From NCBI RefSeq assembly GCF_017876575.1, contig NZ_JAGIOE010000001.1, positions 2,976,001 to 3,040,000 of the forward strand: a DNA stretch of 64,000 nucleotides, read 5' to 3'. Of the stretch, positions 1 through 64,000 are shown piece by piece. The notes below the pieces were generated by a model that worked only from the letters and a program-made list of their open reading frames with translations, did not search any database and was not told where the DNA came from. Within the stretch, counting starts at the first letter, position 1. Every line of letters begins with the position of its first letter. This stretch comes from Paeniglutamicibacter psychrophenolicus (GTDB taxonomy: Bacteria > Actinomycetota > Actinomycetes > Actinomycetales > Micrococcaceae). Position numbers and translations under genes: made by a program.

Positions 1-1503
1 GTGGCGGTGCGTGGTCCAAACGTTCCAGAAGAACGGGATCATCGACATGCCAAGGATGAAGGCGAATACGGTGGAGAACTGGTTCATGGTGGTGAACCCG
101 TCTTCGGGCATGTAGTCCGCGTAGCGACGCGGCATGCCGATGACGCCCAGCCAGTGCTGGATCAGGAAGGTGCCGTGGAAGCCCACGAACAGCATCCAGA
201 AGTGGATCTTGCCCAGGCGCTCGTTGAGCATCTTGCCGGTCCACTTGGGCCACCAGAAGTAGAATCCGGCGAACATCGCGAACACGACGGTGCCGAAGAC
301 CACGTAGTGGAAGTGCGCGACCACGAAGTAGGTGTCCGAGACGTGGAAGTCCAGCGGCGGGGCCGCCAGGATGATGCCGGTCAGGCCGCCGAAGAGGAAG
401 GTCACCATGAAGCCGATGCTCCAGAGCATCGGGGTCTCAAAGGTGATCGATCCCCGCCAGAGCGTGCCGATCCAGTTGAAGAACTTCACGCCGGTGGGCA
501 CCGCGATCAGCATCGTCATGAAGCCGAAGAACGGCAGCATGACCTGGCCGGTGGCGTACATGTGGTGGGCCCACACCGATACGGACAGCGCCGCAATCGA
601 GATGGTCGCGAAGATCAGGCCCTTGTAGCCGAAGATCGGCTTGCGGGAGAACACCGGGAAGATCTCCGAAACGATGCCGAAGAACGGCAGCGCAATGATG
701 TAGACCTCGGGGTGTCCGAAGAACCAGAACAGGTGCTGCCACAGCATCGGGCCGCCGGCTTCGGGATCGAAGACGTGCGCGCCGAAGCGGCGGTCCGCGC
801 CCAGTGCGAACAGCGCGGCTGCCAGCGGCGGGAAGGCCATCAGGACCAGGATCGAGGTGATCAGCGCGTTCCAGGTGAAGATCGACATGCGCCACATGGT
901 CATGCCAGGTGCACGCAGGCAGATGATCGTGGTGATGAAGTTGACCGCGCCCAGGATGGTGCCGAAGCCCGACAGTGCCAGGCCGAAGACCCAGAGGTCA
1001 CCGCCGACGCCGGGGCTGAAGGTGGTGTTCGACAGCGGTGCGTAGGCGAACCAGCCGAAGGAGGCTGCACCCTGCGGGGTCAGGTATCCGGCCAACGCAA
1101 TGGTCGAGCCGAAGGAGAAGAACCAGAAGGCCAGGGCGTTCAGTCGCGGGAAGGCCACGTCCGGTGCGCCGATCTGCAGCGGCATCATGACGTTCGTGAA
1201 CCCGGCGAAGAGCGGGGTGGCGAACATCAACAGCATGATGGTGCCGTGCATGGTGAACAGCTGGTTGTACTGCTCCTTGGTCTGCAGGATCTGCATGCCC
1301 GGTTCGAACAGCTCGGCGCGGATGACCAAGGCCATCACACCGCCGATGCAGAAGAACACGAAGGAGGAAATCAGGTACATGTACCCGATGGTCTTGTGGT
1401 CCGTGGAGGTGATCCAGTTGACGAAGATCCGTCCCTTGGAGATCGGAACCACGCGAGGCGCAAGTGTTTTGGCCTCGTCTGTAGCGTATTCATAGGTAGT
1501 CAC
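1..1503 (-). CDS. ctaD: Cytochrome c oxidase subunit I, 3' end cut by window edge
   Basis: This is the heme-copper catalytic subunit of the aa3-type terminal oxidase. It reduces O2 to water in the cytoplasmic membrane and pumps protons. The frame opens at a GTG (1501-1503) and reads [12 protein letters not shown], then a long run of hydrophobic helices. The family signature HPEVY lies at about residues 264-268, where His and Tyr form the cross-linked Cu-B ligand pair. About 501 residues are present; actinobacterial CtaD is usually 550-590, so the C-terminus lies outside the window. It begins 6 nt after the ctaC stop codon and is probably cotranscribed with it. Family identity is secure; only the 3' end is unknown. 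Confidence 0.95.
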
Positions 1504-1509
1504 GACGGA

Positions 1510-2385
1510 TTACTTTCCTTCCGAGGTGTGGGCCGAAACCTGGTTGACCTCGCCCGGCTTGCGGTCTTGGTCTTCACCGATGTGGCCATCCTTGAGGGTG
1601 GCCAGGTGGTTCAGGAATTCGCCTTCGGAAACTACCTTCACGTTGAAGAGCATCTCGGAGTGGTATTCGCCGCAGAGCTCAGCGCACTTGCCGTCGAACT
1701 GTCCTTCGACCTGTGGGGTGAGGTAAATGTAGTTGGTGTGGCCCGGGAACATGTCCATCTTCTGCAGGAACGCAGGAACCCAGAACGAGTGGATGACATC
1801 ACGGCTGTTCAGCTCTAGCGTGACGGTCTTGCCCACGGGTAGGACCAAGGTCGGAAGCTCGGCCTTGCGGCCTTCTGCGCCGGTCAGGTGGGCCTGAACG
1901 GTCGCGTCGTACTTTTCCTGGCCCTTGTAGCTGTAGTTGTAGTCCCATGCCCATTGCTTGGCACGGACATCAACCACGAGCTCGGAATCCACGGGGGCGT
2001 TGATGGCCTTTTCGGTGTGGTCGGAGAACGTAAAGAACGTCAAGACCATCACGAGCGGCACAGCCGTGTAGAAAATTTCGATGGGCAAGTTATAGCTGAG
2101 CTGGCGCGGGTAGCCAGTGTCATTCTTGCGGCGGCGGTAGGCAATGATGCACCAAAGCATCAGGCCCCACGTCAGGATACCGATCAGAAGTACGGTAATC
2201 CACGTGTTGACCCAGAGATCCTGGATCATACCGGTGTGGTTGGTGGTGTCACGTTCGACGTTTGGGAGCCAACCTCGCTGGACTTCCGCTGAACATCCCG
2301 TCAACAACAACGCGCCGGAGCCGGCAATAGCCAAGACTTTGGCTACGCCTTTCCGGCGGCTGCTGGTTCGGTCTTGCGAACTCAC
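1510..2385 (-). CDS. ctaC: Cytochrome c oxidase subunit II lipoprotein
   Basis: This subunit carries the CuA centre, which takes electrons from cytochrome c (in actinobacteria from the bc1 complex) and passes them to subunit I. The 291-residue protein starts with a basic region and a lipoprotein signal ending LLLTGC, so Cys31 is the likely lipidated residue. Two membrane helices follow at roughly 60-80 and 100-120. The CuA ligands are visible as CAELCGEYHSEM: Cys234, Cys238, His242 and Met245. Length is normal. The gene precedes ctaD on the same strand with a 6-nt gap. The roughly 205 bp upstream (2386-2590) hold no gene and presumably carry the promoter. Confidence 0.95.
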   Translation of the reverse strand: MSSQDRTSSRRKGVAKVLAIAGSGALLLTGCSAEVQRGWLPNVERDTTNHTGMIQDLWVNTWITVLLIGILTWGLMLWCIIAYRRRKNDTGYPRQLSYNLPIEIFYTAVPLVMVLTFFTFSDHTEKAINAPVDSELVVDVRAKQWAWDYNYSYKGQEKYDATVQAHLTGAEGRKAELPTLVLPVGKTVTLELNSRDVIHSFWVPAFLQKMDMFPGHTNYIYLTPQVEGQFDGKCAELCGEYHSEMLFNVKVVSEGEFLNHLATLKDGHIGEDQDRKPGEVNQVSAHTSEGK

Positions 2386-2590
2386 AGACGGCCCTTCCTC
2401 TTTGTTGGTGCTGAATGAGTCTTCGACGCCCAGCGGCCGGACTCAAGTGAATCAACGCTGATGAGGTCGAAGAAAACCATAGTTTTACTACTTATCGTAG
2501 AGCTTACCCTCTCGGGCACGCGAATGCCGACCAAAACACCGCCCAGGGACGAAGATGTCTCAACGTTTGGGCGGTGCATTTGGTTCCGAC

Positions 2591-2965
2591 TTAGTGGAAG
2601 GAATCTCCACAGGCGCAAGAGCCTCCGGCGGCCGGATTGTCGATGGTGAAGCCCTGCTTGGAAATCGTGTCCTCGAAGTCGATCGAAGCCCCGTCCAGGT
2701 AGGGAACGCTCATCTTGTCCACGACAACTTCAACGCCGTCGTAGTCCTTCACCGCGTCGCCTTCAAGTAGGCGCTCGTCGAAGTAGAGCTGGTAAATCAG
2801 GCCCGAGCATCCCCCTGGCTGAACGGCGACGCGCAACCGAAGATCGGTGCGGCCTTCCTGTTCAAGCAGTGAACGGACCTTTTCTGCTGCGACCTCCGAA
2901 AGCTTGACCTCGTGGCTCGGAAGCTCGGTCGGGTCTGCGGTGGTCTCATTGGCTGCAGTTGTCAT
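2591..2965 (-). CDS. erpA: HesB/IscA-family iron-sulfur cluster insertion protein
   Basis: This is an A-type carrier that accepts Fe-S clusters from the SUF scaffold and delivers them to apoproteins. The 124-residue protein has the three conserved cysteines of the family: Cys53 in QPGGCSGL, and the C-terminal pair Cys117 and Cys119 in GGSCACGDSFH. A good ribosome site (GGAGG) lies about 7 nt before the ATG. It stands alone between ctaC and a peptidase. The symbol erpA is the usual actinobacterial name; the sequence alone does not separate it from other A-type carriers. Confidence 0.9.
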   Translation of the reverse strand: MTTAANETTADPTELPSHEVKLSEVAAEKVRSLLEQEGRTDLRLRVAVQPGGCSGLIYQLYFDERLLEGDAVKDYDGVEVVVDKMSVPYLDGASIDFEDTISKQGFTIDNPAAGGSCACGDSFH

Positions 2966-3074
2966 GCGTGATCCTCCATATACTGCTCACTTGGGCTACG
3001 CCTCAAGCGCGGCCCCTCACCTTCCAATGGTACGGCGTTGCCGCAAATGCTGTCGCGGCACCGCCGGTCGGGCC

Positions 3075-4484
3075 TCAGAGCCCGTGGTTGTTCAAGCGTG
3101 CCAAGAGCAACGCCTCAGCCAAAATTGCATGACGGAAATCGCCCAGGTGCAGCGACTCATTGGCCGAGTGCGCCCGCGAGTCGGGGTCTTCCACGCCGGT
3201 GACCAGGATCTGTGCGGCCGGGAAAACCTCCAGCAGGTCCGAGATGAACGGGATGGAGCCGCCGATGCCGGTCTCCACGGCCGGCACGCCCCAGGCCTCC
3301 CCCAGCGCCCACAGGCTCGCCTGCGCTGCCGGGGCCGAGGTGTCGGTGGCAAAGGACTGCCCGGCCTCGTCCGACTCGAACGTGACCTGCGCCCCGCCCA
3401 GGTCCCGGGACATGATGTGTGCGCGCACCGCCTCGGTGGCAGCCTCCGGGTCCTGGCCCGGTGCCACGCGCAGGCTCAGCTTGAAGCGTGTGGAGGGCAG
3501 CAGGGTGTTGGAGGAAACCGCAACGGAGGGGATGTCCATGCCGATGATGGACAGTGCCGGCTTGTTCCACAGGCGGTCGGCGATGTTCCCGCTGCCGGCA
3601 AGCTCCACCGAATCCAGCACCGAGGAGTCCGCGCGGAACGCGTCTTCGGGGTAGTCGACGACGGCGTTGTCGTTGGAGACCAGGCCCTCGATCGCGACAT
3701 TGCCCTGGGCGTCGTGGAAGGTGGAGATCAGGCGTGCCGCCACGGTTGGCGCGTCGAGCACCGGGCCGCCGAACATGCCCGAGTGCACCGCGTGGCCCAG
3801 GGTTCGGACCTCGACCACTCCCCCGACCATGCCGCGCAGCGAGGTGGTCAGTGCCGGGACCCCGACCTTCCAGTTCGAGGAGTCGGCCACGACGATGACA
3901 TCCGCCTCGAGCCGGTCGCGGTGGGTCTCGAGGAAGCGGCGGAAGCTCGGTGACCCGGCTTCCTCCTCCCCCTCCAGGAAGAATGTGACGCCCAGGCCGA
4001 AGTCGGCGACGGTGTCCAGCACCGCGCGCAGGGCGGCCACGTGCACCATGATGCCTGCCTTGTCATCGGCGGCGCCGCGGCCGTAGAGCCGCCCGTCGAT
4101 CTCGGTGGCCTCGAAGGGCTTGGTCTTCCACAGTGCCTCGTCGCCCGGGGGCTGCACGTCGTGGTGCGCGTAGAGAAGGATGGTGGGCTTGCCGTCGGCG
4201 GCCGGCCGGTTGGCCACGATGGCCGGGCCGCCCATCGCGCCGGTGGCGGTGGGCACGCGCAGGATATCGACCTGCTCCATGCCGGCATCGCGCACCAGCT
4301 GCGCCACTGCCTCGGCGCTGCGGTCAAGCTGATTCGGGTCAAACGATTCCCAGGCAATGCCGGGGATCGCCACCAGGTTGCCCAGTTCGGTGACAATGCG
4401 GTCGAAATCATTCTCGACGTGGGTACTCAATGCTTCGCGGTCCACGCCAAAGGACGCCGGGTCGGCGGTGTTCTTGGTAGTCAT
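3075..4484 (-). CDS. M20-family dipeptidase / metallopeptidase
   Basis: This is a cytoplasmic di-zinc peptidase of the M20 (ArgE/DapE/CPG2) superfamily, probably hydrolysing dipeptides. Metal and catalytic motifs are in order: YAHHDVQPPGD at about 105-115 (zinc His and catalytic Asp), GRGAADDKAG at 135-144 (bridging Asp), and FFLEGEEEAGS at 168-178 (general-base Glu). A dimerisation domain fills the middle, as in other M20 enzymes. I chose the ATG at 4484, giving 469 residues; an in-frame start 15 codons upstream encodes a poorly structured leader. The exact substrate cannot be told from sequence. Confidence 0.88.
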   Translation of the reverse strand: MTTKNTADPASFGVDREALSTHVENDFDRIVTELGNLVAIPGIAWESFDPNQLDRSAEAVAQLVRDAGMEQVDILRVPTATGAMGGPAIVANRPAADGKPTILLYAHHDVQPPGDEALWKTKPFEATEIDGRLYGRGAADDKAGIMVHVAALRAVLDTVADFGLGVTFFLEGEEEAGSPSFRRFLETHRDRLEADVIVVADSSNWKVGVPALTTSLRGMVGGVVEVRTLGHAVHSGMFGGPVLDAPTVAARLISTFHDAQGNVAIEGLVSNDNAVVDYPEDAFRADSSVLDSVELAGSGNIADRLWNKPALSIIGMDIPSVAVSSNTLLPSTRFKLSLRVAPGQDPEAATEAVRAHIMSRDLGGAQVTFESDEAGQSFATDTSAPAAQASLWALGEAWGVPAVETGIGGSIPFISDLLEVFPAAQILVTGVEDPDSRAHSANESLHLGDFRHAILAEALLLARLNNHGL

Positions 4485-4554
4485 AGGAGAAAGCGTACAA
4501 CCGCACCGTGTGGCCAATGCCGGCGGCATGCCGGTCGCAAGCTAGACTGGCAAG

Positions 4555-5136
4555 GTGTTTGGACGCAAGAAGGATACGGCAGCTTCCGCGGAAGCGCCCA
4601 CAGATGAGACCACAAAGCCCGTAGGCAAGAATGCCCCTACCCCGAAGCGCAGCGTGCAGCAGGCGCAGAACCAGCGACCGCTGGTTCCCACCGACCGCAA
4701 GCTCGCGCGCGCGGCCGAGCGTGCACAGCGCCTCGAGGCGCAGAACCGCATGCGGCTGGCCAACGAAACCGGCGACGAACGCTTCATGGCCGCCCGCGAC
4801 CAGGGCCAGCAGAAGCGCTTTGCCCGCGACTTCGTGGATCGCCGCTTCATGGTAGGCGAATACCTGATGTTCGCGGTGTTCGCCTTCCTGATCGTTTCGC
4901 TGAGCCTCTCGAAGTTCCCGCAGGTGACTGTCTACGTGACCTTTGCCCTGTGGATCCTGGTCGGCCTGGTGGCCGTCGATTCGTTCATCATGTCCCGGAT
5001 GCTGAAGAAGGCGCTGGTTGCGCGCTTCGGTTCGGTCGAGCGCGGCGTGATGTACTACGCCATCATGCGCGGAATGCAGTTCCGCAAGATGCGCCTGCCC
5101 AAGCCTCAGGTCCGCCGCGGCGAGGCCCCGCGCTAA
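4555..5136 (+). CDS. DUF3043 membrane protein
   Basis: This is an actinobacterial protein of unknown function (DUF3043). It starts at GTG 4555 and is 193 residues long. The first 90 residues are charged and Ala/Gln/Arg-rich, likely cytoplasmic and partly helical. They are followed by the conserved stretch RDFVDRRFMVGEY and two membrane segments at about residues 102-122 and 127-148. The tail is basic (RKMRLPKPQVRRGEAPR). It is divergent from the M20 peptidase with a 70-bp gap and is followed by a strong terminator at 5170, so it is probably a single-gene unit. Confidence 0.85.
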   Translation: MFGRKKDTAASAEAPTDETTKPVGKNAPTPKRSVQQAQNQRPLVPTDRKLARAAERAQRLEAQNRMRLANETGDERFMAARDQGQQKRFARDFVDRRFMVGEYLMFAVFAFLIVSLSLSKFPQVTVYVTFALWILVGLVAVDSFIMSRMLKKALVARFGSVERGVMYYAIMRGMQFRKMRLPKPQVRRGEAPR

Positions 5137-5169
5137 AGATACGCACCAGCGTTCAGGAAACCACACCAA

Positions 5170-5225
5170 GGCGTGTGGCGCCCGGCCAGGAACCCCGTTT
5201 CCTGCCCCGGCGCCGCACGCCTTTT
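5170..5225 (+). terminator. Intrinsic terminator after the DUF3043 gene
   Basis: A long hairpin begins GGCGTGTGGCGCC and closes with GGCGCCGCACGCC at 5221. An inner stem pairs CAGGAA with TTCCTG. It is followed directly by TTTT at 5222-5225. The T-tract lies on the plus-strand side, so it serves the gene at 4555-5136. Confidence 0.7.
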
Positions 5226-5429
5226 CGCTGCCCCGGATTGGGTCCCAGCCTCCCTGTTTCGGGGAACGAGCCACCCATGCCATCCCGCCCCTTCACGGTT
5301 GAGGGCGTAGGCGCTGACCGGATGCCGGCCGGCACGTCGGTCCCGGGCAGCGCTGCGCAAACGCGGCCGCCGGCCCCATTCCAATGCCACCGTTGGCAAC
5401 GGCCTGCTTCGTTTGCCCGCCCGGGTCGG

Positions 5430-6011
5430 TCAGCGGCGCACCCGATAGCGCAGGTGAAGGACCTGGTTGCCCCGGATCGCCACGTCGGGATCCTCCAAGA
5501 GGTGCTGTGCGTGGACCGACCCGAAGAAGCGCTTGCCGGACCCGAACACGACGGGAGCGACGTCCATGCGCACCTCGTCGACCAGGCCCGCGGCAAGCAC
5601 CTGGCCACCGACGTCGCCGGCGGCGACCTCGACAATGCGCTCCCCCGCAAGTTCCTGCGCCTTGGCCACGGCCGCCTCGATGCCCTCGACGAAGTGAAAC
5701 GGCGCCTCGGGGTCGCAGCCCGCAGGCCTGGGCCGGTGCGACACCACGACCACGTGCTCGACCCCGCCCGGGGGCGTCCCGTCCCAGCCATCCGTCATGT
5801 CGAAGACGTGCCTGCCGACGATTGTCGCCCCGATCCGGTCCCAGTACGCCCGGGTGTAGTCGTAGGACGCCTGGGACACCTTCAACACGCCGCTCTCGTC
5901 CAAGGGGACCTCGCCGCCGACCAGCCAGTCGAACAGCTCTCCGGGGTCGTCTTTCTCGTCCGCGATGAAGCCGTCCACCGACACCGAGCCGTACATGACC
6001 ACCTTGCCCAC
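5430..6011 (-). CDS. Dihydrofolate-reductase-fold (RibD C-terminal-like) protein
   Basis: This 193-residue protein has the DHFR/RibD reductase fold, which binds NADPH. It opens with VVMYGSVSVDGFIAD and has the conserved core IGATIVGRHVFDMTDGW at about 62-78. A later DVAPVVFGSGKRFFGS at about 150-165 is typical of the family. Such proteins are common, poorly characterised reductases in actinobacteria; this is not the housekeeping FolA. The start ATG at 6011 has weak upstream signals. The 293-bp gap to the DUF3043 gene holds only that gene's terminator and one copy of a 14-bp repeat. Confidence 0.8.
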   Translation of the reverse strand: MGKVVMYGSVSVDGFIADEKDDPGELFDWLVGGEVPLDESGVLKVSQASYDYTRAYWDRIGATIVGRHVFDMTDGWDGTPPGGVEHVVVVSHRPRPAGCDPEAPFHFVEGIEAAVAKAQELAGERIVEVAAGDVGGQVLAAGLVDEVRMDVAPVVFGSGKRFFGSVHAQHLLEDPDVAIRGNQVLHLRYRVRR

Positions 6012-6100
6012 GGTGCACTCCTTGGCTTTGGGGTGCCAATGTTAGCATCCGTTCACGGTTGAGGGTATGGCCGGTGGGCGATGCCGTGGCCCCAAACGCA

Positions 6101-6140
6101 GCGGGCCCGTTGCACCGATGGTTCGGTTCAACGGGCCCGC
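6101..6140 (-). terminator. Hairpin after pyrD
   Basis: This is a perfect 12-bp inverted repeat, GCGGGCCCGTTG at 6101-6112 and CAACGGGCCCGC at 6129-6140, placed 20 bp after the pyrD stop codon. The following T-tract on the minus strand is short, so termination efficiency is uncertain. Confidence 0.55.
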
Positions 6141-6159
6141 GAGGGTGTGGTGTTGGATG

Positions 6160-7251
6160 CTACTTCCTGGCCAGCGACCTGCCGCGTGCCTGGGCCTTGG
6201 CCAGGGCCTTGTTGATGCCGCGGACCCAGAACGGGCCCTCGTAGAGGAACGCGGTGTAGCCCTGGACCAGGTCGGCACCGGCCTCGAGCCGCTCCATCAC
6301 GTCTTCCCCGGTGCTTACCCCGCCCACCGAGATGATCGCCATGTCAGCGGGGAGCTTTTCGCGCAGCACCTTGAGCACCGCGAGCGAGCGGGCCTTCAGC
6401 GGGGCCCCGCTCAGTCCCCCGGCACCCATCTCGGCGACCTTGAACGCGTCGCTGGTCAGCGGTTCGCGGGCAATGGTGGTGTTGGTGGCGATGATGCCGT
6501 CCAGCGAAAGCTCGGTGGCCAGGGTGGCGACGTCCGCGATGTCCGCGTCATTCAGGTCCGGGGCGATCTTCACCAGCAGCGGCACGTGGCGGCCGGCAAC
6601 CCGGTCGGCCTCGGCGCCCACGGCGGAAAGCAGCGGCCGCAGCGTCTCCACGCCCTGGAGCAGGCGCAGCCCCGGGGTGTTGGGCGAGGACACGTTGACC
6701 ACCAGGTAGTCGGCGTGGACGGCCAGTTCGCGGGTGGAGACGAGGTAGTCCTCGACGGCGTCATCGAGCTCGACGACCTTGGTCTTGCCGATGTTCACGC
6801 CGATCACCGGCCGCTGCGCACCGTAGCGGCCTGCCAGGGCCAGGCGTGCGGCGCGGATGCGCGGGGCCACCGCGTGCGCCCCGTCGTTGTTGAATCCCAT
6901 GCGGTTGATGACGGCCTTGTCCTCGACCAGGCGGAAGAGCCGCGGTTTCTCGTTGCCGCTCTGCGCGGCGCCGGTGATGGTGCCGACCTCCACGTGGCCG
7001 AACCCCAAATCCGCCAGTGCCGGGATGCCGGCGCCTTCCTTGTCGAATCCTGCGGCCAGGCCGAAGGGCGAGGGGAAGTCGATGCCCATCACGGTGCGGC
7101 GCAGCGACGGGTCGGGGGCACACAGCTTCCGGTAGATGCCAGAGACCCCGAACTTCTCTGCCAGCCGCAGGGCGTCGAAGGAAAAGTGGTGGGCTTTTTC
7201 CGGGTCCATCTTCGTGAAAACGAGGCGGAAAATCGTGGGGTAGATGCGCAT
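6160..7251 (-). CDS. pyrD: Dihydroorotate dehydrogenase (quinone), class 2
   Basis: This enzyme oxidises dihydroorotate to orotate in pyrimidine synthesis, passing electrons through FMN to the quinone pool. The start at 7251 gives MRIYPTIFRLVFTKMDPEKAH, the membrane-association helix typical of class 2 enzymes, and a 363-residue protein. FMN and substrate motifs are visible: NRMGFNNDGA, GVNIGKTK, VNVSSPNTPGLRLLQ (class 2 catalytic Ser), VKIAPDL, ATNTT and the C-terminal GGVSTGEDVMERLEAGADLVQ. The frame stays open far upstream, but that part is only the shadow of the divergent hydrolase gene. It stands apart from other pyr genes, as is common. Confidence 0.95.
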   Translation of the reverse strand: MRIYPTIFRLVFTKMDPEKAHHFSFDALRLAEKFGVSGIYRKLCAPDPSLRRTVMGIDFPSPFGLAAGFDKEGAGIPALADLGFGHVEVGTITGAAQSGNEKPRLFRLVEDKAVINRMGFNNDGAHAVAPRIRAARLALAGRYGAQRPVIGVNIGKTKVVELDDAVEDYLVSTRELAVHADYLVVNVSSPNTPGLRLLQGVETLRPLLSAVGAEADRVAGRHVPLLVKIAPDLNDADIADVATLATELSLDGIIATNTTIAREPLTSDAFKVAEMGAGGLSGAPLKARSLAVLKVLREKLPADMAIISVGGVSTGEDVMERLEAGADLVQGYTAFLYEGPFWVRGINKALAKAQARGRSLARK

Positions 7252-7311
7252 GGTTCCTAGTCTTCCCGGTGTCAGGGCCGCAAACAACTTCAAGTTCGTT
7301 ATGCTCGACAC

Positions 7312-8532
7312 ATGTCCCATGCCTCCTCGCCCGGTACCGGCCAGGCACTTGGTCCGGAGAACGATCCCACCGCGACCTGGCCCTCGTACAGCGCGACGAC
7401 CGAACCGGGCACCTGGGAACCCGACATCCTCGGTGCGGGGTACAGCTACACCACGCTGCCGCTTGGCTGCGACGCCGAGGGCGAGTTGTGCGCCACGCTG
7501 GTGCGCCACATCCCCGGCTCCCGGGGCCCGGCACACGCAAGATCCGCATCCCGTGCCCCGCTGGGTTTCCGGCTGGGCAACGCGTTGCGCCGGCTGTTCG
7601 GGCAAGACCCCGCGTCGATCGTGCGGGCACGCACCGCGGGGCCCGCGGGCCAGAACCCGGTCGGGTTCGTGTTGGCGCTGCACGGCTGGAGCGACTACTT
7701 CTACAACACCGAGCTGGCCGCCTACTGGAGCGATCGCGGGTATGCGTTCTACGCCCTGGATTTCCGCCGCTACGGGCGCAGCCTCCGGGCCCACCACCTG
7801 AACCCCGGCTTCACCGCCAACCTGGGCGAGTACGACCAGGACCTTGCCGCGGCCCTGGACATGATCCGTTCGATGGAGGGGCCGGAGCTGCCGGGGATCT
7901 GCGTGGCGCACTCCACCGGCGGGCTGGTGGCCAGCCTCTGGGTCAACCGGCACCCCGAGGCGTTCACCGCCCTGGTGCTCAACAGCCCGTGGCTGGAAAT
8001 GCAGGGCAGCTACCTGGTCCGCTACGCCGCCCAGGGCGTCGTCGAACCGATCGCCAGGCTGCGCCCGCGGGCCAAGCTGCACCTGCCTGAACTGGACAAC
8101 TACTGGCGCTCGCTGTCCCGGCTGGCCCGCGGCTCCTGGGACCTGCACCCGGTGTGGCGCCCGGCGATCTCCTTCCCGGTGACCGCCGGCTGGATCACCG
8201 CGGTGATGGCCGGGCACCGTGAGGTGGCCCGCGGGCTGGACATCGGGATCCCGGTGCTGGTGCTGACTTCCAAGTCGACGCACCTGTCCACGGGCTTCGA
8301 CGAGTCGATGCTGCACCACGACACCGTCATCGAGGTCCAGGTGGTGCGCGAGCGTTCGGTGCGGCTGGGGCCGCAGGTCTCCAACTCGGTCATCGACGGG
8401 GCCATGCACGACGTGTTTTCCTCGCTGCCCGGCCCGCGGGCCGCCGCCTATGCGGCGATCGACCGCTGGGGAAGCGGGTACCTGCCGGGGCACGGCGTGC
8501 GCGCCGCGACGATTGAACGCCCGGCGGGCTAG
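7312..8532 (+). CDS. Alpha/beta hydrolase (lysophospholipase/monoglyceride-lipase type)
   Basis: This 406-residue alpha/beta-hydrolase is related to the Hydrolase_4 group. The oxyanion region VLALHGWSDYFYNTELA lies at about 122-138. The nucleophile elbow AHSTGGLVAS at about 203-212 has the catalytic Ser, and a late GAMHDVFSSL at about 363-372 supplies the His. The first 60 residues look low in structure and no signal peptide is evident. It diverges from pyrD with a 60-bp gap. Its TAG stop (8530-8532) lies 15 bp before the transposon. Before that insertion its stop would have overlapped the uppS stop in a CTAG. The substrate is unknown. Confidence 0.85.
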   Translation: MSHASSPGTGQALGPENDPTATWPSYSATTEPGTWEPDILGAGYSYTTLPLGCDAEGELCATLVRHIPGSRGPAHARSASRAPLGFRLGNALRRLFGQDPASIVRARTAGPAGQNPVGFVLALHGWSDYFYNTELAAYWSDRGYAFYALDFRRYGRSLRAHHLNPGFTANLGEYDQDLAAALDMIRSMEGPELPGICVAHSTGGLVASLWVNRHPEAFTALVLNSPWLEMQGSYLVRYAAQGVVEPIARLRPRAKLHLPELDNYWRSLSRLARGSWDLHPVWRPAISFPVTAGWITAVMAGHREVARGLDIGIPVLVLTSKSTHLSTGFDESMLHHDTVIEVQVVRERSVRLGPQVSNSVIDGAMHDVFSSLPGPRAAAYAAIDRWGSGYLPGHGVRAATIERPAG

Positions 8533-8547
8533 GTCCCTGCCGGGACT

Positions 8548-8585
8548 CGGATCTGAGTAGTAATGGATGAGGATTGCGCGTTTGG
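8548..8585 (+). repeat. Left terminal inverted repeat of the Tn3-like element
   Basis: It begins CGGATCTGAGTAGTAATGG and ends GCGCGTTTGG. The inverted partner is at 15157-15194. Identity continues 5 bp further inward (GCCCTC on both sides). Confidence 0.88.
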
Positions 8586-8825
8586 CCCTCGACTTGAGAA
8601 CTGCAGGCTGGCCTGCGGAGGGCTTCCGGGGAATGATCGGGGCGTCTGGAGACGCTAGATCCGGTTCATCCCCCTTTGACAAACTCGGGCCTGCGCGAAG
8701 CGTCAATTGAGACCTGGCATCCCTTAGAATGTGGCCACCCGGCAAGCAGCTGATGAGCTCCTTGTGAGAGTCACCGCCCAAAGCTGACGCCTCTCGCAAT
8801 CTTCAGGTACAAATTACTCATCTGA

Positions 8826-8969
8826 TATTTGTCGGGTAGGGGTAGCTGCGGGAGTATCGGGCTTACACCGGGCGGGAACACACAGACGGCGGAACTTGCG
8901 GACCTATTCTCCGTTGCCCGTTCAACCATCTACCGTGCCATCAAAGGCACGGGAGAGGCTGCTCCCTAG
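8826..8969 (+). pseudogene. Remnant of a serine resolvase (TnpR) C-terminus
   Basis: A short open frame ending at TAG 8967-8969 reads TQTAELADLFSVARSTIYRA followed by IKGTGEAAP. This is the helix-turn-helix DNA-binding domain of Tn3/gamma-delta type resolvases. The catalytic N-terminal domain is absent and a stop codon lies just upstream (8823-8825), so this is a relic. It supports the Tn3-family assignment of the surrounding element. The 240 bp between it and the left repeat may once have held a res site; I could not identify one. Confidence 0.7.
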
Positions 8970-9365
8970 GTCCACAAAATATCACCATTCACGCCGGGAC
9001 GTCGTTAGCGTGAATTTCCGTATCGATCTTCCCCAGGCCCCCGGTCCACGCCAGCTAGGAACGATTTCCCAGGTTCAGTGCTGACCATTTTTCTGGGCAT
9101 GAGGCGGTATCCGCGTCGCTGGGGGCGAGCATGTCCATGTGGGCACTATTCGATGACTACAAAAACGAAACTGACTGAAGCCGAAAATTGGTAGAGATCC
9201 ACTTGTGAAGTGCAGAAGAAATGACAAGTGTCACATTCTCATAACAATGTTAAATATTCAGAACCAAAATAAATGTAGTCAGTATGCTAATTTCTACTCG
9301 CATTGAGTATTTTCTTCGAAGTGGAGCTCCACCGACAATGAAAGGTTCTTGTGTTGATTGTAAAA
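8970..9365. other. AT-richer gap without a recognisable gene
   Basis: There is no convincing reading frame. Base composition drops clearly below the chromosomal average from about 9120 onward, marking the start of the foreign cargo. It presumably contains the promoter of the protease/lipoprotein pair; a run such as GTTAAATATT near 9250 is a candidate but not a firm call. Confidence 0.5.
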
Positions 9366-9931
9366 ATGAAATCAATCGCTGCCACCCTTGCAGCCGCCAT
9401 GGCTCTCTCACTAGGGATCCTAGCCATTCCTCAAGCCGCTACTCCAGCCTCGGCAGCTGCGAATGGGGACGGGCTTCCAATCTTCGGTGGGCAAACTATG
9501 CCGGTACCACTGGTGCCTATGCCACCGCCATGACTACTGCAGCTTCTCGGTGGACTGCCACCAGCTCTCCCGTCACGATCTACAAAGCAACCGCGAGTAC
9601 GGCTACTCATTTCCAAGTGAACACGGCCAACTTTGGGAACACTCACTGGTCTGGGAGAGCACCAAGCTACGCCACATGTGCAAATGGCTACTACACGAGA
9701 GCCATACCGTTGCAGCTGAATACCTATTACCTGTGCAGTTACAACGCTCAACGAAAGGCAATGGTTGCTGCTCACGAGCTGGGCCACAATCTTGGGTTGA
9801 ATCACGTAGGTAGAGAATCGGACGCCTGCGCCGTTGTCACGCTTATGAATCCTTTCGACGACGTGCGAACCAATTGTTCTGTTTATGGGCCTAAAGCGGA
9901 TGATGTTCGCGGCATAAATGCAAAGTACTAG
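9366..9931 (+). pseudogene. Secreted metzincin-type zinc protease, split by a frameshift
   Basis: ATG 9366 opens a clean Sec signal peptide, MKSIAATLAAAMALSLG with a cleavage site near TPASAA, but that frame leads nowhere. The protease domain continues one frame over, reading WGRASNLRWANYAGTTGAY and later the zinc motif HELGHNLGLNH (HExxHxxGxxH). A Met-turn (LMNPF) and a C-terminal GINAKY end at TAG 9929-9931. The frame change falls around 9455-9480. Joined, the product would be about 188 residues, a small matrixin-like secreted protease. A sequencing error or a rescued frameshift would make it functional. It lies 12 bp before a lipoprotein gene and looks cotranscribed with it. Confidence 0.7.
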
Positions 9932-9943
9932 CAGGGAGACACC

Positions 9944-10543
9944 GTGAAATTTTTCAGAACAAAGTACGTGGCATCCGCAGCTCTACTCACAATCGGTGCC
10001 CTGTCATTTGCTGGATGCAGTGCTGCATCGCCGGAGCCTTCTTCATCAGGGCCTGAACCCGGATTCGACTCATCCGAAAGGCTACAAATAGGCACTGCGG
10101 AGCAACCCATGGTTTGGGATCGGAGCCTAGTCGAAGCAGTCGACACCCTTGATGAAGTTGCGACCGGGGCAACGCTTGCTGTCGTAGCCGTTGCTGAAGG
10201 AAGCAAGGTGGAAACCATCAGCGATGTTCCTTTTACGGTGACTTCTGTGAAGGTGAAGGAAGTTGTGCACGGGAAGCCCTCAGCTTCCATTTTGAAGATT
10301 CGTCAATTTGGCGATGAATTCAACGAGGATTCGCAAGCGTCCACCATACTAAGCCAAGGTAAAACCTATCTCTTATCCCTGACTCCGTTCGAGTTGGAAC
10401 CTGGTGTAGATACGGGGCAGTGGGTGCTAGTCGGAGGGGTTTCGTCGTGGGAAGAGAAAGCGTCAGGAAAGTTCGTGAACGATGCTGATTCTCCGCTTCC
10501 AACCGTCATTTCAAAGAAGCAATTCTTGGATTCAATGAATTAA
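9944..10543 (+). CDS. Hypothetical lipoprotein (transposon cargo)
   Basis: This is a 199-residue protein I do not recognise. GTG 9944 has a ribosome site (AGGGAG) 5 nt upstream. The signal peptide MKFFRTKYVASAALLTIGAL ends in the lipobox FAGC, so the mature protein is probably anchored to the outer face of the membrane. A Ser/Pro/Glu-rich linker follows, then a beta-rich domain of about 130 residues with TVTSVKVKEVVHGK, resembling secreted proteins of unknown role. No catalytic motif is seen. It sits 12 bp after the protease, so a chaperone or inhibitor role is conceivable but unproven. Codon use is AT-richer than the backbone. Confidence 0.8.
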   Translation: MKFFRTKYVASAALLTIGALSFAGCSAASPEPSSSGPEPGFDSSERLQIGTAEQPMVWDRSLVEAVDTLDEVATGATLAVVAVAEGSKVETISDVPFTVTSVKVKEVVHGKPSASILKIRQFGDEFNEDSQASTILSQGKTYLLSLTPFELEPGVDTGQWVLVGGVSSWEEKASGKFVNDADSPLPTVISKKQFLDSMN

Positions 10544-10556
10544 GGTACATATGACA

Positions 10557-10594
10557 AGAAGGGTGATCCTCTACCGAGCTTCACCCTTCTTCTC
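10557..10594. terminator. Terminator between convergent lipoprotein genes
   Basis: AGAAGGGTGA at 10557-10566 pairs with TCACCCTTCT at 10581-10590 and is followed by TCTC. It sits between the stop codons of two converging genes and probably serves both. Confidence 0.65.
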
Positions 10595-10854
10595 ATATGC
10601 GCAAAGATCATTCAACTGTGATGTCAATCGAATATGATGCGCAAGACATGTCGTCCTGGCAATCGTCGAAAGGGCTGCCTTTAATAAGAATCGTGGCATC
10701 ACCTTTGGGAGAATTCTTTGGTATTAATATTTCACTCGAAAAAGATCCATCTTTATTTACTGGTGCCTTCGGCAAGGCTATTCCACCATCGGTAGAACCT
10801 TCCGGAACAAGATTCAAGGTGTAAGTTTTTCCGTCTTCATATCCAAGGTCGCAG

Positions 10855-12180
10855 CAGGGCTGTTGCGTTCTAGCCCAAACTTGTTTCTGACTTGGGCAAA
10901 GGGGAAAATGACGCCGGGTTGTTAATGTAGGAAATTCCTGTTAATCATGAAAGTGACTAAACAACCAAGATCAACAGGAACTCCTCATGCCATCATCCCT
11001 CGAAACCCTCATCCAGCGCCACCCGACACTCCCCGAGCTCGACCACGAAACGCTCACCGAGATCCCTTCGGGACTCCTGAAAGCCCTGGCAACGGTGCCG
11101 GACCCCCGCCGCGGCCAGGGATGCCGCTACCGCAGCGGCTGGCTGCTGGCCGTGGCCGCCTGCGCCGTCATGGCCGGACACACCGGCTACCGGCAGATGC
11201 AGGAACTCGCACGCCGCCTGGCCAACCACCGCAACCGCCCGGTCCCCGGCCCCTCGACCTTCCACCGCTTCCTCAAGCAGCTGGACCCCGTCGGCCTGGA
11301 TGAGGCCCTGGCGTCCTGGGCCGCCACGCTGCACACCGCCGCCGCCCCGCTCCTGGCCGAGGCCATCGCCATCGACGGGAAGGAGCTGCGCAGCTCCAAG
11401 AACGGCAACGGGGCCAAGGTCCACCTGTTGGCCGCAACCACCCACGACTCCGGCCTGGTGCTGGGCCAGGTCGACGTCTGCGCGAAAACCAACGAGATCC
11501 CTCGCCTGCCCGAACTTTTGGAGCTCCTGGCCAGGCACCACGAGCTGGCCGGGAGGATCATCACCCTCGACGCGCTGCACACCCAGCGGAACACCGCAAA
11601 GCTGATCTGCCAGACCCACGGCGCCCACTATGTCCTGACCCTGAAAGGCAACCAGCCAACGGTGCACGCGCTGGTCCGCAACCTGCCCTGGGAGCAGGTC
11701 CCGGTCGCCGACACCACCATCGACACCGGCCACGGCCGGGTGGTGATCCGCAAACTCCAGATCGCCACGCTGACCGGAAAATTCGCACCGGACTGGCCCG
11801 GGCTGCGCCAAGTCGCCCGGCTGACCCGGGAACGCACCCACCAGGGCAAGACAAGCGTGGAAACGGTGTTCATCCTCACCAGCCTCCCGCCGCACCTCGC
11901 CGGCCCGGGCCACATCGCCGACCTCGTGCGCGGACACTGGTCCATCGAGAACAAGGTCCACCATGTCCGGGACACCGCGTATCGGGAGGACCACAACCAG
12001 GTGCGCACCGGCCACGCACCACGGAACGTCGCCGCCCTGACCAACGCGGCACTCACCGCGCTACGCGCCGCGGGCCTGACCGAGATCCGGCCGGCCACCC
12101 GCGCGCTGCATGCCCAGAACAAGCTGATCCAAGCCATCCTCACGGTGGTCTAAATCACTTTCCAGAACGCAACAGCCCTG
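10855..12180 (+). mobile_element. ISAs1-family insertion sequence, intact, 1326 bp
   Basis: Perfect 17-bp terminal inverted repeats, CAGGGCTGTTGCGTTCT at 10855-10871 and its complement at 12164-12180, bound a single full-length transposase gene. Exact 10-bp direct repeats AAGGTCGCAG at 10845-10854 and 12181-12190 are the target duplication. IS length, repeat start (CAGGG) and duplication size fit the ISAs1 family. It is nested inside the Tn3-like element and should still be able to move. Confidence 0.92.
10987..12153 (+). CDS. ISAs1-family DDE transposase
   Basis: This is a full-length 388-residue transposase. It opens with MPSSLETLIQRHPTLPEL and the conserved VPDPRRGQGCRYRSGWLLAV. It contains IAIDGKELRSSKN at about 136-148 with the first catalytic Asp, a central ITLDALHTQRNTAKLI with the second, and a C-terminal RGHWSIENKVHHVRDTAYRE with the Glu of the DDE triad. 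The family hallmark HAPRNVAALTNAAL follows. The gene fills most of the IS and ends 10 bp before the right inverted repeat. No frameshift or stop is present. Confidence 0.92.
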   Translation: MPSSLETLIQRHPTLPELDHETLTEIPSGLLKALATVPDPRRGQGCRYRSGWLLAVAACAVMAGHTGYRQMQELARRLANHRNRPVPGPSTFHRFLKQLDPVGLDEALASWAATLHTAAAPLLAEAIAIDGKELRSSKNGNGAKVHLLAATTHDSGLVLGQVDVCAKTNEIPRLPELLELLARHHELAGRIITLDALHTQRNTAKLICQTHGAHYVLTLKGNQPTVHALVRNLPWEQVPVADTTIDTGHGRVVIRKLQIATLTGKFAPDWPGLRQVARLTRERTHQGKTSVETVFILTSLPPHLAGPGHIADLVRGHWSIENKVHHVRDTAYREDHNQVRTGHAPRNVAALTNAALTALRAAGLTEIRPATRALHAQNKLIQAILTVV

Positions 12181-12438
12181 AAGGTCGCAGGCTGCTGGCG
12201 GAGCAGAAATCGTTACATTCGAACCGGCTTTGACCGTCTGGGACGAAGCCGTCAGTGACTCTGGCAGGCACGTAGTTTCCTTACCAACGCAACCTGTCAC
12301 CAGACATGACGGAATGATCAATGCTATGGCGCCTGCAAACATCGTAATTCTTTTCATCCGAGCCTCTCCATGATTCAGTTTCTGTCAGCCTAATGCAAGA
12401 TGATGCCTCTTGATTGATTTTTCGATAACGATTAATCA

Positions 12439-13911
12439 GGCTCTTCGGATTGTGGCGTGGTGACGTTGCCCTAAACCCGGTAGTGTCGGTGGCCGCCGGC
12501 GGAGAACAGCGAGCGAATGCGGTAGTTCTCGACGTTGCTTCAAGCCGCGGGCGACCCTCCGGGTGGTTTCGAGACGTGAGTTGGTGGCCTCGGTATGGCC
12601 GTTGGAGACACCCTTGGTGGCGACGTAGGCGGCGATTTCCTTCCGCGATTTCTTCAGGGTCTTGCAGAGCCTCTTGACCTCGGGGATCGGGCAGTCGGCG
12701 TATATATTCAGCAGGGTCTGGACCTGCTGGGGGCCGTCGGCGTGCGGGACGTAATAGATCAATCGCAGTTCCTGGTAGGCGTTCCAGGCGATCGTCACCT
12801 CGCCGTCCTTGTCGCCGGCGCCGGGCAGATTGGTGAGCAAGGCGCCTTGCTTCTTCCTCAGGTGCTCGGCTCCCTGCAGCAGGAGCCGGCGGGAGCGGTA
12901 GAGGGGGTCGGACTTCACTCCCCACTTGCCGGTGGCCGCCCCTTCTGCGCGCGGCGCCGGATCTCATCGACCATGGTGGACCCGAGCCTGGCGACGTAAA
13001 AACGCGTCCAGGACCGTGACGGCGTCGGGAAGCTGCTCGTCGTTGGCGTTGGCATAGCCTCGAAACGGGTCAAGGGTCGCGACCTTGATCCCTGCCCCGA
13101 AGCCCTCGGGCTGGGCCTTGAGGCAGTCGGAATAGGCCCTGCCACTGCTGCCCACCAGGTCCAGCAGCCGGGCCCGGCTCCTTCCCTTCGCGTCCGAAGG
13201 TGTGGTCGACGAACCCGGTCAGGACGCGGTCGCCGGGGAAGCCGGTGTGCTTCCAGTTGTGTTCGTCCACGCCCAAGGTGGTGACGCCCTCCAGGCGCTT
13301 GGGGTCGGTCAGTTCCAGCTCGGCCAGGGCCTTGGCGTTGTCCCAGATCGTGTGACGGTCCACGCCGAGCTGCCGGGCAATCGCCGAGACCGCGATGTCC
13401 TGTTTTTTCAGCTACTCGTGCGCCCAGTGGCAGGCCCGCACGGTGAGTTTCTCCCGCGGCCCGATGCGGTGGAGTTCCTCAGTGAAGGTGACCGTGCGGC
13501 TTTGCTTTTCGTGGCAGCGGAACACCCGCTTGTTCCAGGGCAGGAGCACCGGGGAGCCGTGGGCCGGGATGTCGTGGATTGGCACGCTGCACCGGGCCTG
13601 GAACCTGGCCTGGGTGCCACGTCCGTGGCACCAAGCGGTGCGTTCGGGGGGTCCACGGCCACGACGAGCCGGGCATGATCGCGGCGGTCCACCGCGAGCA
13701 CGTGCTGGCCTCCGAGGTCCAGGAAGGCGTCGGCAAGGTTGCACCACGGGCCGGCCCCGCAGGAACCGGCCAGCAGGGTTGCGACGGCCCCCGGGTGCAG
13801 CGGTGCCTCGGGTTTCCGTGGGGCTGCGGGCAGTACGCAGGCAGAGCCAGGATGGTTTACTTTCAGGGTCTTTCTTGCGGTTTTCTTGGTCGATAACCAT
13901 TCAAGAAGGCC
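12439..13911 (-). mobile_element. ISL3-family insertion sequence remnant
   Basis: It contains a multiply broken ISL3 transposase. A likely left end begins GGCTCTTCGGATTGTGG at 12439; a weaker partner begins GGCCTTCTTGAATGG, read inward from 13911. No clear 8-bp target duplication was found. It sits between the lipoprotein cluster and the tnpA remnant of the Tn3-like element, and probably interrupted tnpA long ago. Boundaries are approximate. Confidence 0.55.
12471..13830 (-). pseudogene. ISL3-family transposase, multiply frameshifted
   Basis: Reading from 13830 down, recognisable blocks appear in changing frames. An N-terminal region gives RTVTFTEELHRIGPREKLTV and RACHWAHE, then an in-frame TAG. 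The same frame goes on with LKKQDIAVSAIARQLGVDRH and a DDE-type GVTTLGVDEHNWKH with TGFVDHT. After a shift comes FGAGIKVATLDPFRGYANA. After further shifts come KSDPLYRSRRLLLQGAEHLR and SNGHTEATNSRLE, and finally NVENYRIRSLFSAGGHRHYR ending at 12471. At least four lesions make it inactive. The order of blocks matches the full-length ISL3 transposase, so this is decay in place. Confidence 0.8.
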
Positions 13912-13984
13912 CGGACGCCTCTCCTGACCACGGCACTCCGGATGCGCCGAAATCCGCCCGCAAGATTACGGCGTTAAGGCACCC

Positions 13985-15118
13985 GCACCACGCTCAAATC
14001 CGTAGAGCAGACAATCCGGTCCAGGGTAGTGCTCTTATCCAGGGCAGCCCATGCGGCACTGACATCGAGACTCTCACCCGCAGCTTCAAGCACGCGCAGC
14101 AGCTTGGCTCCGACCCGGGCCAAGACGCTGGAGGCTTACTCGAGCTCGGGCATCTTCGCCAATCACTTCGCGGCCGCGGCACGACGAGAGGGCCCCAGCA
14201 CCTTTGATGCCATCAGGAAATCAAAAGGTCCAGTGCATCATCGACTGTGGACGCTTCCAAAGCCGTGGCCGTGGCCACCAACGTTGCTGTGCGGCGCTGG
14301 CTCGGCAAGCCGACCCAGCGCCTGGGCCGTCAACCCCAAACCATACCGGGCCAAAGAACGCACCCGTGCCGGAGGCACCATCGATAGATCCACCGCCCGG
14401 CCCCGAACGAACGGACCTCAGCCGCTGGGTGCAAAGCTTTTCCAGTGCCGGGCCCGAAACCCGCGTTGGCCCGGCACGCAACAATTCCGGGCGGCTTGCC
14501 CGATCGCCCTGACCCATCGTCAGCAAGCTCTGCAACACAGCCGGCAACCGCGGATCGGCACTCTCAGCCGCAACAGCAATCGGTGCGTGCAAACGTGCTG
14601 TTCGCGGGTCGCGGCCACAAGCCGTGCCAGTATGCTCAGACCCGGCAAAAGAACCTTTTCCCGGCGCAACCACGCAACCGCATCTCCGAACAACGTGGTG
14701 ATCCCCTCACCATGCGTCAAAGACCGCGAAGAGACGACCCCCATCAATGCTTCAGTTAGCGGAGCATCAGGATCCCGGTACCCGTAAACGGCACAGATCT
14801 CGCGCGCATCGCGTTGGAGGTCTCCACACGCACGGTGTATCGCTTGACCACCGAGGGATCCGCGCCCCCGAGCTGCGCCGCAACGTAATCGACCACAGAC
14901 CATGGCACATCGAGCGGGTCGGAAAGCAGCGCCCCCAGGAATCGTGCCGTCCCGACCTGCACGGCAAACCCCATCCGGCTGCGCTCACCCCTACGCCTGC
15001 GGATCAACTCCTGATCGGTGTCGTCAAGATAGAAGAACAGCTCCAGATAGTTCTGCGAAGGTTCTCCCACGAACCGCCCGAACGCGGCGACCTGCGCATC
15101 ACTCAAGAATTCAACTGG
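13985..15118 (-). pseudogene. Tn3-family transposase (tnpA), N-terminal half, degraded
   Basis: From 15118 the frame reads PVEFLSDAQVAAFGRFVGEP and LELFFYLDDTDQELIRRRRG, then RMGFAVQVGTARFLGALL and DPLDVPWSVVDYVAAQLG. This is the DUF4158 N-terminal domain of Tn3 TnpA. A one-base shift near 14820 leads to REICAVYGYRDPDAPLTEAL and DAVAWLRREKVLLPGLSILA. A further shift near 14595 gives LLRAGPTRVSGPALEKL. Later stretches such as FLMASKVLGPSRRAAA also match in yet other frames. The C-terminal catalytic domain is gone, presumably lost with the ISL3 insertion. No convincing start codon remains. Confidence 0.82.
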
Positions 15119-15156
15119 CGCAACCTACGGACTACCGACAGCCGCAACGCAGAGGG

Positions 15157-15194
15157 CTAAACGCGCAATCCTGTTCCATTACTACTCAAATCCG
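15157..15194 (-). repeat. Right terminal inverted repeat, overlapping the uppS 3' end
   Basis: This is the partner of the repeat at 8548-8585. Its inner end CTA (15157-15159) is the complement of the uppS stop codon TAG. All of its 38 bp lie inside the uppS reading frame. Confidence 0.88.
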
Positions 15195-15999
15195 GGACCG
15201 CAGGCTTATCCACCGCTCCCCCGTAGCGGCGGTCGCGGCTGGCGTATTCGCGCACCGCGTCCCACAGGGTGGTGCGGTCCACGTCGGGCCACAGCTCGTC
15301 GATGAACACCATCTCGGCGTAGGCGGACTGCCAGAGCAGGAAGTTGGAGGTGCGTTGCTCTCCGCTGGTGCGCAGGAACAGGTCGACATCCGGCATCTCG
15401 GGCTCGTCCAGGTGCCTGGCCACGGTCTTCTCGGTGATCTGCGAGGGCTTCAAGGTGCCGGCGGCGACCTGTTCGGCGATGGCCTTCACGGCATCGGCGA
15501 TTTCCGCCCGGCCCCCGTAGTTCACGCACATGGTCAGCTGGCAGGTCTGGTTGGCGGCGGTGAGTTCCTCGGCGGCCTTGAGCTCGTTGACCACGGACTT
15601 CCAGAGCCGCGGTTCGCGTCCGGCCCAGCGGATCCGCACGCCCCAGCCGTCCAGGGTGTTGCGCTGGCGGCGCAGCACGTCGCGGGAGAAGCCCATCAGG
15701 AAGCGGACCTCCTCGGGGCTGCGCTTCCAGTTCTCGGTGGAGAACGCGTAGACCGAGACGTACTTGATGCCCATCTGCACGGCCCCGGCCATCACGTCCA
15801 GCAGTGCGGCCTCCCCGGCACGGTGGCCTTCGGTGCGGGCCAATCCGCGCGCGTTGGCCCAGCGGCCGTTGCCGTCCATCACGATTGCCACGTGCTGCGG
15901 GATGAGCTCGGGACGGATGTTCGGCATCGGTGCGTCGCCCGGCCGGGTGGCCGGGACGCCGGGACCGGGCTTGCCGGTGATCTTGGGGGGTTTGCTCAT
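15157..15999 (-). CDS. uppS: Isoprenyl transferase (undecaprenyl diphosphate synthase) with transposon-derived tail
   Basis: This cis-prenyltransferase extends farnesyl or geranylgeranyl diphosphate with isopentenyl diphosphate to the long-chain lipid carrier for cell-wall synthesis. Motifs are present in order: [13 protein letters not shown] at about 38-50 (catalytic Asp42), [12 protein letters not shown] at about 90-101, and [20 protein letters not shown] at about 210-230. The ATG at 15999 overlaps the recO stop as ATGA. The product is 280 residues. The last residues, [12 protein letters not shown], and the stop codon come from the transposon's terminal repeat; the restored ancestral end would be VPAGT. 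The catalytic core is untouched, so activity is expected. Confidence 0.93.
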
Positions 16000-16748
16000 T
16001 GTCGCTCCACGAGTTTGAGGGATTTGACGGCTCGTTCTAGGTGCCATTGGAGGTAGTTGGCCGTGATGGTCCCGGCCTGGCCGCGGGTGGGTGCGTCGGC
16101 GGCGTCCACGCTTTCCCAGTCGCCCTCCAGCAGCGCGGCGAGCAGCGTGATGGTGGCCGGGGACGGGGACATCGACCCGGCGGGCCGGCAGTCGTGGCAG
16201 ACCACCCCGCCCAGCGGGATATTGATGGCCTGGTGCGGGCCCACCGCCCCGCAGCGCACGCAATGGGTGAAGCTCGGAGCCCAGCCCGCCGCGGCCAGGG
16301 CCCGGAGCAGGTAGGAGTCCAGCACGGTGCCCGGTTCGTGCCCGCCGCGGGCCAGGGTGGCCAGGGCGCCGTGCAGCAGCCGGTATTGCGCGCCGATGGA
16401 ATCGGCCTCGGAGTCGGTGAGCCGCTCGGCGGTTTCCAGCATCGCCGCGCCGGCGGTGTAGGCGGAGTAGTCGGCCACGAGCGCCTGCCCGTAGGGGTGG
16501 CGCAGCTGCGCCTGGATGATGGTGTGCAGCGAGCGGCCTGCGACGATCTGAGCCTCAACCTCCATGAAGGGCTCGAGGGTGGCCCCCAGCTTGGAGCTGG
16601 TGCGCCGCACGCCCTTGGCCACCGCGCGCACCACCCCGAACTCGGGGCTGAGCAGCGTGATGATCCGGTCGGCCTCGCCCAGTTTGTGGGTGCGCAGGAC
16701 AATGCCGCGGGTGCGGTAGCTCTTGGCTGCGAAAGATGAACGTGACAC
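15996..16748 (-). CDS. recO: DNA repair protein RecO
   Basis: RecO anneals single strands and helps load RecA at gaps in the RecFOR pathway. The 250-residue protein starts with an OB-fold, [20 protein letters not shown] at about 11-30, with [17 protein letters not shown] following. A C-terminal zinc-binding region contains CVRCG at about 161-165 and CHDC at about 183-186. Length is typical. It overlaps uppS by 4 nt and the two are almost certainly cotranslated. A palindromic hairpin separates it from leuA upstream. Confidence 0.93.
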
Positions 16749-16770
16749 ATATACATGATCCCAGACAAAG

Positions 16771-16821
16771 CCGGCCCCGGGCGTGCACGACGGGTGTGTC
16801 CGTGTGCACGCCCGGGGCCGG
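16771..16821 (-). terminator. Long hairpin between leuA and recO
   Basis: This is a perfect 18-bp stem: CCGGCCCCGGGCGTGCAC at 16771-16788 pairs with its complement at 16804-16821 across a 15-nt loop. It lies 15 bp past the leuA stop. The minus-strand sequence after it is CTTTGTC, only weakly T-rich. Confidence 0.6.
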
Positions 16822-16836
16822 CGTTCCCGATGGGGC

Positions 16837-18717
<1,881 letters not shown>

Positions 18718-18790
18718 AAGATCACCATAACATCGACCTCCACCCGCCCATGAAGCAGGTCACCTAATTGTTGCAGGTGCGTGTCACATA

Positions 18791-18826
18791 GCAATGGGTG
18801 CCCCGGAAAACCGGGACACCCATTGC
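18791..18826 (-). terminator. Terminator after era
   Basis: GCAATGGGTG followed by CCCGG at 18791-18806 pairs with CCGGG and CACCCATTGC at 18811-18826 across an AAAA loop, with one internal mismatch. It lies 20 bp past the era stop and separates the era operon from the leuA leader. Confidence 0.65.
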
Positions 18827-18845
18827 GGCCAGGTCGCCGGTGCGG

Positions 18846-19817
18846 CTAGAAGCCGAGCTTGCCCAGCTGCTTGGGGTCGCGCTGCCATTCCTTGGCGATC
18901 TTCACGTGCAGGTCGAGGTAGACCCGGGTGCCCAGCAGCGCCTCGATGCCCTTGCGCGAGCGGGTTCCCACGTCGCGCAGGCGTGCCCCGCCCTTGCCGA
19001 TGATGATGGCCTTCTGGCTGGGGCGCTCCACGTAGAGGTTAACCCGAACATCCAGCAGCGGGCTGTCCTCGGGGCGCCCCTCGCGCGGAACCATCTCCTC
19101 CACGACCACGGCCAGGGAGTGCGGAAGCTCGTCGCGCACGCCCTCCAGGGCCGCCTCGCGGATCAGCTCGGAGACCATCTTCGCCTCCGGCTCGTCGGTC
19201 AGTTCCCCGTCCGGGTACAGCGGCGGGGACAGCGGCATCTGCTTGACCAGCACGTCGGCGACCTCGGAGACCTGGAAGTCCTTGGTGGCCGAGACCGGCA
19301 CGACGGCTGCCCAGCCGCCCTCGCCCAGGGTGTCGACCCCGAGCTGGGTGACCGCGAGCAGCTGGGCCATCAGCGCGGCCCGGTCCACGGTGTCGGCCTT
19401 GGTCACGATCGCGACGATGGGCTTCTTCTGCAGCTGCGCCAGCTGGGTGGCGATGAACCTGTCGCCCGGGCCGATCTTCTCGTTGGCCGGCAGGCAGAAG
19501 CCGATGGCGTCGACCTCGGAGAGCGTGTCGGCGACCAGGTCGTTGAGGCGCTGGCCCAGCAGCGTGCGCGGGCGGTGCAGGCCCGGGGTGTCGACCAGGA
19601 TCAGCTGGGCGTCCTCGCGGTGCACGATGCCGCGGATGGTGTGCCTGGTGGTCTGCGGCTTGGCCGAGGTGATGGCGACCTTCTGGCCCACCAGCGCGTT
19701 GGTCAGCGTCGACTTGCCCGCGTTGGGGCGGCCCACGAAGGAGGTGAACCCGGCGCGGAAGTCCTCGGGCCAGCCTCCGGTGGGCAGCATCTGTGGCTTC
19801 TTGATGTTCCGGCTCAT
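18846..19817 (-). CDS. era: GTPase Era
   Basis: Era is an essential GTPase that binds the 3' end of 16S rRNA and checks small-subunit assembly. The 323-residue protein carries the P-loop GRPNAGKST at 29-37, the switch regions with PQTTRHTIRG and DTPGLHRPRTLLG, and the base-recognition motif as TKAD at about 140. The C-terminal KH domain contains the RNA-binding loop IIGKGGARL at about 272-280. Its ATG overlaps the stop of the upstream CNNM gene as ATGA. The era-ybeY-phoH cluster is a classic ribosome-maturation neighbourhood. Confidence 0.95.
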   Translation of the reverse strand: MSRNIKKPQMLPTGGWPEDFRAGFTSFVGRPNAGKSTLTNALVGQKVAITSAKPQTTRHTIRGIVHREDAQLILVDTPGLHRPRTLLGQRLNDLVADTLSEVDAIGFCLPANEKIGPGDRFIATQLAQLQKKPIVAIVTKADTVDRAALMAQLLAVTQLGVDTLGEGGWAAVVPVSATKDFQVSEVADVLVKQMPLSPPLYPDGELTDEPEAKMVSELIREAALEGVRDELPHSLAVVVEEMVPREGRPEDSPLLDVRVNLYVERPSQKAIIIGKGGARLRDVGTRSRKGIEALLGTRVYLDLHVKIAKEWQRDPKQLGKLGF

Positions 19818-21124
19818 GATTGCTCCTTGTGATGCCCTGCATCCTTGTCGGCGACGTGTTCGCCGGTCTTGGGTTGTTCTTCTGCCTTGCGCACCAGGAT
19901 CTTGCCGATCCGGTTGCGTCGTCCGCTCAATGAAAGGACCTTCATTTCGATGCCCTCGAAGCTGGCGTGCGATCCGAGCACCGGCACCGATTCGAGCACC
20001 TTGCCCAGCAGCCCGCCCACCGAGTCGACCTCGTCTTCCTCGATGTCGATGTCGAAGAGCTCGCCGAGTTCGTCGATGGAGGTGTGGGCGCGCACCACGA
20101 AGCTGCCGTCGCCCAGGTCCTCGATCTCGATCTTGGCGCGGTCGTACTCGTCGTCGATCTCCCCGACGATTTCCTCGATGAGGTCCTCGAGGGTGACCAG
20201 TCCGGCGGTGCCGCCGTACTCGTCGATGACGATGGCCATGTGCGTGGATTCCTGCTGCAGCTCGGGCAGCAGTTCGGCCACGGACTTTGATTCCGGGACG
20301 TAGCGGGTCTTGCGGGCCAGGTCCTCGACCTTGTCGGTCGAGTCCGGGCTCAGGTGCAGCCTGTAGGCCACGTCCTTGAGGTAGACGATGCCGAAGATGT
20401 CATCGGCGTCCTCCCCGATCACCGGGACGCGCGAGCAACCCGAGGCCAGGAACAGGTCCATGGCCGTGTTGAGCCCCTCGCCCTTGTCGATGGTGACCAT
20501 GTCGGTGCGCGGGACCATCACCGAGCGGACGTAGGTGTCCTCCATGTCGAAGACCGAGTTGATGATTTCCGCCGCATCGTCCTCCAGTTCGTCTCCTTCG
20601 GTGGCCCGGTCCACCAGGTCGCGCAGGCGCTCCTTGGACAGGAAGCCCTCGTCCTCGGCAACCGAGCGCGGGCTCATGGCCTTGCCGATGCCCACCAGCC
20701 AGGCCGGGATCGGGCCCAGGACCACGCGCAGGAAACGGACCAGCGGCGCGGTGTGGCGCACCACCGATTCGGCGTGGGAGCGCCCGTAGCGCCGCGGGGA
20801 GACCCCGACCAGCACGAAGCTGACCGCGGCCATGGTGACGGTGGCCAGCAGGCCGACGACCCAGACGTTGTCCAACAGGTCGTGGTAGAAAAGCGCGACC
20901 GCGACCGCGGAAGCGGTCTCGAACCAGATGCGCCAGAAGCGCACGGCGTGGGTGTGGCTCAACGATTCGGCAAGGATGTTGCTCAGGTGCTTCTGGGCGT
21001 ATTCGCTGCGCAGCGCCTCGGCCTGCTGGCGCGAGAGGTAGAGGTAGGCCGACTCTGCGGCGGTGAGCATGGCGGCACTGAGGATGAACACCAATGCACA
21101 GATCGCGAGAATGATCGCGGACAC
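19814..21124 (-). CDS. CNNM/CBS-domain membrane protein (hemolysin C / CorC family)
   Basis: This is an integral membrane protein of the CNNM (DUF21) family, linked to magnesium or cobalt efflux. The start is GTG at 21124, which shares a base with the ybeY stop and gives 436 residues. Residues 1-20 form the first helix (SAIILAICALVFILSAAMLT), with more helices around 75-110. The paired CBS domains lie at about 195-315 (SVMVPRTDMVTI ... HMAIVIDEYGGTAGLVTLED). A CorC_HlyC transporter-associated domain follows. The tail is charged. The frame extends upstream, but only as ybeY shadow. The name hemolysin is historical; ion transport is more likely. Confidence 0.9.
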   Translation of the reverse strand: MSAIILAICALVFILSAAMLTAAESAYLYLSRQQAEALRSEYAQKHLSNILAESLSHTHAVRFWRIWFETASAVAVALFYHDLLDNVWVVGLLATVTMAAVSFVLVGVSPRRYGRSHAESVVRHTAPLVRFLRVVLGPIPAWLVGIGKAMSPRSVAEDEGFLSKERLRDLVDRATEGDELEDDAAEIINSVFDMEDTYVRSVMVPRTDMVTIDKGEGLNTAMDLFLASGCSRVPVIGEDADDIFGIVYLKDVAYRLHLSPDSTDKVEDLARKTRYVPESKSVAELLPELQQESTHMAIVIDEYGGTAGLVTLEDLIEEIVGEIDDEYDRAKIEIEDLGDGSFVVRAHTSIDELGELFDIDIEEDEVDSVGGLLGKVLESVPVLGSHASFEGIEMKVLSLSGRRNRIGKILVRKAEEQPKTGEHVADKDAGHHKEQS

Positions 21125-21593
21125 TAGTCCATCGTCTCCCGGGGTGCGGGGCGGCCCAGGAATCCTTCGAGCAGTGCCCGCTGCAGGGAGAACATGACTT
21201 CTTTTTCCTCGGGCTCGGCGTGGTCGAAGCCCAAAAGGTGCAGCATGCCGTGGGTGGTCAGCAGCAGGATCTCGTCCTCCACCGAATGCCCCCCGGTGGC
21301 GGCCTGGGTGGTGGCGACCTGCGGGCAGATCACGATGTCCCCGAGCATCCCGGCCGCGGTGGGCGAGCCGGGGGCGCCGGGGCGCAGCTCGTCCATGGGG
21401 AAGCTCATCACGTCGGTGGGGCCCTCGAGGTCCATCCATTCCACGTGCAGCGCGCTCATCGGCTCCTCGTCGAGCAGGATGATCGACACGTCGGTTTCCG
21501 GGTGCACGTACAGTTCGGCGAGGATGTGGCGTCCCAGCGCGCTGATGCGCTCCAGGTCCGCGGCGATCGCGGACTCGTTGTTGACCTCTACGC

Positions 21594-21597
<4 letters not shown>
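21124..21597 (-). CDS. ybeY: Endoribonuclease YbeY
   Basis: This is a single-strand zinc endoribonuclease that matures 16S rRNA and takes part in ribosome quality control. The 157-residue protein has the signature HGMLHLLGFDH with zinc ligands His116, His120 and His126. The earlier block TDVMSFPMDE at about 61-70 is also conserved. It overlaps phoH by 4 nt upstream and the CNNM gene by 1 nt downstream, so translation is probably coupled through phoH, ybeY, the CNNM gene and era. Confidence 0.95.
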
Positions 21598-22709
<1,112 letters not shown>

Positions 22710-23107
22710 ACGACTGTTGCAGCCTCCGCATTCCGTGCCGGCGAATGGCGCCCGCGGTCCTTCCGCTGCCATGGTTCCCTGCACTGGCTCAATCCTATCG
22801 TGGATGGCGGCGCCCCGACCGGCGGCCGGTGCGCCCTCGAATCCGGGCAGGGACGCCGGAACCCGTGGCGGCGGGGCCGGAAACCTGAGGTCGAAAGGTA
22901 TCTGAAGCAAATGTGCAACGATTCGGGCACAACTTCGGTTGGCAGATATCAATCACGCAACAGTCCTGCGGATCGACGGGTTTTCCTCCCTACCGTTCAT
23001 CAAGTTATGCCAAGCTGGGTTGGAACCGGACGCGGGTCTCCCCCCTCGCGAATCCGGTTTCACCGGTTCCCCCACCCGGCAACTTGCCAGAGAGCTTTCC
23101 CATTAAG
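22710..23107. other. 398-bp divergent intergenic region
   Basis: It lies between phoH (minus) and the GerMN lipoprotein (plus). It must hold promoters for both, but I could not place boxes with confidence. No RNA gene, repeat or extra reading frame is supported. Confidence 0.5.
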
Positions 23108-24037
23108 ATGTCCTGTTCACGTAGATCCTCCCGGACCCGCCTTGCGGTGCTGGGCCTCACTGTGGTGCTTGGCACCCTTGCGGCCTGCGGTCTTGGTTCG
23201 GCGACCGACCAGTATTCCATGCCGAAGGCCGCCACCAGCGTGCAGACCCCCACCCCGCTCTCGAGCGTGGAAATGGAATCGTTGAACACCAACCCCCACG
23301 TCCCGGTGTACTGGTTGGCGGAGAACGACGGGACAGTGTCCCTGTACCGCGAGTTTGTCCGGGTCAAGGACGCCGCCGACCCGATCGCCGATTCGGTCCG
23401 CTACATGCTCACCCAGAAGCCCGCAGACCCGCGCTACTTCAGTGCCTGGCGTCCCAGTGCCGCGGTGGGGGCCTCCGTCAGCCCCGACAACGTGATCACC
23501 GTGGACCTTTCGGCCAAGGCCTTCAGCTCGCAAGTCGATGCGGGCCTGGCCGAGCGTTCCATCGCCCAACTGGTGTACACAACCACTGCAGCGGCCGCGA
23601 ATGCCGGAATCCTCGCCGAGGGCCTGGAACCAAGCGTGCGGATCCTGGTCGACGGGGAATCGGGCTACGAGGCCTTCGGCCAGATCCCGCTCGACCACAA
23701 CTTCGTGCGCGACGCCCACCTGGCCGCCCCGCTGTGGATCATCGACCCGCAGTTCGGCGGCACCGAGAAGGCCGGCCAGGTCACCTTCCACGGGGTCAGC
23801 GCGTCGTTCTCCGGCGGGGAGTCCTGGGAGATCACCCGCCGCGGGGAATCCCCCGAGGACAACCAGGTCGTGGCCTCCGGCGCCCTGCACACCGGCGGGG
23901 ATTCGCTGGGCCACAACGAGTTCTCCTTCACCTACGTGCTGGCACCGGGCAACTACACCTTCTCCGCCTGGGGCATCGATGCCGCCACCGGCCGCCAAGC
24001 CGGCACCGAGTCCAAGGACTTCACCGTCGCCAAGTAG
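23108..24037 (+). CDS. GerMN-domain lipoprotein with Gmad2 domain
   Basis: This 309-residue exported lipoprotein is of unknown role. ATG 23108 opens the signal peptide MSCSRRSSRTRLAVLGLTVV and ends in the lipobox LAAC (Cys about 27). A GerMN domain follows at about 60-190, with VPVYWLAENDGTVSLYREF and VITVDLSAKAFSS. A beta-rich Gmad2-like domain runs from about 205 to 305, with ITRRGESPEDNQVVASGAL. In this phylum GerMN proteins are not linked to spores; they are thought to act at the cell surface or in peptidoglycan-related processes. The frame extends upstream without good signals. It is convergent with the ROK regulator. Confidence 0.82.
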   Translation: MSCSRRSSRTRLAVLGLTVVLGTLAACGLGSATDQYSMPKAATSVQTPTPLSSVEMESLNTNPHVPVYWLAENDGTVSLYREFVRVKDAADPIADSVRYMLTQKPADPRYFSAWRPSAAVGASVSPDNVITVDLSAKAFSSQVDAGLAERSIAQLVYTTTAAAANAGILAEGLEPSVRILVDGESGYEAFGQIPLDHNFVRDAHLAAPLWIIDPQFGGTEKAGQVTFHGVSASFSGGESWEITRRGESPEDNQVVASGALHTGGDSLGHNEFSFTYVLAPGNYTFSAWGIDAATGRQAGTESKDFTVAK

Positions 24038-24051
24038 CCGTCGTGCGACCC

Positions 24052-24073
24052 GGCCGCGGCGGCCCCCGCGGCC
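24052..24073. terminator. GC-rich hairpin between convergent genes
   Basis: GGCCGCGG at 24052-24059 pairs with CCGCGGCC at 24066-24073 over a 6-nt loop. It lies 14 bp past the GerMN stop and about 60 bp before the end of the ROK regulator gene. There is no T-tract, so the call is tentative. Confidence 0.35.
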
Positions 24074-24130
24074 CTGCGGCAGCTTCTACACCGAGCGATT
24101 GCTCTTAACGGGGCACGCGCGATTCCGCCC

Positions 24131-25366
24131 CTATGCTCCCAGGACCAGGTCCAAGGCGCGGCTCTCCACGTAGTCCAGGGCCAGCCGCACGGCGCCGAGC
24201 GTGACGATGGCGTCCCCCAGCGGGGAGACGGCCACCCGTGGCGGGTTCGGCATCAACCCGGCCAGTTCCTGTTGAAGCGGTTCCAGAAGCACCTCCGAGG
24301 CTTGCGCCACGGCGCCGCCGATGACCACCAGTTCCGGGTCAACGAGGGTTGCCGCCAGGGCGATCACCCGGGCCATGCGCCTGGCGATCCCATCCAGGAT
24401 CCCGGCCGCGACCTCGTCGCCGCCGGCCGCGGCGGAAAAGACGTCCTCCGCTGCCAACCCGGAACCGTTGGCGCGGGCCAAGGTGGACAGGACCGTGGCG
24501 GCGGAGCCGTTCCGGCAGGCATCAATCCCCATTTCGCGGGCCAGCACGGCAATACCATCCGGGGTCCCCACCCCGTCAACCAGCTGGAGCAGGCCCATTT
24601 CGCCGCTCCGCCCCGCGGCACCGTGCAGCAACCGTCCGGACTCGATCAGCCCGAATCCGATGCGGTCCCCCGCCAGCATGACGGCCAGGTCGTCGAACCC
24701 CGCCCCGACGCCCATCCACCGTTCGGCCATGGCCGCCAGGTTGGCGTCGTTGCCCAGGAGGACGGGCCAACCGTAGCGGGCACGCAGGTCGTCCTGGAGG
24801 CCGATGTCAAGGTGCTCCCAGAATGCCTGGCTGCGGGAGATGTTTCCCCGCCGGTCAACGGGAGCCGCGATGCCGACGCCGGCGACCAGCACGTCTTCGG
24901 GCTTCACCCCGGCACGGGCCAGCGCCCGTCGGAGGGCCTTGTTGATGCTGGCCAGTCGCTCGGCGTCCGGCGCCGCGAACCCGGGCAGCGGCTCGGTGGT
25001 CTTCGCCAGGATGGTGCCGCGGAGGTCGGCCACCACGGCCGTGGCCTTGGCAACGCCGAAGTCCAACCCGACGACCACCCCGGCCCGGGCGTCGAACTCG
25101 AAGACCCGTGCGGGGCGCCCCTTCTGCGCGGCCGTCTTCTGGGCCGGGAGCTCGCGAACCCATCCGGCCTTGATCAGGTCGTCGCAGACGGCAATCACCG
25201 TGGCCCGGGCCAAGCCGGTGGCCTTGATGAGGTCGGTGCCGGTTACGGCCCCGGAGCGGCGCATGAGACCCAATACGGCGCCCATGTTGGTGTGCCTCAG
25301 GTGCTGGGGCGTGTTTGCCGTGAGTTCCAAAAGTTGTCCCTTGACGTCAGGCCATGTGATGCACAT
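24131..25366 (-). CDS. ROK-family transcriptional regulator without the zinc motif
   Basis: This is the likely repressor of the neighbouring sugar operon. The 411-residue protein has an N-terminal winged helix at about 28-75 (VTGTDLIKATGLARATVIAV) and a C-terminal ROK sugar-kinase fold with VVVGLDFGVAKATAV and LLGNDANLAAMAERW. The usual ROK zinc signature (CxCGxxGCxE after GEMG) is absent: the chain reads AAGRSGEMGLLQLVDGVG, with no cysteines. Sugar binding may remain, but kinase activity is unlikely. It is divergent from the ABC operon; a TTTAGA/TCTAAA palindrome lies between them. The ATG at 25366 lacks a ribosome site, so the transcript may be leaderless. Confidence 0.85.
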   Translation of the reverse strand: MCITWPDVKGQLLELTANTPQHLRHTNMGAVLGLMRRSGAVTGTDLIKATGLARATVIAVCDDLIKAGWVRELPAQKTAAQKGRPARVFEFDARAGVVVGLDFGVAKATAVVADLRGTILAKTTEPLPGFAAPDAERLASINKALRRALARAGVKPEDVLVAGVGIAAPVDRRGNISRSQAFWEHLDIGLQDDLRARYGWPVLLGNDANLAAMAERWMGVGAGFDDLAVMLAGDRIGFGLIESGRLLHGAAGRSGEMGLLQLVDGVGTPDGIAVLAREMGIDACRNGSAATVLSTLARANGSGLAAEDVFSAAAGGDEVAAGILDGIARRMARVIALAATLVDPELVVIGGAVAQASEVLLEPLQQELAGLMPNPPRVAVSPLGDAIVTLGAVRLALDYVESRALDLVLGA

Positions 25367-25385
25367 AATACTAACAGCACATAAA

Positions 25386-25398
25386 TTTAGAGTCTAAA
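25386..25398. promoter_or_regulatory. Candidate ROK operator palindrome
   Basis: TTTAGA-G-TCTAAA is a perfect 6+6 inverted repeat in an AT-rich patch between the divergent regulator and the sugar ABC operon. -10-like sequences (TATATT, TATAGA) overlap it on both strands. The position suits autorepression plus operon control. Confidence 0.55.
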
Positions 25399-25481
25399 TA
25401 TAGAGTGTGAATAATAGTGGGCCGGTCGCCCCGCACGACCGGGCTGCACCACCTCAGCTCGAATGAACAAGGGAGATTTTC

Positions 25482-25523
25482 ATGTTGCTCGTTCCACGCA
25501 TAGCCCGAGGCCCCGTCCAGTGA
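25482..25523 (+). CDS. Possible upstream mini-ORF coupled to the binding-protein gene
   Basis: ATG 25482 has a strong ribosome site (AAGGGAG, 6 nt spacing). It opens a 13-codon frame reading MLLVPRIARGPVQ. Its TGA stop (25521-25523) overlaps the GTG start of the binding protein as GTGA. This geometry suggests translational coupling or a leader peptide. It could also be chance, with the binding protein starting elsewhere. Confidence 0.4.
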   Translation: MLLVPRIARGPVQ

Positions 25524-26791
25524 GCCCCGCAGGCCTGTCCCGCCGCAGGCTGCTTTTGCTGGCCACGGTGGCAGCGGCGGGCCTCGCCCTTCCTGCCTGC
25601 TCGAAGTCCAGAGCCGGTGCCGTGACCACCATCCGCCTGCAACAGGGCAAGCCCGAGGTGGTTGACTACTTCAACTCACTCATCAGGGACTTCGAAGCCA
25701 AGAACCCAGACATCCACGTGGTGCAGGACTTCAACGGCGGCAACTGGGTGCCAGGCCTGATCCGCGACGACCCGGCCGATGTGGTGACCAACGCGTATTC
25801 GGTCACCACATCTGACTTCACCAAGAAGGGGATCTTCGCCGACCTTTCCGACCTCCCGGCCGCCGGAATGACTGATCCCAAGGCGCTGGAATTGATCAAT
25901 TCCTTCGGGCGGTACAAGGAGTCGGAGCTGAACGCCCTGCCGTTCTCGCTGGCGGCCGCCGGAGTCATCTACAACAAGGACCTGTTCGCCGAACACGGCG
26001 TGGAGGTTCCCACGACGTGGAGCGACTTCCTGGCTGCCTGCGAAACGTTCAAGGACGCCGGGCTGACCCCCGTCTACGGCACGTTCAAGGACTCCTGGAC
26101 ACTGGGCCAACCCTACGGATACGTCTCCGGCGGCAACGTTGACCTGGCCGGATTCTTCTCCCGGATGCCGCGGACCTCCGCAGACCTGGAGATCGGCTCC
26201 GAAGCCACCTTCGGCCGCACCTTCAAGACGGCCACCGACAACTTCCTGACGGTGCTCGGCTACATGCAGGACGACGCCGGCAGCCGCGGCTACACGGACG
26301 GGAACGCCGCCTTCGCGAAGGGAAAGGCCGCCATGTACATGCAGGGGCCCTGGGCCCTGTCGGAGCTGACCACCATCAACCCGGACATCAAGCTGGGCAC
26401 TTTTGCCCTGCCGATGAGCGATGACCCCGAGGAAACCCAGGCCCAGGTCACCCTCGACATGACGTTCTCCATCACCCGTTCCACCCCGCGGATGGATGCG
26501 GCCAAGCGCTTTGTCAGCTACCTCATGGAGCCGGCAGTGGTCACCGCCTACAACAACAAGTTCTCGGCCTTCTCCCCGCTCAAGGGCGCCGCCAAGACCC
26601 CCAACGAACAGGTGGCCGGCTTGCAGCCGCTGATCGCGGGCGGCAAGTACTACCTCAACATGACCAACTACTTCCCGCCGGCCATCACGCTCAACAACTA
26701 CTTCCAGACGCTGGCGCTGAACGGCGAAGCCGACGCATTCCTGTCCACCCTCGACGACGCCTGGCACCGCGTTGCCGCACGCAACGCCTAG
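25520..26791 (+). CDS. Sugar ABC transporter substrate-binding lipoprotein
   Basis: This is an extracytoplasmic binding protein of the family-1 (maltose/oligosaccharide) type, which delivers sugar to the permeases encoded next. GTG 25520 has GAGG at 9-nt spacing and yields 423 residues beginning MSPAGLSRRRLLLLATVAA. That is a Tat-like twin-arginine lipoprotein signal ending PACS. An alternative ATG at 25463 adds 19 residues but has no ribosome site. The mature part shows typical features, such as GVIYNKDLFAEHGVEVPTTW and AMYMQGPWALSEL. The operon context with GH13 and glucokinase suggests an alpha-glucoside; the exact sugar is unknown. Confidence 0.88.
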   Translation: MSPAGLSRRRLLLLATVAAAGLALPACSKSRAGAVTTIRLQQGKPEVVDYFNSLIRDFEAKNPDIHVVQDFNGGNWVPGLIRDDPADVVTNAYSVTTSDFTKKGIFADLSDLPAAGMTDPKALELINSFGRYKESELNALPFSLAAAGVIYNKDLFAEHGVEVPTTWSDFLAACETFKDAGLTPVYGTFKDSWTLGQPYGYVSGGNVDLAGFFSRMPRTSADLEIGSEATFGRTFKTATDNFLTVLGYMQDDAGSRGYTDGNAAFAKGKAAMYMQGPWALSELTTINPDIKLGTFALPMSDDPEETQAQVTLDMTFSITRSTPRMDAAKRFVSYLMEPAVVTAYNNKFSAFSPLKGAAKTPNEQVAGLQPLIAGGKYYLNMTNYFPPAITLNNYFQTLALNGEADAFLSTLDDAWHRVAARNA

Positions 26792-26810
26792 ACCATTTCA
26801 AGGAGACAAC

Positions 26811-27740
26811 ATGAGCGCACCAGCCCACGTCGACGCACCGCCGGCAGTCATCACCACCACCACCACCCACGGGGCCGCGCAGCGGAAGGTCGACCCGAGC
26901 TACTACTGGATGATCGTTCCGGTCCTGGTCCTTTTTGCCGTGTTCAGCACCGTCCCGGCACTAATCGGCGGGTTCTACAGCTTCACCAACTACGCCGGCT
27001 ACGGCGACTGGAACATGGTCGGCCTGCGGAACTTCCAGAACATCTTCACCGACCCCGAAATCCTTGCCTCCTACGGCTTCACGTTCTTCTTCGCCATCGC
27101 GGCAACGCTGGCGGTGAACGTGGTCGCCCTGCTGCTGGCCCTGGGCCTGAACGCCAAGATCAAGTGGAAGACCGGGATCCGCGGAGTCTTCTTCATCCCC
27201 ATGGTCCTGTCCGGGCTCATCATCGCCTACGTGTTCAACTTCCTGTTCTCCAGCACCCTGCCCGCCGTCGCCGAGACCCTCGGCATCACGCCGCTGGCGA
27301 CCAGCATCCTGGCCAACGAAGAGTGGGCCTGGGCAGCCATCGTGTTCGTCACGGTCTGGCAGGCCGCCCCCGGCGCCACCATCATCTACCTTGCCGGGTT
27401 GCAAAGCATTTCCACGGATGTCTTCGAGGCAGCGGCCCTGGACGGGGCCGGTCCCTGGCGCCAGGTGCGCAGCATCTCGCTTCCGCTGATCGTCGGCTAT
27501 GTGCTGATCAACATCATCCTTGGATTCAAGGGCTACCTGGGCACCTACGAGGTCATTGTGGCTCTAACCGGAGGCGGCCCCGGAACGGCAACGCAGTCCG
27601 TGGCCATGCGCATCTTTTCCGGCTTTGCCGGCGGCGACTACTCGTACCAGATGGCCAACGCGGTCGTCTTCTTCATCATCACGCTCATCATTTCGCTGCT
27701 GCAGCTGCAAATTCTGCGCCGCCGGGAGGTAACACTGTAA
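26811..27740 (+). CDS. Sugar ABC transporter permease (MalF type)
   Basis: This is one half of the membrane channel of the importer. ATG 26811 has AAGGAG 5 nt upstream and gives 309 residues. After a soluble N-terminus (HVDAPPAVITTTTTHGAAQR) come six membrane helices, starting YYWMIVPVLVLFAVFSTV. The cytoplasmic EAA loop, which docks with the ATPase, reads EAAALDGAGPWRQVRSISLP at about 207-226. The stop TAA shares a base with the next ATG (TAATG), so the two permeases are coupled. Confidence 0.92.
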   Translation: MSAPAHVDAPPAVITTTTTHGAAQRKVDPSYYWMIVPVLVLFAVFSTVPALIGGFYSFTNYAGYGDWNMVGLRNFQNIFTDPEILASYGFTFFFAIAATLAVNVVALLLALGLNAKIKWKTGIRGVFFIPMVLSGLIIAYVFNFLFSSTLPAVAETLGITPLATSILANEEWAWAAIVFVTVWQAAPGATIIYLAGLQSISTDVFEAAALDGAGPWRQVRSISLPLIVGYVLINIILGFKGYLGTYEVIVALTGGGPGTATQSVAMRIFSGFAGGDYSYQMANAVVFFIITLIISLLQLQILRRREVTL

Positions 27741-28654
27741 TGACCGCAACCTTGACCGACGCGCATCCCCAAACCCGCCGCCCGGATCAACGCGATGCGC
27801 CGCCGACCGCCGTCATCCGGCGTTCCCGCCGCCGCGGCCCGCGGGTCAACTGGTGGATGACGGCACTGCTCCTGGTTGCCTCGCTGACCATCCTGGTGCC
27901 GTTGTACTTCACCGTGAGCATGGCCCTGAAGACACCCGAGCAGGCGGCTTCCGGCACCGGGTTCGCCTGGCCGGCGGACCCGCAATGGGAGAACTTCGCC
28001 CAGGCGTTCGCGCTGACCGACTACCCCGCAGCCTTCATGTCCACGGCCTTCATCACCGTCCTGTCGGTGCTCGGCGCCCTGGGCGCCAGCTCAATGGTGG
28101 CCTACGCCATCGTGCGCAACTGGGACCGGAAGTTCTTTCGGCTCTCCTACATCTACCTGCTCTCGGCCATGTTTGTGCCCTTTCCCGTGGTGATCCTGCC
28201 GCTGATCAAGCAGACGGCCATGTTCGGCCTGGACAACCCGCTCGGCGTCGCCTTCATCCACATCGTCGGCGGCATCTCCTTCAACTCGCTGCTGTTCATC
28301 GCCTTCCTGCGCTCCATCCCGATCGAGCTGGAGGAAGCCGCAAGGATCGACGGAGCCAGCACGTGGCAGACGTTCCGGAAGGTGATCTTTCCGCTGCTGG
28401 CCCCGATGAGCGCCACGGTGGGCATCTTCGCCTTCCTCGGTTCCTGGAACGACTTCCTGCTACCCCAGATGCTGATCGCCGACCCCTCATTGCAGACCCT
28501 GCCCGTGGTCCAGCAGCTGTTCCAGGGACAGTTCAACACCAATTACCCGCTGGCCTTCGCCTCCTACCTGATGGCGCTGGCACCGACGCTGCTCGTCTAC
28601 CTCTTTGCGCAGCGCTGGATCATGTCCGGCGTCATGCGCGGCGCCGTCAAATGA
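27740..28654 (+). CDS. Sugar ABC transporter permease (MalG type)
   Basis: This is the second channel subunit, 304 residues, with six helices. The first begins MTALLLVASLTILVPLYFTV after a basic N-terminus (RRSRRRGPR). The EAA loop reads EEAARIDGASTWQTFRKVIF at about 199-218. It has GGGAGG before its start and overlaps the upstream permease by one base. No ABC ATPase gene follows in the operon, so a shared MsiK-type ATPase encoded elsewhere must power the importer. Confidence 0.92.
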   Translation: MTATLTDAHPQTRRPDQRDAPPTAVIRRSRRRGPRVNWWMTALLLVASLTILVPLYFTVSMALKTPEQAASGTGFAWPADPQWENFAQAFALTDYPAAFMSTAFITVLSVLGALGASSMVAYAIVRNWDRKFFRLSYIYLLSAMFVPFPVVILPLIKQTAMFGLDNPLGVAFIHIVGGISFNSLLFIAFLRSIPIELEEAARIDGASTWQTFRKVIFPLLAPMSATVGIFAFLGSWNDFLLPQMLIADPSLQTLPVVQQLFQGQFNTNYPLAFASYLMALAPTLLVYLFAQRWIMSGVMRGAVK

Positions 28655-28722
28655 CACCTCCGCACCACAGCCGCACCCCGCATTCGACCCACCAAAGAAC
28701 ACCAAAGAGCAAGGAACACACC

Positions 28723-30396
28723 ATGTCCGTTTCACCCCGGTCCGTCCTGAACAACGAGTCCCCGGCCACCGACCCGAATTGGTGGCGGCAGGCAGCCGTC
28801 TACCAGATCTACCCGCGCAGCTTTTACGATGCCAACGGAGACGGGCTGGGCGACCTCAAGGGCATCACCGCCAAGATCCCGTACCTGAAAGACCTGGGAC
28901 TTGACGCGCTCTGGCTCAGCCCCTTCTACCCCTCGGAGCTGGCCGACGGCGGCTACGACGTCGCCGACTACCGCAACGTCGACCCGAAACTGGGCACCCT
29001 GGAAGACTTTTACACGATGACCGAGGCAATCCACGCCGCCGGCATGAAGCTGATCGTGGACATCGTCCCCAACCACTCCTCCGACCAGCACGCCTGGTTC
29101 CAGGAGGCACTGGCTTCCGATAAGGGCTCCGCGGCCCGTGCCCGCTACATCTTCCGTGACGGGTCGGGCGAGCATGGCGAGCTGCCGCCCTCGGACTGGA
29201 CCTCGATCTTCGGCGGACCGGCCTGGACCCGCGTTCCGGATGGGCAGTGGTACCTGCACCTGTTCGCCTCCGAGCAGCCCGACTTCAACTGGGAGAACCG
29301 CGAGATCCGCGACGATTTCCTGAGGACCCTGCGCTTCTGGTCCGACCGCGGCGTCGACGGGTTCCGCATCGACGTGGCCCACGCGCTGTCCAAGGACCTG
29401 TCCGAGCCGCTGCCCCCGCAGGCCGAGCTGCGCCGGCTCGAGTCCCTGCACAACGGCTCGAACCCGCTCTGGGACCGCGATGCCGTCCACGGGATCTACG
29501 CCGAATGGCGTGCCCTGTTCAACGAATACACCCCGCCGCGCACAGCGGTTGCCGAGGCGTGGGTGGACCCCTCCCGCCGCGCCCGCTATGCCTCCCCCGA
29601 CGGCCTGGGCCAGGCGTTCAACTTCGATTTGCTGATGGCCGATTTCGAGGCCGACGCCTTCGCCTCGATCGTGACCAAGAACCTTGCCGAGTCCGCCGCC
29701 ACCGGGGCGTCGTCCACCTGGGTGTTCTCCAACCACGACGTCGTGCGGCACGCCACCCGCTACGGCCTGCCTGCACGGACCGGGGCCGACGGGAACCAGG
29801 ACGGCAAGGCCTGGCTGCTGGCCGGCGGCCACGAGGCGGAACTGGACCGCGAACTCGGCCTGCGCCGGGCCCGCGCGGCAACCCTGTTCATGCTTGGCCT
29901 GCCCGGTTCGGCCTACCTGTACCAGGGCGAGGAACTGGGCCTGCATGAGGTGGCAGGCATCCCCGACGCGGATCGCCAGGACCCGGCCTTCTTCCGCAAC
30001 GCCGGGGTGGAGGTCGGCCGCGACGGCTGCCGCGTGCCGCTGCCATGGACCCCGGCCGGGGAATCCTTTGGTTTCGGCGACGCGCCGGCGCACCTGCCCC
30101 AGCCCGGCTGGTTCGCCGGGCTCGCCGTGTCCGCCCAGGACGCCGCCGGGGATTCCACGCTGAACCTCTACCGCGTGGCGCTGGCCCAGCGCCGCCGTTT
30201 GCAGACCGTGGAGGAGCTTGAATGGATCCCCAACGACAACCCCCAGGTGCTCCATTTTGCCCGCCCCAACGGCTGGAACGTCGTGGCCAACTTCGGCGGA
30301 ACCGCCGTCAAGCTGCCCGCGGGAGATGTGGTCGTGAGCAGCGTTCCGCTGCGCGACGGCAAGTTGCCGGCCAACGCCACGGCCTGGCTGGCCTGA
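28723..30396 (+). CDS. GH13-family alpha-glucosidase
   Basis: This is a cytoplasmic glycoside hydrolase expected to release glucose from the imported alpha-glucoside. It has 557 residues, begins MSVSPRSVLNNESPATDPNW and has no signal peptide. The barrel opens with WWRQAAVYQIYPRSFYDANG. Conserved GH13 regions are visible: DIVPNHSS at 113-120, GFRIDVAH at 213-220 (nucleophile Asp217), VAEAW at 276-280 (acid/base Glu278) and FSNHD at 335-339 (Asp339). It resembles oligo-1,6-glucosidase and alpha-glucosidase subfamilies; linkage specificity cannot be fixed from sequence. It follows the permeases by 68 bp in the same direction. Confidence 0.9.
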   Translation: MSVSPRSVLNNESPATDPNWWRQAAVYQIYPRSFYDANGDGLGDLKGITAKIPYLKDLGLDALWLSPFYPSELADGGYDVADYRNVDPKLGTLEDFYTMTEAIHAAGMKLIVDIVPNHSSDQHAWFQEALASDKGSAARARYIFRDGSGEHGELPPSDWTSIFGGPAWTRVPDGQWYLHLFASEQPDFNWENREIRDDFLRTLRFWSDRGVDGFRIDVAHALSKDLSEPLPPQAELRRLESLHNGSNPLWDRDAVHGIYAEWRALFNEYTPPRTAVAEAWVDPSRRARYASPDGLGQAFNFDLLMADFEADAFASIVTKNLAESAATGASSTWVFSNHDVVRHATRYGLPARTGADGNQDGKAWLLAGGHEAELDRELGLRRARAATLFMLGLPGSAYLYQGEELGLHEVAGIPDADRQDPAFFRNAGVEVGRDGCRVPLPWTPAGESFGFGDAPAHLPQPGWFAGLAVSAQDAAGDSTLNLYRVALAQRRRLQTVEELEWIPNDNPQVLHFARPNGWNVVANFGGTAVKLPAGDVVVSSVPLRDGKLPANATAWLA

Positions 30397-30485
30397 CCCC
30401 CAACGCATTCGGCGGGCCCGGGACGCACCCCGCATCCCGGGCCCGCCGAAGCCCGACGGCCATCACGACACGAACGGAACCACAC

Positions 30486-31250
30486 GTGGACGCATCCACC
30501 CGCCCGGGCCTTCGGCTGGGCATCGACATCGGCGGCACCGCCATCAAGTACGGCGTGGTGGACACCGCCACCGGCTCGCTGGCGGGACCGCTGGAACAGC
30601 TGCCCACGCCCGGCACCCCCGCGGCCGTGGCCCGGGCCCTGCGCGAGATCGCGGACGGCATCCAGTCCCGCAAACCGGCCCCGCCGCCGCAATCTCCCGT
30701 GGGCGTGGCCTTCCCGGCCATCATCTGCCGGGGCACGGCCCGCTCGGCCGCCAACATCAGCACGCTGTGGCTCGGCCTGGACGTCAACGCGTTTCTGGGC
30801 GCAGCCCTGGAGCGCCCTGTGCAGGCCGTGAACGACGCCGACGCGGCGGCTCTCGCCGAGGCGTCGCTAGGCGCCGGGCGGGGCCGGGAGGGAACGGTGC
30901 TGCTGCTGACCCTGGGCACCGGAATCGGCTCGGCCTTGGTGGCCGGCGGAAAGCTGGTGCCCAACCTCGAGCTGGGCCATGTGGAGCTCGGCGGGCGGAA
31001 GGCAGAAGCCGCAACCTCGGCCGTGGCCCGCGAACGCGAAGGCCTGGACTGGCCCGCGTACGCCGCACGGCTGCAGGACTACCTCGCGCACCTGGAGTTC
31101 CTCTTCTCCCCCGAGCTGATCATCCTCGGTGGCGGCATTTCGGTGCGGCACCAGGAATTCCTGCCCCGCCTGCGGCTGGACACTCCGGTGGTGCCGGCCC
31201 GGCTGCACAACACCGCCGGGGTGGTGGGGGCCGTCCTGGCCGCCGCGTAG
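30486..31250 (+). CDS. ppgK: Polyphosphate glucokinase
   Basis: This enzyme phosphorylates glucose to glucose-6-phosphate using polyphosphate or ATP. GTG 30486 gives 254 residues, the usual length. The phosphate-binding loop reads LGIDIGGTAIKYGVVD at about 10-25. The family-specific block TLGTGIGSALVAGGKLVPNL followed by ELGHVEL, at about 139-165, separates PpgK from other ROK kinases. Catalytic Asp is expected in AVNDADAAALAEA at about 114-126. As last gene of the operon it would use the glucose released by the GH13 enzyme. A bidirectional terminator follows. Confidence 0.9.
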   Translation: MDASTRPGLRLGIDIGGTAIKYGVVDTATGSLAGPLEQLPTPGTPAAVARALREIADGIQSRKPAPPPQSPVGVAFPAIICRGTARSAANISTLWLGLDVNAFLGAALERPVQAVNDADAAALAEASLGAGRGREGTVLLLTLGTGIGSALVAGGKLVPNLELGHVELGGRKAEAATSAVAREREGLDWPAYAARLQDYLAHLEFLFSPELIILGGGISVRHQEFLPRLRLDTPVVPARLHNTAGVVGAVLAAA

Positions 31251-31288
31251 CCGGCCGCTTTCCCGGCACTTTGGCGCCGCGAAAAAAG

Positions 31289-31362
31289 GGGGTCCCCTTC
31301 CGCCGCAGGTCCGTTGGCACGAACCGCCGCGACAAGGGGACCCCTCCTGTTTCCTTTTCTTG
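31289..31362. terminator. Bidirectional terminator between ppgK and rsmE
   Basis: GGGGTCCCCTT at 31289-31299 pairs with AAGGGGACCCC at 31334-31344. On the plus side a T-rich run (TCCTGTTTCCTTTTCTT) follows; on the minus side AAAAAA at 31282-31287 provides a T-tract. It suits both converging genes. Confidence 0.75.
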
Positions 31363-31380
31363 GTTGCTTCCCGGGGCTTG

Positions 31381-32184
31381 CTAGAGCTGGCCGAGCAGGT
31401 GGCGCACCAGCACCAGGGCGGCAGGTCCGGCGGTGGAGGCCCGCAGCACGTGGCTGCCCAGCAGCGCGACCTTGGCCCCGGCCGCGGTGAACTTCTGAAG
31501 CTCGGCATCGGAGATCCCGCCCTCCGGGCCCACGACCAGCGCGATTTCCGGCCGCACCCCGGCCGCGGTGGACTCTGCCACCGGGTTGGCCTGCAGCCAT
31601 TGGGTCACCACCGCGGCCAGCGAATCCGTTCCGGCCTCGTGCAGGACAATTACCAGGGTCGGCACCCCGGAAGTGGCGCGCGCGGCGAAGTCCTGGGCCA
31701 GCCCGGAGCTGGTGAGCATCGGGCGGACCTCGGGCAGGAAGGTGCGGCGGGACTGCTTCAGCGCCGCGAGCACCGTGGATTCCCACTTGGCCAGGGCCTT
31801 GGCAGCCTTGGCCTCGTTCCAGCGCACGATCGCACGGTCCGACTGCCAGGGCCGCACCGCGTCGATGCCCAGCTCGACCGCGGACTCCACGGCCTGCAGG
31901 TCGCGGTCACCCTTGGCCAGGGCCTGGATGAGCGTGATCCCCACCGGTGCGGCGGCCTCGACCTCCAGGGCGCGCACGATCGCATCGAGCGCGGACTTCT
32001 GCGTGTCGGTGACCTCGGCGACGGCCCGCACGCCGGACCCGTCGACCAGGTCGATCATTTCCCCGGCACGCACGCGCTTGACCGTCACCGCGTGGTGGCC
32101 CTCGGGCCCGTCCAGGTGCAGTTCGGTGCCCGTGCGCGCGCCGGCGAGTTCACCGGCGGGAAGGAAGAAGCACTGGTTGCTCAT
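31381..32184 (-). CDS. rsmE: 16S rRNA m3U1498 methyltransferase RsmE
   Basis: This SPOUT methyltransferase methylates U1498 of 16S rRNA. The 267-residue protein has the N-terminal PUA-like part ([20 protein letters not shown]) and a C-terminal trefoil-knot domain. The SAM-binding signatures are [14 protein letters not shown] at about 210-223 and [17 protein letters not shown] at about 239-255. It overlaps dnaJ by 4 nt (ATGA), giving the order hrcA-dnaJ-rsmE found in many actinobacteria. Confidence 0.94.
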
Positions 32185-33314
32185 GCGCCCAGGTTGCCCA
32201 GCTTCCCGCGCAGGCGGGAGAACATTCCGCCGCTGTTTTCCATGCGTCCCTCGGCGAATTCCTCGCCGCGGAGCTTGGCCAGCTGTTCGAGCAGCTCGCG
32301 CTGTGCGGCGTCGACCTTGGTGGGGGTCTCGACGTGCAGGTGCACGATGATGTCCCCGCGCTTGCCGCCGCGCAGCCGCGGGACCCCGAGCCCGGCCAGG
32401 CGCACGGTGTCGCCCGACTGGGCGCCGGATTCGACCTCGATGACCTGGGGACCGTCGAAGGTCTCCAGGTCCAGGTCCGCGCCCAGTGCCGCGGCGGTCA
32501 TCGGAACGTTCATGCGGGCGTGCAGGTCGACGCCGTCGCGTTCGAAGATCTTGTGCCGGCGCACCTCGATTTCGACGTACAGATCCCCGTTGGGACCGCC
32601 GCCGGGTCCTGCCTCGCCCTGGTTGGCCAGGTGGATGCGGGTTCCGCTGGCCACGCCGGCGGGAACCTTCAGCTGTTTGGAGATGCGTTCGCGGACCCGG
32701 CCCTGGCCGTTGCAGTCGATGCAGGGGTCCGGGATGGTGGTGCCGAAGCCGCGGCAGGCGGCACAGGTCTCCACCGTCATCATCTGGCCCAGGAAGGAGC
32801 GCACCGGGCGCTGGATCTGGCCGGCGCCGTGGCAGATGGTGCAGGTGACCGGGGAGGTGCCCGGGCGGCAGCAGCTGCCCTCGCAGGTGGAGCAGGTGAC
32901 TGCCGTTTCCATCTCCAGCGGGTAGACCGTCCCGGCGACGGCGTCGCCCAGGTCGATGGTGGCGGTGATCAGCGCGTCGCGGCCGCGCTGGGTGCGCGAG
33001 GCCGGGCCCTGGGCCCCGCCGCCGCCGCCGAAGAACTGCTCGAAGATGTCCCCGAACCCTCCGCCGAAGCCGCCGCCCCCGCCGAAACCGGTCTGGCCGT
33101 TGCCGTTTTCGTTGCCGGTGGCGTCGTAGTTGGCGCGCTTGTCCGCATCCGAGAGCACCTCGTAGGCGCGGGTGACCAGCTTGAACTTTTCGCTTGCGTC
33201 GTCCCCGGGGTTCACATCCGGGTGCAGCTTGCGGGCCAGCTTGCGGTAGGCCTTCTTGATTTCCTCGCCGGTGGCGTCCTTGCTGACGCCCAGGACTTCG
33301 TAATGGGTGCTCAC
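32181..33314 (-). CDS. dnaJ: Chaperone DnaJ (heat-shock operon copy)
   Basis: This Hsp40 co-chaperone hands substrates to DnaK and stimulates its ATPase. The 377-residue protein has the J domain with HPD at 31-33. A Gly/Phe linker ([20 protein letters not shown]) follows at about 75-100. Four CxxC zinc repeats at about 145-210 come next: CSTC, CTIC, CAAC and CIDC. The first repeat is unusual, reading [10 protein letters not shown] with two extra adjacent cysteines where Gly-Ala is the norm. The substrate-binding C-domain completes it. It lies 49 bp after hrcA and probably shares its CIRCE-controlled promoter. Confidence 0.95.
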
Positions 33315-33363
33315 AGTGCTCGCTGTGTCCTTTCGTACTTCAAAAAATTGCTTTCGACCCGCA

Positions 33364-34377
33364 TCAGCCGGCCAGGATTCGTGAAAGATATCGGGCGACG
33401 GCGCGCACGGCGGCCATCGAGGTCGGGTAGTTCATCCGGGTGGGGCCAAGCACGCCGATCATGGCCTGCTCGCCGGGACCGTAGCCGGTGGCGACGACCG
33501 AGGCCTCGGTCAGGGCCCCGTACTGGTTCTCGGCCCCGATGCCCACGGCAATGCCATGGGCATCCTGCTCCAGCTCGGAGAAGAGGCGCAAGAGCACCAC
33601 CTGCTCCTCCAGGGCCTCGAGCACCGGGGTGATGCTCAGCGGGAAATCCATATTGGCGCGTGCCAGGTTCGCGGTGCCCGCGGTGAGGATCCTGTCCACC
33701 GCGGAATTGCGGGCCAGCGCGCCCAGGGCCTCGCTGACCGCGCGCACCGCCGGAGCCAGGCGCGGCTCCACGAGATCCGGAATGCCCAGCGCAAGCCGGG
33801 CGACCTCGGCGATCGGCTTTGCATCGAGCGCCGAGAGCAGCACCTGGCGCAACCGGCCCAGGTCCTCCTCGCCCACGGCACCGGGCAGCAGGATCACGCG
33901 CTGCTCGACCTTGCCGCTGGAGGCGATGAGCACCACCAGGGTCTGCCCGGCGCCCAGCCCGACCAACTCGATGTGGCGCACGGTGGCGTTGGAGAAGTGC
34001 GGGACCTGGATCAGGGCGACCTGCCGGGTGATGCTGGCCAGCAGCCGCACGGTGTTCTCCAACACGTCGTTCACGTCGTGGGAACCCTCGAGCAGCGCGG
34101 CAATGGCGCGGCGTTCGGCGGCCGAGAGCGGCTTGATGTCCCCGATCTGGTCGACGAAGTGCCGGTAGCCCTTTTCCGTGGGGATCCGCCCCGAGGAGGT
34201 GTGCGGGGCCACGATGAGCCCCTCTTCCTCCAGGGAGGCCATGTCGTTGCGGATGGTTGCCGCCGACACGCCCAGGTTGTGGCGATCGAGCAGGGCACGC
34301 GAACCGACGGGCTCGCGCGACTGCACATAGTCTTCAACAATGGCTCGAAGGACCTCGAGCCGACGCGGTTCGGTCAT
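33364..34377 (-). CDS. hrcA: Heat-inducible transcription repressor HrcA
   Basis: HrcA represses class I heat-shock genes by binding CIRCE. The ATG at 34377 has a good ribosome site (GGAGAGG) and gives 337 residues; a TTG six codons upstream overlaps that site and is less likely. The winged helix at about 1-75 reads [20 protein letters not shown] and [19 protein letters not shown]-like and dimerisation domains follow. The C-terminus ends [21 protein letters not shown] element lies 89 bp upstream, so it regulates itself together with dnaJ. Confidence 0.94.
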
Positions 34378-34465
34378 TCTCACCTCTCCTGACAAGCCGG
34401 TTCACCATGGTCAAGGGATGGCATTGCACACGCCCCGGCCGGACTCCGGGGTTCGGCGGCGCGCA

Positions 34466-34492
34466 TTGGCACTCGACACGTTCAACTGCTAA
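34466..34492. promoter_or_regulatory. CIRCE element upstream of hrcA
   Basis: TTGGCACTC-N9-AACTGCTAA matches the consensus TTAGCACTC-N9-GAGTGCTAA with three changes and the exact 9-bp spacer. It lies 89 bp before the hrcA start, in the divergent region shared with the DUF3097 gene. It is the expected HrcA operator. Confidence 0.85.
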
Positions 34493-34657
34493 GTCTAATA
34501 CGTTCCGAACCTCTTGTTAGCATGGTTTGGTCCTTGGCCGCGATGCCGCGTTCGACACACCCGCCGATTGCACCACACCCATGGCTCCGGCCCCGGGGTC
34601 GGTGCCCGTGCGCGCAGCGGCCCAAGGACCTGTGAACCCATAGGTGAAAGTGACACG

Positions 34658-35512
34658 ATGAGCTACCACGGCTGGGGCGCCCAGGACATCAGCGCCCCCA
34701 AGAAACGCGCATTGCGCAAGGTCCCGCTCGCCCTGGGCCTGCTGCTCGAGGACGTCGAGAGCGGCTGGGTCGGCGAGGTCGTGCGAAGCGAAAAATCCGG
34801 CGGCATGCGCGTGCTGGTCCTCGAGGACCGACATGGCCGCACCAAGTCCTTCCGTGCCGGCTTCGGCTTCCTACTCGAGGGCGAACCGGTGGAGATCATC
34901 GAGCCTGCCGCGGCTCCCGCAGCCCCCCTGGGCACCGCCCGCAGCGCCTCGGGCTCGCGCATGGTCACCGACCTGAAGGCCCGCACCGCCCGGGCCAGCC
35001 GCATCTGGGTCGAAGGCAAGCACGATGCGCAGCTGGTCGAGAAGGTCTGGGGCCACGACCTGCGGGTCGAGGGCATCGTGGTCGAACCGCTGCACGGCGT
35101 CGACGACCTGGCCGGCGCCATCCGCGCCTTTGCCCCCTCCCCGCAGCGCAAGCTCGGCGTCCTGGTCGACCACCTGCTCCCGGGAACCAAGGAGGCGAAG
35201 ATCGCCGCCGAGGCCATGCGGGTTCCGGGTGCCGCGGGAAACGTGTTGATCGTCGGACACCCGTACGTCGATGTGTGGCAGGCCATCAGGCCTTCCGTGC
35301 TGAAGATCCGTGCCTGGCCGGTGGTCCCGCGCGGAACGGATTGGAAGACCGGCATCCTCAAGGGACTGGGCTGGCCGCACGCCGAGCAGGTCGATGTGGC
35401 CCAGGGCTGGGAACGCATCCTGGGGCAGGTGCGCTCCTATGCCGACCTGGAGCCCTCGCTGCTGGGCCGGGTCGAGGAAGTCATCGACTTCCTCACCGCC
35501 GGGGACCACTGA
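34658..35512 (+). CDS. DUF3097 family protein
   Basis: This is an actinobacterial conserved protein of unknown function, 284 residues from ATG 34658 with AGGTGAAAG upstream. It begins MSYHGWGAQDISAPKKRALR. A first domain (about 25-85) is beta-rich (GWVGEVVRSEKSGGMRVLVL). After a Pro/Ala linker comes a Toprim-like stretch with RIWVEGKHDAQLVEKVWGHD at about 125-145 and LGVLVDHLLPGTKEAKIAAE at about 175-195, suggesting nucleic-acid metabolism. The acidic and Gly positions are compatible with Toprim, but that is inference. It is divergent from hrcA and ends at a strong hairpin. Confidence 0.85.
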   Translation: MSYHGWGAQDISAPKKRALRKVPLALGLLLEDVESGWVGEVVRSEKSGGMRVLVLEDRHGRTKSFRAGFGFLLEGEPVEIIEPAAAPAAPLGTARSASGSRMVTDLKARTARASRIWVEGKHDAQLVEKVWGHDLRVEGIVVEPLHGVDDLAGAIRAFAPSPQRKLGVLVDHLLPGTKEAKIAAEAMRVPGAAGNVLIVGHPYVDVWQAIRPSVLKIRAWPVVPRGTDWKTGILKGLGWPHAEQVDVAQGWERILGQVRSYADLEPSLLGRVEEVIDFLTAGDH

Positions 35513-35535
35513 CCGGCCCCCTTCAGAACACCGGC

Positions 35536-35571
35536 CGGGTCCGCGGGTGAGGTTCCTCACCCGCGGACCCG
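35536..35571 (+). terminator. Terminator-like hairpin after the DUF3097 gene
   Basis: This is a perfect 17-bp inverted repeat, CGGGTCCGCGGGTGAGG at 35536-35552 and its complement at 35555-35571, forming a stem of about 16 bp with a tiny loop. No T-tract follows. Confidence 0.6.
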
Positions 35572-35731
35572 TGAACGGGCACGTGGGGCCGCGATGATGG
35601 TTACGAATCAACAACAAAGGCGGCGCGCCACCCCGAATGCGGGCCAAAAGGCATTTCGCGTTCATCGGAGATCCCGGATTGAGGATAAACTGGCCAACGG
35701 TTCAGCCAACGCAACGAAGAGGACATCAGCA

Positions 35732-36145
35732 GTGGTAAACGAGGCACGAAATGCACCCGGTGGCGACAGCCAGCCGGATCGATTCGAAGGTTCCTCGGCC
35801 GCACCCCTGCCCCTGACACCTTCCGAGGACCGGCAATGGGCCATGATCGCCCACTTCGGCGCGATCCTGGGATGCATTCCCTCGTTGATCATCTACGCGG
35901 TCTTCCGCGCCCGCGGCCCGTTCACCGCCCAGGAATCCAAGGAAGCGCTGAACTTCACCTTCCCGTTGACCGTCCTGGCGATCGTGCTGCACCTGTTCTC
36001 GCTGATCCCCGGCATCGGATGGATCTTCGCGATCCTGGTCGTGGCCATCTGGCTCTTCCTGACCGTCAGCGGCGTGCGCGCCGGCATCAACGCGAACAAG
36101 TCACGTCCCTACCGCTACGGCCTGAACCTGCGCCTCTTCCGCTAA
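35732..36145 (+). CDS. DUF4870 membrane protein
   Basis: This small membrane protein belongs to the DUF4870 (Tic20-like) family, function unknown. GTG 35732 with AGAGGA at 8-nt spacing yields 137 residues; the frame stays open upstream without better signals. A hydrophilic N-terminus leads to the conserved SEDRQWAMIAHFGAILGCIP at about 35-55, then a helix (SLIIYAVFRA). FTAQESKEALNFTFPLTVLA follows, and two more helices run to about 120. The tail YRYGLNLRLFR is typical. It is a single-gene unit with a strong terminator. Confidence 0.85.
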   Translation: MVNEARNAPGGDSQPDRFEGSSAAPLPLTPSEDRQWAMIAHFGAILGCIPSLIIYAVFRARGPFTAQESKEALNFTFPLTVLAIVLHLFSLIPGIGWIFAILVVAIWLFLTVSGVRAGINANKSRPYRYGLNLRLFR

Positions 36146-36176
36146 ACCGGAACAACACCACCACCCGGCAAATGCG

Positions 36177-36230
36177 AAAGACGGTGTGTGCACCGGCCCC
36201 CATGGGCCCGGTGCACACACCGTCTTTTCT
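36177..36230. terminator. Strong bidirectional terminator
   Basis: AAAGACGGTGTGTGCACCGG at 36177-36196 pairs with its complement at 36208-36227. TTTTCT follows on the plus strand, and the minus side continues TTTCGC. It ends both the DUF4870 gene and hemW. Confidence 0.82.
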
Positions 36231-36251
36231 GCTTTCCGGGCCGGGCCGGAG

Positions 36252-37481
36252 CTAGAAGTCCAGCAGCCGCCGCAGCACCGCATCGGCCAGCAGCCGGCCC
36301 TGCAGGGTCAGCACGACCTTCTTCGCAAACGCTTCCTCGGGAACGACCAGCCCGTCGGCGATCAACCCGGCAATAGCCTTGCGGCCCTCGGGCAGCAGCT
36401 CGGCGGTATCCATCCCGTCCACGATGCGGGTGAGCAGCATGGCCCTCTCCAGGTAGCGCGCCTCGGCGTCGGGGGTTTCCCGCCCGGCGGCCGGGGACGT
36501 GCCGGCATCGATGCGCTGCTGGTAGGCGGCGGGGTGCTTCACATTCCACCAGCGCAACCCGCCAACATGCGAGTGCGCGCCGGGGCCTGCTCCCCACCAG
36601 TCTCCCCCGCGCCAGTAGGCGAGGTTGTGGATGCAACGGCTGCCTTCGTCCTTTGACCAGTTGCTGACCTCGTACCAGTTGTAGCCGGCGGCCGCGAAGA
36701 GCTCGTCGGCGATCAGGTACTTGTCCGCATGGTCGTCGTCGTCGATGTTTGCGACCTCACCGCGGCGGATCTGCCCGGCCAGCCGGGTGCCCTCCTCGAT
36801 GATCAACGCATAGGCGGAAATGTGGTCCGGATCGTAGGACAGCGCGGTCTGCACGCTGGTGCGCCAATCCTCGATCGACTCCCCCGGGGTCCCGTAGATC
36901 AAATCCACGCTGACCTTCAGCCCGGCCTCCTTGGCCCAGGCGACCGCCATGCCGACCCGCTTGGGGTCGTGCGTGCGGTCAAGGGTCTTTAGGACGTGCG
37001 GGATCGCGGACTGCATGCCGATCGACACGCGGGTGAACCCGCCGTCTTTCAGCTCCTGCAGGGATTCGCGGGTCACCGAGTCCGGGTTGGCCTCGGTGGT
37101 GATCTCCGCGCCCTCGGCCAAATCCCATTGGGTGCGGATCTCGCCAAGCACCCGGACCAGGTCACCGGCTGGCAGCAGCGTCGGAGTGCCGCCGCCAAAG
37201 AAGACGGTGGACACCTCGCGGCGCGGAACACCGGATTCCTCCAGGACCTTCGCCCCGAAGGCGATCTCGGCAGAGACGGCCTCGGCGTAGGTGTCCTGGC
37301 TGGAGCCGGAGCCCAGCTCGTGCGCGGTGTAGGTGTTGAAGTCGCAGTAGCCGCAGCGCACGGCGCAGAACGGGATGTGCACGTACACCGAGAAGGTGCG
37401 CTCCGCGGCGCCGTCGATGCAGGTTGCCGGAAGCAACCCGTGTGACGGCGCCGGGTCCCCGAGGGGCAAGGCAGAGGCCAT
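36252..37481 (-). CDS. hemW: Radical SAM heme chaperone HemW
   Basis: HemW is a radical-SAM protein, formerly called HemN-like, that inserts heme into respiratory proteins. It is 409 residues. The Fe-S motif is CAVRCGYCDF with Cys39, Cys43 and Cys46. The SAM-binding region includes VFFGGGTPTLLPAGDLVRVL at about 92-111. The downstream HemN C-terminal domain contains ARYLERAMLLTRIVDGMD. Its first motif CxxxCxYC lacks the extra cysteine of true HemN oxidase. It lies 2 nt after the lepA stop and is surely cotranscribed. Confidence 0.92.
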   Translation of the reverse strand: MASALPLGDPAPSHGLLPATCIDGAAERTFSVYVHIPFCAVRCGYCDFNTYTAHELGSGSSQDTYAEAVSAEIAFGAKVLEESGVPRREVSTVFFGGGTPTLLPAGDLVRVLGEIRTQWDLAEGAEITTEANPDSVTRESLQELKDGGFTRVSIGMQSAIPHVLKTLDRTHDPKRVGMAVAWAKEAGLKVSVDLIYGTPGESIEDWRTSVQTALSYDPDHISAYALIIEEGTRLAGQIRRGEVANIDDDDHADKYLIADELFAAAGYNWYEVSNWSKDEGSRCIHNLAYWRGGDWWGAGPGAHSHVGGLRWWNVKHPAAYQQRIDAGTSPAAGRETPDAEARYLERAMLLTRIVDGMDTAELLPEGRKAIAGLIADGLVVPEEAFAKKVVLTLQGRLLADAVLRRLLDF

Positions 37482-37483
37482 GA

Positions 37484-39328
37484 CTACTTCTTCTTGGGCT
37501 CGTCGGATGACAGGGCGACGATGAAGGCTTCCTGCGGAACCTCCACGCGGCCGACCATCTTCATGCGCTTCTTGCCGGCCTTCTGCTTTTCCAGCAGCTT
37601 GCGCTTACGGCTGATGTCGCCGCCGTAGCACTTGGCCAGGACGTCCTTGCGGATGGCGCGGATGGACTCGCGGGCAATGATGCGCGAGCCGATGGCTGCC
37701 TGGATCGGCACCTCGAACTGCTGGCGGGGAATCAGTTCGCGCAGCTTCTGGGTCATCATCAACCCGTAGGCGTAGGCCTTGTCACGGTGGGTGACGGCGC
37801 TGAACGCATCGACCTGTTCGCCCTGGAGCAGGATGTCGACCTTGACCAGGTCCGAGATCTGTTCGCCGTCGGCCTTCCAGTCCAGCGAGGCGTAGCCGCG
37901 GGTCTTGGACTTGAGCACGTCGAAGAAGTCGAAGACGATCTCTGCCAGCGGAAGCCAGTAGCGGATCTCCACGCGCTCCTCGGAGAGGTAGTCCATGCCG
38001 CGCATGACGCCGCGGCGGGACTGGCACAGTTCCATGATGGCACCGACAAATTCGTTCGGTGCCAGGATCGTGGCGGCCACCATGGGCTCGTGGACCTCGA
38101 GGATCTTCCCGTCGGGGAACTCGCTCGGGTTGGTCACGGTGCGCAGCTTCTTGTCGTCGGTCATGACCTCATACACCACGTTCGGTGCGGTGGAGATCAA
38201 ATCGAGGTTGAATTCGGCCTCGAGACGCTCACGGGTGATTTCCAGGTGCAACAGGCCCAGGAAGCCGACACGGAAGCCGAAGCCCAGCGCCACCGACGTC
38301 TCCGGGACGTAGGTCAGTGCGGCGTCGTTGAGCTGGAGCTTGTCCAGTGCATCGCGCAATGCCGGGTAGTCCGAACCATCGATCGGGTACAGGCCGGAGA
38401 AGACCATGGGCTTCGGGTCCTGGTAGCCGCCCAGGGACTTTTCGGCCGGCTTGGCGAAGTTGGTGACGGTGTCACCGACCTTGGACTGGCGCACATCCTT
38501 CACGCCGGTGATCAGGTAGCCGACCTCGCCGACGCCAAGGCCCATGCTGGGCTTGGGCTCCGGGGAGGAAACCCCGATTTCCAGCAGCTCGTAGGTGGTG
38601 CCGGTCGACATCATCTGCACCTTTTCGCGGGGCGAGATCTTGCCGTCGACCACGCGGACATAGGTGACAACTCCGCGGTAGGTGTCGTAGACCGAGTCGA
38701 AGATCATCGCGCGGGCCGGTGCGTCCGGGTTGCCCACCGGTGCCGGCATATCGCGCACGACCTTGTCCAGCAGCGCCTCGACGCCCATGCCGGTCTTGCC
38801 CGAGACCTGGAGGATGTCCTCCGGGTCGCAGCCAATGAGCTTGGAGATCTCCGCGGCGTACTTCTCGGGCTGTGCCGAGGGAAGGTCGATCTTGTTGAGC
38901 ACGGGAATGATCGTCATGTCATTCTCCATGGCCAGGTAGAGGTTCGCCAGCGTCTGGGCTTCGATGCCCTGGGCGGCATCCACCAGCAGGATCGCCCCTT
39001 CGCAGGCTGCCAGCGAACGCGAAACCTCGTAGGTGAAGTCGACGTGCCCGGGGGTGTCGATCATGTTCAGTGCGTAGGACTTCCCGTCGACCTCCCACGG
39101 CATGCGGACGGCCTGGGACTTGATGGTGATGCCGCGTTCGCGCTCAATGTCCATGCGGTCCAGGTACTGGGCCTTCATGTCGCGTGAGGAGACGATTCCG
39201 GTGAGCTGCAACATCCGGTCGGCCAGGGTCGACTTGCCGTGGTCGATGTGGGCGATGATGCAGAAGTTTCTGATGATCGCCGGATCAGTCGCGGCAGGCA
39301 CCGGTGCGGTGCGGGCCATGGGTGACAC
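37484..39328 (-). CDS. lepA: Elongation factor 4 (LepA)
   Basis: LepA is a ribosome-binding GTPase that back-translocates or aids 30S assembly. It is 614 residues. GTG 39328 has GAGG at 8-nt spacing; ATG 39319 is an alternative. The P-loop AHIDHGKST is at 26-34, the switch region [16 protein letters not shown] at about 60-75, [12 protein letters not shown] at about 91, and NKIDLPSA at about 145. The LepA-specific C-terminal domain ([20 protein letters not shown]) confirms it is not EF-G. It is followed at once by hemW. Confidence 0.96.
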
Positions 39329-39462
39329 GTAAGGGACCTCGCTAAGGGGGACGAAAATGTAAAGTGGGGTGCAAAATACTTCGCACAGGCCATTCTCCCA
39401 TGATTGGGGCCACGGTGTCGCACTGCGACTCGGGTGCGGGACCCAGCTGGTAGTTTGTGCAC

Positions 39463-40050
39463 ATGAAGTTCAACTCCACCTCGGTCCTACGTTTCCTGGG
39501 CCGCGTGCTCGAATCCGCACTGAAGGGTGCCTCCAAGCAGCAGCGCGGCACCACTCGCCCGGCCGGCAAGCGCCCCGCGGCCCCCTCGACCCGCAGGCCC
39601 GCCACGAACCACGCTGCTTCTTCTTCTCCCGCTACCGGAGAAGCCGGGACCTGGGAGTTCGGCGGCTATCCCGGCGACTTCACTGGAGCGGTGCGGGCAC
39701 ATTACGCCCCGAAGGCCGACGGGCGCCCGGATCCCGGAGAAATCGTCTGGGCCTGGGTCCCCTACGAGGAAGACCACGCCCAGGGCAAGGACCGCCCGGT
39801 GCTGCTGGTGGGGCGCGAGAACGGCTACCTGTTGGCGTTGATGCTGACTTCCAAGGACCACAGCAACGAGCAGGTGCGGGACCAGGACTATGTCGATATC
39901 GGCACCGGCCCCTGGGACAGGCAGGGCCGACCCAGCGAGGTGAAACTTGACCGGGTCATCCGGCTGCGCGAAGCCGGGATCCGCCGGGAGGGTGCGATCC
40001 TGGACAGCAAGCGCTTCGCCCTGGTCGCCGGGAAGCTCTCCGGCAACTGA
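39463..40050 (+). CDS. Solitary PemK/MazF-like protein with long N-terminal extension
   Basis: The 195-residue protein has a PemK/MazF-like C-terminal domain at about 85-190: [40 protein letters not shown] and [20 protein letters not shown]. The first 60 residues are basic and Pro/Ala/Arg-rich, unlike classic toxins of about 110 residues. No antitoxin gene is adjacent: lepA is divergent upstream and an AraC gene converges downstream. It is therefore probably a domesticated RNA-binding or ribonuclease homologue rather than an active addiction toxin. GTG 39457 is a possible earlier start. Confidence 0.75.
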
Positions 40051-40074
40051 CCTGCTGCAGCGTGCGCGGCACCA

Positions 40075-41130
40075 CTAGATATCGGTGCCGCGCAACGCCT
40101 CTTGGCGCAGCGCCAGCGGGGCAATGCCGAACCGCGCCTTGAAGGCGCGCGTGAAGTAGCTCTGCGAGGCAAAGCCAAGCTCCCCGGCAATTCGGCCAAC
40201 CGACCTGGAACCCTGGGCGGGATCGGCAAGCAGATCCCTGGCCGTTTCCAGCCGCCGCTGCCTGATGTAGCCGCCGGGCGGTTCCCCGGCCTCTGCGAAG
40301 ATCCGCGACAGCTGGCGCTCGCTGATTCCGATGGCCGCGGATATCCCGGAGACGTGCAGCTCCGGGTCGTGCAGGTGTTCCTCGATGTAGTTGCGCGCGG
40401 CGAGAAGATGCCCCGGACCGGAGCCTCCGCGGCCCCCGGATGCCAACTGGCCCAGCATGTCCAGGGCGGAGCCTTCCGGGCACGCGGCGGGGACCGATTC
40501 GCCCCAGGCCTGTCCCGTGAGGCTGTCGCTGACCAGCCGGGCCAACGCCCGCATCTGCTGGTTCACTGCCGCACCCTGGTTGAAGTCCACGACCCGCGGA
40601 CGCACCAGCGGCGTGCCTCCGGAAAGTTCCAGGTAGTCGTCGCGGGGAATCGTCAGGACCAGTTCCTTCAGCCCCTTGCTGAAACCGCGCATGAACGGCA
40701 GGTCGGCATCGTAGATGACCGCTTGTCCCGGCTTCAGCGATTCGTGGCCGTCCCGGTGGTAGAAGAATGCCTCCCCTTCCAGTGCGAAGAAGATGGCCAC
40801 CACACCGGTGGGATTTTGCCGGATGAAGCGCTCATTGCGCTCCACGACCTGCGCGCTGCCCCTGACCCCGGCAAACCTCAGCGACCCGTAGCGCAGGCTG
40901 ACCTCCCTGGCCTGCAATGGGGATTCATCCATGGTGCGGATATCCAGCGGGATCAATGCCTTGGCATTGTGGTGCTCCCACAGCTCCAGCCGGTTGCCCG
41001 AGGGAATCCCGTTCGTGCTGAACTTCACGAGCCTGGCCGTCCTGGCCGGTGGCGGAACGGTGCCCGGGGCGAGGGGTTCCCGCTCCCTGGCAGCGGCCTG
41101 CTGCGCGGCATCGTTTTGCTTCTTGTCCAT
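40075..41130 (-). CDS. AraC-family transcriptional regulator
   Basis: This 351-residue regulator is divergent from a flavin monooxygenase, and likely its activator. An AraC-binding-like cupin domain fills about 35-210 (QNPTGVVAIFFALEGEAFFY, VIYDADLPFMRGFSKGLKEL). The C-terminal double helix-turn-helix at about 245-350 reads SGISAAIGISERQLSRIFAE and IAGELGFASQSYFTRAFKAR. I start it at ATG 41130; the frame is open upstream but unconserved. The domain order resembles AraC proteins that control aromatic catabolism. The effector is unknown; a phenolic is a reasonable guess from its neighbour. Confidence 0.85.
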   Translation of the reverse strand: MDKKQNDAAQQAAAREREPLAPGTVPPPARTARLVKFSTNGIPSGNRLELWEHHNAKALIPLDIRTMDESPLQAREVSLRYGSLRFAGVRGSAQVVERNERFIRQNPTGVVAIFFALEGEAFFYHRDGHESLKPGQAVIYDADLPFMRGFSKGLKELVLTIPRDDYLELSGGTPLVRPRVVDFNQGAAVNQQMRALARLVSDSLTGQAWGESVPAACPEGSALDMLGQLASGGRGGSGPGHLLAARNYIEEHLHDPELHVSGISAAIGISERQLSRIFAEAGEPPGGYIRQRRLETARDLLADPAQGSRSVGRIAGELGFASQSYFTRAFKARFGIAPLALRQEALRGTDI

Positions 41131-41435
41131 GGCCCCAGCAGTGTAGCGCGAATCACAAAGGGCCGAAAGTCCACGCCGCCCCACCTGCCGCCGCGAGCCC
41201 CGCAACCCTTTTCCGCGACCCGCGCACGGCCCCGAGCGGCGGCGCGGCACCCCGGGGCGCGGGCGGAGCACGCTCCCGGGCCACCGCCTTTGCCCCCGCC
41301 GGACGGTTTTTGGCACTTTCCGGCCATGGACGCAGGCCGACGGCCCGCGCCGGCCTGTGAGCTGCAACACTCGAGTCATTCCCCGCACTTCCCGCCACGG
41401 GAAGTGAGCCAAAGTCCAAGCAAGGGAGGCACCCA
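41131..41435. promoter_or_regulatory. Divergent control region with a palindrome
   Basis: This 305-bp gap lies between the AraC gene and the monooxygenase. A perfect inverted repeat, CACTTCCCG-CCA-CGGGAAGTG at 41386-41406, ends 29 bp before the monooxygenase start and is a good operator candidate. The rest is GC-rich with no further gene. AraC proteins usually bind direct repeats, so the palindrome may serve another factor. Confidence 0.5.
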
Positions 41436-43280
41436 ATGCCTGTTTTCAACGATGGAATCACCGAAACCGCTTCGCCCCAGACCCCGAACATCGTCACGAC
41501 CAACGTCCTGATCGTCGGCTCCGGGCCGGCCGGCAGCTCCGCTGCACTCTTCCTGTCCAACCAGGGCATCGAGAACATCATGATCACCAAGTACCGCTGG
41601 ACGGCCAACACCCCGCGCGCCCACATCACCAACCAGCGCACCATGGAGGTGCTGCGGGATGCAGGCATCGAGGACCAGGTCCTGGCCGAGGCGACGCCGC
41701 ATGAGCTCATGGGTGACACCGTCTACTGCGAGTCCATGGCCGGCGAGGAAATCGGGCGCCGCCCCACTTGGGGCCTGCGCCCCGACCGCCGGGCCGACTA
41801 CGAGCTGGCTTCCCCCTCGATGCCCTGCGACATCCCGCAGACGCTGCTGGAGCCGATCATGCTCAAGAACGCCACCATGCGCGGCACCCAGACGCAGTTC
41901 TCCACCGAATACCTCAGCCACACCCAGGACGCCGAGGGCGTGAGCGTGCAGGTGCTCAACAGGCTCACCGGGCACGAATACACGATCCGGGCCAAGTACC
42001 TCATCGGCGCCGACGGTGCCCGCTCGAAGGTCGCCGCCGACATCGACCTGCCCATGGAGGGCGCCATGGACATCGGCGGCTCCATGAACATCACCTTCAA
42101 GGCCGACCTCGCCCACCTGGCCGCCCACCGCCCCTCGATCCTCTACTGGGTCTTCAACCCCGGCTCCAACATCGGCGGCCTTGGCGCCGGGCTGATCCGC
42201 ATGGTCAGGCCGTGGAACGAGTGGCTGATCTGCTGGGGCTTCGACATCAACGGCGAGCCCCCGGTGCTCGACAACGACGAAGCCATCCGCGTCATCCGCA
42301 ACCTGGTCGGCATCGAGGACCTCGAGGTCGAGATCCTGGGGTACTCGTTGTGGGGAAACAACGAGCAATACGCCACGCACCTGCAGAAGGGACGCGTCTT
42401 CTGTGCGGGAGACGCCATCCACAAGCACCCGCCGAGCCACGGGCTGGGCTCGAACACCTCCATCCAGGACGCCTACAACCTGGCGTGGAAACTTGCAGCG
42501 GTGATCAAGGGGCAGGCCGGCCACGAGCTGCTGGAGACCTACTCGGTCGAGCGCGCCCCGGTCGCCAAGCAGATCGTCACCCGTGCGAATGATTCCGGGC
42601 GCGAATACAAGCCGATCTTCGACGCCCTGGGCGTCACCGACGCCACCACCGACGAGGAATTCGTGCAGAAGCTCAAGCTGCGCAAGGAAAACTCCCCCGA
42701 GGGCGCCGCACGCCGCAAGGCCCTGCGGGCCGCCCTGGACAACAAGGACTACGAGTTCAACGCCCAGGGCACGGAGATCGGCCAGTTCTACGAGTCGAGC
42801 GCCGTCGTTTCCGACGGAGGCACACGCCCCGAATCCACCCAAGACCCGATGCTCCACCACCAGAAGTCCACCTACCCGGGGTTGCGCCTTCCCCATGCCT
42901 GGCTCGGCGACAGGGACCTGAAGTTCTCCACCCACGACATCGCCAAGGGCACCGGGTTCACGCTCTTTACCGGCATCACCGGTCAGGCGTGGGCAGACGC
43001 CGCAGCCGAGGTGGCCGCGGGGCTTGGCATCGAGCTGGTGGCCGTGGTCATCGGCGAGGGCCTCGAGGTGCAGGACCTCTACGGGGATTGGATGCACCAA
43101 CGCGAGGTCGAAGAGGACGGTGTCATCCTGGTCCGCCCGGACAAGCACATCGGGTGGCGGTCCCATCGCATGGTTGCGGATCCGCGGTCCGCGCTGTTCG
43201 AGGTGTTGTCCTCGATACTGGGACGACCGGCCTCGGATGCCGGCATATCGATCGACGACCTGATGGAGCTTGCGCGCTAG
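41436..43280 (+). CDS. FAD-dependent aromatic hydroxylase (TfdB/phenol hydroxylase type)
   Basis: This flavoprotein monooxygenase is predicted to hydroxylate a phenolic compound with NAD(P)H and O2. It has 614 residues and a strong ribosome site (GGGAGG). The FAD-binding GxGxxG is in LIVGSGPAGSSAALFLS at about 25-41. The DG motif is YLIGADGARSKVA at about 188-200. The GD motif RVFCAGDAIHKHPPSHGLGS at about 320-340 is followed by NTSIQDAYNLAWKLA. A C-terminal thioredoxin-like domain (about 500-610) is typical of 2,4-dichlorophenol and phenol hydroxylases. No ring-cleavage genes are nearby, so the substrate stays open. Confidence 0.88.
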   Translation: MPVFNDGITETASPQTPNIVTTNVLIVGSGPAGSSAALFLSNQGIENIMITKYRWTANTPRAHITNQRTMEVLRDAGIEDQVLAEATPHELMGDTVYCESMAGEEIGRRPTWGLRPDRRADYELASPSMPCDIPQTLLEPIMLKNATMRGTQTQFSTEYLSHTQDAEGVSVQVLNRLTGHEYTIRAKYLIGADGARSKVAADIDLPMEGAMDIGGSMNITFKADLAHLAAHRPSILYWVFNPGSNIGGLGAGLIRMVRPWNEWLICWGFDINGEPPVLDNDEAIRVIRNLVGIEDLEVEILGYSLWGNNEQYATHLQKGRVFCAGDAIHKHPPSHGLGSNTSIQDAYNLAWKLAAVIKGQAGHELLETYSVERAPVAKQIVTRANDSGREYKPIFDALGVTDATTDEEFVQKLKLRKENSPEGAARRKALRAALDNKDYEFNAQGTEIGQFYESSAVVSDGGTRPESTQDPMLHHQKSTYPGLRLPHAWLGDRDLKFSTHDIAKGTGFTLFTGITGQAWADAAAEVAAGLGIELVAVVIGEGLEVQDLYGDWMHQREVEEDGVILVRPDKHIGWRSHRMVADPRSALFEVLSSILGRPASDAGISIDDLMELAR

Positions 43281-43596
43281 ATTGCGGGTCTGCCGGCGCA
43301 GGGACTGCCCCCTGCTTTCGGGGCCGGGGAGCAGCCAGTGCCGTTTGCGGCGCGACTTCATGCATGGGCTTGCCCATGAAGCCCGCTTGGCCACGGCGGG
43401 TGTAGCTCACAATTGATCGCGGTGCTTTCGTGTCGAGACGGCCACCCGAACCTGCTAGTATTACTTCTTGTGTGTCCGCGCAGGTCGACGGGCACTTCTC
43501 CCGGGTCGCCATAGGTATCCCCACGCCGCTCAGTCAATGGCCCGGAAGATATCCCTCACCGACCATTACAAGCGATGAGCAAGAGAGTTTAATACA
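43281..43596. other. Intergenic region with the likely rpsT promoter
   Basis: This 316-bp region contains no gene. CATGGGC-TT-GCCCATG at 43363-43378 is a small perfect hairpin, possibly a weak terminator for the hydroxylase. TAGTAT at 43456-43461 is a candidate -10 box for rpsT; I could not match a clear -35. Confidence 0.45.
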
Positions 43597-43857
43597 GTGG
43601 CTAATATCAAGTCCCAGAAGAAGCGCATTCTCACCAACGAGAAGGCACGCCAGCGTAACGCTGCCGTCAAGTCCGAACTTCGCACCGCAATCCGCGCAGT
43701 GAACACTGCCGTTGCAGCCGAAGACAAGGATGCAGCAGCAACCGCACTGGTTGCAGCTGGCCGCAAGATCGACAAGGCCGCGACCAAGGGTGTGCTGCAC
43801 AAGAACAACGCAGCAAACCACAAGTCGGCCATCTCCAAGAAGGTTAACGCCCTCTAA
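43597..43857 (+). CDS. rpsT: 30S ribosomal protein S20
   Basis: S20 is a primary 16S rRNA-binding protein of the small subunit. The 86-residue basic, helical protein starts at GTG ([20 protein letters not shown]) and ends [12 protein letters not shown]. Codon use is strongly biased to preferred codons, as expected for a ribosomal gene. A clear terminator follows 17 bp after the stop. Confidence 0.97.
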
Positions 43858-43874
43858 GGATTGCGTCACTGAAT

Positions 43875-43920
43875 CGAAAGGTTCCTTTTCCTCCATATCT
43901 AGGGGAATAGGAACCTTTCG
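43875..43920 (+). terminator. rpsT terminator
   Basis: CGAAAGGTTCCT at 43875-43886 pairs with AGGAACCTTTCG at 43909-43920, followed by TGCTTTAA. Confidence 0.75.
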
Positions 43921-43995
43921 TGCTTTAACCCGGTTTCCGCTTCTTTCACCCAAGGTCCTTGCAGGAAACACGGCCTATAGGACAAAATGTGTGTC

Positions 43996-44020
43996 TGCCC
44001 CGGGTGTGTCACCCGGGGCA
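43996..44020. terminator. Hairpin flanking the IS1249-like element
   Basis: TGCCCCGGGTG-TGT-CACCCGGGGCA is a perfect 11-bp stem. It lies 21 bp beyond the transposase stop on the minus strand and may end its transcript or insulate rpsT. Confidence 0.5.
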
Positions 44021-44040
44021 TTGCCATGTCGGACCGTGTT

Positions 44041-45201
44041 TCAGCAGGGCCTGCCGGCCCATCCCTTCCGGGCCCACAGCCCCTCGGACTCGCTCAGTGC
44101 GGTGCCGAGCAACTCCGGCCCAACCGGTTCCTCACGGGGTGCTTGCCTCGGCAATGGCTTGAGGTGCTCGGGACGGATGAGGGTGTGGGGCGCGGCCGGG
44201 TTTTCGGTGTGGGTGTAGAGCCACCATTCGACGGCGCGCTTGGCGTGGGCCGGGGGCATGCCCCGGTGGGTGCGCAGCAGGGCGCGCAGGTGCGTGTTGA
44301 CCCCGCCCTCGATCCGGTTGGTCGTCGAGTCGACGCCGATATCGGCCAGCTCCGGGTGCAGGTAGGTGAACAGGTGCCCGTTCCTGGCCAGGCGCTCCAT
44401 GAGCCGGTAGGCCTTGCGCAGCCGGTCGTGGGTGTACCACCAGGCCTGGCCCGCCCGGACGCCGGCGGGGCGGAAACCCGCGGGACCCTGCTGGTAGGTG
44501 CGCGCCTTGATCAGCTCGCCGTGCTCGGTGTACCACTGGTTCAGCACCAGCACCCAGGCGGCGGCCTCCTGCGTGGTCTTCAGCCGCGTCAGGGCCAGGG
44601 AAATACGGCGCAACGCCCGCCCGGCGTCGGTGCGCGGCCGCAGCGTCAGGTAGGTGCGCACGTTGCGCTGGACATGGACCAGGCAGCGCTGGATCCGGGT
44701 CTCGGGCCAGGCCCGCGACAGGGCCGAGGCCAGCCCCGAGCCGCCGTCGATGACCACCGCCCGCGGGGCCGGGATCGCTTCCATCAGGGCCAGCCAGGCG
44801 GCCGACTTTTCCGTGTCGCACCACTGCCAGCCGATGACGTGCCCGTCGGCGATCGCGATCAGGCAGCACCACCCCCGGCCCAGGTAGATGCCGTCCATCT
44901 GGACCTGCCCGTGGATCTCGCCGGTCACCGCCGGGGCGGGTTCGATGTTCCAGCACCACCGGGTGGAGCGGCGGAAGGTCCGCCCGCTGCCGGGCCCGAT
45001 CTCGGCCTGGGAATCCTTGCCCATCAGCCAGGCCACGAACCGGTCCAGCTCGGCCCTGCGGGCCAGGTCCGCCCGTCTGCGCACGCTGCTGGCCCCGCAG
45101 TCAATGCACCTCCAGCGCTGGGTCCCTGCCGTTGTCTTTCCATTGCGTTTCAGACGAGATCCACATACTTCACAGTGCCTCGAATTTCCAGAACCATTCA
45201 C
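44041..45201 (-). mobile_element. IS1249-like insertion sequence (IS256 superfamily), ends unresolved
   Basis: A full-length transposase gene stands alone between the rpsT terminator and a PAP2 gene. I could not identify convincing terminal inverted repeats. CTATA occurs at 43975-43979 and 45218-45222 and could be a short target duplication, which would place the element at about 43980-45217. The coordinates given are those of the gene only. Confidence 0.5.
44041..45201 (-). CDS. IS1249-family transposase
   Basis: This 386-residue DDE transposase begins MNGSGNSRHCEVCGSRLKRN. An N-terminal zinc ribbon (CEVC at about 10-13 and CIDC at about 32-35) includes the typical GKTTAGTQRWRC. Catalytic stretches follow: GQVQMDGIYLGRGWCC at about 98-113 (first Asp), PRAVVIDGGSGLASAL at about 145-160 (second Asp) and TTNRIEGGVNTHLRALL (Glu). 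The frame is intact. It probably inserted between rpsT and the holA region. Confidence 0.82.
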   Translation of the reverse strand: MNGSGNSRHCEVCGSRLKRNGKTTAGTQRWRCIDCGASSVRRRADLARRAELDRFVAWLMGKDSQAEIGPGSGRTFRRSTRWCWNIEPAPAVTGEIHGQVQMDGIYLGRGWCCLIAIADGHVIGWQWCDTEKSAAWLALMEAIPAPRAVVIDGGSGLASALSRAWPETRIQRCLVHVQRNVRTYLTLRPRTDAGRALRRISLALTRLKTTQEAAAWVLVLNQWYTEHGELIKARTYQQGPAGFRPAGVRAGQAWWYTHDRLRKAYRLMERLARNGHLFTYLHPELADIGVDSTTNRIEGGVNTHLRALLRTHRGMPPAHAKRAVEWWLYTHTENPAAPHTLIRPEHLKPLPRQAPREEPVGPELLGTALSESEGLWARKGWAGRPC

Positions 45202-45387
45202 GTTTAATGGCCCAAGACTATAAGAAACCCCGTTCTGCCGCGCCGTCGTTGGGATGCAGGCCCCTCACGGACACACTTTCTGACCTGTAAGCCGGAAACA
45301 CCCTGCCGGCGCCGTTGTGATCGATCGGGCGCCCGGACGGGTGCCGCCTCGAGCAGCAACGGACCCGGAAGCGAGTCACCCCGCACC

Positions 45388-46170
45388 ATGAGCAACAACA
45401 CCGCACCCCGACAAGAACCTGCCCCACCACACCCGGCCAGGCGACTGGAAACCCTGCCGCAGATCCGGCGATGGATCATGGTGCCCGGCATGCTTGTCGC
45501 GGCGGTGCTGGCCACGGGCTTCAGCGCCCGTTTGATCCCGGGCTATGCGGGTGCGGAATTGGTGGTGGACCAGGAGCTCAGCCTGCACCATGACGGGGTG
45601 CTCAACGCTGCGGCCATGGCCCTGGGCGGAATTTTCAGCCCCGTGGGCGGGACCGTCCTGCTGGCGTTGGCTTGCTTGTTCCTGCTGGTTGTGCGCCGAT
45701 CACCGGTCAATGCGCTGGCATTCGGGTCGGTCGCGTCCGTGGGCTGGCTCTCCGCCCAGCTCGTGAAGGTCGTCGTGGAACGGCCGCGGCCGAACCCGGC
45801 CCTGCTCGTGGACCCGCTGGCACCCGAAACCGGCTTTGATTCTTTCCCCTCGGGTCACGTGAGCCTGGCGGTGGGTTTGGCCTTCGCCATCTGGTTCCTG
45901 GCCCGCGGGTCCCGTTGGGAACGGTTCTCGGTGGTTTTCGGCAGCGCGATGGTGGCCGGACTGGCGCTGTCGCGCCTCTACGTGGGCGTGCATTACCCCA
46001 CGGAAGTACTGGCAGCGATGGTGAGCGCCAGTGCCGCGGTCCTGTTCTTTTGCGGACCGTGGAACCGCTACGCCGTGGCGCTGGTCTCCCGCCTGGGATT
46101 CCTGGGCGCATTCGGACCGATGCCGAAGCGCACGGATGCGGCCGGTGCCTTGCAGCGGCCCAAGGCCTGA
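45388..46170 (+). CDS. PAP2-family membrane phosphatase
   Basis: This is an integral membrane phosphatase of the lipid-phosphate type, possibly acting on undecaprenyl diphosphate or phosphatidate. It has 260 residues and about six helices. The three signature motifs are complete: KVVVERPRP at 127-135, PSGH at 154-157 and SRLYVGVHYP at 195-204, with catalytic His in the last two. It lies on the plus strand between the IS1249-like element and holA, a place where closely related genomes would usually be expected to have rpsT next to holA. Confidence 0.88.
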   Translation: MSNNTAPRQEPAPPHPARRLETLPQIRRWIMVPGMLVAAVLATGFSARLIPGYAGAELVVDQELSLHHDGVLNAAAMALGGIFSPVGGTVLLALACLFLLVVRRSPVNALAFGSVASVGWLSAQLVKVVVERPRPNPALLVDPLAPETGFDSFPSGHVSLAVGLAFAIWFLARGSRWERFSVVFGSAMVAGLALSRLYVGVHYPTEVLAAMVSASAAVLFFCGPWNRYAVALVSRLGFLGAFGPMPKRTDAAGALQRPKA

Positions 46171-46206
46171 GGCCCGTCCGGCTTCGCGGCTCCGTGCGCG
46201 TACCGC

Positions 46207-47205
46207 CTAGCGGCGCGCAGCCAGCGAGATCTGGGTCACCGCACGTTCCACGGCGTATTCTGGGTCACGCGACGCGCCCTTGACCTGGGCATCGGCCTCC
46301 GCGACCAGCCGGATGCAGCGGGCGATGTCATCGACGTTCCAATGCCGGGCCTGCTCCTGGGCCTGCTGGACCTGCCACGGCGGCATCCCCAACTCGCTGG
46401 CCAGCTGGCCCGAGGATTTGCGTGCCCCGGCCACCTTGGCGACCTGGCGCAGCTTCATGGCCAGGGTCGCGACGATCGGCACCGGGTCGGTCCCCGTGGC
46501 CAATGCGTGTCTCAGCGTGCTCAGGGCGATGTCGGCCCGGCCCGCCAAGGCCGCATCGGCTACCTTGAACCCGGTGGCCTCCACGCGGCCGCCGTAGTAC
46601 TTGTCGACCATGTCCTGGTCGATGGCCCCGGTGGTGTCCTGCAACAGCTGGGAGCAGGCGGCGCCCAGTTCCGAAAGGTCGCTGCCCAGTGCGGCAACCA
46701 GGGCGCGGGCACCCTCGGCACTGAGCTTGCGCTTGGCGGCCCGGAATTCCTGGGTGACGAAGTCGACCTTTTCGGAGTCCTTCTTCAGCGGCTGGCAGTC
46801 AACGAGAACCGCTCCGGCGGCCTTGAGCGCATCCAGCAGTTTCTTCCCGCGCACTCCCCCGGAATGGTGCATGACCAAGGTGGCATCGGGCGCCGGGGAC
46901 TTCGCGTAGGCCAGGGCGTCGTTGAGGAAGTCCTCGTTCATCGCGGCCATCGAGCGGACCTCGATGAGCTTGGTTTCGCTGAACAGCGAGGGACTGGAGG
47001 CCAGCAGCAGTTCGCCGCGTTCGTAGCTGTTGGCTTCGAAGCGGACCAGCTCGATCTCGGCACCGGCACGCAGGGCCGAACGCACGGCATCGAAGGCGCG
47101 GCTGGCCAGCAATTCCTCGGAACCCTGCAACAGGACCAGTGGCGCGGGAGCCACGGACCGCCATGAAATGCCCGCGTTCTTGGATGTGCCTCGTGGCGCT
47201 GCCAT
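46207..47205 (-). CDS. holA: DNA polymerase III subunit delta
   Basis: HolA is the clamp-loader subunit that opens the beta sliding clamp. The 332-residue protein begins MAAPRGTSKNAGISWRSVAP and has the HolA N-terminal region (LVLLQGSEELLASRAFDAVR). The later conserved block is EATGFKVADAALAGRADIAL, and the C-terminal domain carries LASELGMPPWQVQQAQEQAR. It follows comEC by 96 bp on the same strand, the usual actinobacterial order comEA-comEC-holA. Confidence 0.92.
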   Translation of the reverse strand: MAAPRGTSKNAGISWRSVAPAPLVLLQGSEELLASRAFDAVRSALRAGAEIELVRFEANSYERGELLLASSPSLFSETKLIEVRSMAAMNEDFLNDALAYAKSPAPDATLVMHHSGGVRGKKLLDALKAAGAVLVDCQPLKKDSEKVDFVTQEFRAAKRKLSAEGARALVAALGSDLSELGAACSQLLQDTTGAIDQDMVDKYYGGRVEATGFKVADAALAGRADIALSTLRHALATGTDPVPIVATLAMKLRQVAKVAGARKSSGQLASELGMPPWQVQQAQEQARHWNVDDIARCIRLVAEADAQVKGASRDPEYAVERAVTQISLAARR

Positions 47206-47301
47206 GACCGACCTTTACCTAGTGTTTGAACAACCCCATCGATCCTATCCCCAACCCCGGAAAGCGGCATATCCCCTGTGGTTGTCCGGTATTCGTGTCG
47301 A

Positions 47302-49812
47302 TCACGGTGCCGCCGCCGGCCCCGGGCCGAGGGAGGAAACCGCCAGCCCCTTTCCGTCCCAGCCCACGATGATGGTCCCGCGGATATCGGTGCGCAACGC
47401 CACCACGTGGTTCTCCTCCAGCGCCCGAAGCGCCGTGTCCGAGGGATGGCCATAGGTGTTCTGCGCCCCCACGCTGATCAGCGCCAGCACCGGCCGCACC
47501 GCCGGCGCCGTGCGGACCCCGCCGTTCGCGGCTCCGTGGTGCGCCACCTTCAGGATGTCGGCGTGGGTGATGAGCCCCCTGTCGATGAGCTGGCCCATGG
47601 CTTCTTCCTGCATGTCCCCGGTGGCCAGCAGCGATACCGGCCTTGGCGCCCCGGGCACCTGGATCTCGAAGCGGATGACCAGCGATGCGTCGTTCTCGTC
47701 GGTGAACAGCCCCGAGGGGATCGGGCCCAGCACACGCCACGACAACGGCCCGGCGTTCCCGGTGGCGCCCGAACCCAGCTGCTTCGCCTCCGGTTCCCGG
47801 CCACGGCCGTCCGTGATCACCGGAGGATCATCCGGGTCGTCGGCCGCGGAGTAGTACAGTGCGTCCACGCTCCGCCGGTCCCCCACGCCCTCCAGCCCGC
47901 CGTCGTGGTCGGCATGCCGGTGCGTGATGAACACCGCGGCGACCTCCTTGACCCGCATCCGATCCAGGCACGCATCGATCTGACCGGGCTCGCGCCCGGT
48001 GTCCACCACCACCGCGCTTCCGTCCCCGGCGTTCAACAGCATCCCGTCGCCCTGCCCCACGTCGCAGGCGACCACCAGCCAATCGATCGCCGGGGCGGGC
48101 ACCAGCGCGGTGACCGGAAGCACCAGTCCCAGCAGCAACCCCGTCGCGATCCCCTGCACGCCCAGCCGCGCCGCTGACCGCCAGGTGCCGGCAAGTGGGC
48201 GCACCTGGCCCAGGGCAACCAGCACGCCCAGCACGATGCCCCACGCCAGCACGATCCCCGCCGCACCGGCGGGCCAGGGCCGCAGCGCCCCCGGCAGCGA
48301 GGCGATCCATGTCCCGAGGATTCCCACGACCATCGCCGGCATCCCGGCCAACCAGACAAGGGCCAGGCCCACCGGCGGAACCAGCATCAGCACCACGACG
48401 CCGAGCGTCCCGGCCACGGTGATCCACGGGATGAACGGTGCCACCAGCAGGTTCGCGGGCACCGAGTACAGCGAGAAGGACGGGTTCAGGGCCACCAGCA
48501 CCGGCAGGCAGGCGATCTGCGCGGCCAGGGCGATGGCTGTGCCCTCGGCCAGGACCGCCGGCATCCAGCGGTTCAGCCGTTCGGCCAGGCGCCGCCCGAT
48601 GACAACGATCCCGGCGGTGGCCAGGGCGGAGAGCCGGAAGGCAGGCTCGCCGGCCAGCCACGGGTCGATGGCCAGCAGCAGCACCACCGCCAACGACAAC
48701 GCCGACAGTGCGTTCCGGCCCCGGGAGGCGTGCACCCCCACGGCCGCGATGGTGCCCATGACCGCCGCGCGCAGCACGCTGGGCTCGTATCCGACCAGCA
48801 GCACGAACCCGGCCAACGCGCCAAGGCCGAGCACCAGCGTGGGCGCCCGTCCCAGGCCCAGGACCCGGCACAGCGCCACCACGAAGCCCAGCACCATGGC
48901 GCAATTTGCGCCGCTGACCGCGCTGAGGTGCGAAAGCCCCGCCACCTTCATGGCCTCGTTCAACGCCTTGTCCGCTCCTCTGCGGTCCCCGAACACCATG
49001 CCCGGGAGCAGGGCGCGGGCCGGTTGCGGCAGCGCTGCGCAGGCGGCGACGAAGCGGGCGCGCATCGCCTCGAAAACCCCCGGTTCCTTGGGCTCGCCCA
49101 CCGGGAGCAGGTCCGCGGCGGCGTTGAGCCAGAAGCGCAGCCGGTCCCCGGGCTCGGCGGCCGAGACCTTGGCAATGACCTCCACGGTGGTGCCGGCGGC
49201 CGGCGGGATCCCTCCGGCACGGGACTCGGGGTAGCTCAGCCGCACCGGGACCCCTGAGACGATCCAGTTCCCGCTCCGGGCCACGGAGAGCACGCGCGCC
49301 TCGACGGTGAACTGCCGGTGCTCCCGGGCGTCCTCGGAGAACCTGTCGATGACTGTCCCGGCCCTCGGGGCGGCGGTGAAGGCGAGCTGGACGCGCACCG
49401 GCGACCCGCTGGCCGCCGCTTCCTTCAGGGTGGCAGGGTTGCTGCCGGCCCCGGTGAGCACCAATTGCGTGAAGACCAGCCCCGCCGCGGCGCAGGCCAG
49501 TGCCGGTGCGGCAAAGCTCGGGGTCGCGGCCGGCCCCAGTCGCCCGTGCCGGGGACGCAGCAACGCCAGCAACCCGGTTCCGGCGGCAAGCCACAGTCCC
49601 ACGGCCCAGAAAACCTGGGGTGTTTCGGCCAGCTGCACCCCGCCCAGCGCCGCGGCCCAGGCCCCGGCCAGCGCCCAGCAGCCGCGCAGGTCAACGCGCC
49701 CGGGCTCCGGCTCCGGGGCATCCCTTGGGGCGATCTCCAGCCACTTGCGGGCCTTTTCGGCGAGTTTTCCCGCGGCCCATCCCATGGCGCGGCCGCCGGG
49801 CGGGGCGCTCAT
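47302..49812 (-). CDS. comEC: ComEC/Rec2 DNA-uptake channel
   Basis: This is the membrane channel for single-stranded DNA in natural transformation. It is 836 residues. Helices at the N-terminus (about 25-95) precede a DUF4131 region. The Competence domain of about ten helices (about 235-520) starts near LPGMVFGDRRGADKALNEAM and includes LSHLSAVSGANCAMVLGFVV. A C-terminal metallo-beta-lactamase domain from about 575 has the metal motif THRHADHDGGLEGV, so it may carry nuclease activity. Its ATG overlaps the comEA stop (ATGA). It is full length and intact. Confidence 0.93.
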   Translation of the reverse strand: MSAPPGGRAMGWAAGKLAEKARKWLEIAPRDAPEPEPGRVDLRGCWALAGAWAAALGGVQLAETPQVFWAVGLWLAAGTGLLALLRPRHGRLGPAATPSFAAPALACAAAGLVFTQLVLTGAGSNPATLKEAAASGSPVRVQLAFTAAPRAGTVIDRFSEDAREHRQFTVEARVLSVARSGNWIVSGVPVRLSYPESRAGGIPPAAGTTVEVIAKVSAAEPGDRLRFWLNAAADLLPVGEPKEPGVFEAMRARFVAACAALPQPARALLPGMVFGDRRGADKALNEAMKVAGLSHLSAVSGANCAMVLGFVVALCRVLGLGRAPTLVLGLGALAGFVLLVGYEPSVLRAAVMGTIAAVGVHASRGRNALSALSLAVVLLLAIDPWLAGEPAFRLSALATAGIVVIGRRLAERLNRWMPAVLAEGTAIALAAQIACLPVLVALNPSFSLYSVPANLLVAPFIPWITVAGTLGVVVLMLVPPVGLALVWLAGMPAMVVGILGTWIASLPGALRPWPAGAAGIVLAWGIVLGVLVALGQVRPLAGTWRSAARLGVQGIATGLLLGLVLPVTALVPAPAIDWLVVACDVGQGDGMLLNAGDGSAVVVDTGREPGQIDACLDRMRVKEVAAVFITHRHADHDGGLEGVGDRRSVDALYYSAADDPDDPPVITDGRGREPEAKQLGSGATGNAGPLSWRVLGPIPSGLFTDENDASLVIRFEIQVPGAPRPVSLLATGDMQEEAMGQLIDRGLITHADILKVAHHGAANGGVRTAPAVRPVLALISVGAQNTYGHPSDTALRALEENHVVALRTDIRGTIIVGWDGKGLAVSSLGPGPAAAP

Positions 49813-50600
49813 TCAAACACCACCAGGTCCCGCAGGTTGCCCAGCATCGCCGGGCCGATGCCGCTGACGGCGTCCAGCTCGCTGAGGTTCTTGAAAGGAC
49901 CATGGGCCTGCCTGAAGGCCAGGATCCTTCCGGCCAGGGCGGGGCCGATGCCCGGCAGTTCTTCCAGTGCCGCCTGGTTGGCGGTGTTCACGTTGAGCTT
50001 GCCCGGCGCGGCACCCGGAGGCCCGGTGCCGCCTGTCTGTCCGGGGTCGGGCACCGGGCCCGGTGCGGCTTCGCCGCGGCGCGGGATGCGGATCTGTTCG
50101 CCGTCGCGGATCTGGGCGGCCAGGTTGATCGCCTCGGGTGCCGCGTCCTTGGCCAGGCCTCCGGCCCGGTTCACCGCATCGAGCACCCTCGAACCCAGCG
50201 GCAGGGCGTAGACCCCGGGGTCCTTCACCGCGCCGATCATGTGGACCACGGCGGTGGCACCGGCAGCAGGCGGGGCCGATCCGTCCCCCGCACCGGGGGA
50301 GTCGGGTGCCGGTTGCCCCGGTTCCCGAATGGGTTTTTCGGGCGGGGGTTCCTTGGCAGGCGGGTCGCCGGTGGCTTCAACCTGCGGGGGCTGGGCGACC
50401 TGCAGCGGGATGGTTTCGGTGTTGCCCGGGGCACGCGGGGGCGGGTTGAACAGCAGCGACACCGAGATCCACGTCAGGGCGCCGAGGATCAGGACGATTG
50501 CCGCGGATCTGCCGATGAGCACACGCAAGTGCCCGGGGGCCGGGCCCAGGTTGGTCCTGGCGGCATGATCCGCCCATTCGTGAGAGCCCATGCAATCCAT
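49809..50600 (-). CDS. comEA: ComEA family DNA-binding protein
   Basis: This is the membrane-anchored DNA receptor that works with ComEC. It is 263 residues. One membrane helix lies at about 32-50 (AAIVLILGALTWISVSLLF), followed by a Pro-rich linker. An SLBB domain (VVHMIGAVKDPGVYALPLGS) spans about 115-175. A second Pro/Gly linker precedes the C-terminal helix-hairpin-helix pair (LNVNTANQAALEELPGIGPA), which binds DNA. A start at 50591 (MGSHEWADH) is also possible. It is cotranslated with comEC. Confidence 0.92.
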   Translation of the reverse strand: MDCMGSHEWADHAARTNLGPAPGHLRVLIGRSAAIVLILGALTWISVSLLFNPPPRAPGNTETIPLQVAQPPQVEATGDPPAKEPPPEKPIREPGQPAPDSPGAGDGSAPPAAGATAVVHMIGAVKDPGVYALPLGSRVLDAVNRAGGLAKDAAPEAINLAAQIRDGEQIRIPRRGEAAPGPVPDPGQTGGTGPPGAAPGKLNVNTANQAALEELPGIGPALAGRILAFRQAHGPFKNLSELDAVSGIGPAMLGNLRDLVVFE

Positions 50601-50690
50601 TGCACCCGAGCCGCGTTGTTGCGCGGGTCGATCGGTGCCCGGCTGTGGAGAACCCCTGCCGGCCGCGGTCCGGTCAAGCCGGTCCTGGTG

Positions 50691-51878
50691 CTATGGGGTT
50701 TCGGGACGTTCCGGGCCGGGCACCGACGGCGGGGTCTGCGCGCTTGGTGCACTTGGCGCCTGCACCGCGGCCGTGCGGCGGCGTGCATCGCGGCGCGGGG
50801 CCTCGTTGCGGGACTTCGGCTCCGGCTTGGGCCGGGGCTCGGGTTTCGGCTTCGGTGCCGGCCTGGGCTTCGGTTCGGGACGCGCAGGACCCGGCGCTGC
50901 AGGTTCCTTGCCGCCGGCTATCGCGACGGCCAGCACCCCGGCGCCGGTGTGGGCGCCGAGCACCGCGGGCACCGGGATGGCCAGGACCTCGAATGCGGAG
51001 GCACCGGCCAGTTCCTGCACGATTTCCTCGGCTGCTTCCTGGTTGCCGAAGTAGTGCACCGCCAGGCGCACCTCGGGCCCGCGTTCGGCGGCCTCCTGCC
51101 GGGCGATGGCCACCAGGCGGGCCAGCGTGCGCGAATGCGTGCGGACCTTTTCGTGGGCGATGATGTGCCCGTCGCACACCGACAGGATCGGCTTGACGTT
51201 CAGCAGCGTGCCCAGCACCGAGGCCAGGGCCCCGATCCGCCCGCCGCGGCGCAGCTGCTCCAGGGAGGGAACGGCAAAGTACACGTGGTTTTCCGCGGCC
51301 CTTTCGGCCACGGCCCGCAGTTCCTCGATGGGCGCGCCGGTCGCGGCCAGCTCCACCACATCCATGACGGCAAATCCCTCGGCCAGGGCCACGGTGAGCG
51401 AATCGACGACGGTGACGGGAACCGGGGAGGACTCGGCGGCCAGGCGTGCGGCCTCCACCGTTCCGGAAAGTGCGCCGGAGAGGTGGATGGAGATGATTTC
51501 CTTCACCCCGGCCGCGGCGAGTTCCTGGTAGGCGCGCAGCATCTGCCCGGGGGCCGGGCGCGAGGTGCGCACCGCCTTGCCCATGGCCAGGCCAAGGGCA
51601 AGCTCGGTGGGCACATCGTCGGTGCCCTCGGAGAAGATCTGGTCATCGACCATCACCGGCATGGGCACCACTCGCAGGTAGCGTGCGTGCTGCCCCACCC
51701 AGGTCTCGGGCAGCGCGGCGGCCGAATCGGTCACCACGCCCACGGGCACCGAGCCCGCATTTTGGGCCTTGCCCTGCACCGGGGCGCCGGTGCGTTGCCT
51801 CCGGCCGCGCAGCCGACCCATCCAACCGCCGGGGCCCGAGGGGCGCGGCGGTTGGTGGGCGGGCTGCGATTGGTCCAT
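50691..51878 (-). CDS. DegV family protein with Pro/Lys-rich tail
   Basis: DegV proteins bind fatty acids and, as FakB, hand them to a fatty-acid kinase. The domain spans about residues 42-325 of 395. It starts VPVGVVTDSAAALPETWVGQ and includes VRTSRPAPGQMLRAYQ, ISIHLSGALSGTVEAARLAA and YFAVPSLEQLRRGGRIGALA, then LGAHTGAGVLAVAI. The N-terminal 40 residues and a 70-residue C-terminal tail (KPRPAPKPKPEPRPKPEPK) are unusual additions and likely disordered. It lies between comEA and leuS on the same strand. No FakA homologue is nearby. Confidence 0.85.
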   Translation of the reverse strand: MDQSQPAHQPPRPSGPGGWMGRLRGRRQRTGAPVQGKAQNAGSVPVGVVTDSAAALPETWVGQHARYLRVVPMPVMVDDQIFSEGTDDVPTELALGLAMGKAVRTSRPAPGQMLRAYQELAAAGVKEIISIHLSGALSGTVEAARLAAESSPVPVTVVDSLTVALAEGFAVMDVVELAATGAPIEELRAVAERAAENHVYFAVPSLEQLRRGGRIGALASVLGTLLNVKPILSVCDGHIIAHEKVRTHSRTLARLVAIARQEAAERGPEVRLAVHYFGNQEAAEEIVQELAGASAFEVLAIPVPAVLGAHTGAGVLAVAIAGGKEPAAPGPARPEPKPRPAPKPKPEPRPKPEPKSRNEAPRRDARRRTAAVQAPSAPSAQTPPSVPGPERPETP

Positions 51879-51902
51879 GGAAGAAGGCTACCTTGCGGAA
51901 GC

Positions 51903-54419
51903 CTAGGAGGCCGGGACCACGTTGACCAGCTTCGGCGCGCGCACGATCACCTTGGCGACCGCCGCACCGTCGAGGCAGCGCACCACGGCCTCGTCCGCCA
52001 TGGCCAGCGCCTCGAGTTCCTCGGCCGTGATGTCCACCGAGACCTCCAGGCGGGCCCGGACCTTGCCCTTGATCTGCACCACGGCGGTGATGGTGTCCTC
52101 GATGAGCAGCGCCTCGTCGACGGCGGGCCATCCGGCGTTGGCGACCGAGGGCTCGTGCCCCAGGGCCGCCCACATGTCTTCGGCCGTGTACGGGGCGAAG
52201 AGCGAGAGGATGATCGCCACGGCCTCCGCGGCCTCGCGCACCGCCGGGTCGGCTGCGCCGGCACCGGAGTCGATGGCCTTGCGGGTCGCGTTGACCAGCT
52301 CCATGGTCTTGGCGATCACGACGTTGAACTTGCCGGTATCCAGCATGCCGGCGGCCTCGTGCACCGCCTTGTGGGTGACCGAGCGCAGCGCCTTGTCACC
52401 GGTGGCCGGGTCGGTCCCCGGTGCGCTGGAAACATCCTGGGCCATTCGCCAGGCGCGGGCCAGGAACTTCTGCGAACCCGAAGGGGAGACATCGGCCCAG
52501 TCCACGTCGTCCTCCGGCGGGGAGGCGAAGATCATGGTCAGGCGCACGGCGTCAACGCCGTACTTGTCCAGCTGCTCGCCCAAATCCACGCCGTTGCCCA
52601 GCGACTTGCTCATGGCCTTGCCGCCGTTGAGCACCTGGCCCTGGTTCAGCAGCGCGCTGAAGGGTTCGGTCACGTCGATCAGGCCCAGGTCGTGGATGAC
52701 CTTGGTGAAGAAGCGCGAGTAGAGCAGGTGCAGGATGGCGTGCTCGACGCCTCCCACGTACTGCCCGACCGGCATCCAGTCGCGCACCGCCTGCGGGTCA
52801 AACGGGCCCTCGGTGTAGTTCGGGGAGACGAAGCGCAGGAAGTACCAGGAAGAATCCACGAAGGTGTCCATGGTGTCGGTGTCGCGCTTGGCGTCGGTCC
52901 CGCACTTCGGGCACGGCACGTTGACCCAGTCGCTGGCCGCTGCCAACGGGCTGGTGCCCTTGGGGGCCAGGTCCTCGCCGCGCAGGTCGTCCGGCAGGCG
53001 CACCGGCAGCTGGTCATCCGGAACCGGGACCTCGCCGCATGTTTCGCAGTGGATGATCGGGATCGGGGTGCCCCAGAAACGCTGGCGGCTCAGCAGCCAG
53101 TCGCGCAGGCGGAAGTTCACGAACTTCTCGCCCGTGCCGGCGGCTTCGACGATCTCGATGGCGCGGGCAATGCCCTCGGCCTTCGGCAGCCCGTCCAGCT
53201 CGCCGGAGTTCACCAGGGTGCCCTCGCCGGCGGTGGCAATGCCGGTTTCGGCCGGATCCTCGGCGCCGGTGTCAACGACCACGCGCACCGGCAGGTGGAA
53301 GGTGCGGGCGAAGTCCAGGTCGCGCTGGTCGTGGGCGGGCACGGCCATGATCGCGCCGGTGCCGTATTCGGCCAGCACGTAGTCCGCGGCCCAGACCGGC
53401 AGCTTTTCCCCGTTGAGCGGGTTGATGGCGTAGCGACCGGTGAACACACCGGTCTTCTCGCGCTCGGTGGCCTGGCGCTCGATCTCGCTCAAGGCCTTGA
53501 CCTTGTCCTGGTACTCCTCCAGCGCCTGGCGGTGCTCCTCGGTGACCAGCTCGTTGGCCAGCTCGGCGTCGGCGGCGACCACGAAGAAGGTGGCGCCGTG
53601 CAGCGTGTCCGGGCGGGTGGTGAAGACCGTGGTCTTGTGTGCTTCCTGCGTGTCGGTGGCCTCGACGATGAAGTCGACGTGCGCGCCCTCGGAACGGCCG
53701 ATCCAGTTCTTCTGCATGGCCAGCACGCGCTCGGGCCAGTGCCCGTGCAGCGCGTCCATGTCATCGAGCAGGCGGTCGGCGTAGTCGGTGATCTTGAAAT
53801 ACCACTGGTTCAGCGACTTCTTGGTCACCGGGGTGCCGCAGCGTTCGCAGGCGCCGTTGACTACCTGCTCGTTGGCCAGCACGGTCTGGTCCTTCGGGCA
53901 CCAGTTCACCGGGTGGTTCTTGCGGTAGGCCAGGCCCTTTTCGTAGAAACGGGTGAACAGCCACTGGGTCCAGCGGTAGTACTCCGGGTCGGAGGTGTGG
54001 ATGCGGCGTTCCCAGTCGGCGGAGATCGCGTAGCGCTTGAAGCTGGCGGCCTGGGTGTCGATGTTGGCGTAGGTCCACTCCGAGGGGTGGGCGTTGCGCT
54101 TGATCGCGGCGTTCTCGGCGGGCAGCCCGAAGGAGTCCCAGCCGATCGGGTGCATCACGTCGTATCCCTGCTGGCGCCAGTAGCGGGCGACGACGTCTCC
54201 CATGGCGAAGGCCTCGGCGTGGCCCATGTGCAGGTCGCCGGAGGGGTACGGGAACATGTCCAACACGTAGCGGCGCTCGGCACTGCCGTCGTCCTTGGGC
54301 GTGAAGACCCCTAGTTCGTCCCACACCGGAGCCCATTTGGCTTCCATGTCCTGGAAGCTGTAGGCCGCTGCGGTGGAATCGTTGTCCGCGGTTTCGGTGC
54401 CGGTGGGCTGAGTGCTCAC
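51903..54419 (-). CDS. leuS: Leucyl-tRNA synthetase
   Basis: LeuS charges tRNA-Leu and edits mischarged norvaline and isoleucine. GTG 54419 gives 838 residues starting [20 protein letters not shown]. The class I motif HMGH is at 64-67 in [19 protein letters not shown]. The editing domain includes [19 protein letters not shown] zinc-type segment has [10 protein letters not shown] and [11 protein letters not shown]. The KMSKS loop reads [17 protein letters not shown] near 600. The reading frame extends upstream only as shadow of the attenuator. A leucine leader peptide and terminator lie just upstream (54518-54595), indicating attenuation control. Confidence 0.96.
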
Positions 54420-54517
54420 TATCGTGTTTCGCCTTCTTTTGTCGTGCGCCTGTGGGGGAACGTCTCTTGGCCAGCTGAGCCGAGTGGGTGTGCCTGGCGC
54501 AAATGCCCGTGACACAC

Positions 54518-54542
54518 AAAAGCCCCTTGGCAATCAAGGGGC
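54518..54542 (-). terminator. leuS attenuator terminator
   Basis: On the minus strand GCCCCTTG-ATTGC-CAAGGGGC is followed at once by TTTTGTG. This is a textbook intrinsic terminator lying 98 bp before the leuS start, inside its leader. A terminator placed before its own gene implies conditional read-through. Confidence 0.85.
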
Positions 54543-54544
54543 GG

Positions 54545-54568
54545 CCGTACGGGGAGTATCCCGTACGG
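54545..54568 (-). promoter_or_regulatory. leuS leader pause/antiterminator hairpin
   Basis: CCGTACGGG at the 5' side and CCCGTACGG at the 3' side form a perfect 9-bp stem directly after the leader-peptide stop codon and 2 nt before the terminator stem. A ribosome stalled on the leucine codons would cover its 5' arm, as in classical attenuators. The exact competing pairing with the terminator is inferred. Confidence 0.7.
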
Positions 54569-54595
54569 CTAGGTTAGCAAGAGCGCAACGTTCAT
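54569..54595 (-). CDS. Leucine leader peptide of leuS
   Basis: ATG 54593-54595 opens a nine-codon frame reading MNVALLLT and ending TAG at 54569. The three adjacent leucine codons are CTC, TTG and CTA, two of them uncommon in this genome. TAGAAT (a -10-like box) lies 7 nt before the ATG, so the transcript may begin at the start codon (leaderless), which explains the missing ribosome site. Hairpin and terminator follow immediately. Confidence 0.78.
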   Translation of the reverse strand: MNVALLLT

Positions 54596-54650
54596 GTCGC
54601 CAATTCTACCGCACGAACCGTGCGGGGTGCGGGTTCGTGTCCCGGCCCCC

Positions 54651-55163
54651 CTATTGGACGGGGCGGCGGTAGGCCGCCGAGTCGTCGTGGTGCAGCGGTC
54701 CCGCCGGTGCCGGACGCCGTCCCAGCCAGGCGATCGCTCCCAGCACCCCGATCACCGCATAGGTCGCCTCCGATGATGCCCCGTGCCACGCCACCCTTGC
54801 GGACAATGCCGGGTATTCGGTGTAGCTCGGGTCCATCCGGATGGCTTGCTGCACCTCGCTGGTTCCGAAGATGAGCACGCAGGCGGCCATCACGAGAGCC
54901 GCCGCCAGCACGGCCCCCACGCCTGCCGTGCGTTTGGACTGCAGGTGCGTTACGGCCCCGATGCCGGCAAGCACGACGGTCAGTGCGATCGCGGCACCGA
55001 ATTCCCAGCCGGCCCGCGGCATCATCACCGCGAAGGGTTGACCTCCCCAGTCCAGGCGCACGCCCCTGGACAGCCAGTCAAAATGCATTCCCAGGTAGCC
55101 CAGCAGCGCGAACAGCACGAAACCCGCTGCCGCCCCGCCAAGAATCCGCACCAATGCCCGCAT
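54651..55163 (-). CDS. Small membrane protein, unknown function
   Basis: This is a 170-residue protein I do not recognise. ATG 55163 opens MRALVRILGGAAAGFVLFAL, the first of four membrane segments; others lie at about 52-70, 82-102 and 135-150. The loop DPSYTEYPALSARVAW between the third and fourth segments is hydrophilic and probably outside. The C-terminus (PLHHDDSAAYRRPVQ) is cytoplasmic. The frame extends upstream without support. It lies between glpK and leuS and shows no enzyme motif. Confidence 0.7.
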   Translation of the reverse strand: MRALVRILGGAAAGFVLFALLGYLGMHFDWLSRGVRLDWGGQPFAVMMPRAGWEFGAAIALTVVLAGIGAVTHLQSKRTAGVGAVLAAALVMAACVLIFGTSEVQQAIRMDPSYTEYPALSARVAWHGASSEATYAVIGVLGAIAWLGRRPAPAGPLHHDDSAAYRRPVQ

Positions 55164-55359
55164 GCCTTGCCCGCCTGTCCGTGCGGCTTCCTGCCCGCAG
55201 GGGCGGAAGCGTGGGTGGGCCCGAACGCCGAAGTATGCGGGCCGAAGTTCCTTCCACCCTAGCCACGGGTGCATCTCGCGGGGCGTTTTGGCCCACAACG
55301 TTATGCAGCCGAGACGCTGCGGCGCCGGCCTGCACGATGTGGCTGCCCACGAAAGGCGA

Positions 55360-56874
55360 TTAGCGCACGTCCTGGTCGACCCAGTCGAAGGTGCGGGTGA
55401 CGGCCTTCTTCCACAGGCGCATCTGTCGCTCGCGTTCGGCCGGGGCCATGGCAGGTTCCCAGCGCTTGTCCTCGGACCAGTTGGCCTCGAGCTCCCCGAG
55501 GTCCTTCCAGAACCCCACGGCCAGCCCGGCGGCGTAGGCCGCTCCCAGCGCCGTGGTCTCGGTGACCGTCGGGCGGATGACCGGGACCCCGAGCAGGTCG
55601 GCCTGGAACTGCATGAGCGCATCGTTGGCCACCATCCCGCCATCGACCTTCAGCTCGGTCAGCGGAACCGCAGCGTCCGCGTTGACAGCGTCGAGCACCT
55701 CGCGGACCTGGAACGCCGTGGCCTCCAGCGCAGCCCGGGCGATGTGGTGCTTGTTGGCGAAGCGGGTCAGCCCGACGATGGCCCCGCGGGCCTCGGCGCG
55801 CCAGTACGGGGCGAAGAGCCCGGAGAAGGCCGGGACGATGTACACCCCGCCGTTGTCCACCACGCCCGCGGCCAGGGTTTCGACCTCGGCGGCGGTGGAG
55901 ATCATGCCGATGTTGTCGCGCAGCCACTGGATGAGGGATCCGGCCACGGCGATCGATCCCTCCAGCGCGTAGACCGGGTCCGCGTCGCCGAGCTTGTAGC
56001 CCACCGTGGTCAGCAGCCCGTTCTTGGAGCGGACGATTTCTTCGCCGGTGTTGAAGATCAAAAAGCAGCCGGTGCCGTAGGTGTTTTTCGCCTCCCCTGC
56101 GCCGAAGGCCGCCTGCCCGAAGGTTGCTGCCTGCTGGTCGCCCAGGATCCCGGCGACCGGCACCTCGCGCAAGAGCTGCGAGGAGGCCACCTTTCCGTAG
56201 ACCTCGGAGGAGGACTTGATGGCCGGCAGCATCGAGGCGGGCACCCCGAAGTCAGCGAGGATCTCCTCGTCCCAGGCCAGGGTCGCCAGGTCCATGAACA
56301 TGGTGCGCGAGGCGTTGGTGACATCGGTGATGTGCACCCCGCCGTCGGTTCCGCCGGTGAGGTTCCAGGTGACCCACGAGTCGGTGTTGCCGAAGAGCAG
56401 GTCCCCGGCCTCGGCGCGTTCGCGCGCCCCGGCGACGTTGTCAAGGATCCACTTGACCTTGGTGCCGGAGAAGTAGGGGGCCAGCGGCAGCCCGGTGCGT
56501 TGCCTGTACCGCTCCGTCCCGCCGTCGGCGGCCAATGACCGGACGATGTCCTGGGTGCGGGTATCCTGCCAGACAATCGCGTTGTAGACCGGTTCGCCGG
56601 TGTGCCGGTCCCACACCACGGTGGTTTCGCGCTGGTTGGTGATCCCGACCGCCGCGATGTCGTGCCGGGTGAGGTTGCCCCCGGCCAATGCAACGGCGAT
56701 GACCTCCCGCACGTTCCGCCAGATCTCGAGCGCGTCGTGCTCCACCCAGCCGGGGTGCGGGAAGATCTGCGCGTGCTCCATTTGCCCGGTGGAGGCAACG
56801 GTGCCCGCATGGTCAAAGACGATGGCGCGGGAACTGGTGGTTCCCTGGTCGATCGCGATGACGTACTGGTTCAT
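55360..56874 (-). CDS. glpK: Glycerol kinase
   Basis: GlpK phosphorylates glycerol to sn-glycerol-3-phosphate. ATG 56874 gives 504 residues, the usual length. The FGGY-kinase phosphate loop is [13 protein letters not shown] at 9-21. Catalytic Asp is expected in [16 protein letters not shown] and [15 protein letters not shown]-terminal FGGY signature [20 protein letters not shown] follows. The product is a direct substrate for the upstream GlpD. The two genes lie 93 bp apart on one strand, glpD first. No glpF facilitator is seen here. Confidence 0.95.
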
Positions 56875-56967
56875 GGCGGTGCCTTTCAGCGTCGGATGGG
56901 GGCGGTAAGGCGGGATCGGAGATGTGCGGGGAGCCAAGGCGGCCGCGCCGCCTCCCTGGGCGACGCC

Positions 56968-58674
56968 CTACGCGTTGGACAGCGCCGGGCGCGCCCCGTG
57001 GTCCTCGGTGAGCACGCGGCGGCACTCGGCGACCTGCGCGGCGGCCTGGCCCTGGTCCCAACCAAGCACCGAGGCCAGGGCCTCGGCGACCTGTTCGAGC
57101 AGTTCGCCGGTGACCAGCCCGCGGAAGGCCAGCGAGGTGCGCCGGATGAACACGTCGGCCAGCGATCCCAGGTGTTCGTGGGTGCCCAGGTAGGCAAGTT
57201 CGGCAGCGGAGAGTTCGTCGCTGGCCGGCAGCGTCGGGTCATCGGGCCCGATGAACTCCAGCACCGTGTCGGCCCGGGTGCCGTAGCGCTCCAGCAACAC
57301 CTCGAGCCTGCGGCGTCCGGCCAGCGGGGCGCGGGCGGCAAACCAGGCCTCGAGCGCGGCGGGGGTGCCGGGGTAGTTCCGCCCTCCCCCGATGGGCAGG
57401 TTCCTGGTGGTGGGCCCCGGTGCCACGCCGAGCTCGGCCAGCACCTTCTTGCCCAGGGTCTCCCCCAGCGCGCGGAACGTCGTCCACTTCCCGCCGACCA
57501 GCGACAGCTCGGTGGTGCCTCCGGGAAGCGCCGTGCGTTCGATGCGGTAATCGCGGGAGACGAAGCCGGGGGCGGTGTCGTCGTGGCGCGGCAACGGGCG
57601 CACGCCGGAGAACCTGTAGACGATGTCTTCCTCGCGCACCTCGATGGACGGGAAGACGTGCCGGACCAGGTCGAAGAAGTACGCCACCTCCGCATCGGTG
57701 CAGCGTGCCGGCACGCCCATGTCCGCGTCGATGTCGGTGGTGCCCACCAGCACCCGGTCCCCCAGCGGGTAGATCAACACGATCCGCCCGTCGGAGTGCT
57801 CGAAGAAGATCTCCCGCCCGCCGCAGGCCTCGAGCAGGCCCAGGTGGTCAAGCACGATGTGGCTGCCCTTGGTCCCGCCCATGAAATTGCTGGCGGTGCC
57901 GATGGCCTCGTTGGTCAGATCCACCCAGGCGCCGGTCGCGTTGACCAGCACGTCGGCGTCGAAGTCGAATTCCTCCCCGGTGAGCTCGTCGCGCAGCCGT
58001 GCACCGTCGACACCGAATCCGGCCAGCGAGACGTAGTTGCTGGCCCGGGCGTGCGGGTTGGCCTCCAACCCGTCGCGCAGCACATCCAGGGTGAGGCGCT
58101 CGGGATTGTGCACCGAGGCATCGAAGTAGGTGGCCGTGTACTTCACATCCCCGCGCAGCAGCGGCAGCTGCGCCAGCGAGGCCTTGGCCCCGCGGAACTT
58201 GTGCCACGGGGTGTTGCGCCCCACGGCCCCGGCAAAAACGTCGTAGAGCACCAGCCCGGCCTTGATCAGCACCGCACCGCGCTCGGTGGTGGTGGAGCTG
58301 CGGTGGGTGAGGAAGCGCATGGGGGCCGAGAGGATCCCGGAGAAGGTGGAGAAGATCGGGATGGTGGTGCGCAGCGGCTTGACGTAGTGCGGGGCGATCT
58401 CCAGCAGCCGGTTGCGTTCCTGCACGGACTCGTGGACCAGGCGGAACTCGCCGTTTTCCAGGTAGCGGATGCCGCCGTGGATCATGTGCGAGGAGGCTCC
58501 CGAGGCGCCCTGGCAGTAGTCCCCGCGCTCCACCAGCGCCACGTCCACGCCCTGCATGGCCAGGTAGCGGAAGGTCGCCACGCCGTTGATGCCGCCGCCA
58601 ACGATGAGGACCTTGGCTCCGGGCCGGGCGCGCAGCGCGGCCAGTTCGGATCGGTGGGACGCTGTGGCTGCCAC
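56968..58674 (-). CDS. glpD: FAD-dependent glycerol-3-phosphate dehydrogenase
   Basis: GlpD is a membrane-associated flavoenzyme oxidising glycerol-3-phosphate to dihydroxyacetone phosphate and feeding electrons to quinone. GTG 58674 with AAGGA upstream gives 568 residues; ATG 58737 would add 21 unconserved residues. The FAD loop is KVLIVGGGINGVATFRYLAM at about 22-41. GDYCQGASGASSHMIHGGIR at about 51-70 and RVLVGTTDIDAD are typical. The DAO_C domain from about 405 begins near LLERYGTRADTVLEFI. It forms an operon with glpK. Confidence 0.94.
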   Translation of the reverse strand: MAATASHRSELAALRARPGAKVLIVGGGINGVATFRYLAMQGVDVALVERGDYCQGASGASSHMIHGGIRYLENGEFRLVHESVQERNRLLEIAPHYVKPLRTTIPIFSTFSGILSAPMRFLTHRSSTTTERGAVLIKAGLVLYDVFAGAVGRNTPWHKFRGAKASLAQLPLLRGDVKYTATYFDASVHNPERLTLDVLRDGLEANPHARASNYVSLAGFGVDGARLRDELTGEEFDFDADVLVNATGAWVDLTNEAIGTASNFMGGTKGSHIVLDHLGLLEACGGREIFFEHSDGRIVLIYPLGDRVLVGTTDIDADMGVPARCTDAEVAYFFDLVRHVFPSIEVREEDIVYRFSGVRPLPRHDDTAPGFVSRDYRIERTALPGGTTELSLVGGKWTTFRALGETLGKKVLAELGVAPGPTTRNLPIGGGRNYPGTPAALEAWFAARAPLAGRRRLEVLLERYGTRADTVLEFIGPDDPTLPASDELSAAELAYLGTHEHLGSLADVFIRRTSLAFRGLVTGELLEQVAEALASVLGWDQGQAAAQVAECRRVLTEDHGARPALSNA

Positions 58675-58859
58675 GATGGGGCCATCCTTCGGTGTTGCAG
58701 TGGGCGTAAAGCGTGCTTCACATGGTCTTCTCGACATTACCGGGGCGCGGGTGCCGGTGCCTAGCCCACGGGGTGAAGCGTAAGCGAATCGTTGCCGATC
58801 CCCGGTGGAACCCGGAGCCTCGCAGCCGCGCGTCCCGCGGCCCGGGATAGGCTGGGAAC

Positions 58860-59921
58860 ATGCCCCTTTCCCCGCCGCAAACCCCGCGCCGCGCCCTGAA
58901 AAGCATCCACCACGTGCATGGTTCGGAGGTGTCGTGCTGGACCTACCCGGCGCCGGCGTCCTGCCGCGGCGTCATCCTGGCGGTGCATGGCTTCCGCGGC
59001 GACCACCACGGCCTGGCGCGGATCATCGAGCAGCTGCCGGACTACACCGTCATCGTTCCGGATTTGCCCGGGTTCGGCTCTTCGACCCCGTTTTCCGGCG
59101 TGTCGGCCCACGGCGCGCCGAACGTTGCCCCGGAGTTCCCGGCGCCCGGCGAGGCCCCGGAAACCACCGGGCCGCGCCACGACGTGGCCGGCTACGGCGA
59201 GGTCATCGGCGCGCTGCGCGGGCAACTGGGGTTGGGTCCGGCGACGATCTTGCTGGGCCATTCCTTTGGCACCATCGTCGCCGCCGCCTACCTGGCCCGG
59301 CACCCGGGAAGCTTCGGGCAGCTGGTGCTGGTCAACCCGATCTGCGAACCGGCGCTCGAGGGCAGCCAGGCGCTGATGTCCCGCGCCGCAGGTGCCTACT
59401 ACGCCGCCGGCGCACGCCTGCCTGCCGCCCTGGGAGAGGCGCTGCTGCGCTCGCGGCTGGTCACCGATGCGATGTCGCTGGCCATGCTCAAGTCCAGCGA
59501 CCGGGCGACGCGCGCCTACGTCTTTGACCAGCACCGGCGCTATTTCTCCGGGTTCACCTCGCGCTCCACCCTGCGCGAGGCCTATGCGGCCTCGATCACC
59601 GCCACGGTGCGCGAGGTGGCGGCCCGGATCAACGAGCCGACGCTGCTGGTGGTCGGGGAGCAGGACGAGCTCGGCTCGGTGGCCGCCCAGCGTTCCCTGG
59701 CCCGCACCTTCCCGCGCGCGACCATGCGGGTGATCGGGGACGTGGGTCACCTGATCCACTACGAAAAGGCGCCCGAGGCCGCTGCACTGATCGAGGAATT
59801 CCTGGGCGCCGGGCACCCGTGGGTGCCGCGCGGGATGCCGCGCACGCTCTACCCGGGCGACGGGCGAAGGAACCAGCCAAGGCAGCCGAATCGGTCAAGC
59901 GAGAGATCCCAGGCGGGCTAA
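58860..59921 (+). CDS. Alpha/beta hydrolase
   Basis: This 353-residue hydrolase begins MPLSPPQTPRRALKSIHHVH. The oxyanion segment is VILAVHGFRGDHHGLARII at about 38-56. The nucleophile elbow ILLGHSFGTIVAAAYLARHP at about 130-149 has the catalytic Ser. The acid is in LLVVGEQDELGSV near 265-277 and the His in GDVGHLIHYEKAPE near 295-308. It has no signal peptide. The C-terminal tail is basic and likely disordered. It diverges from glpD and its last 4 bp overlap the end of priA on the opposite strand. The substrate is unknown. Confidence 0.85.
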   Translation: MPLSPPQTPRRALKSIHHVHGSEVSCWTYPAPASCRGVILAVHGFRGDHHGLARIIEQLPDYTVIVPDLPGFGSSTPFSGVSAHGAPNVAPEFPAPGEAPETTGPRHDVAGYGEVIGALRGQLGLGPATILLGHSFGTIVAAAYLARHPGSFGQLVLVNPICEPALEGSQALMSRAAGAYYAAGARLPAALGEALLRSRLVTDAMSLAMLKSSDRATRAYVFDQHRRYFSGFTSRSTLREAYAASITATVREVAARINEPTLLVVGEQDELGSVAAQRSLARTFPRATMRVIGDVGHLIHYEKAPEAAALIEEFLGAGHPWVPRGMPRTLYPGDGRRNQPRQPNRSSERSQAG

Positions 59922-62029
59922 AGGATCCCGTCCGGGTCGATGCGGATGGCCACGACCGGCTCCTTGGCGGCGCTGAAGGTGGCACGCAGCGCACGCAGCG
60001 CCGCGGTCACCGCCGGTCCCTGGGCGTAGGAGAAGAACAGCAGCCAGCGGTGCTCGCCCTCCCCCAGCAGCACCGGCCCGTGCCGGCGCACCTCGTCGCC
60101 CAGCACCAGGGCGTCCATGAACTTGTCGGCGGTTCCCGCCGGTCCCTTGACCATGGCGGTGCGCACCGCCGGGGGCAATCCCAGGGTGCGGCGCTCATCG
60201 AGCTCCGCCTGGGCATAGGCGGCCGCGTCAAAGCGGACCAGCGCACGCATGGGCTCGGTCGGGTCCCCGGCCACCACCACGGTGCCGCCGCCCGGGTGTC
60301 CCTCGGTGGCATCCCGGCCGCGGGCCAGGGACGCGGCGCCCATCCAGCGGTTGAGCACCTCCTCGCCGGTGCGCAGCCCCTCGCGGGCCATCATCCGGTC
60401 CCCGTCCAGCAGCAGCACCGCCGCGTACCCGTTGGCGGCCACCGGTTCGGCGCCCGGGGTCGCGACCACCAGTGCCGGGGAATCGGGCACCGCGTGCAGC
60501 GGCTTGGCCCCGGTCGCGGCCACCACCTTGATGCCCGGGAAGGCCCGGCCAAGTTCCTCGGCGGTGCGGTCCGCCCCGATCGATGCGGCGCGCAGGCGCA
60601 TGAATCCGCACTCCACGCAGCTCCAGTCGTGGGCCACCAGGCCGCACCAGCCGCAGGCCGGGGCCCCGCGGGCATCGCCCAGGGCCAGCGGGCCGTTGCA
60701 GGCGGTGCAGCGGGCCGGGGTGCGGCAGCGTTCGCAGCGCAGCGCCGGCATGAACCCGGTGCGGGCGACCTGCACCAGCACCGGCCCGCGGGCCAGCGCG
60801 GCCTTGGCCTCGCGCCAGGCGGCGGCCGGGAGCCGCGCGGCGTGCAGCAGCGGGTCGCGTTCGGCCTCGAACTCGTCCGAGGCGGCGATGACCCGCGGGG
60901 CATGGGCGCGCAAGAGCTTGCGGTCGGCTTCCAGTTCGTGGGCCCAGCCGCTGCGCACCAGCCGCTGGGCCTCGGCGCTGCGCCCGGGTGCGGCCAGCAG
61001 CAGCCCGGCGTTCTCGACGCCGCAGCGCAGCAGCAGCACCTCGCGGGCGTGGTGGTAGGGGGCGCGCGGCTCGGCGTGCGAATTGTCCGCGTCGTCCCAG
61101 ATGATCGCCAGGCCCAGGTCCCTCACCGGGGCGAAGGCGGCGTTGCGGGTGCCGACGACCAGCCGTGCGGACCCGCGGGCCACGCGCAGGAAGTTCCGGT
61201 AGCGCGGGGTGGCCCCGTCCTCGGCGGTCAGCCGCGCGTACGCCTCGGGGCCCAGTCGCTCATCGAGCCTGGCGCAGAGCCTGGCCATGTCGCGGGCGTC
61301 GGGTACGACGATGAGCACCCCGCGCCCTGAGGCCAGGACCAGCTCGGAGGCCTCGAGCAGCAGTGCGGGCCAGTCCCCGGGGCGGTTGGGCACCGCGGAG
61401 AGCACGGCCCGCGGGGATTGGCCGGTGCGCAGCATCCGGGCGTAGTCGGCCCCGCCGTGGTACTCGGACAACAGCGGCGCCGGAAAATCACCGGCTGGTT
61501 CGCCGGCCGCGCTTTTCACGGCCGGGCCAGTCACGGCGGAAGCATCAACGGCCGGGCCGGCCACGGGCGGTTCGTCCGCCCGCATGCCGTCCCCGGCATC
61601 GGTTTTCTCGGTTTCCACCCGGGCCATGCGGGCCGGGACGGCCGAGCGCAGCACGTCCCACACCCCGCCGGCGTAGCGTTCGGCCACGGCGCGGGCCACG
61701 GCCAGCACCTCGGCGGAGAGCACCACCTCCGGGGACACGACCGCGCGCAGCGGCTGCAGCCTGATCCCGGGCTCGGAGTGCTCGAGGCGTTCGACGAGGA
61801 ATCCGGCAAGTTCCTGCCCGCCGAAGCGGACCTTCACCCTGACCCCGGGCTGCGCGGCCGCATCGAGTTCGGCCGGGACCAGGTAGTCGAAGGGCCGGTC
61901 CAGGTGCGGGAGGGCCGAATCGATCACCACCCGGGCGATCGGAAGCGTGCTTGCCATGTGCGGGATTCCGGGCAGCGGCGCGGACAGGTCGAAACCGGCC
62001 AGCAGCGAGGGCTGCAGCGACTGGTCCAC
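59918..62029 (-). CDS. priA: PriA-like primosomal protein N' lacking a Walker A motif
   Basis: This is a probable replication-restart protein. GTG 62029 has GGAGG at 8-nt spacing and yields 703 residues starting MDQSLQPSLLAGFDLSAPLP. The 3'BD DNA-binding domain at about 30-120 reads VVIDSALPHLDRPFDYLVPA and GVRVKVRFGGQELAGFLVE. A zinc region near 435-480 has CERCRTPARCTACNGPL and CGWCG...CVEC. The normal helicase P-loop (GVTGSGKT) is missing; the chain reads RAVLSAVPNRPGDWPALLLE there. This loss is known for actinobacterial PriA, so structural rather than helicase function is expected. Confidence 0.9.
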   Translation of the reverse strand: MDQSLQPSLLAGFDLSAPLPGIPHMASTLPIARVVIDSALPHLDRPFDYLVPAELDAAAQPGVRVKVRFGGQELAGFLVERLEHSEPGIRLQPLRAVVSPEVVLSAEVLAVARAVAERYAGGVWDVLRSAVPARMARVETEKTDAGDGMRADEPPVAGPAVDASAVTGPAVKSAAGEPAGDFPAPLLSEYHGGADYARMLRTGQSPRAVLSAVPNRPGDWPALLLEASELVLASGRGVLIVVPDARDMARLCARLDERLGPEAYARLTAEDGATPRYRNFLRVARGSARLVVGTRNAAFAPVRDLGLAIIWDDADNSHAEPRAPYHHAREVLLLRCGVENAGLLLAAPGRSAEAQRLVRSGWAHELEADRKLLRAHAPRVIAASDEFEAERDPLLHAARLPAAAWREAKAALARGPVLVQVARTGFMPALRCERCRTPARCTACNGPLALGDARGAPACGWCGLVAHDWSCVECGFMRLRAASIGADRTAEELGRAFPGIKVVAATGAKPLHAVPDSPALVVATPGAEPVAANGYAAVLLLDGDRMMAREGLRTGEEVLNRWMGAASLARGRDATEGHPGGGTVVVAGDPTEPMRALVRFDAAAYAQAELDERRTLGLPPAVRTAMVKGPAGTADKFMDALVLGDEVRRHGPVLLGEGEHRWLLFFSYAQGPAVTAALRALRATFSAAKEPVVAIRIDPDGIL

Positions 62030-62107
62030 GCACCCCACCTCCCGTTCGTACGCCTTGAGAATCACACTACCGCCGACACCCCGGCTGACCGGGAGCGGCT
62101 TAAGAAC

Positions 62108-62149
62108 GCATCGGGTGCCGCAACGCCTCGCGGGCGCGGCACCCGATGC
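62108..62149 (-). terminator. Terminator after metK
   Basis: GCATCGGGTGCCGC at 62108-62121 pairs perfectly with GCGGCACCCGATGC at 62136-62149. On the minus strand GTTCTT follows. It separates metK from priA. Confidence 0.65.
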
Positions 62150-62178
62150 CCGGCGGATGTCCCGGCCGGTGAACGGTG

Positions 62179-63384
62179 CTAGGCGTTGAAGTACGCCTTC
62201 AGCGCGTCGACGCGGTCCAGGTTCTCCCAGGTGAAGTCCGCATCCTCGCGGCCGAAGTGGCCGTGCGCGGCGGTCTTCTGGTAGATCGGGCGCAACAGGT
62301 CAAGGTCCTCGATGATGCCCAGCGGGCGCAGGTCGAAGACCTCGTTGATGGCCGCGGTGATCTTCGCCGGGTCCACGGTCTCGGTGCCGAAGGTCTCCAC
62401 GTACAGGCCCACCGGGCGGGCGACGCCGATGGCGTAGGCGACCTGGACCTCGACGCGGCGCGCCAGGCCGGCTGCAACCACGTTCTTGGCAACCCAGCGC
62501 ATGGCGTAGGCGGCCGAGCGGTCGACCTTCGAGGGGTCCTTGCCGGAGAAGGCGCCGCCGCCGTGGCGGGCGAAGCCGCCGTAGGTGTCCACGATGATCT
62601 TGCGGCCGGTCAGGCCCGCGTCGCCGACAGGGCCGCCGATGATGAACGGACCCGAGGGGTTCAGGATGATGCGGGTGTTGGAGGTGTCAAGCTCGGTGCC
62701 CTCGAGCACCGGGGTGACGACCTCGGCCAGCAGGCCGTCGAGCAGGTCCGCGAAATCGAATTCGGCGGCATGCTGGGAGGAGACCACGATGGTCTCCACG
62801 GAGACCGGCTTGTCCCCGTCGTAGCCGACCGTCACCTGGGTCTTGCCGTCCGGGCGCAGCAGCGACAGCGTGCCGTCCTTGCGGACCTGGGTGAGTCGCT
62901 CGGAGAGCCGGTGTGCCAGGTGGATCGGGGTGGGCATCAGCGTTGCCGTCTCGTCGGACGCGTAGCCGAACATCAGGCCCTGGTCGCCGGCGCCCTGCGC
63001 GTCGCGCGGGTCCACCGCGGTGCCCTCGCGGACCTCCAGGGAGTTGAAGACGCCGTCGGAGATTTCCTGGGACTGCTGCCCGATGGACACCGAGACGCCG
63101 CAGCGTGCCCCGTCGAAGCCGTTGGCCGAGGAGTCGTAGCCGATGTCCAGGATGGTGCGGCGCACGATCTCCGGGATCTCGACGTACCCGTCGGTGGTGA
63201 CCTCTCCGGCCACGTGCACCAAACCGGTGGTGGTCAGGGTCTCCACGGCGACCCGGGAGTTGGGGTCCTGCGCCAGCATGGCGTCGAGGATGGCGTCGGA
63301 GATCTGGTCACAGATCTTGTCCGGGTGGCCCTCCGTAACCGATTCGGAGGTGAAGAGGCGTAGCTGCGGGGATTCTAAAGTCAC
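62179..63384 (-). CDS. metK: S-adenosylmethionine synthetase
   Basis: MetK makes SAM from methionine and ATP. The 401-residue protein has the ATP-binding [20 protein letters not shown] at about 15-34, the signature [12 protein letters not shown] at about 131-142, and the P-loop-like [20 protein letters not shown] near 275-295. The C-terminus [19 protein letters not shown] is typical. It lies downstream of coaBC with a 169-bp gap. I looked for a SAM riboswitch in that gap and saw none. Confidence 0.96.
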
Positions 63385-63553
63385 CCAGCCACTCTACCGG
63401 TAACCGGGCCCCGGGTCAGATTCGCGGTTCCGCCCCGTCACATGCCCGCTTTGGGGTCCCCGCATGACGGATTGCGGCGCATTGCGACGCGCTCCGTCGG
63501 CACATGACGGGCACCGGGTGTGGGAAGGATCGCAGTTGCCCCCCGGCGACCCG

Positions 63554-64000
63554 CTATCTGTCGCGGGTGCCCTCCCCCAGCGCGCCGGCCACGGCCTCGA
63601 TCACCGAGGAGGCGACCTGGTCCTTGGACCCGGAGGCGTGCACTGGCTCCGCGCCGTCGGCGAAGAGGATGGTCACGGTGTTTTCGTCGGTCCCGAAGGT
63701 CAGGTTCTCCCCCACCTCGTTGACGACCAGCATTTCGCAGCCCTTGCGTGCCAGCTTGGCGGCCCCGTATTCCAGCACGCCGGCTTCGGCGTCGCCGGTT
63801 TCGGCGGCAAATCCCACGACCAGCGGCGGGAGGTCCCCGGCAACTCCTTCCGCGGCGCGCTGCGCAATGAGCATGGCCAGGATGTCGGGATTGCGCACCA
63901 GGGTGATCACCGGGTCGGCGTGGTCGTCGGACTTCTTGATCTTCGACCCCACGTATTCGGCCGGGCGGAAGTCGGCGACGGCGGCGCTCATGATCAGCAC
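63554..64000 (-). CDS. coaBC: Phosphopantothenoylcysteine synthetase/decarboxylase, 3' part
   Basis: This is the C-terminal CoaB part of the bifunctional enzyme, which joins phosphopantothenate and cysteine in CoA synthesis. About 149 codons are inside the window and the 5' end is cut off. Visible motifs are the conserved MSAAVADFRPAEY, the Lys pair KIKK that binds substrate and CTP, NPDILAML, LVVGFAAETGD, and a late MLVVNEVGENLTFGTDENTV. The CoaC decarboxylase half is expected beyond 64000. Confidence 0.9.
   Translation of the reverse strand: MLIMSAAVADFRPAEYVGSKIKKSDDHADPVITLVRNPDILAMLIAQRAAEGVAGDLPPLVVGFAAETGDAEAGVLEYGAAKLARKGCEMLVVNEVGENLTFGTDENTVTILFADGAEPVHASGSKDQVASSVIEAVAGALGEGTRDR

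Follow-up and report, generated by a model that had tools for sequence, protein, structure and literature searches.

What controls leuS, the leucyl-tRNA synthetase gene of Paeniglutamicibacter psychrophenolicus, in front of which a very short leucine-rich reading frame and two hairpins are found? We followed this question in a stretch of 64,000 nucleotides (contig NZ_JAGIOE010000001.1, positions 2,976,001 to 3,040,000), which is called the window and in whose own numbering all coordinates are given. The first-pass annotation of the window had read the region as a leucine leader peptide followed by an intrinsic terminator, and our analysis bears this out, the arrangement being kept in relatives. 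It had also regarded a synthetase gene under leader-peptide control as less familiar, while leuS attenuators had in fact already been published for Streptomyces (PMC1262725, PMC8079986). Such attenuators, with antiterminators, were predicted in 2005 for S. coelicolor and S. avermitilis, as reported in PMC1262725, and the S. lividans leader LeuL2, with the peptide MRAVRLLLSEPR, is described in PMC8079986 as an RNA-seq-mapped, leaderless frame upstream of leuS with a hairpin and U run behind it. For Arthrobacter and its relatives no leuS attenuator appeared in the titles or abstract openings of open-licence PMC papers among the matches listed.

Organisation of the leuS leader in the window

All parts of the element lie on the minus strand. 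The leuS gene (51903..54419) starts with GTG at 54419 and was identified by TIGR00396 (969.5 bits; cut-off 548.4). Upstream of it the sequence holds the leader frame (54569..54595), which has eight codons and a stop (ATG AAC GTT GCG CTC TTG CTA ACC TAG, read from 54595 to 54569), encodes MNVALLLT and occurs in conserved form in relatives. The three adjacent leucine codons that had been noticed at first pass are present as CTC (54583-54581), TTG (54580-54578) and CTA (54577-54575), together 54575..54583, and the last of them starts 8 nt ahead of the first base of hairpin 1. This hairpin (54544..54569), supported by folding and by covariation, was found directly after the frame as the first-pass annotation had it; its length was given there as 9 bp and is 10 pairs (54569-54560 with 54553-54544), because the G of the TAG stop codon, which is the first base of the hairpin, pairs too. 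After a spacer of one nucleotide comes the intrinsic terminator hairpin (54522..54542; 54542-54535 with 54529-54522), an 8-bp stem that is followed in the sequence by the T run TTTT (54518..54521). This stem and tail ahead of leuS, also noticed earlier, were recovered by a terminator scan and by folding, and the stem is supported by covariation as well. The GTG of leuS is reached 98 nt beyond the end of the T run.

A −10-like hexamer, TAGAAT (54603..54608), is seen in the sequence and ends 7 nt ahead of the leader ATG, so the transcript probably starts at or beside this ATG and is leaderless. Against this, a sigma-70 scan of positions 53800-55200 returned no promoter-like site, and no −35 box was recognised. 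Immediately 5' of the hexamer lies the inverted repeat CACGAACC-N12-GGTTCGTG (54612-54639, minus strand). It was considered as an operator over the promoter region and dropped because it is perfect only in the window and in locus L168; one mismatch is found in L169 and L170, the repeat is degraded in L164 and it is absent in L165-L167. Further upstream on the same strand (54651-58737) are a glycerol-3-phosphate dehydrogenase-like gene, the glycerol kinase gene glpK and a frame with hydrophobic stretches. The latter ends at 54651, 55 nt 5' of the leader ATG, and therefore its transcript would also meet the terminator.

The 96-nt leader has a folding energy of −45 kcal/mol (z = −5.34), which none of 200 shuffles reached, and three consecutive leucines within seven codons are expected with a probability of about 0.004 at the leucine frequency of the window. 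Conservation across relatives is a stronger test than either figure.

Both hairpins are conserved by compensatory change

A search with the LeuS of the window gathered at least 80 leuS loci. From 57 leader stretches, one of which (from L052) was a false candidate, we built alignment A1 of 41 sequences, with Glutamicibacter-like and irregular stretches excluded, and A1 served as the source of the covariance model R1. Comparison of leuS upstream regions of relatives, which the first-pass annotation had proposed, finds both the leucine codons and the hairpins conserved. Across the two hairpins of A1, 91.8% of cells are paired and 8 of 17 pairs are changed on both sides, in 6 of 9 pairs of hairpin 1 and in 2 of 8 pairs of the terminator. 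Two-sided changes amount to 37 cells against 6.9 in shuffles, and none of 500 shuffles was as high on these three measures. RNAalifold recovers both helices on its own. The T run is nearly invariant, with T in 41/41 sequences at columns 153 and 155 and in 40/41 at columns 152 and 154. Within the genus of the window, two pairs of hairpin 1 have switched type with pairing retained between the window and L166, and L164 carries one mismatch in this hairpin. The distance between hairpin 1 and the terminator is also tightly held: among 87 leaders it is 1 nt in 74, 2 nt in 10 and 0 nt in 3. Directly 3' of the T run, past the expected termination point, the window has GTGTGTC (54511-54517, minus strand), a stretch that hardly varies among the Arthrobacter-type rows of A1, where it usually reads GTGTGTCCGGGG.

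The leader is widespread in the family and the class

At E ≤ 0.01, R1 matched 57 of the 80 leuS loci listed, 40 of these being rows on which the model had been trained, with the weakest matches at L008-L012. The other 23 of 80 had no match at E ≤ 1, one of them (L055) having merely 75 nt of upstream sequence. Among the loci listed, every Arthrobacter, Pseudarthrobacter, Paenarthrobacter, Sinomonas and Zafaria locus is positive, as are Nocardioides and Actinomadura loci; Kocuria, Rothia, Micrococcus and Yaniella are among the negative ones.

Whole-genome searches gave positive results for 83 of 149 sampled genomes and 19 of 32 genera in the family; the remaining 66 of 149 genomes had no match, and the leader is thus not universal. 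The position of the matches is almost always the same: 83 of 86 sit, in the same orientation, 73-185 nt 5' of a leuS family match. Weak scores (E 2e-4 to 7e-4) mark the remaining three: L161 and L162 lie upstream of acetolactate synthase genes (gene family searched for L162, judged by eye for L161), and L163 covers a stretch that looks tRNA-like by eye. Leucine-leader control of a synthetase gene had been described for a few Streptomyces; in the class, R1 matched 176 of the 394 genomes (74 of the 138 genera sampled), the position at leuS having been checked for part of them. Among the 26 new class loci checked (L125-L150), LeuS-coding DNA follows directly downstream in 25; at the exception, L140, which is near a contig end, there was no LeuS match. 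Both 83/149 and 176/394 are lower bounds, since searches of more than 40 genomes filter more strictly and lose weak matches. In the genome of the window the leuS leader is the sole strong match (2.7e-23, the window being part of the training set; next best 0.19), and the leader is present in all seven other genomes sampled from the genus. The breadth of the leuS leader beyond Streptomyces is new here.

A leucine codon stands at a fixed distance from hairpin 1

Codons were counted in 93 leaders with a reading frame out of 96 R1 matches (92 without L153, the leader of an ilvB gene). A frame of the form sought, which had to follow a TAnnnT motif by 4-9 nt, was absent in L155, L158 and L160, all of them before genes other than leuS. 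The spacing from TAnnnT to the start is 6 nt in 77 leaders, 7 nt in 13, 5 nt in 2 and 8 nt in 1. MRAILLLS, MHNFLLLT, MFAQLLLI, MRRTLLLT and MRPRLLLSPPR, each ended by a stop codon, are examples of the peptides in relatives. Codons 2-4 vary and the leucine codons are conserved with synonymous change.

A leucine codon starts exactly 8 nt 5' of hairpin 1 in 89 of the 93 leaders, and leucine codons stand at −14 in 80/93 and at −11 in 77/93; these are counts of related sequences, not of independent events, and the number of leucines is favoured because the frame richest in leucine codons was picked for each leader. In the rows outside R1 training the −8 codon is leucine in 49 of 52. It is CTT in 71, CTA in 12, CTC in 5 and CTG in 1, that is CTT or CTA in 83 of 89. 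Among the 34 likely genes of the window, by contrast, leucine is encoded by CTG in 61% of cases and by CTT plus CTA in 8% (CTA 1.4%), and in the leuS genes of 76 loci the corresponding figures are 68% and 4.5%. The −14 and −11 codons are mostly CTG, CTC or CTT.

The stop codon begins at −2 relative to hairpin 1 in 61 of the 93 leaders, at +7 in 26 and elsewhere in 6, and the terminator sets in at a median of 26 nt after the stop (range 6-61). For amino-acid attenuators it is stated that a distance of over 20 bp between leader gene and terminator spares the latter from block by a ribosome at the stop codon (PMC4824070), and most leuS leaders analysed here keep this distance. The strict geometry of codon, hairpin and terminator is new here.

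The Glutamicibacter-like group departs from this pattern, its leucine run being reduced to a single CTA in L008-L011, to CTA-CTC in L017 and to none in L012. Two hairpins or the terminator persist in L008-L012 and L017, and L012 retains two hairpins with zero leucine codons. By their sequences these leaders look as if the switch were eroding or had been retuned.

No conserved antiterminator found in the leuS leaders

The first-pass annotation had called the arrangement the full layout of a ribosome-mediated transcription attenuator. In the sense of a classical attenuator this claim is not supported, as 87 leaders show no conserved competing antiterminator and E. coli trpL and leuL do show one. 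Pairing was computed with a ribosome placed at defined positions, assuming that 12-13 nt are shielded from the first base of the A-site codon; E. coli trpL and leuL and shuffled sequences served as controls. Nine of the 96 matches were excluded, namely L155, L158, L160 and L012 together with L008-L011 and L017, which have gaps in stem columns.

Without a ribosome, the terminator falls below a probability of 0.8 in 2 of 87 leaders. The five basal pairs of hairpin 1 have a median probability of 1.00 with the ribosome at −14 (n=87), of 0.00 at −8 (n=87) and of 0.00 at the stop codon (n=86). Pairing of the 5' arm of the terminator with upstream RNA before its 3' arm is made has medians of 0.00 at −14, 0.24 at −8 and 0.30 at the stop, and it exceeds 0.5 in 11 of 87 leaders stalled at −8 and in 14 of 86 at the stop. 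As the rise is equally large at the stop, this pairing cannot tell a stall from completion of the peptide. By the same measure stall and stop are well separated in E. coli trpL and leuL, with 0.71-0.75 for the former and about 0.01 for the latter. This pairing before the 3' arm is the sole informative measure, since in the E. coli controls, too, the full-length terminator at the stall is still formed with 0.96-1.00. The leuS sequences pair upstream less than shuffled ones do (0.28 against 0.44) and exceed their own shuffles in 17 of 87 leaders, a control that is weak even for E. coli, where 28 and 23 of 200 shuffles were as high.

Individual leaders were also folded with the ribosome set at various points, and leaders were folded as they stand before synthesis of the terminator's 3' arm; no conserved antiterminator came out among the folds listed. 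A scan of A1 for conserved alternative helices found no competitor beyond 4-5 pairs. The in-transcript alternatives were CAUGN/GUGUG (5 pairs, 0.92), AGCC/GGCU (4 pairs, 0.98), GCGG/UUGU (4 pairs, 0.96, mostly G-U) and codons 4-5 with GGGG or AGGG (4 pairs, 0.87-0.88), all judged too weak to displace the terminator. The E. coli leaders resemble the leuS leaders in having a peptide with regulatory codons ahead of a terminator, and they are not leaderless; in the pairing test they have a stall-dependent antiterminator, which the leuS leaders do not. In these models, then, a classical antiterminator is not seen in leuS leaders, a contrast with the E. coli controls that is new here; among the predicted structures, hairpin 1 alone responds consistently to the position of the ribosome.

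A probable leucine-gated attenuator and its rivals

From its sequence and conservation we consider it probable that the element is a leucine-gated, ribosome-mediated transcription attenuator, through which leuS would be expressed according to how much charged leucine-tRNA is available. Transcription would begin at the leader ATG, as is suggested by the promoter spacing and by the S. lividans counterpart being reported as leaderless, and a ribosome would start there immediately. When leucine-tRNA is ample, the ribosome would clear the leucine codons, finish the peptide and depart; hairpin 1 and the abutting terminator would then fold side by side, and many transcripts would stop before leuS. 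When leucine-tRNA is scarce, the ribosome would pause on the leucine codons, chiefly on the rare one at −8, where its footprint of 12-13 nt would hide just the five basal bases of the 5' arm of hairpin 1. So masked, hairpin 1 would fail to form, the terminator, whose T run is short, would be weaker, and polymerase would continue into leuS. What the analysis shows are the parts, their conservation, their geometry and the predicted dependence of hairpin 1 on the ribosome; that the ribosome stalls, that polymerase reads through and which way hairpin 1 acts on termination are steps that we infer.

For attenuation as such we count the leucine codons kept with synonymous change, the rare codons at −8, the covarying hairpins, the near-constant place upstream of leuS and the LeuL2 peptide in three matched loci. 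The M. tuberculosis ilvB1 leader with its branched-chain amino acid codons speaks for it too, a change of LVVI to AAAA being reported to have abolished the drug-induced response there (PMC13236596). Against it we count that altering candidate regulatory codons in S. coelicolor ilvB was reportedly without effect, as told in PMC1262725, that no conserved antiterminator was found, that 66 of 149 family genomes and 23 of 80 loci gave no match, and that L008-L011 are left with a single leucine codon and L012 with none.

The direction of the effect is the weakest step, and given an attenuator we see about an even chance that a stall masks hairpin 1 and thereby weakens termination. We lean to this polarity for two reasons: hairpin 1 would be masked by a stall at the very codon that is best conserved and rarest, and in M. 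smegmatis two hairpins in tandem are stated to be better terminators than one (PMC8355165); L008-L011, which retain solely the −8 codon, as CTA, are counted in its favour. Against it stands that a ribosome at the stop codon, with the same footprint, masks hairpin 1 too, and that 26 of 93 leaders have a frame reaching into hairpin 1, with its stop at +7, a position more in keeping with the opposite polarity.

One could argue that the switch works just the other way round. A ribosome stalled on leucine codons would leave hairpin 1 standing, hairpin 1 would hinder the lowest pairs of the terminator in the exit channel and so cause read-through, and a ribosome at the stop codon would melt hairpin 1 and let termination proceed. 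We regard this as a possible, though less probable, alternative. It is favoured by the stop codons, which at −2 (61) or +7 (26 of 93) place the terminating ribosome over the 5' arm of hairpin 1, by the base of hairpin 1, whose median probability is 1.00 (n=87) for a ribosome at −14 but 0.00 (n=86) for one at the stop, and by the strict abutment of 0-2 nt in 87/87 leaders. The 5-nt gap from the −8 codon to hairpin 1 resembles the spacing to frameshift-stimulating hairpins and counts on the same side. The steric argument itself, however, is our own reasoning, and the most conserved and rarest codon, at −8, is where a footprint of 12-13 nt masks hairpin 1. From the literature we count in its favour the scheme proposed for M. 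tuberculosis ilvB1, where a ribosome at the stop codon masks a structure that opposes the terminator (PMC13236596), and against it the superiority of tandem hairpins claimed for M. smegmatis (PMC8355165). Classical strand exchange, in which a stall would free the 3' arm of hairpin 1 for pairing with the 5' arm of the terminator, seems unlikely to us. Leader peptide, hairpin 1 and terminator are arranged as in trp-type attenuators, antiterminator hairpins are reported for Streptomyces leuS leaders (PMC1262725), and upstream pairing does climb from 0.00 at −14 to 0.24 at −8, passing 0.5 in 11/87 leaders; but it rises equally at the stop (0.30; above 0.5 in 14/86), the E. coli leaders separate the two states (0.71-0.75 against about 0.01), shuffled sequences pair more than real ones (0.44 against 0.28) and no conserved helix exceeds 4-5 pairs.

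It is quite improbable that the locus carries no regulation, the terminator being an ordinary one of the upstream gene that happens to stand beside a promoter and a small frame conserved by chance. The same-strand frame that ends at 54651, 55 nt 5' of the leader ATG, would suit this explanation, but a promoter-like hexamer lies between that frame and the terminator, it is leuS that follows the element throughout the family and in 25 of the 26 class loci examined, and the leucine codons are retained synonymously while codons 2-4 vary. That leuS is preceded by a T-box or some other known riboswitch deserves hardly any credit in our view. T-boxes are reported to control the majority of synthetase genes in Firmicutes (PMC1262725), but no Rfam 15 family reached its cut-off anywhere in the window, and at E ≤ 10 the region 54400-54700 gave two weak hits, which are to unrelated families and lie on the opposite strand. 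Rfam 15 accordingly offers no model that recognises the leuS leader in the window.

Returning to the leucine-gated attenuator, the fixed spacing of codon and hairpin together with the absent antiterminator poses a puzzle, namely how termination is controlled without rearrangement of the terminator. We tentatively suggest, with some doubt, an actinomycete kind of attenuator without strand exchange. The arms of the terminator would keep their partners, the sole element under control of the ribosome would be a hairpin abutting the terminator by 0-2 nt, and this neighbour alone would tune termination, on a plan that would be common to leuS leaders and, less strictly, to those of ilvB. With a regulatory codon fixed 8 nt before the hairpin, the ribosome would then read amino-acid supply by opening or sparing the neighbouring hairpin.

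Relation to described leaders and to two LeuS lineages

By its sequence the element of the window is of the described Streptomyces-type leuS leader kind, given that leuS attenuators of Streptomyces are published and that R1 finds leaders with the LeuL2 peptide. The matches L135, L148 and L149 encode exactly MRAVRLLLSEPR, with E values per genome of 6e-20, 2.6e-17 and 3.5e-17; the alignment of R1 has no MRAVRLLLSEPR row, and the link to Streptomyces rests on the identical peptide. Like the window leader, LeuL2 combines a leucine-rich peptide, a hairpin and a U run upstream of leuS, and its leaderless start would have a counterpart in the window if transcription begins there at the leader ATG. 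The differences are that the window peptide has 8 residues and LeuL2 has 12, that the window frame stops at the base of hairpin 1 whereas frames of the LeuL2 type stop inside it, that L135, L148 and L149, unlike the window, precede the other LeuS lineage, and that the antiterminator reported in 2005 for Streptomyces was not found in the leaders analysed here.

Actinobacterial ilvB leaders, as described for M. tuberculosis ilvB1 (PMC13236596) and S. lividans ilvL (PMC8079986), likewise have branched-chain codons, a hairpin and an abutting terminator. They differ in having valine, isoleucine and leucine codons, another target gene and weaker R1 matches. Cross-matches of R1 before acetolactate synthase (ilvB-type) genes were L153, L158 and L160 (E 1e-7 to 2e-10) and L161 and L162 (2e-4 and 5e-4), and a partial one, L155 (7e-8), has a citramalate synthase gene downstream; the genes were assigned by family search for L158, L162 and L155 and by eye for L153, L160 and L161. 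That the leuS model cross-matches these leaders indicates that the two-hairpin plan is shared with them. The genome of the window has an ilvB leader of its own (L090, G000:C1:2551667-2551829), upstream of the gene in L173, with the frame MHNRTVLLVIKR and its stop codon (by eye), a GCGC stem and a terminator; R1 matches it only at E 0.46. A further described leader, the LEU element of actinobacterial leuA, is a pseudoknot whose base stem is reported to pair leucine codons with the Shine-Dalgarno box of leuA (PMC1262725). The element of the window differs in standing at leuS, with a terminator between leader and gene.

Actinobacterial T-boxes were reported only before ileS in the 2005 survey (PMC1262725), and the leuS leader may therefore be a main actinobacterial control route for leucine. 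R1 may also serve as a marker of leucine-responsive genes, and it reveals two divergent LeuS lineages under the same element. The LeuS proteins of 24 loci, compared with that of the window over up to 450 residues, fall into two groups. The first, with 14 loci, is 61-88% identical to LeuS of the window and 45-50% to that of L148. The second, with L148 itself, L130, L133, L135, L137, L143, L146, L149 and L152, is 64-85% identical to LeuS of L148 and 45-54% to that of the window; LeuS of L139 was too short for placement. The leader stands before both lineages, which is new here, and one genome (G356) has both genes (L151 and L152), each with its own leader. To judge from the sequences, a second leuS would either have been placed under the existing control element or have carried the element with it.
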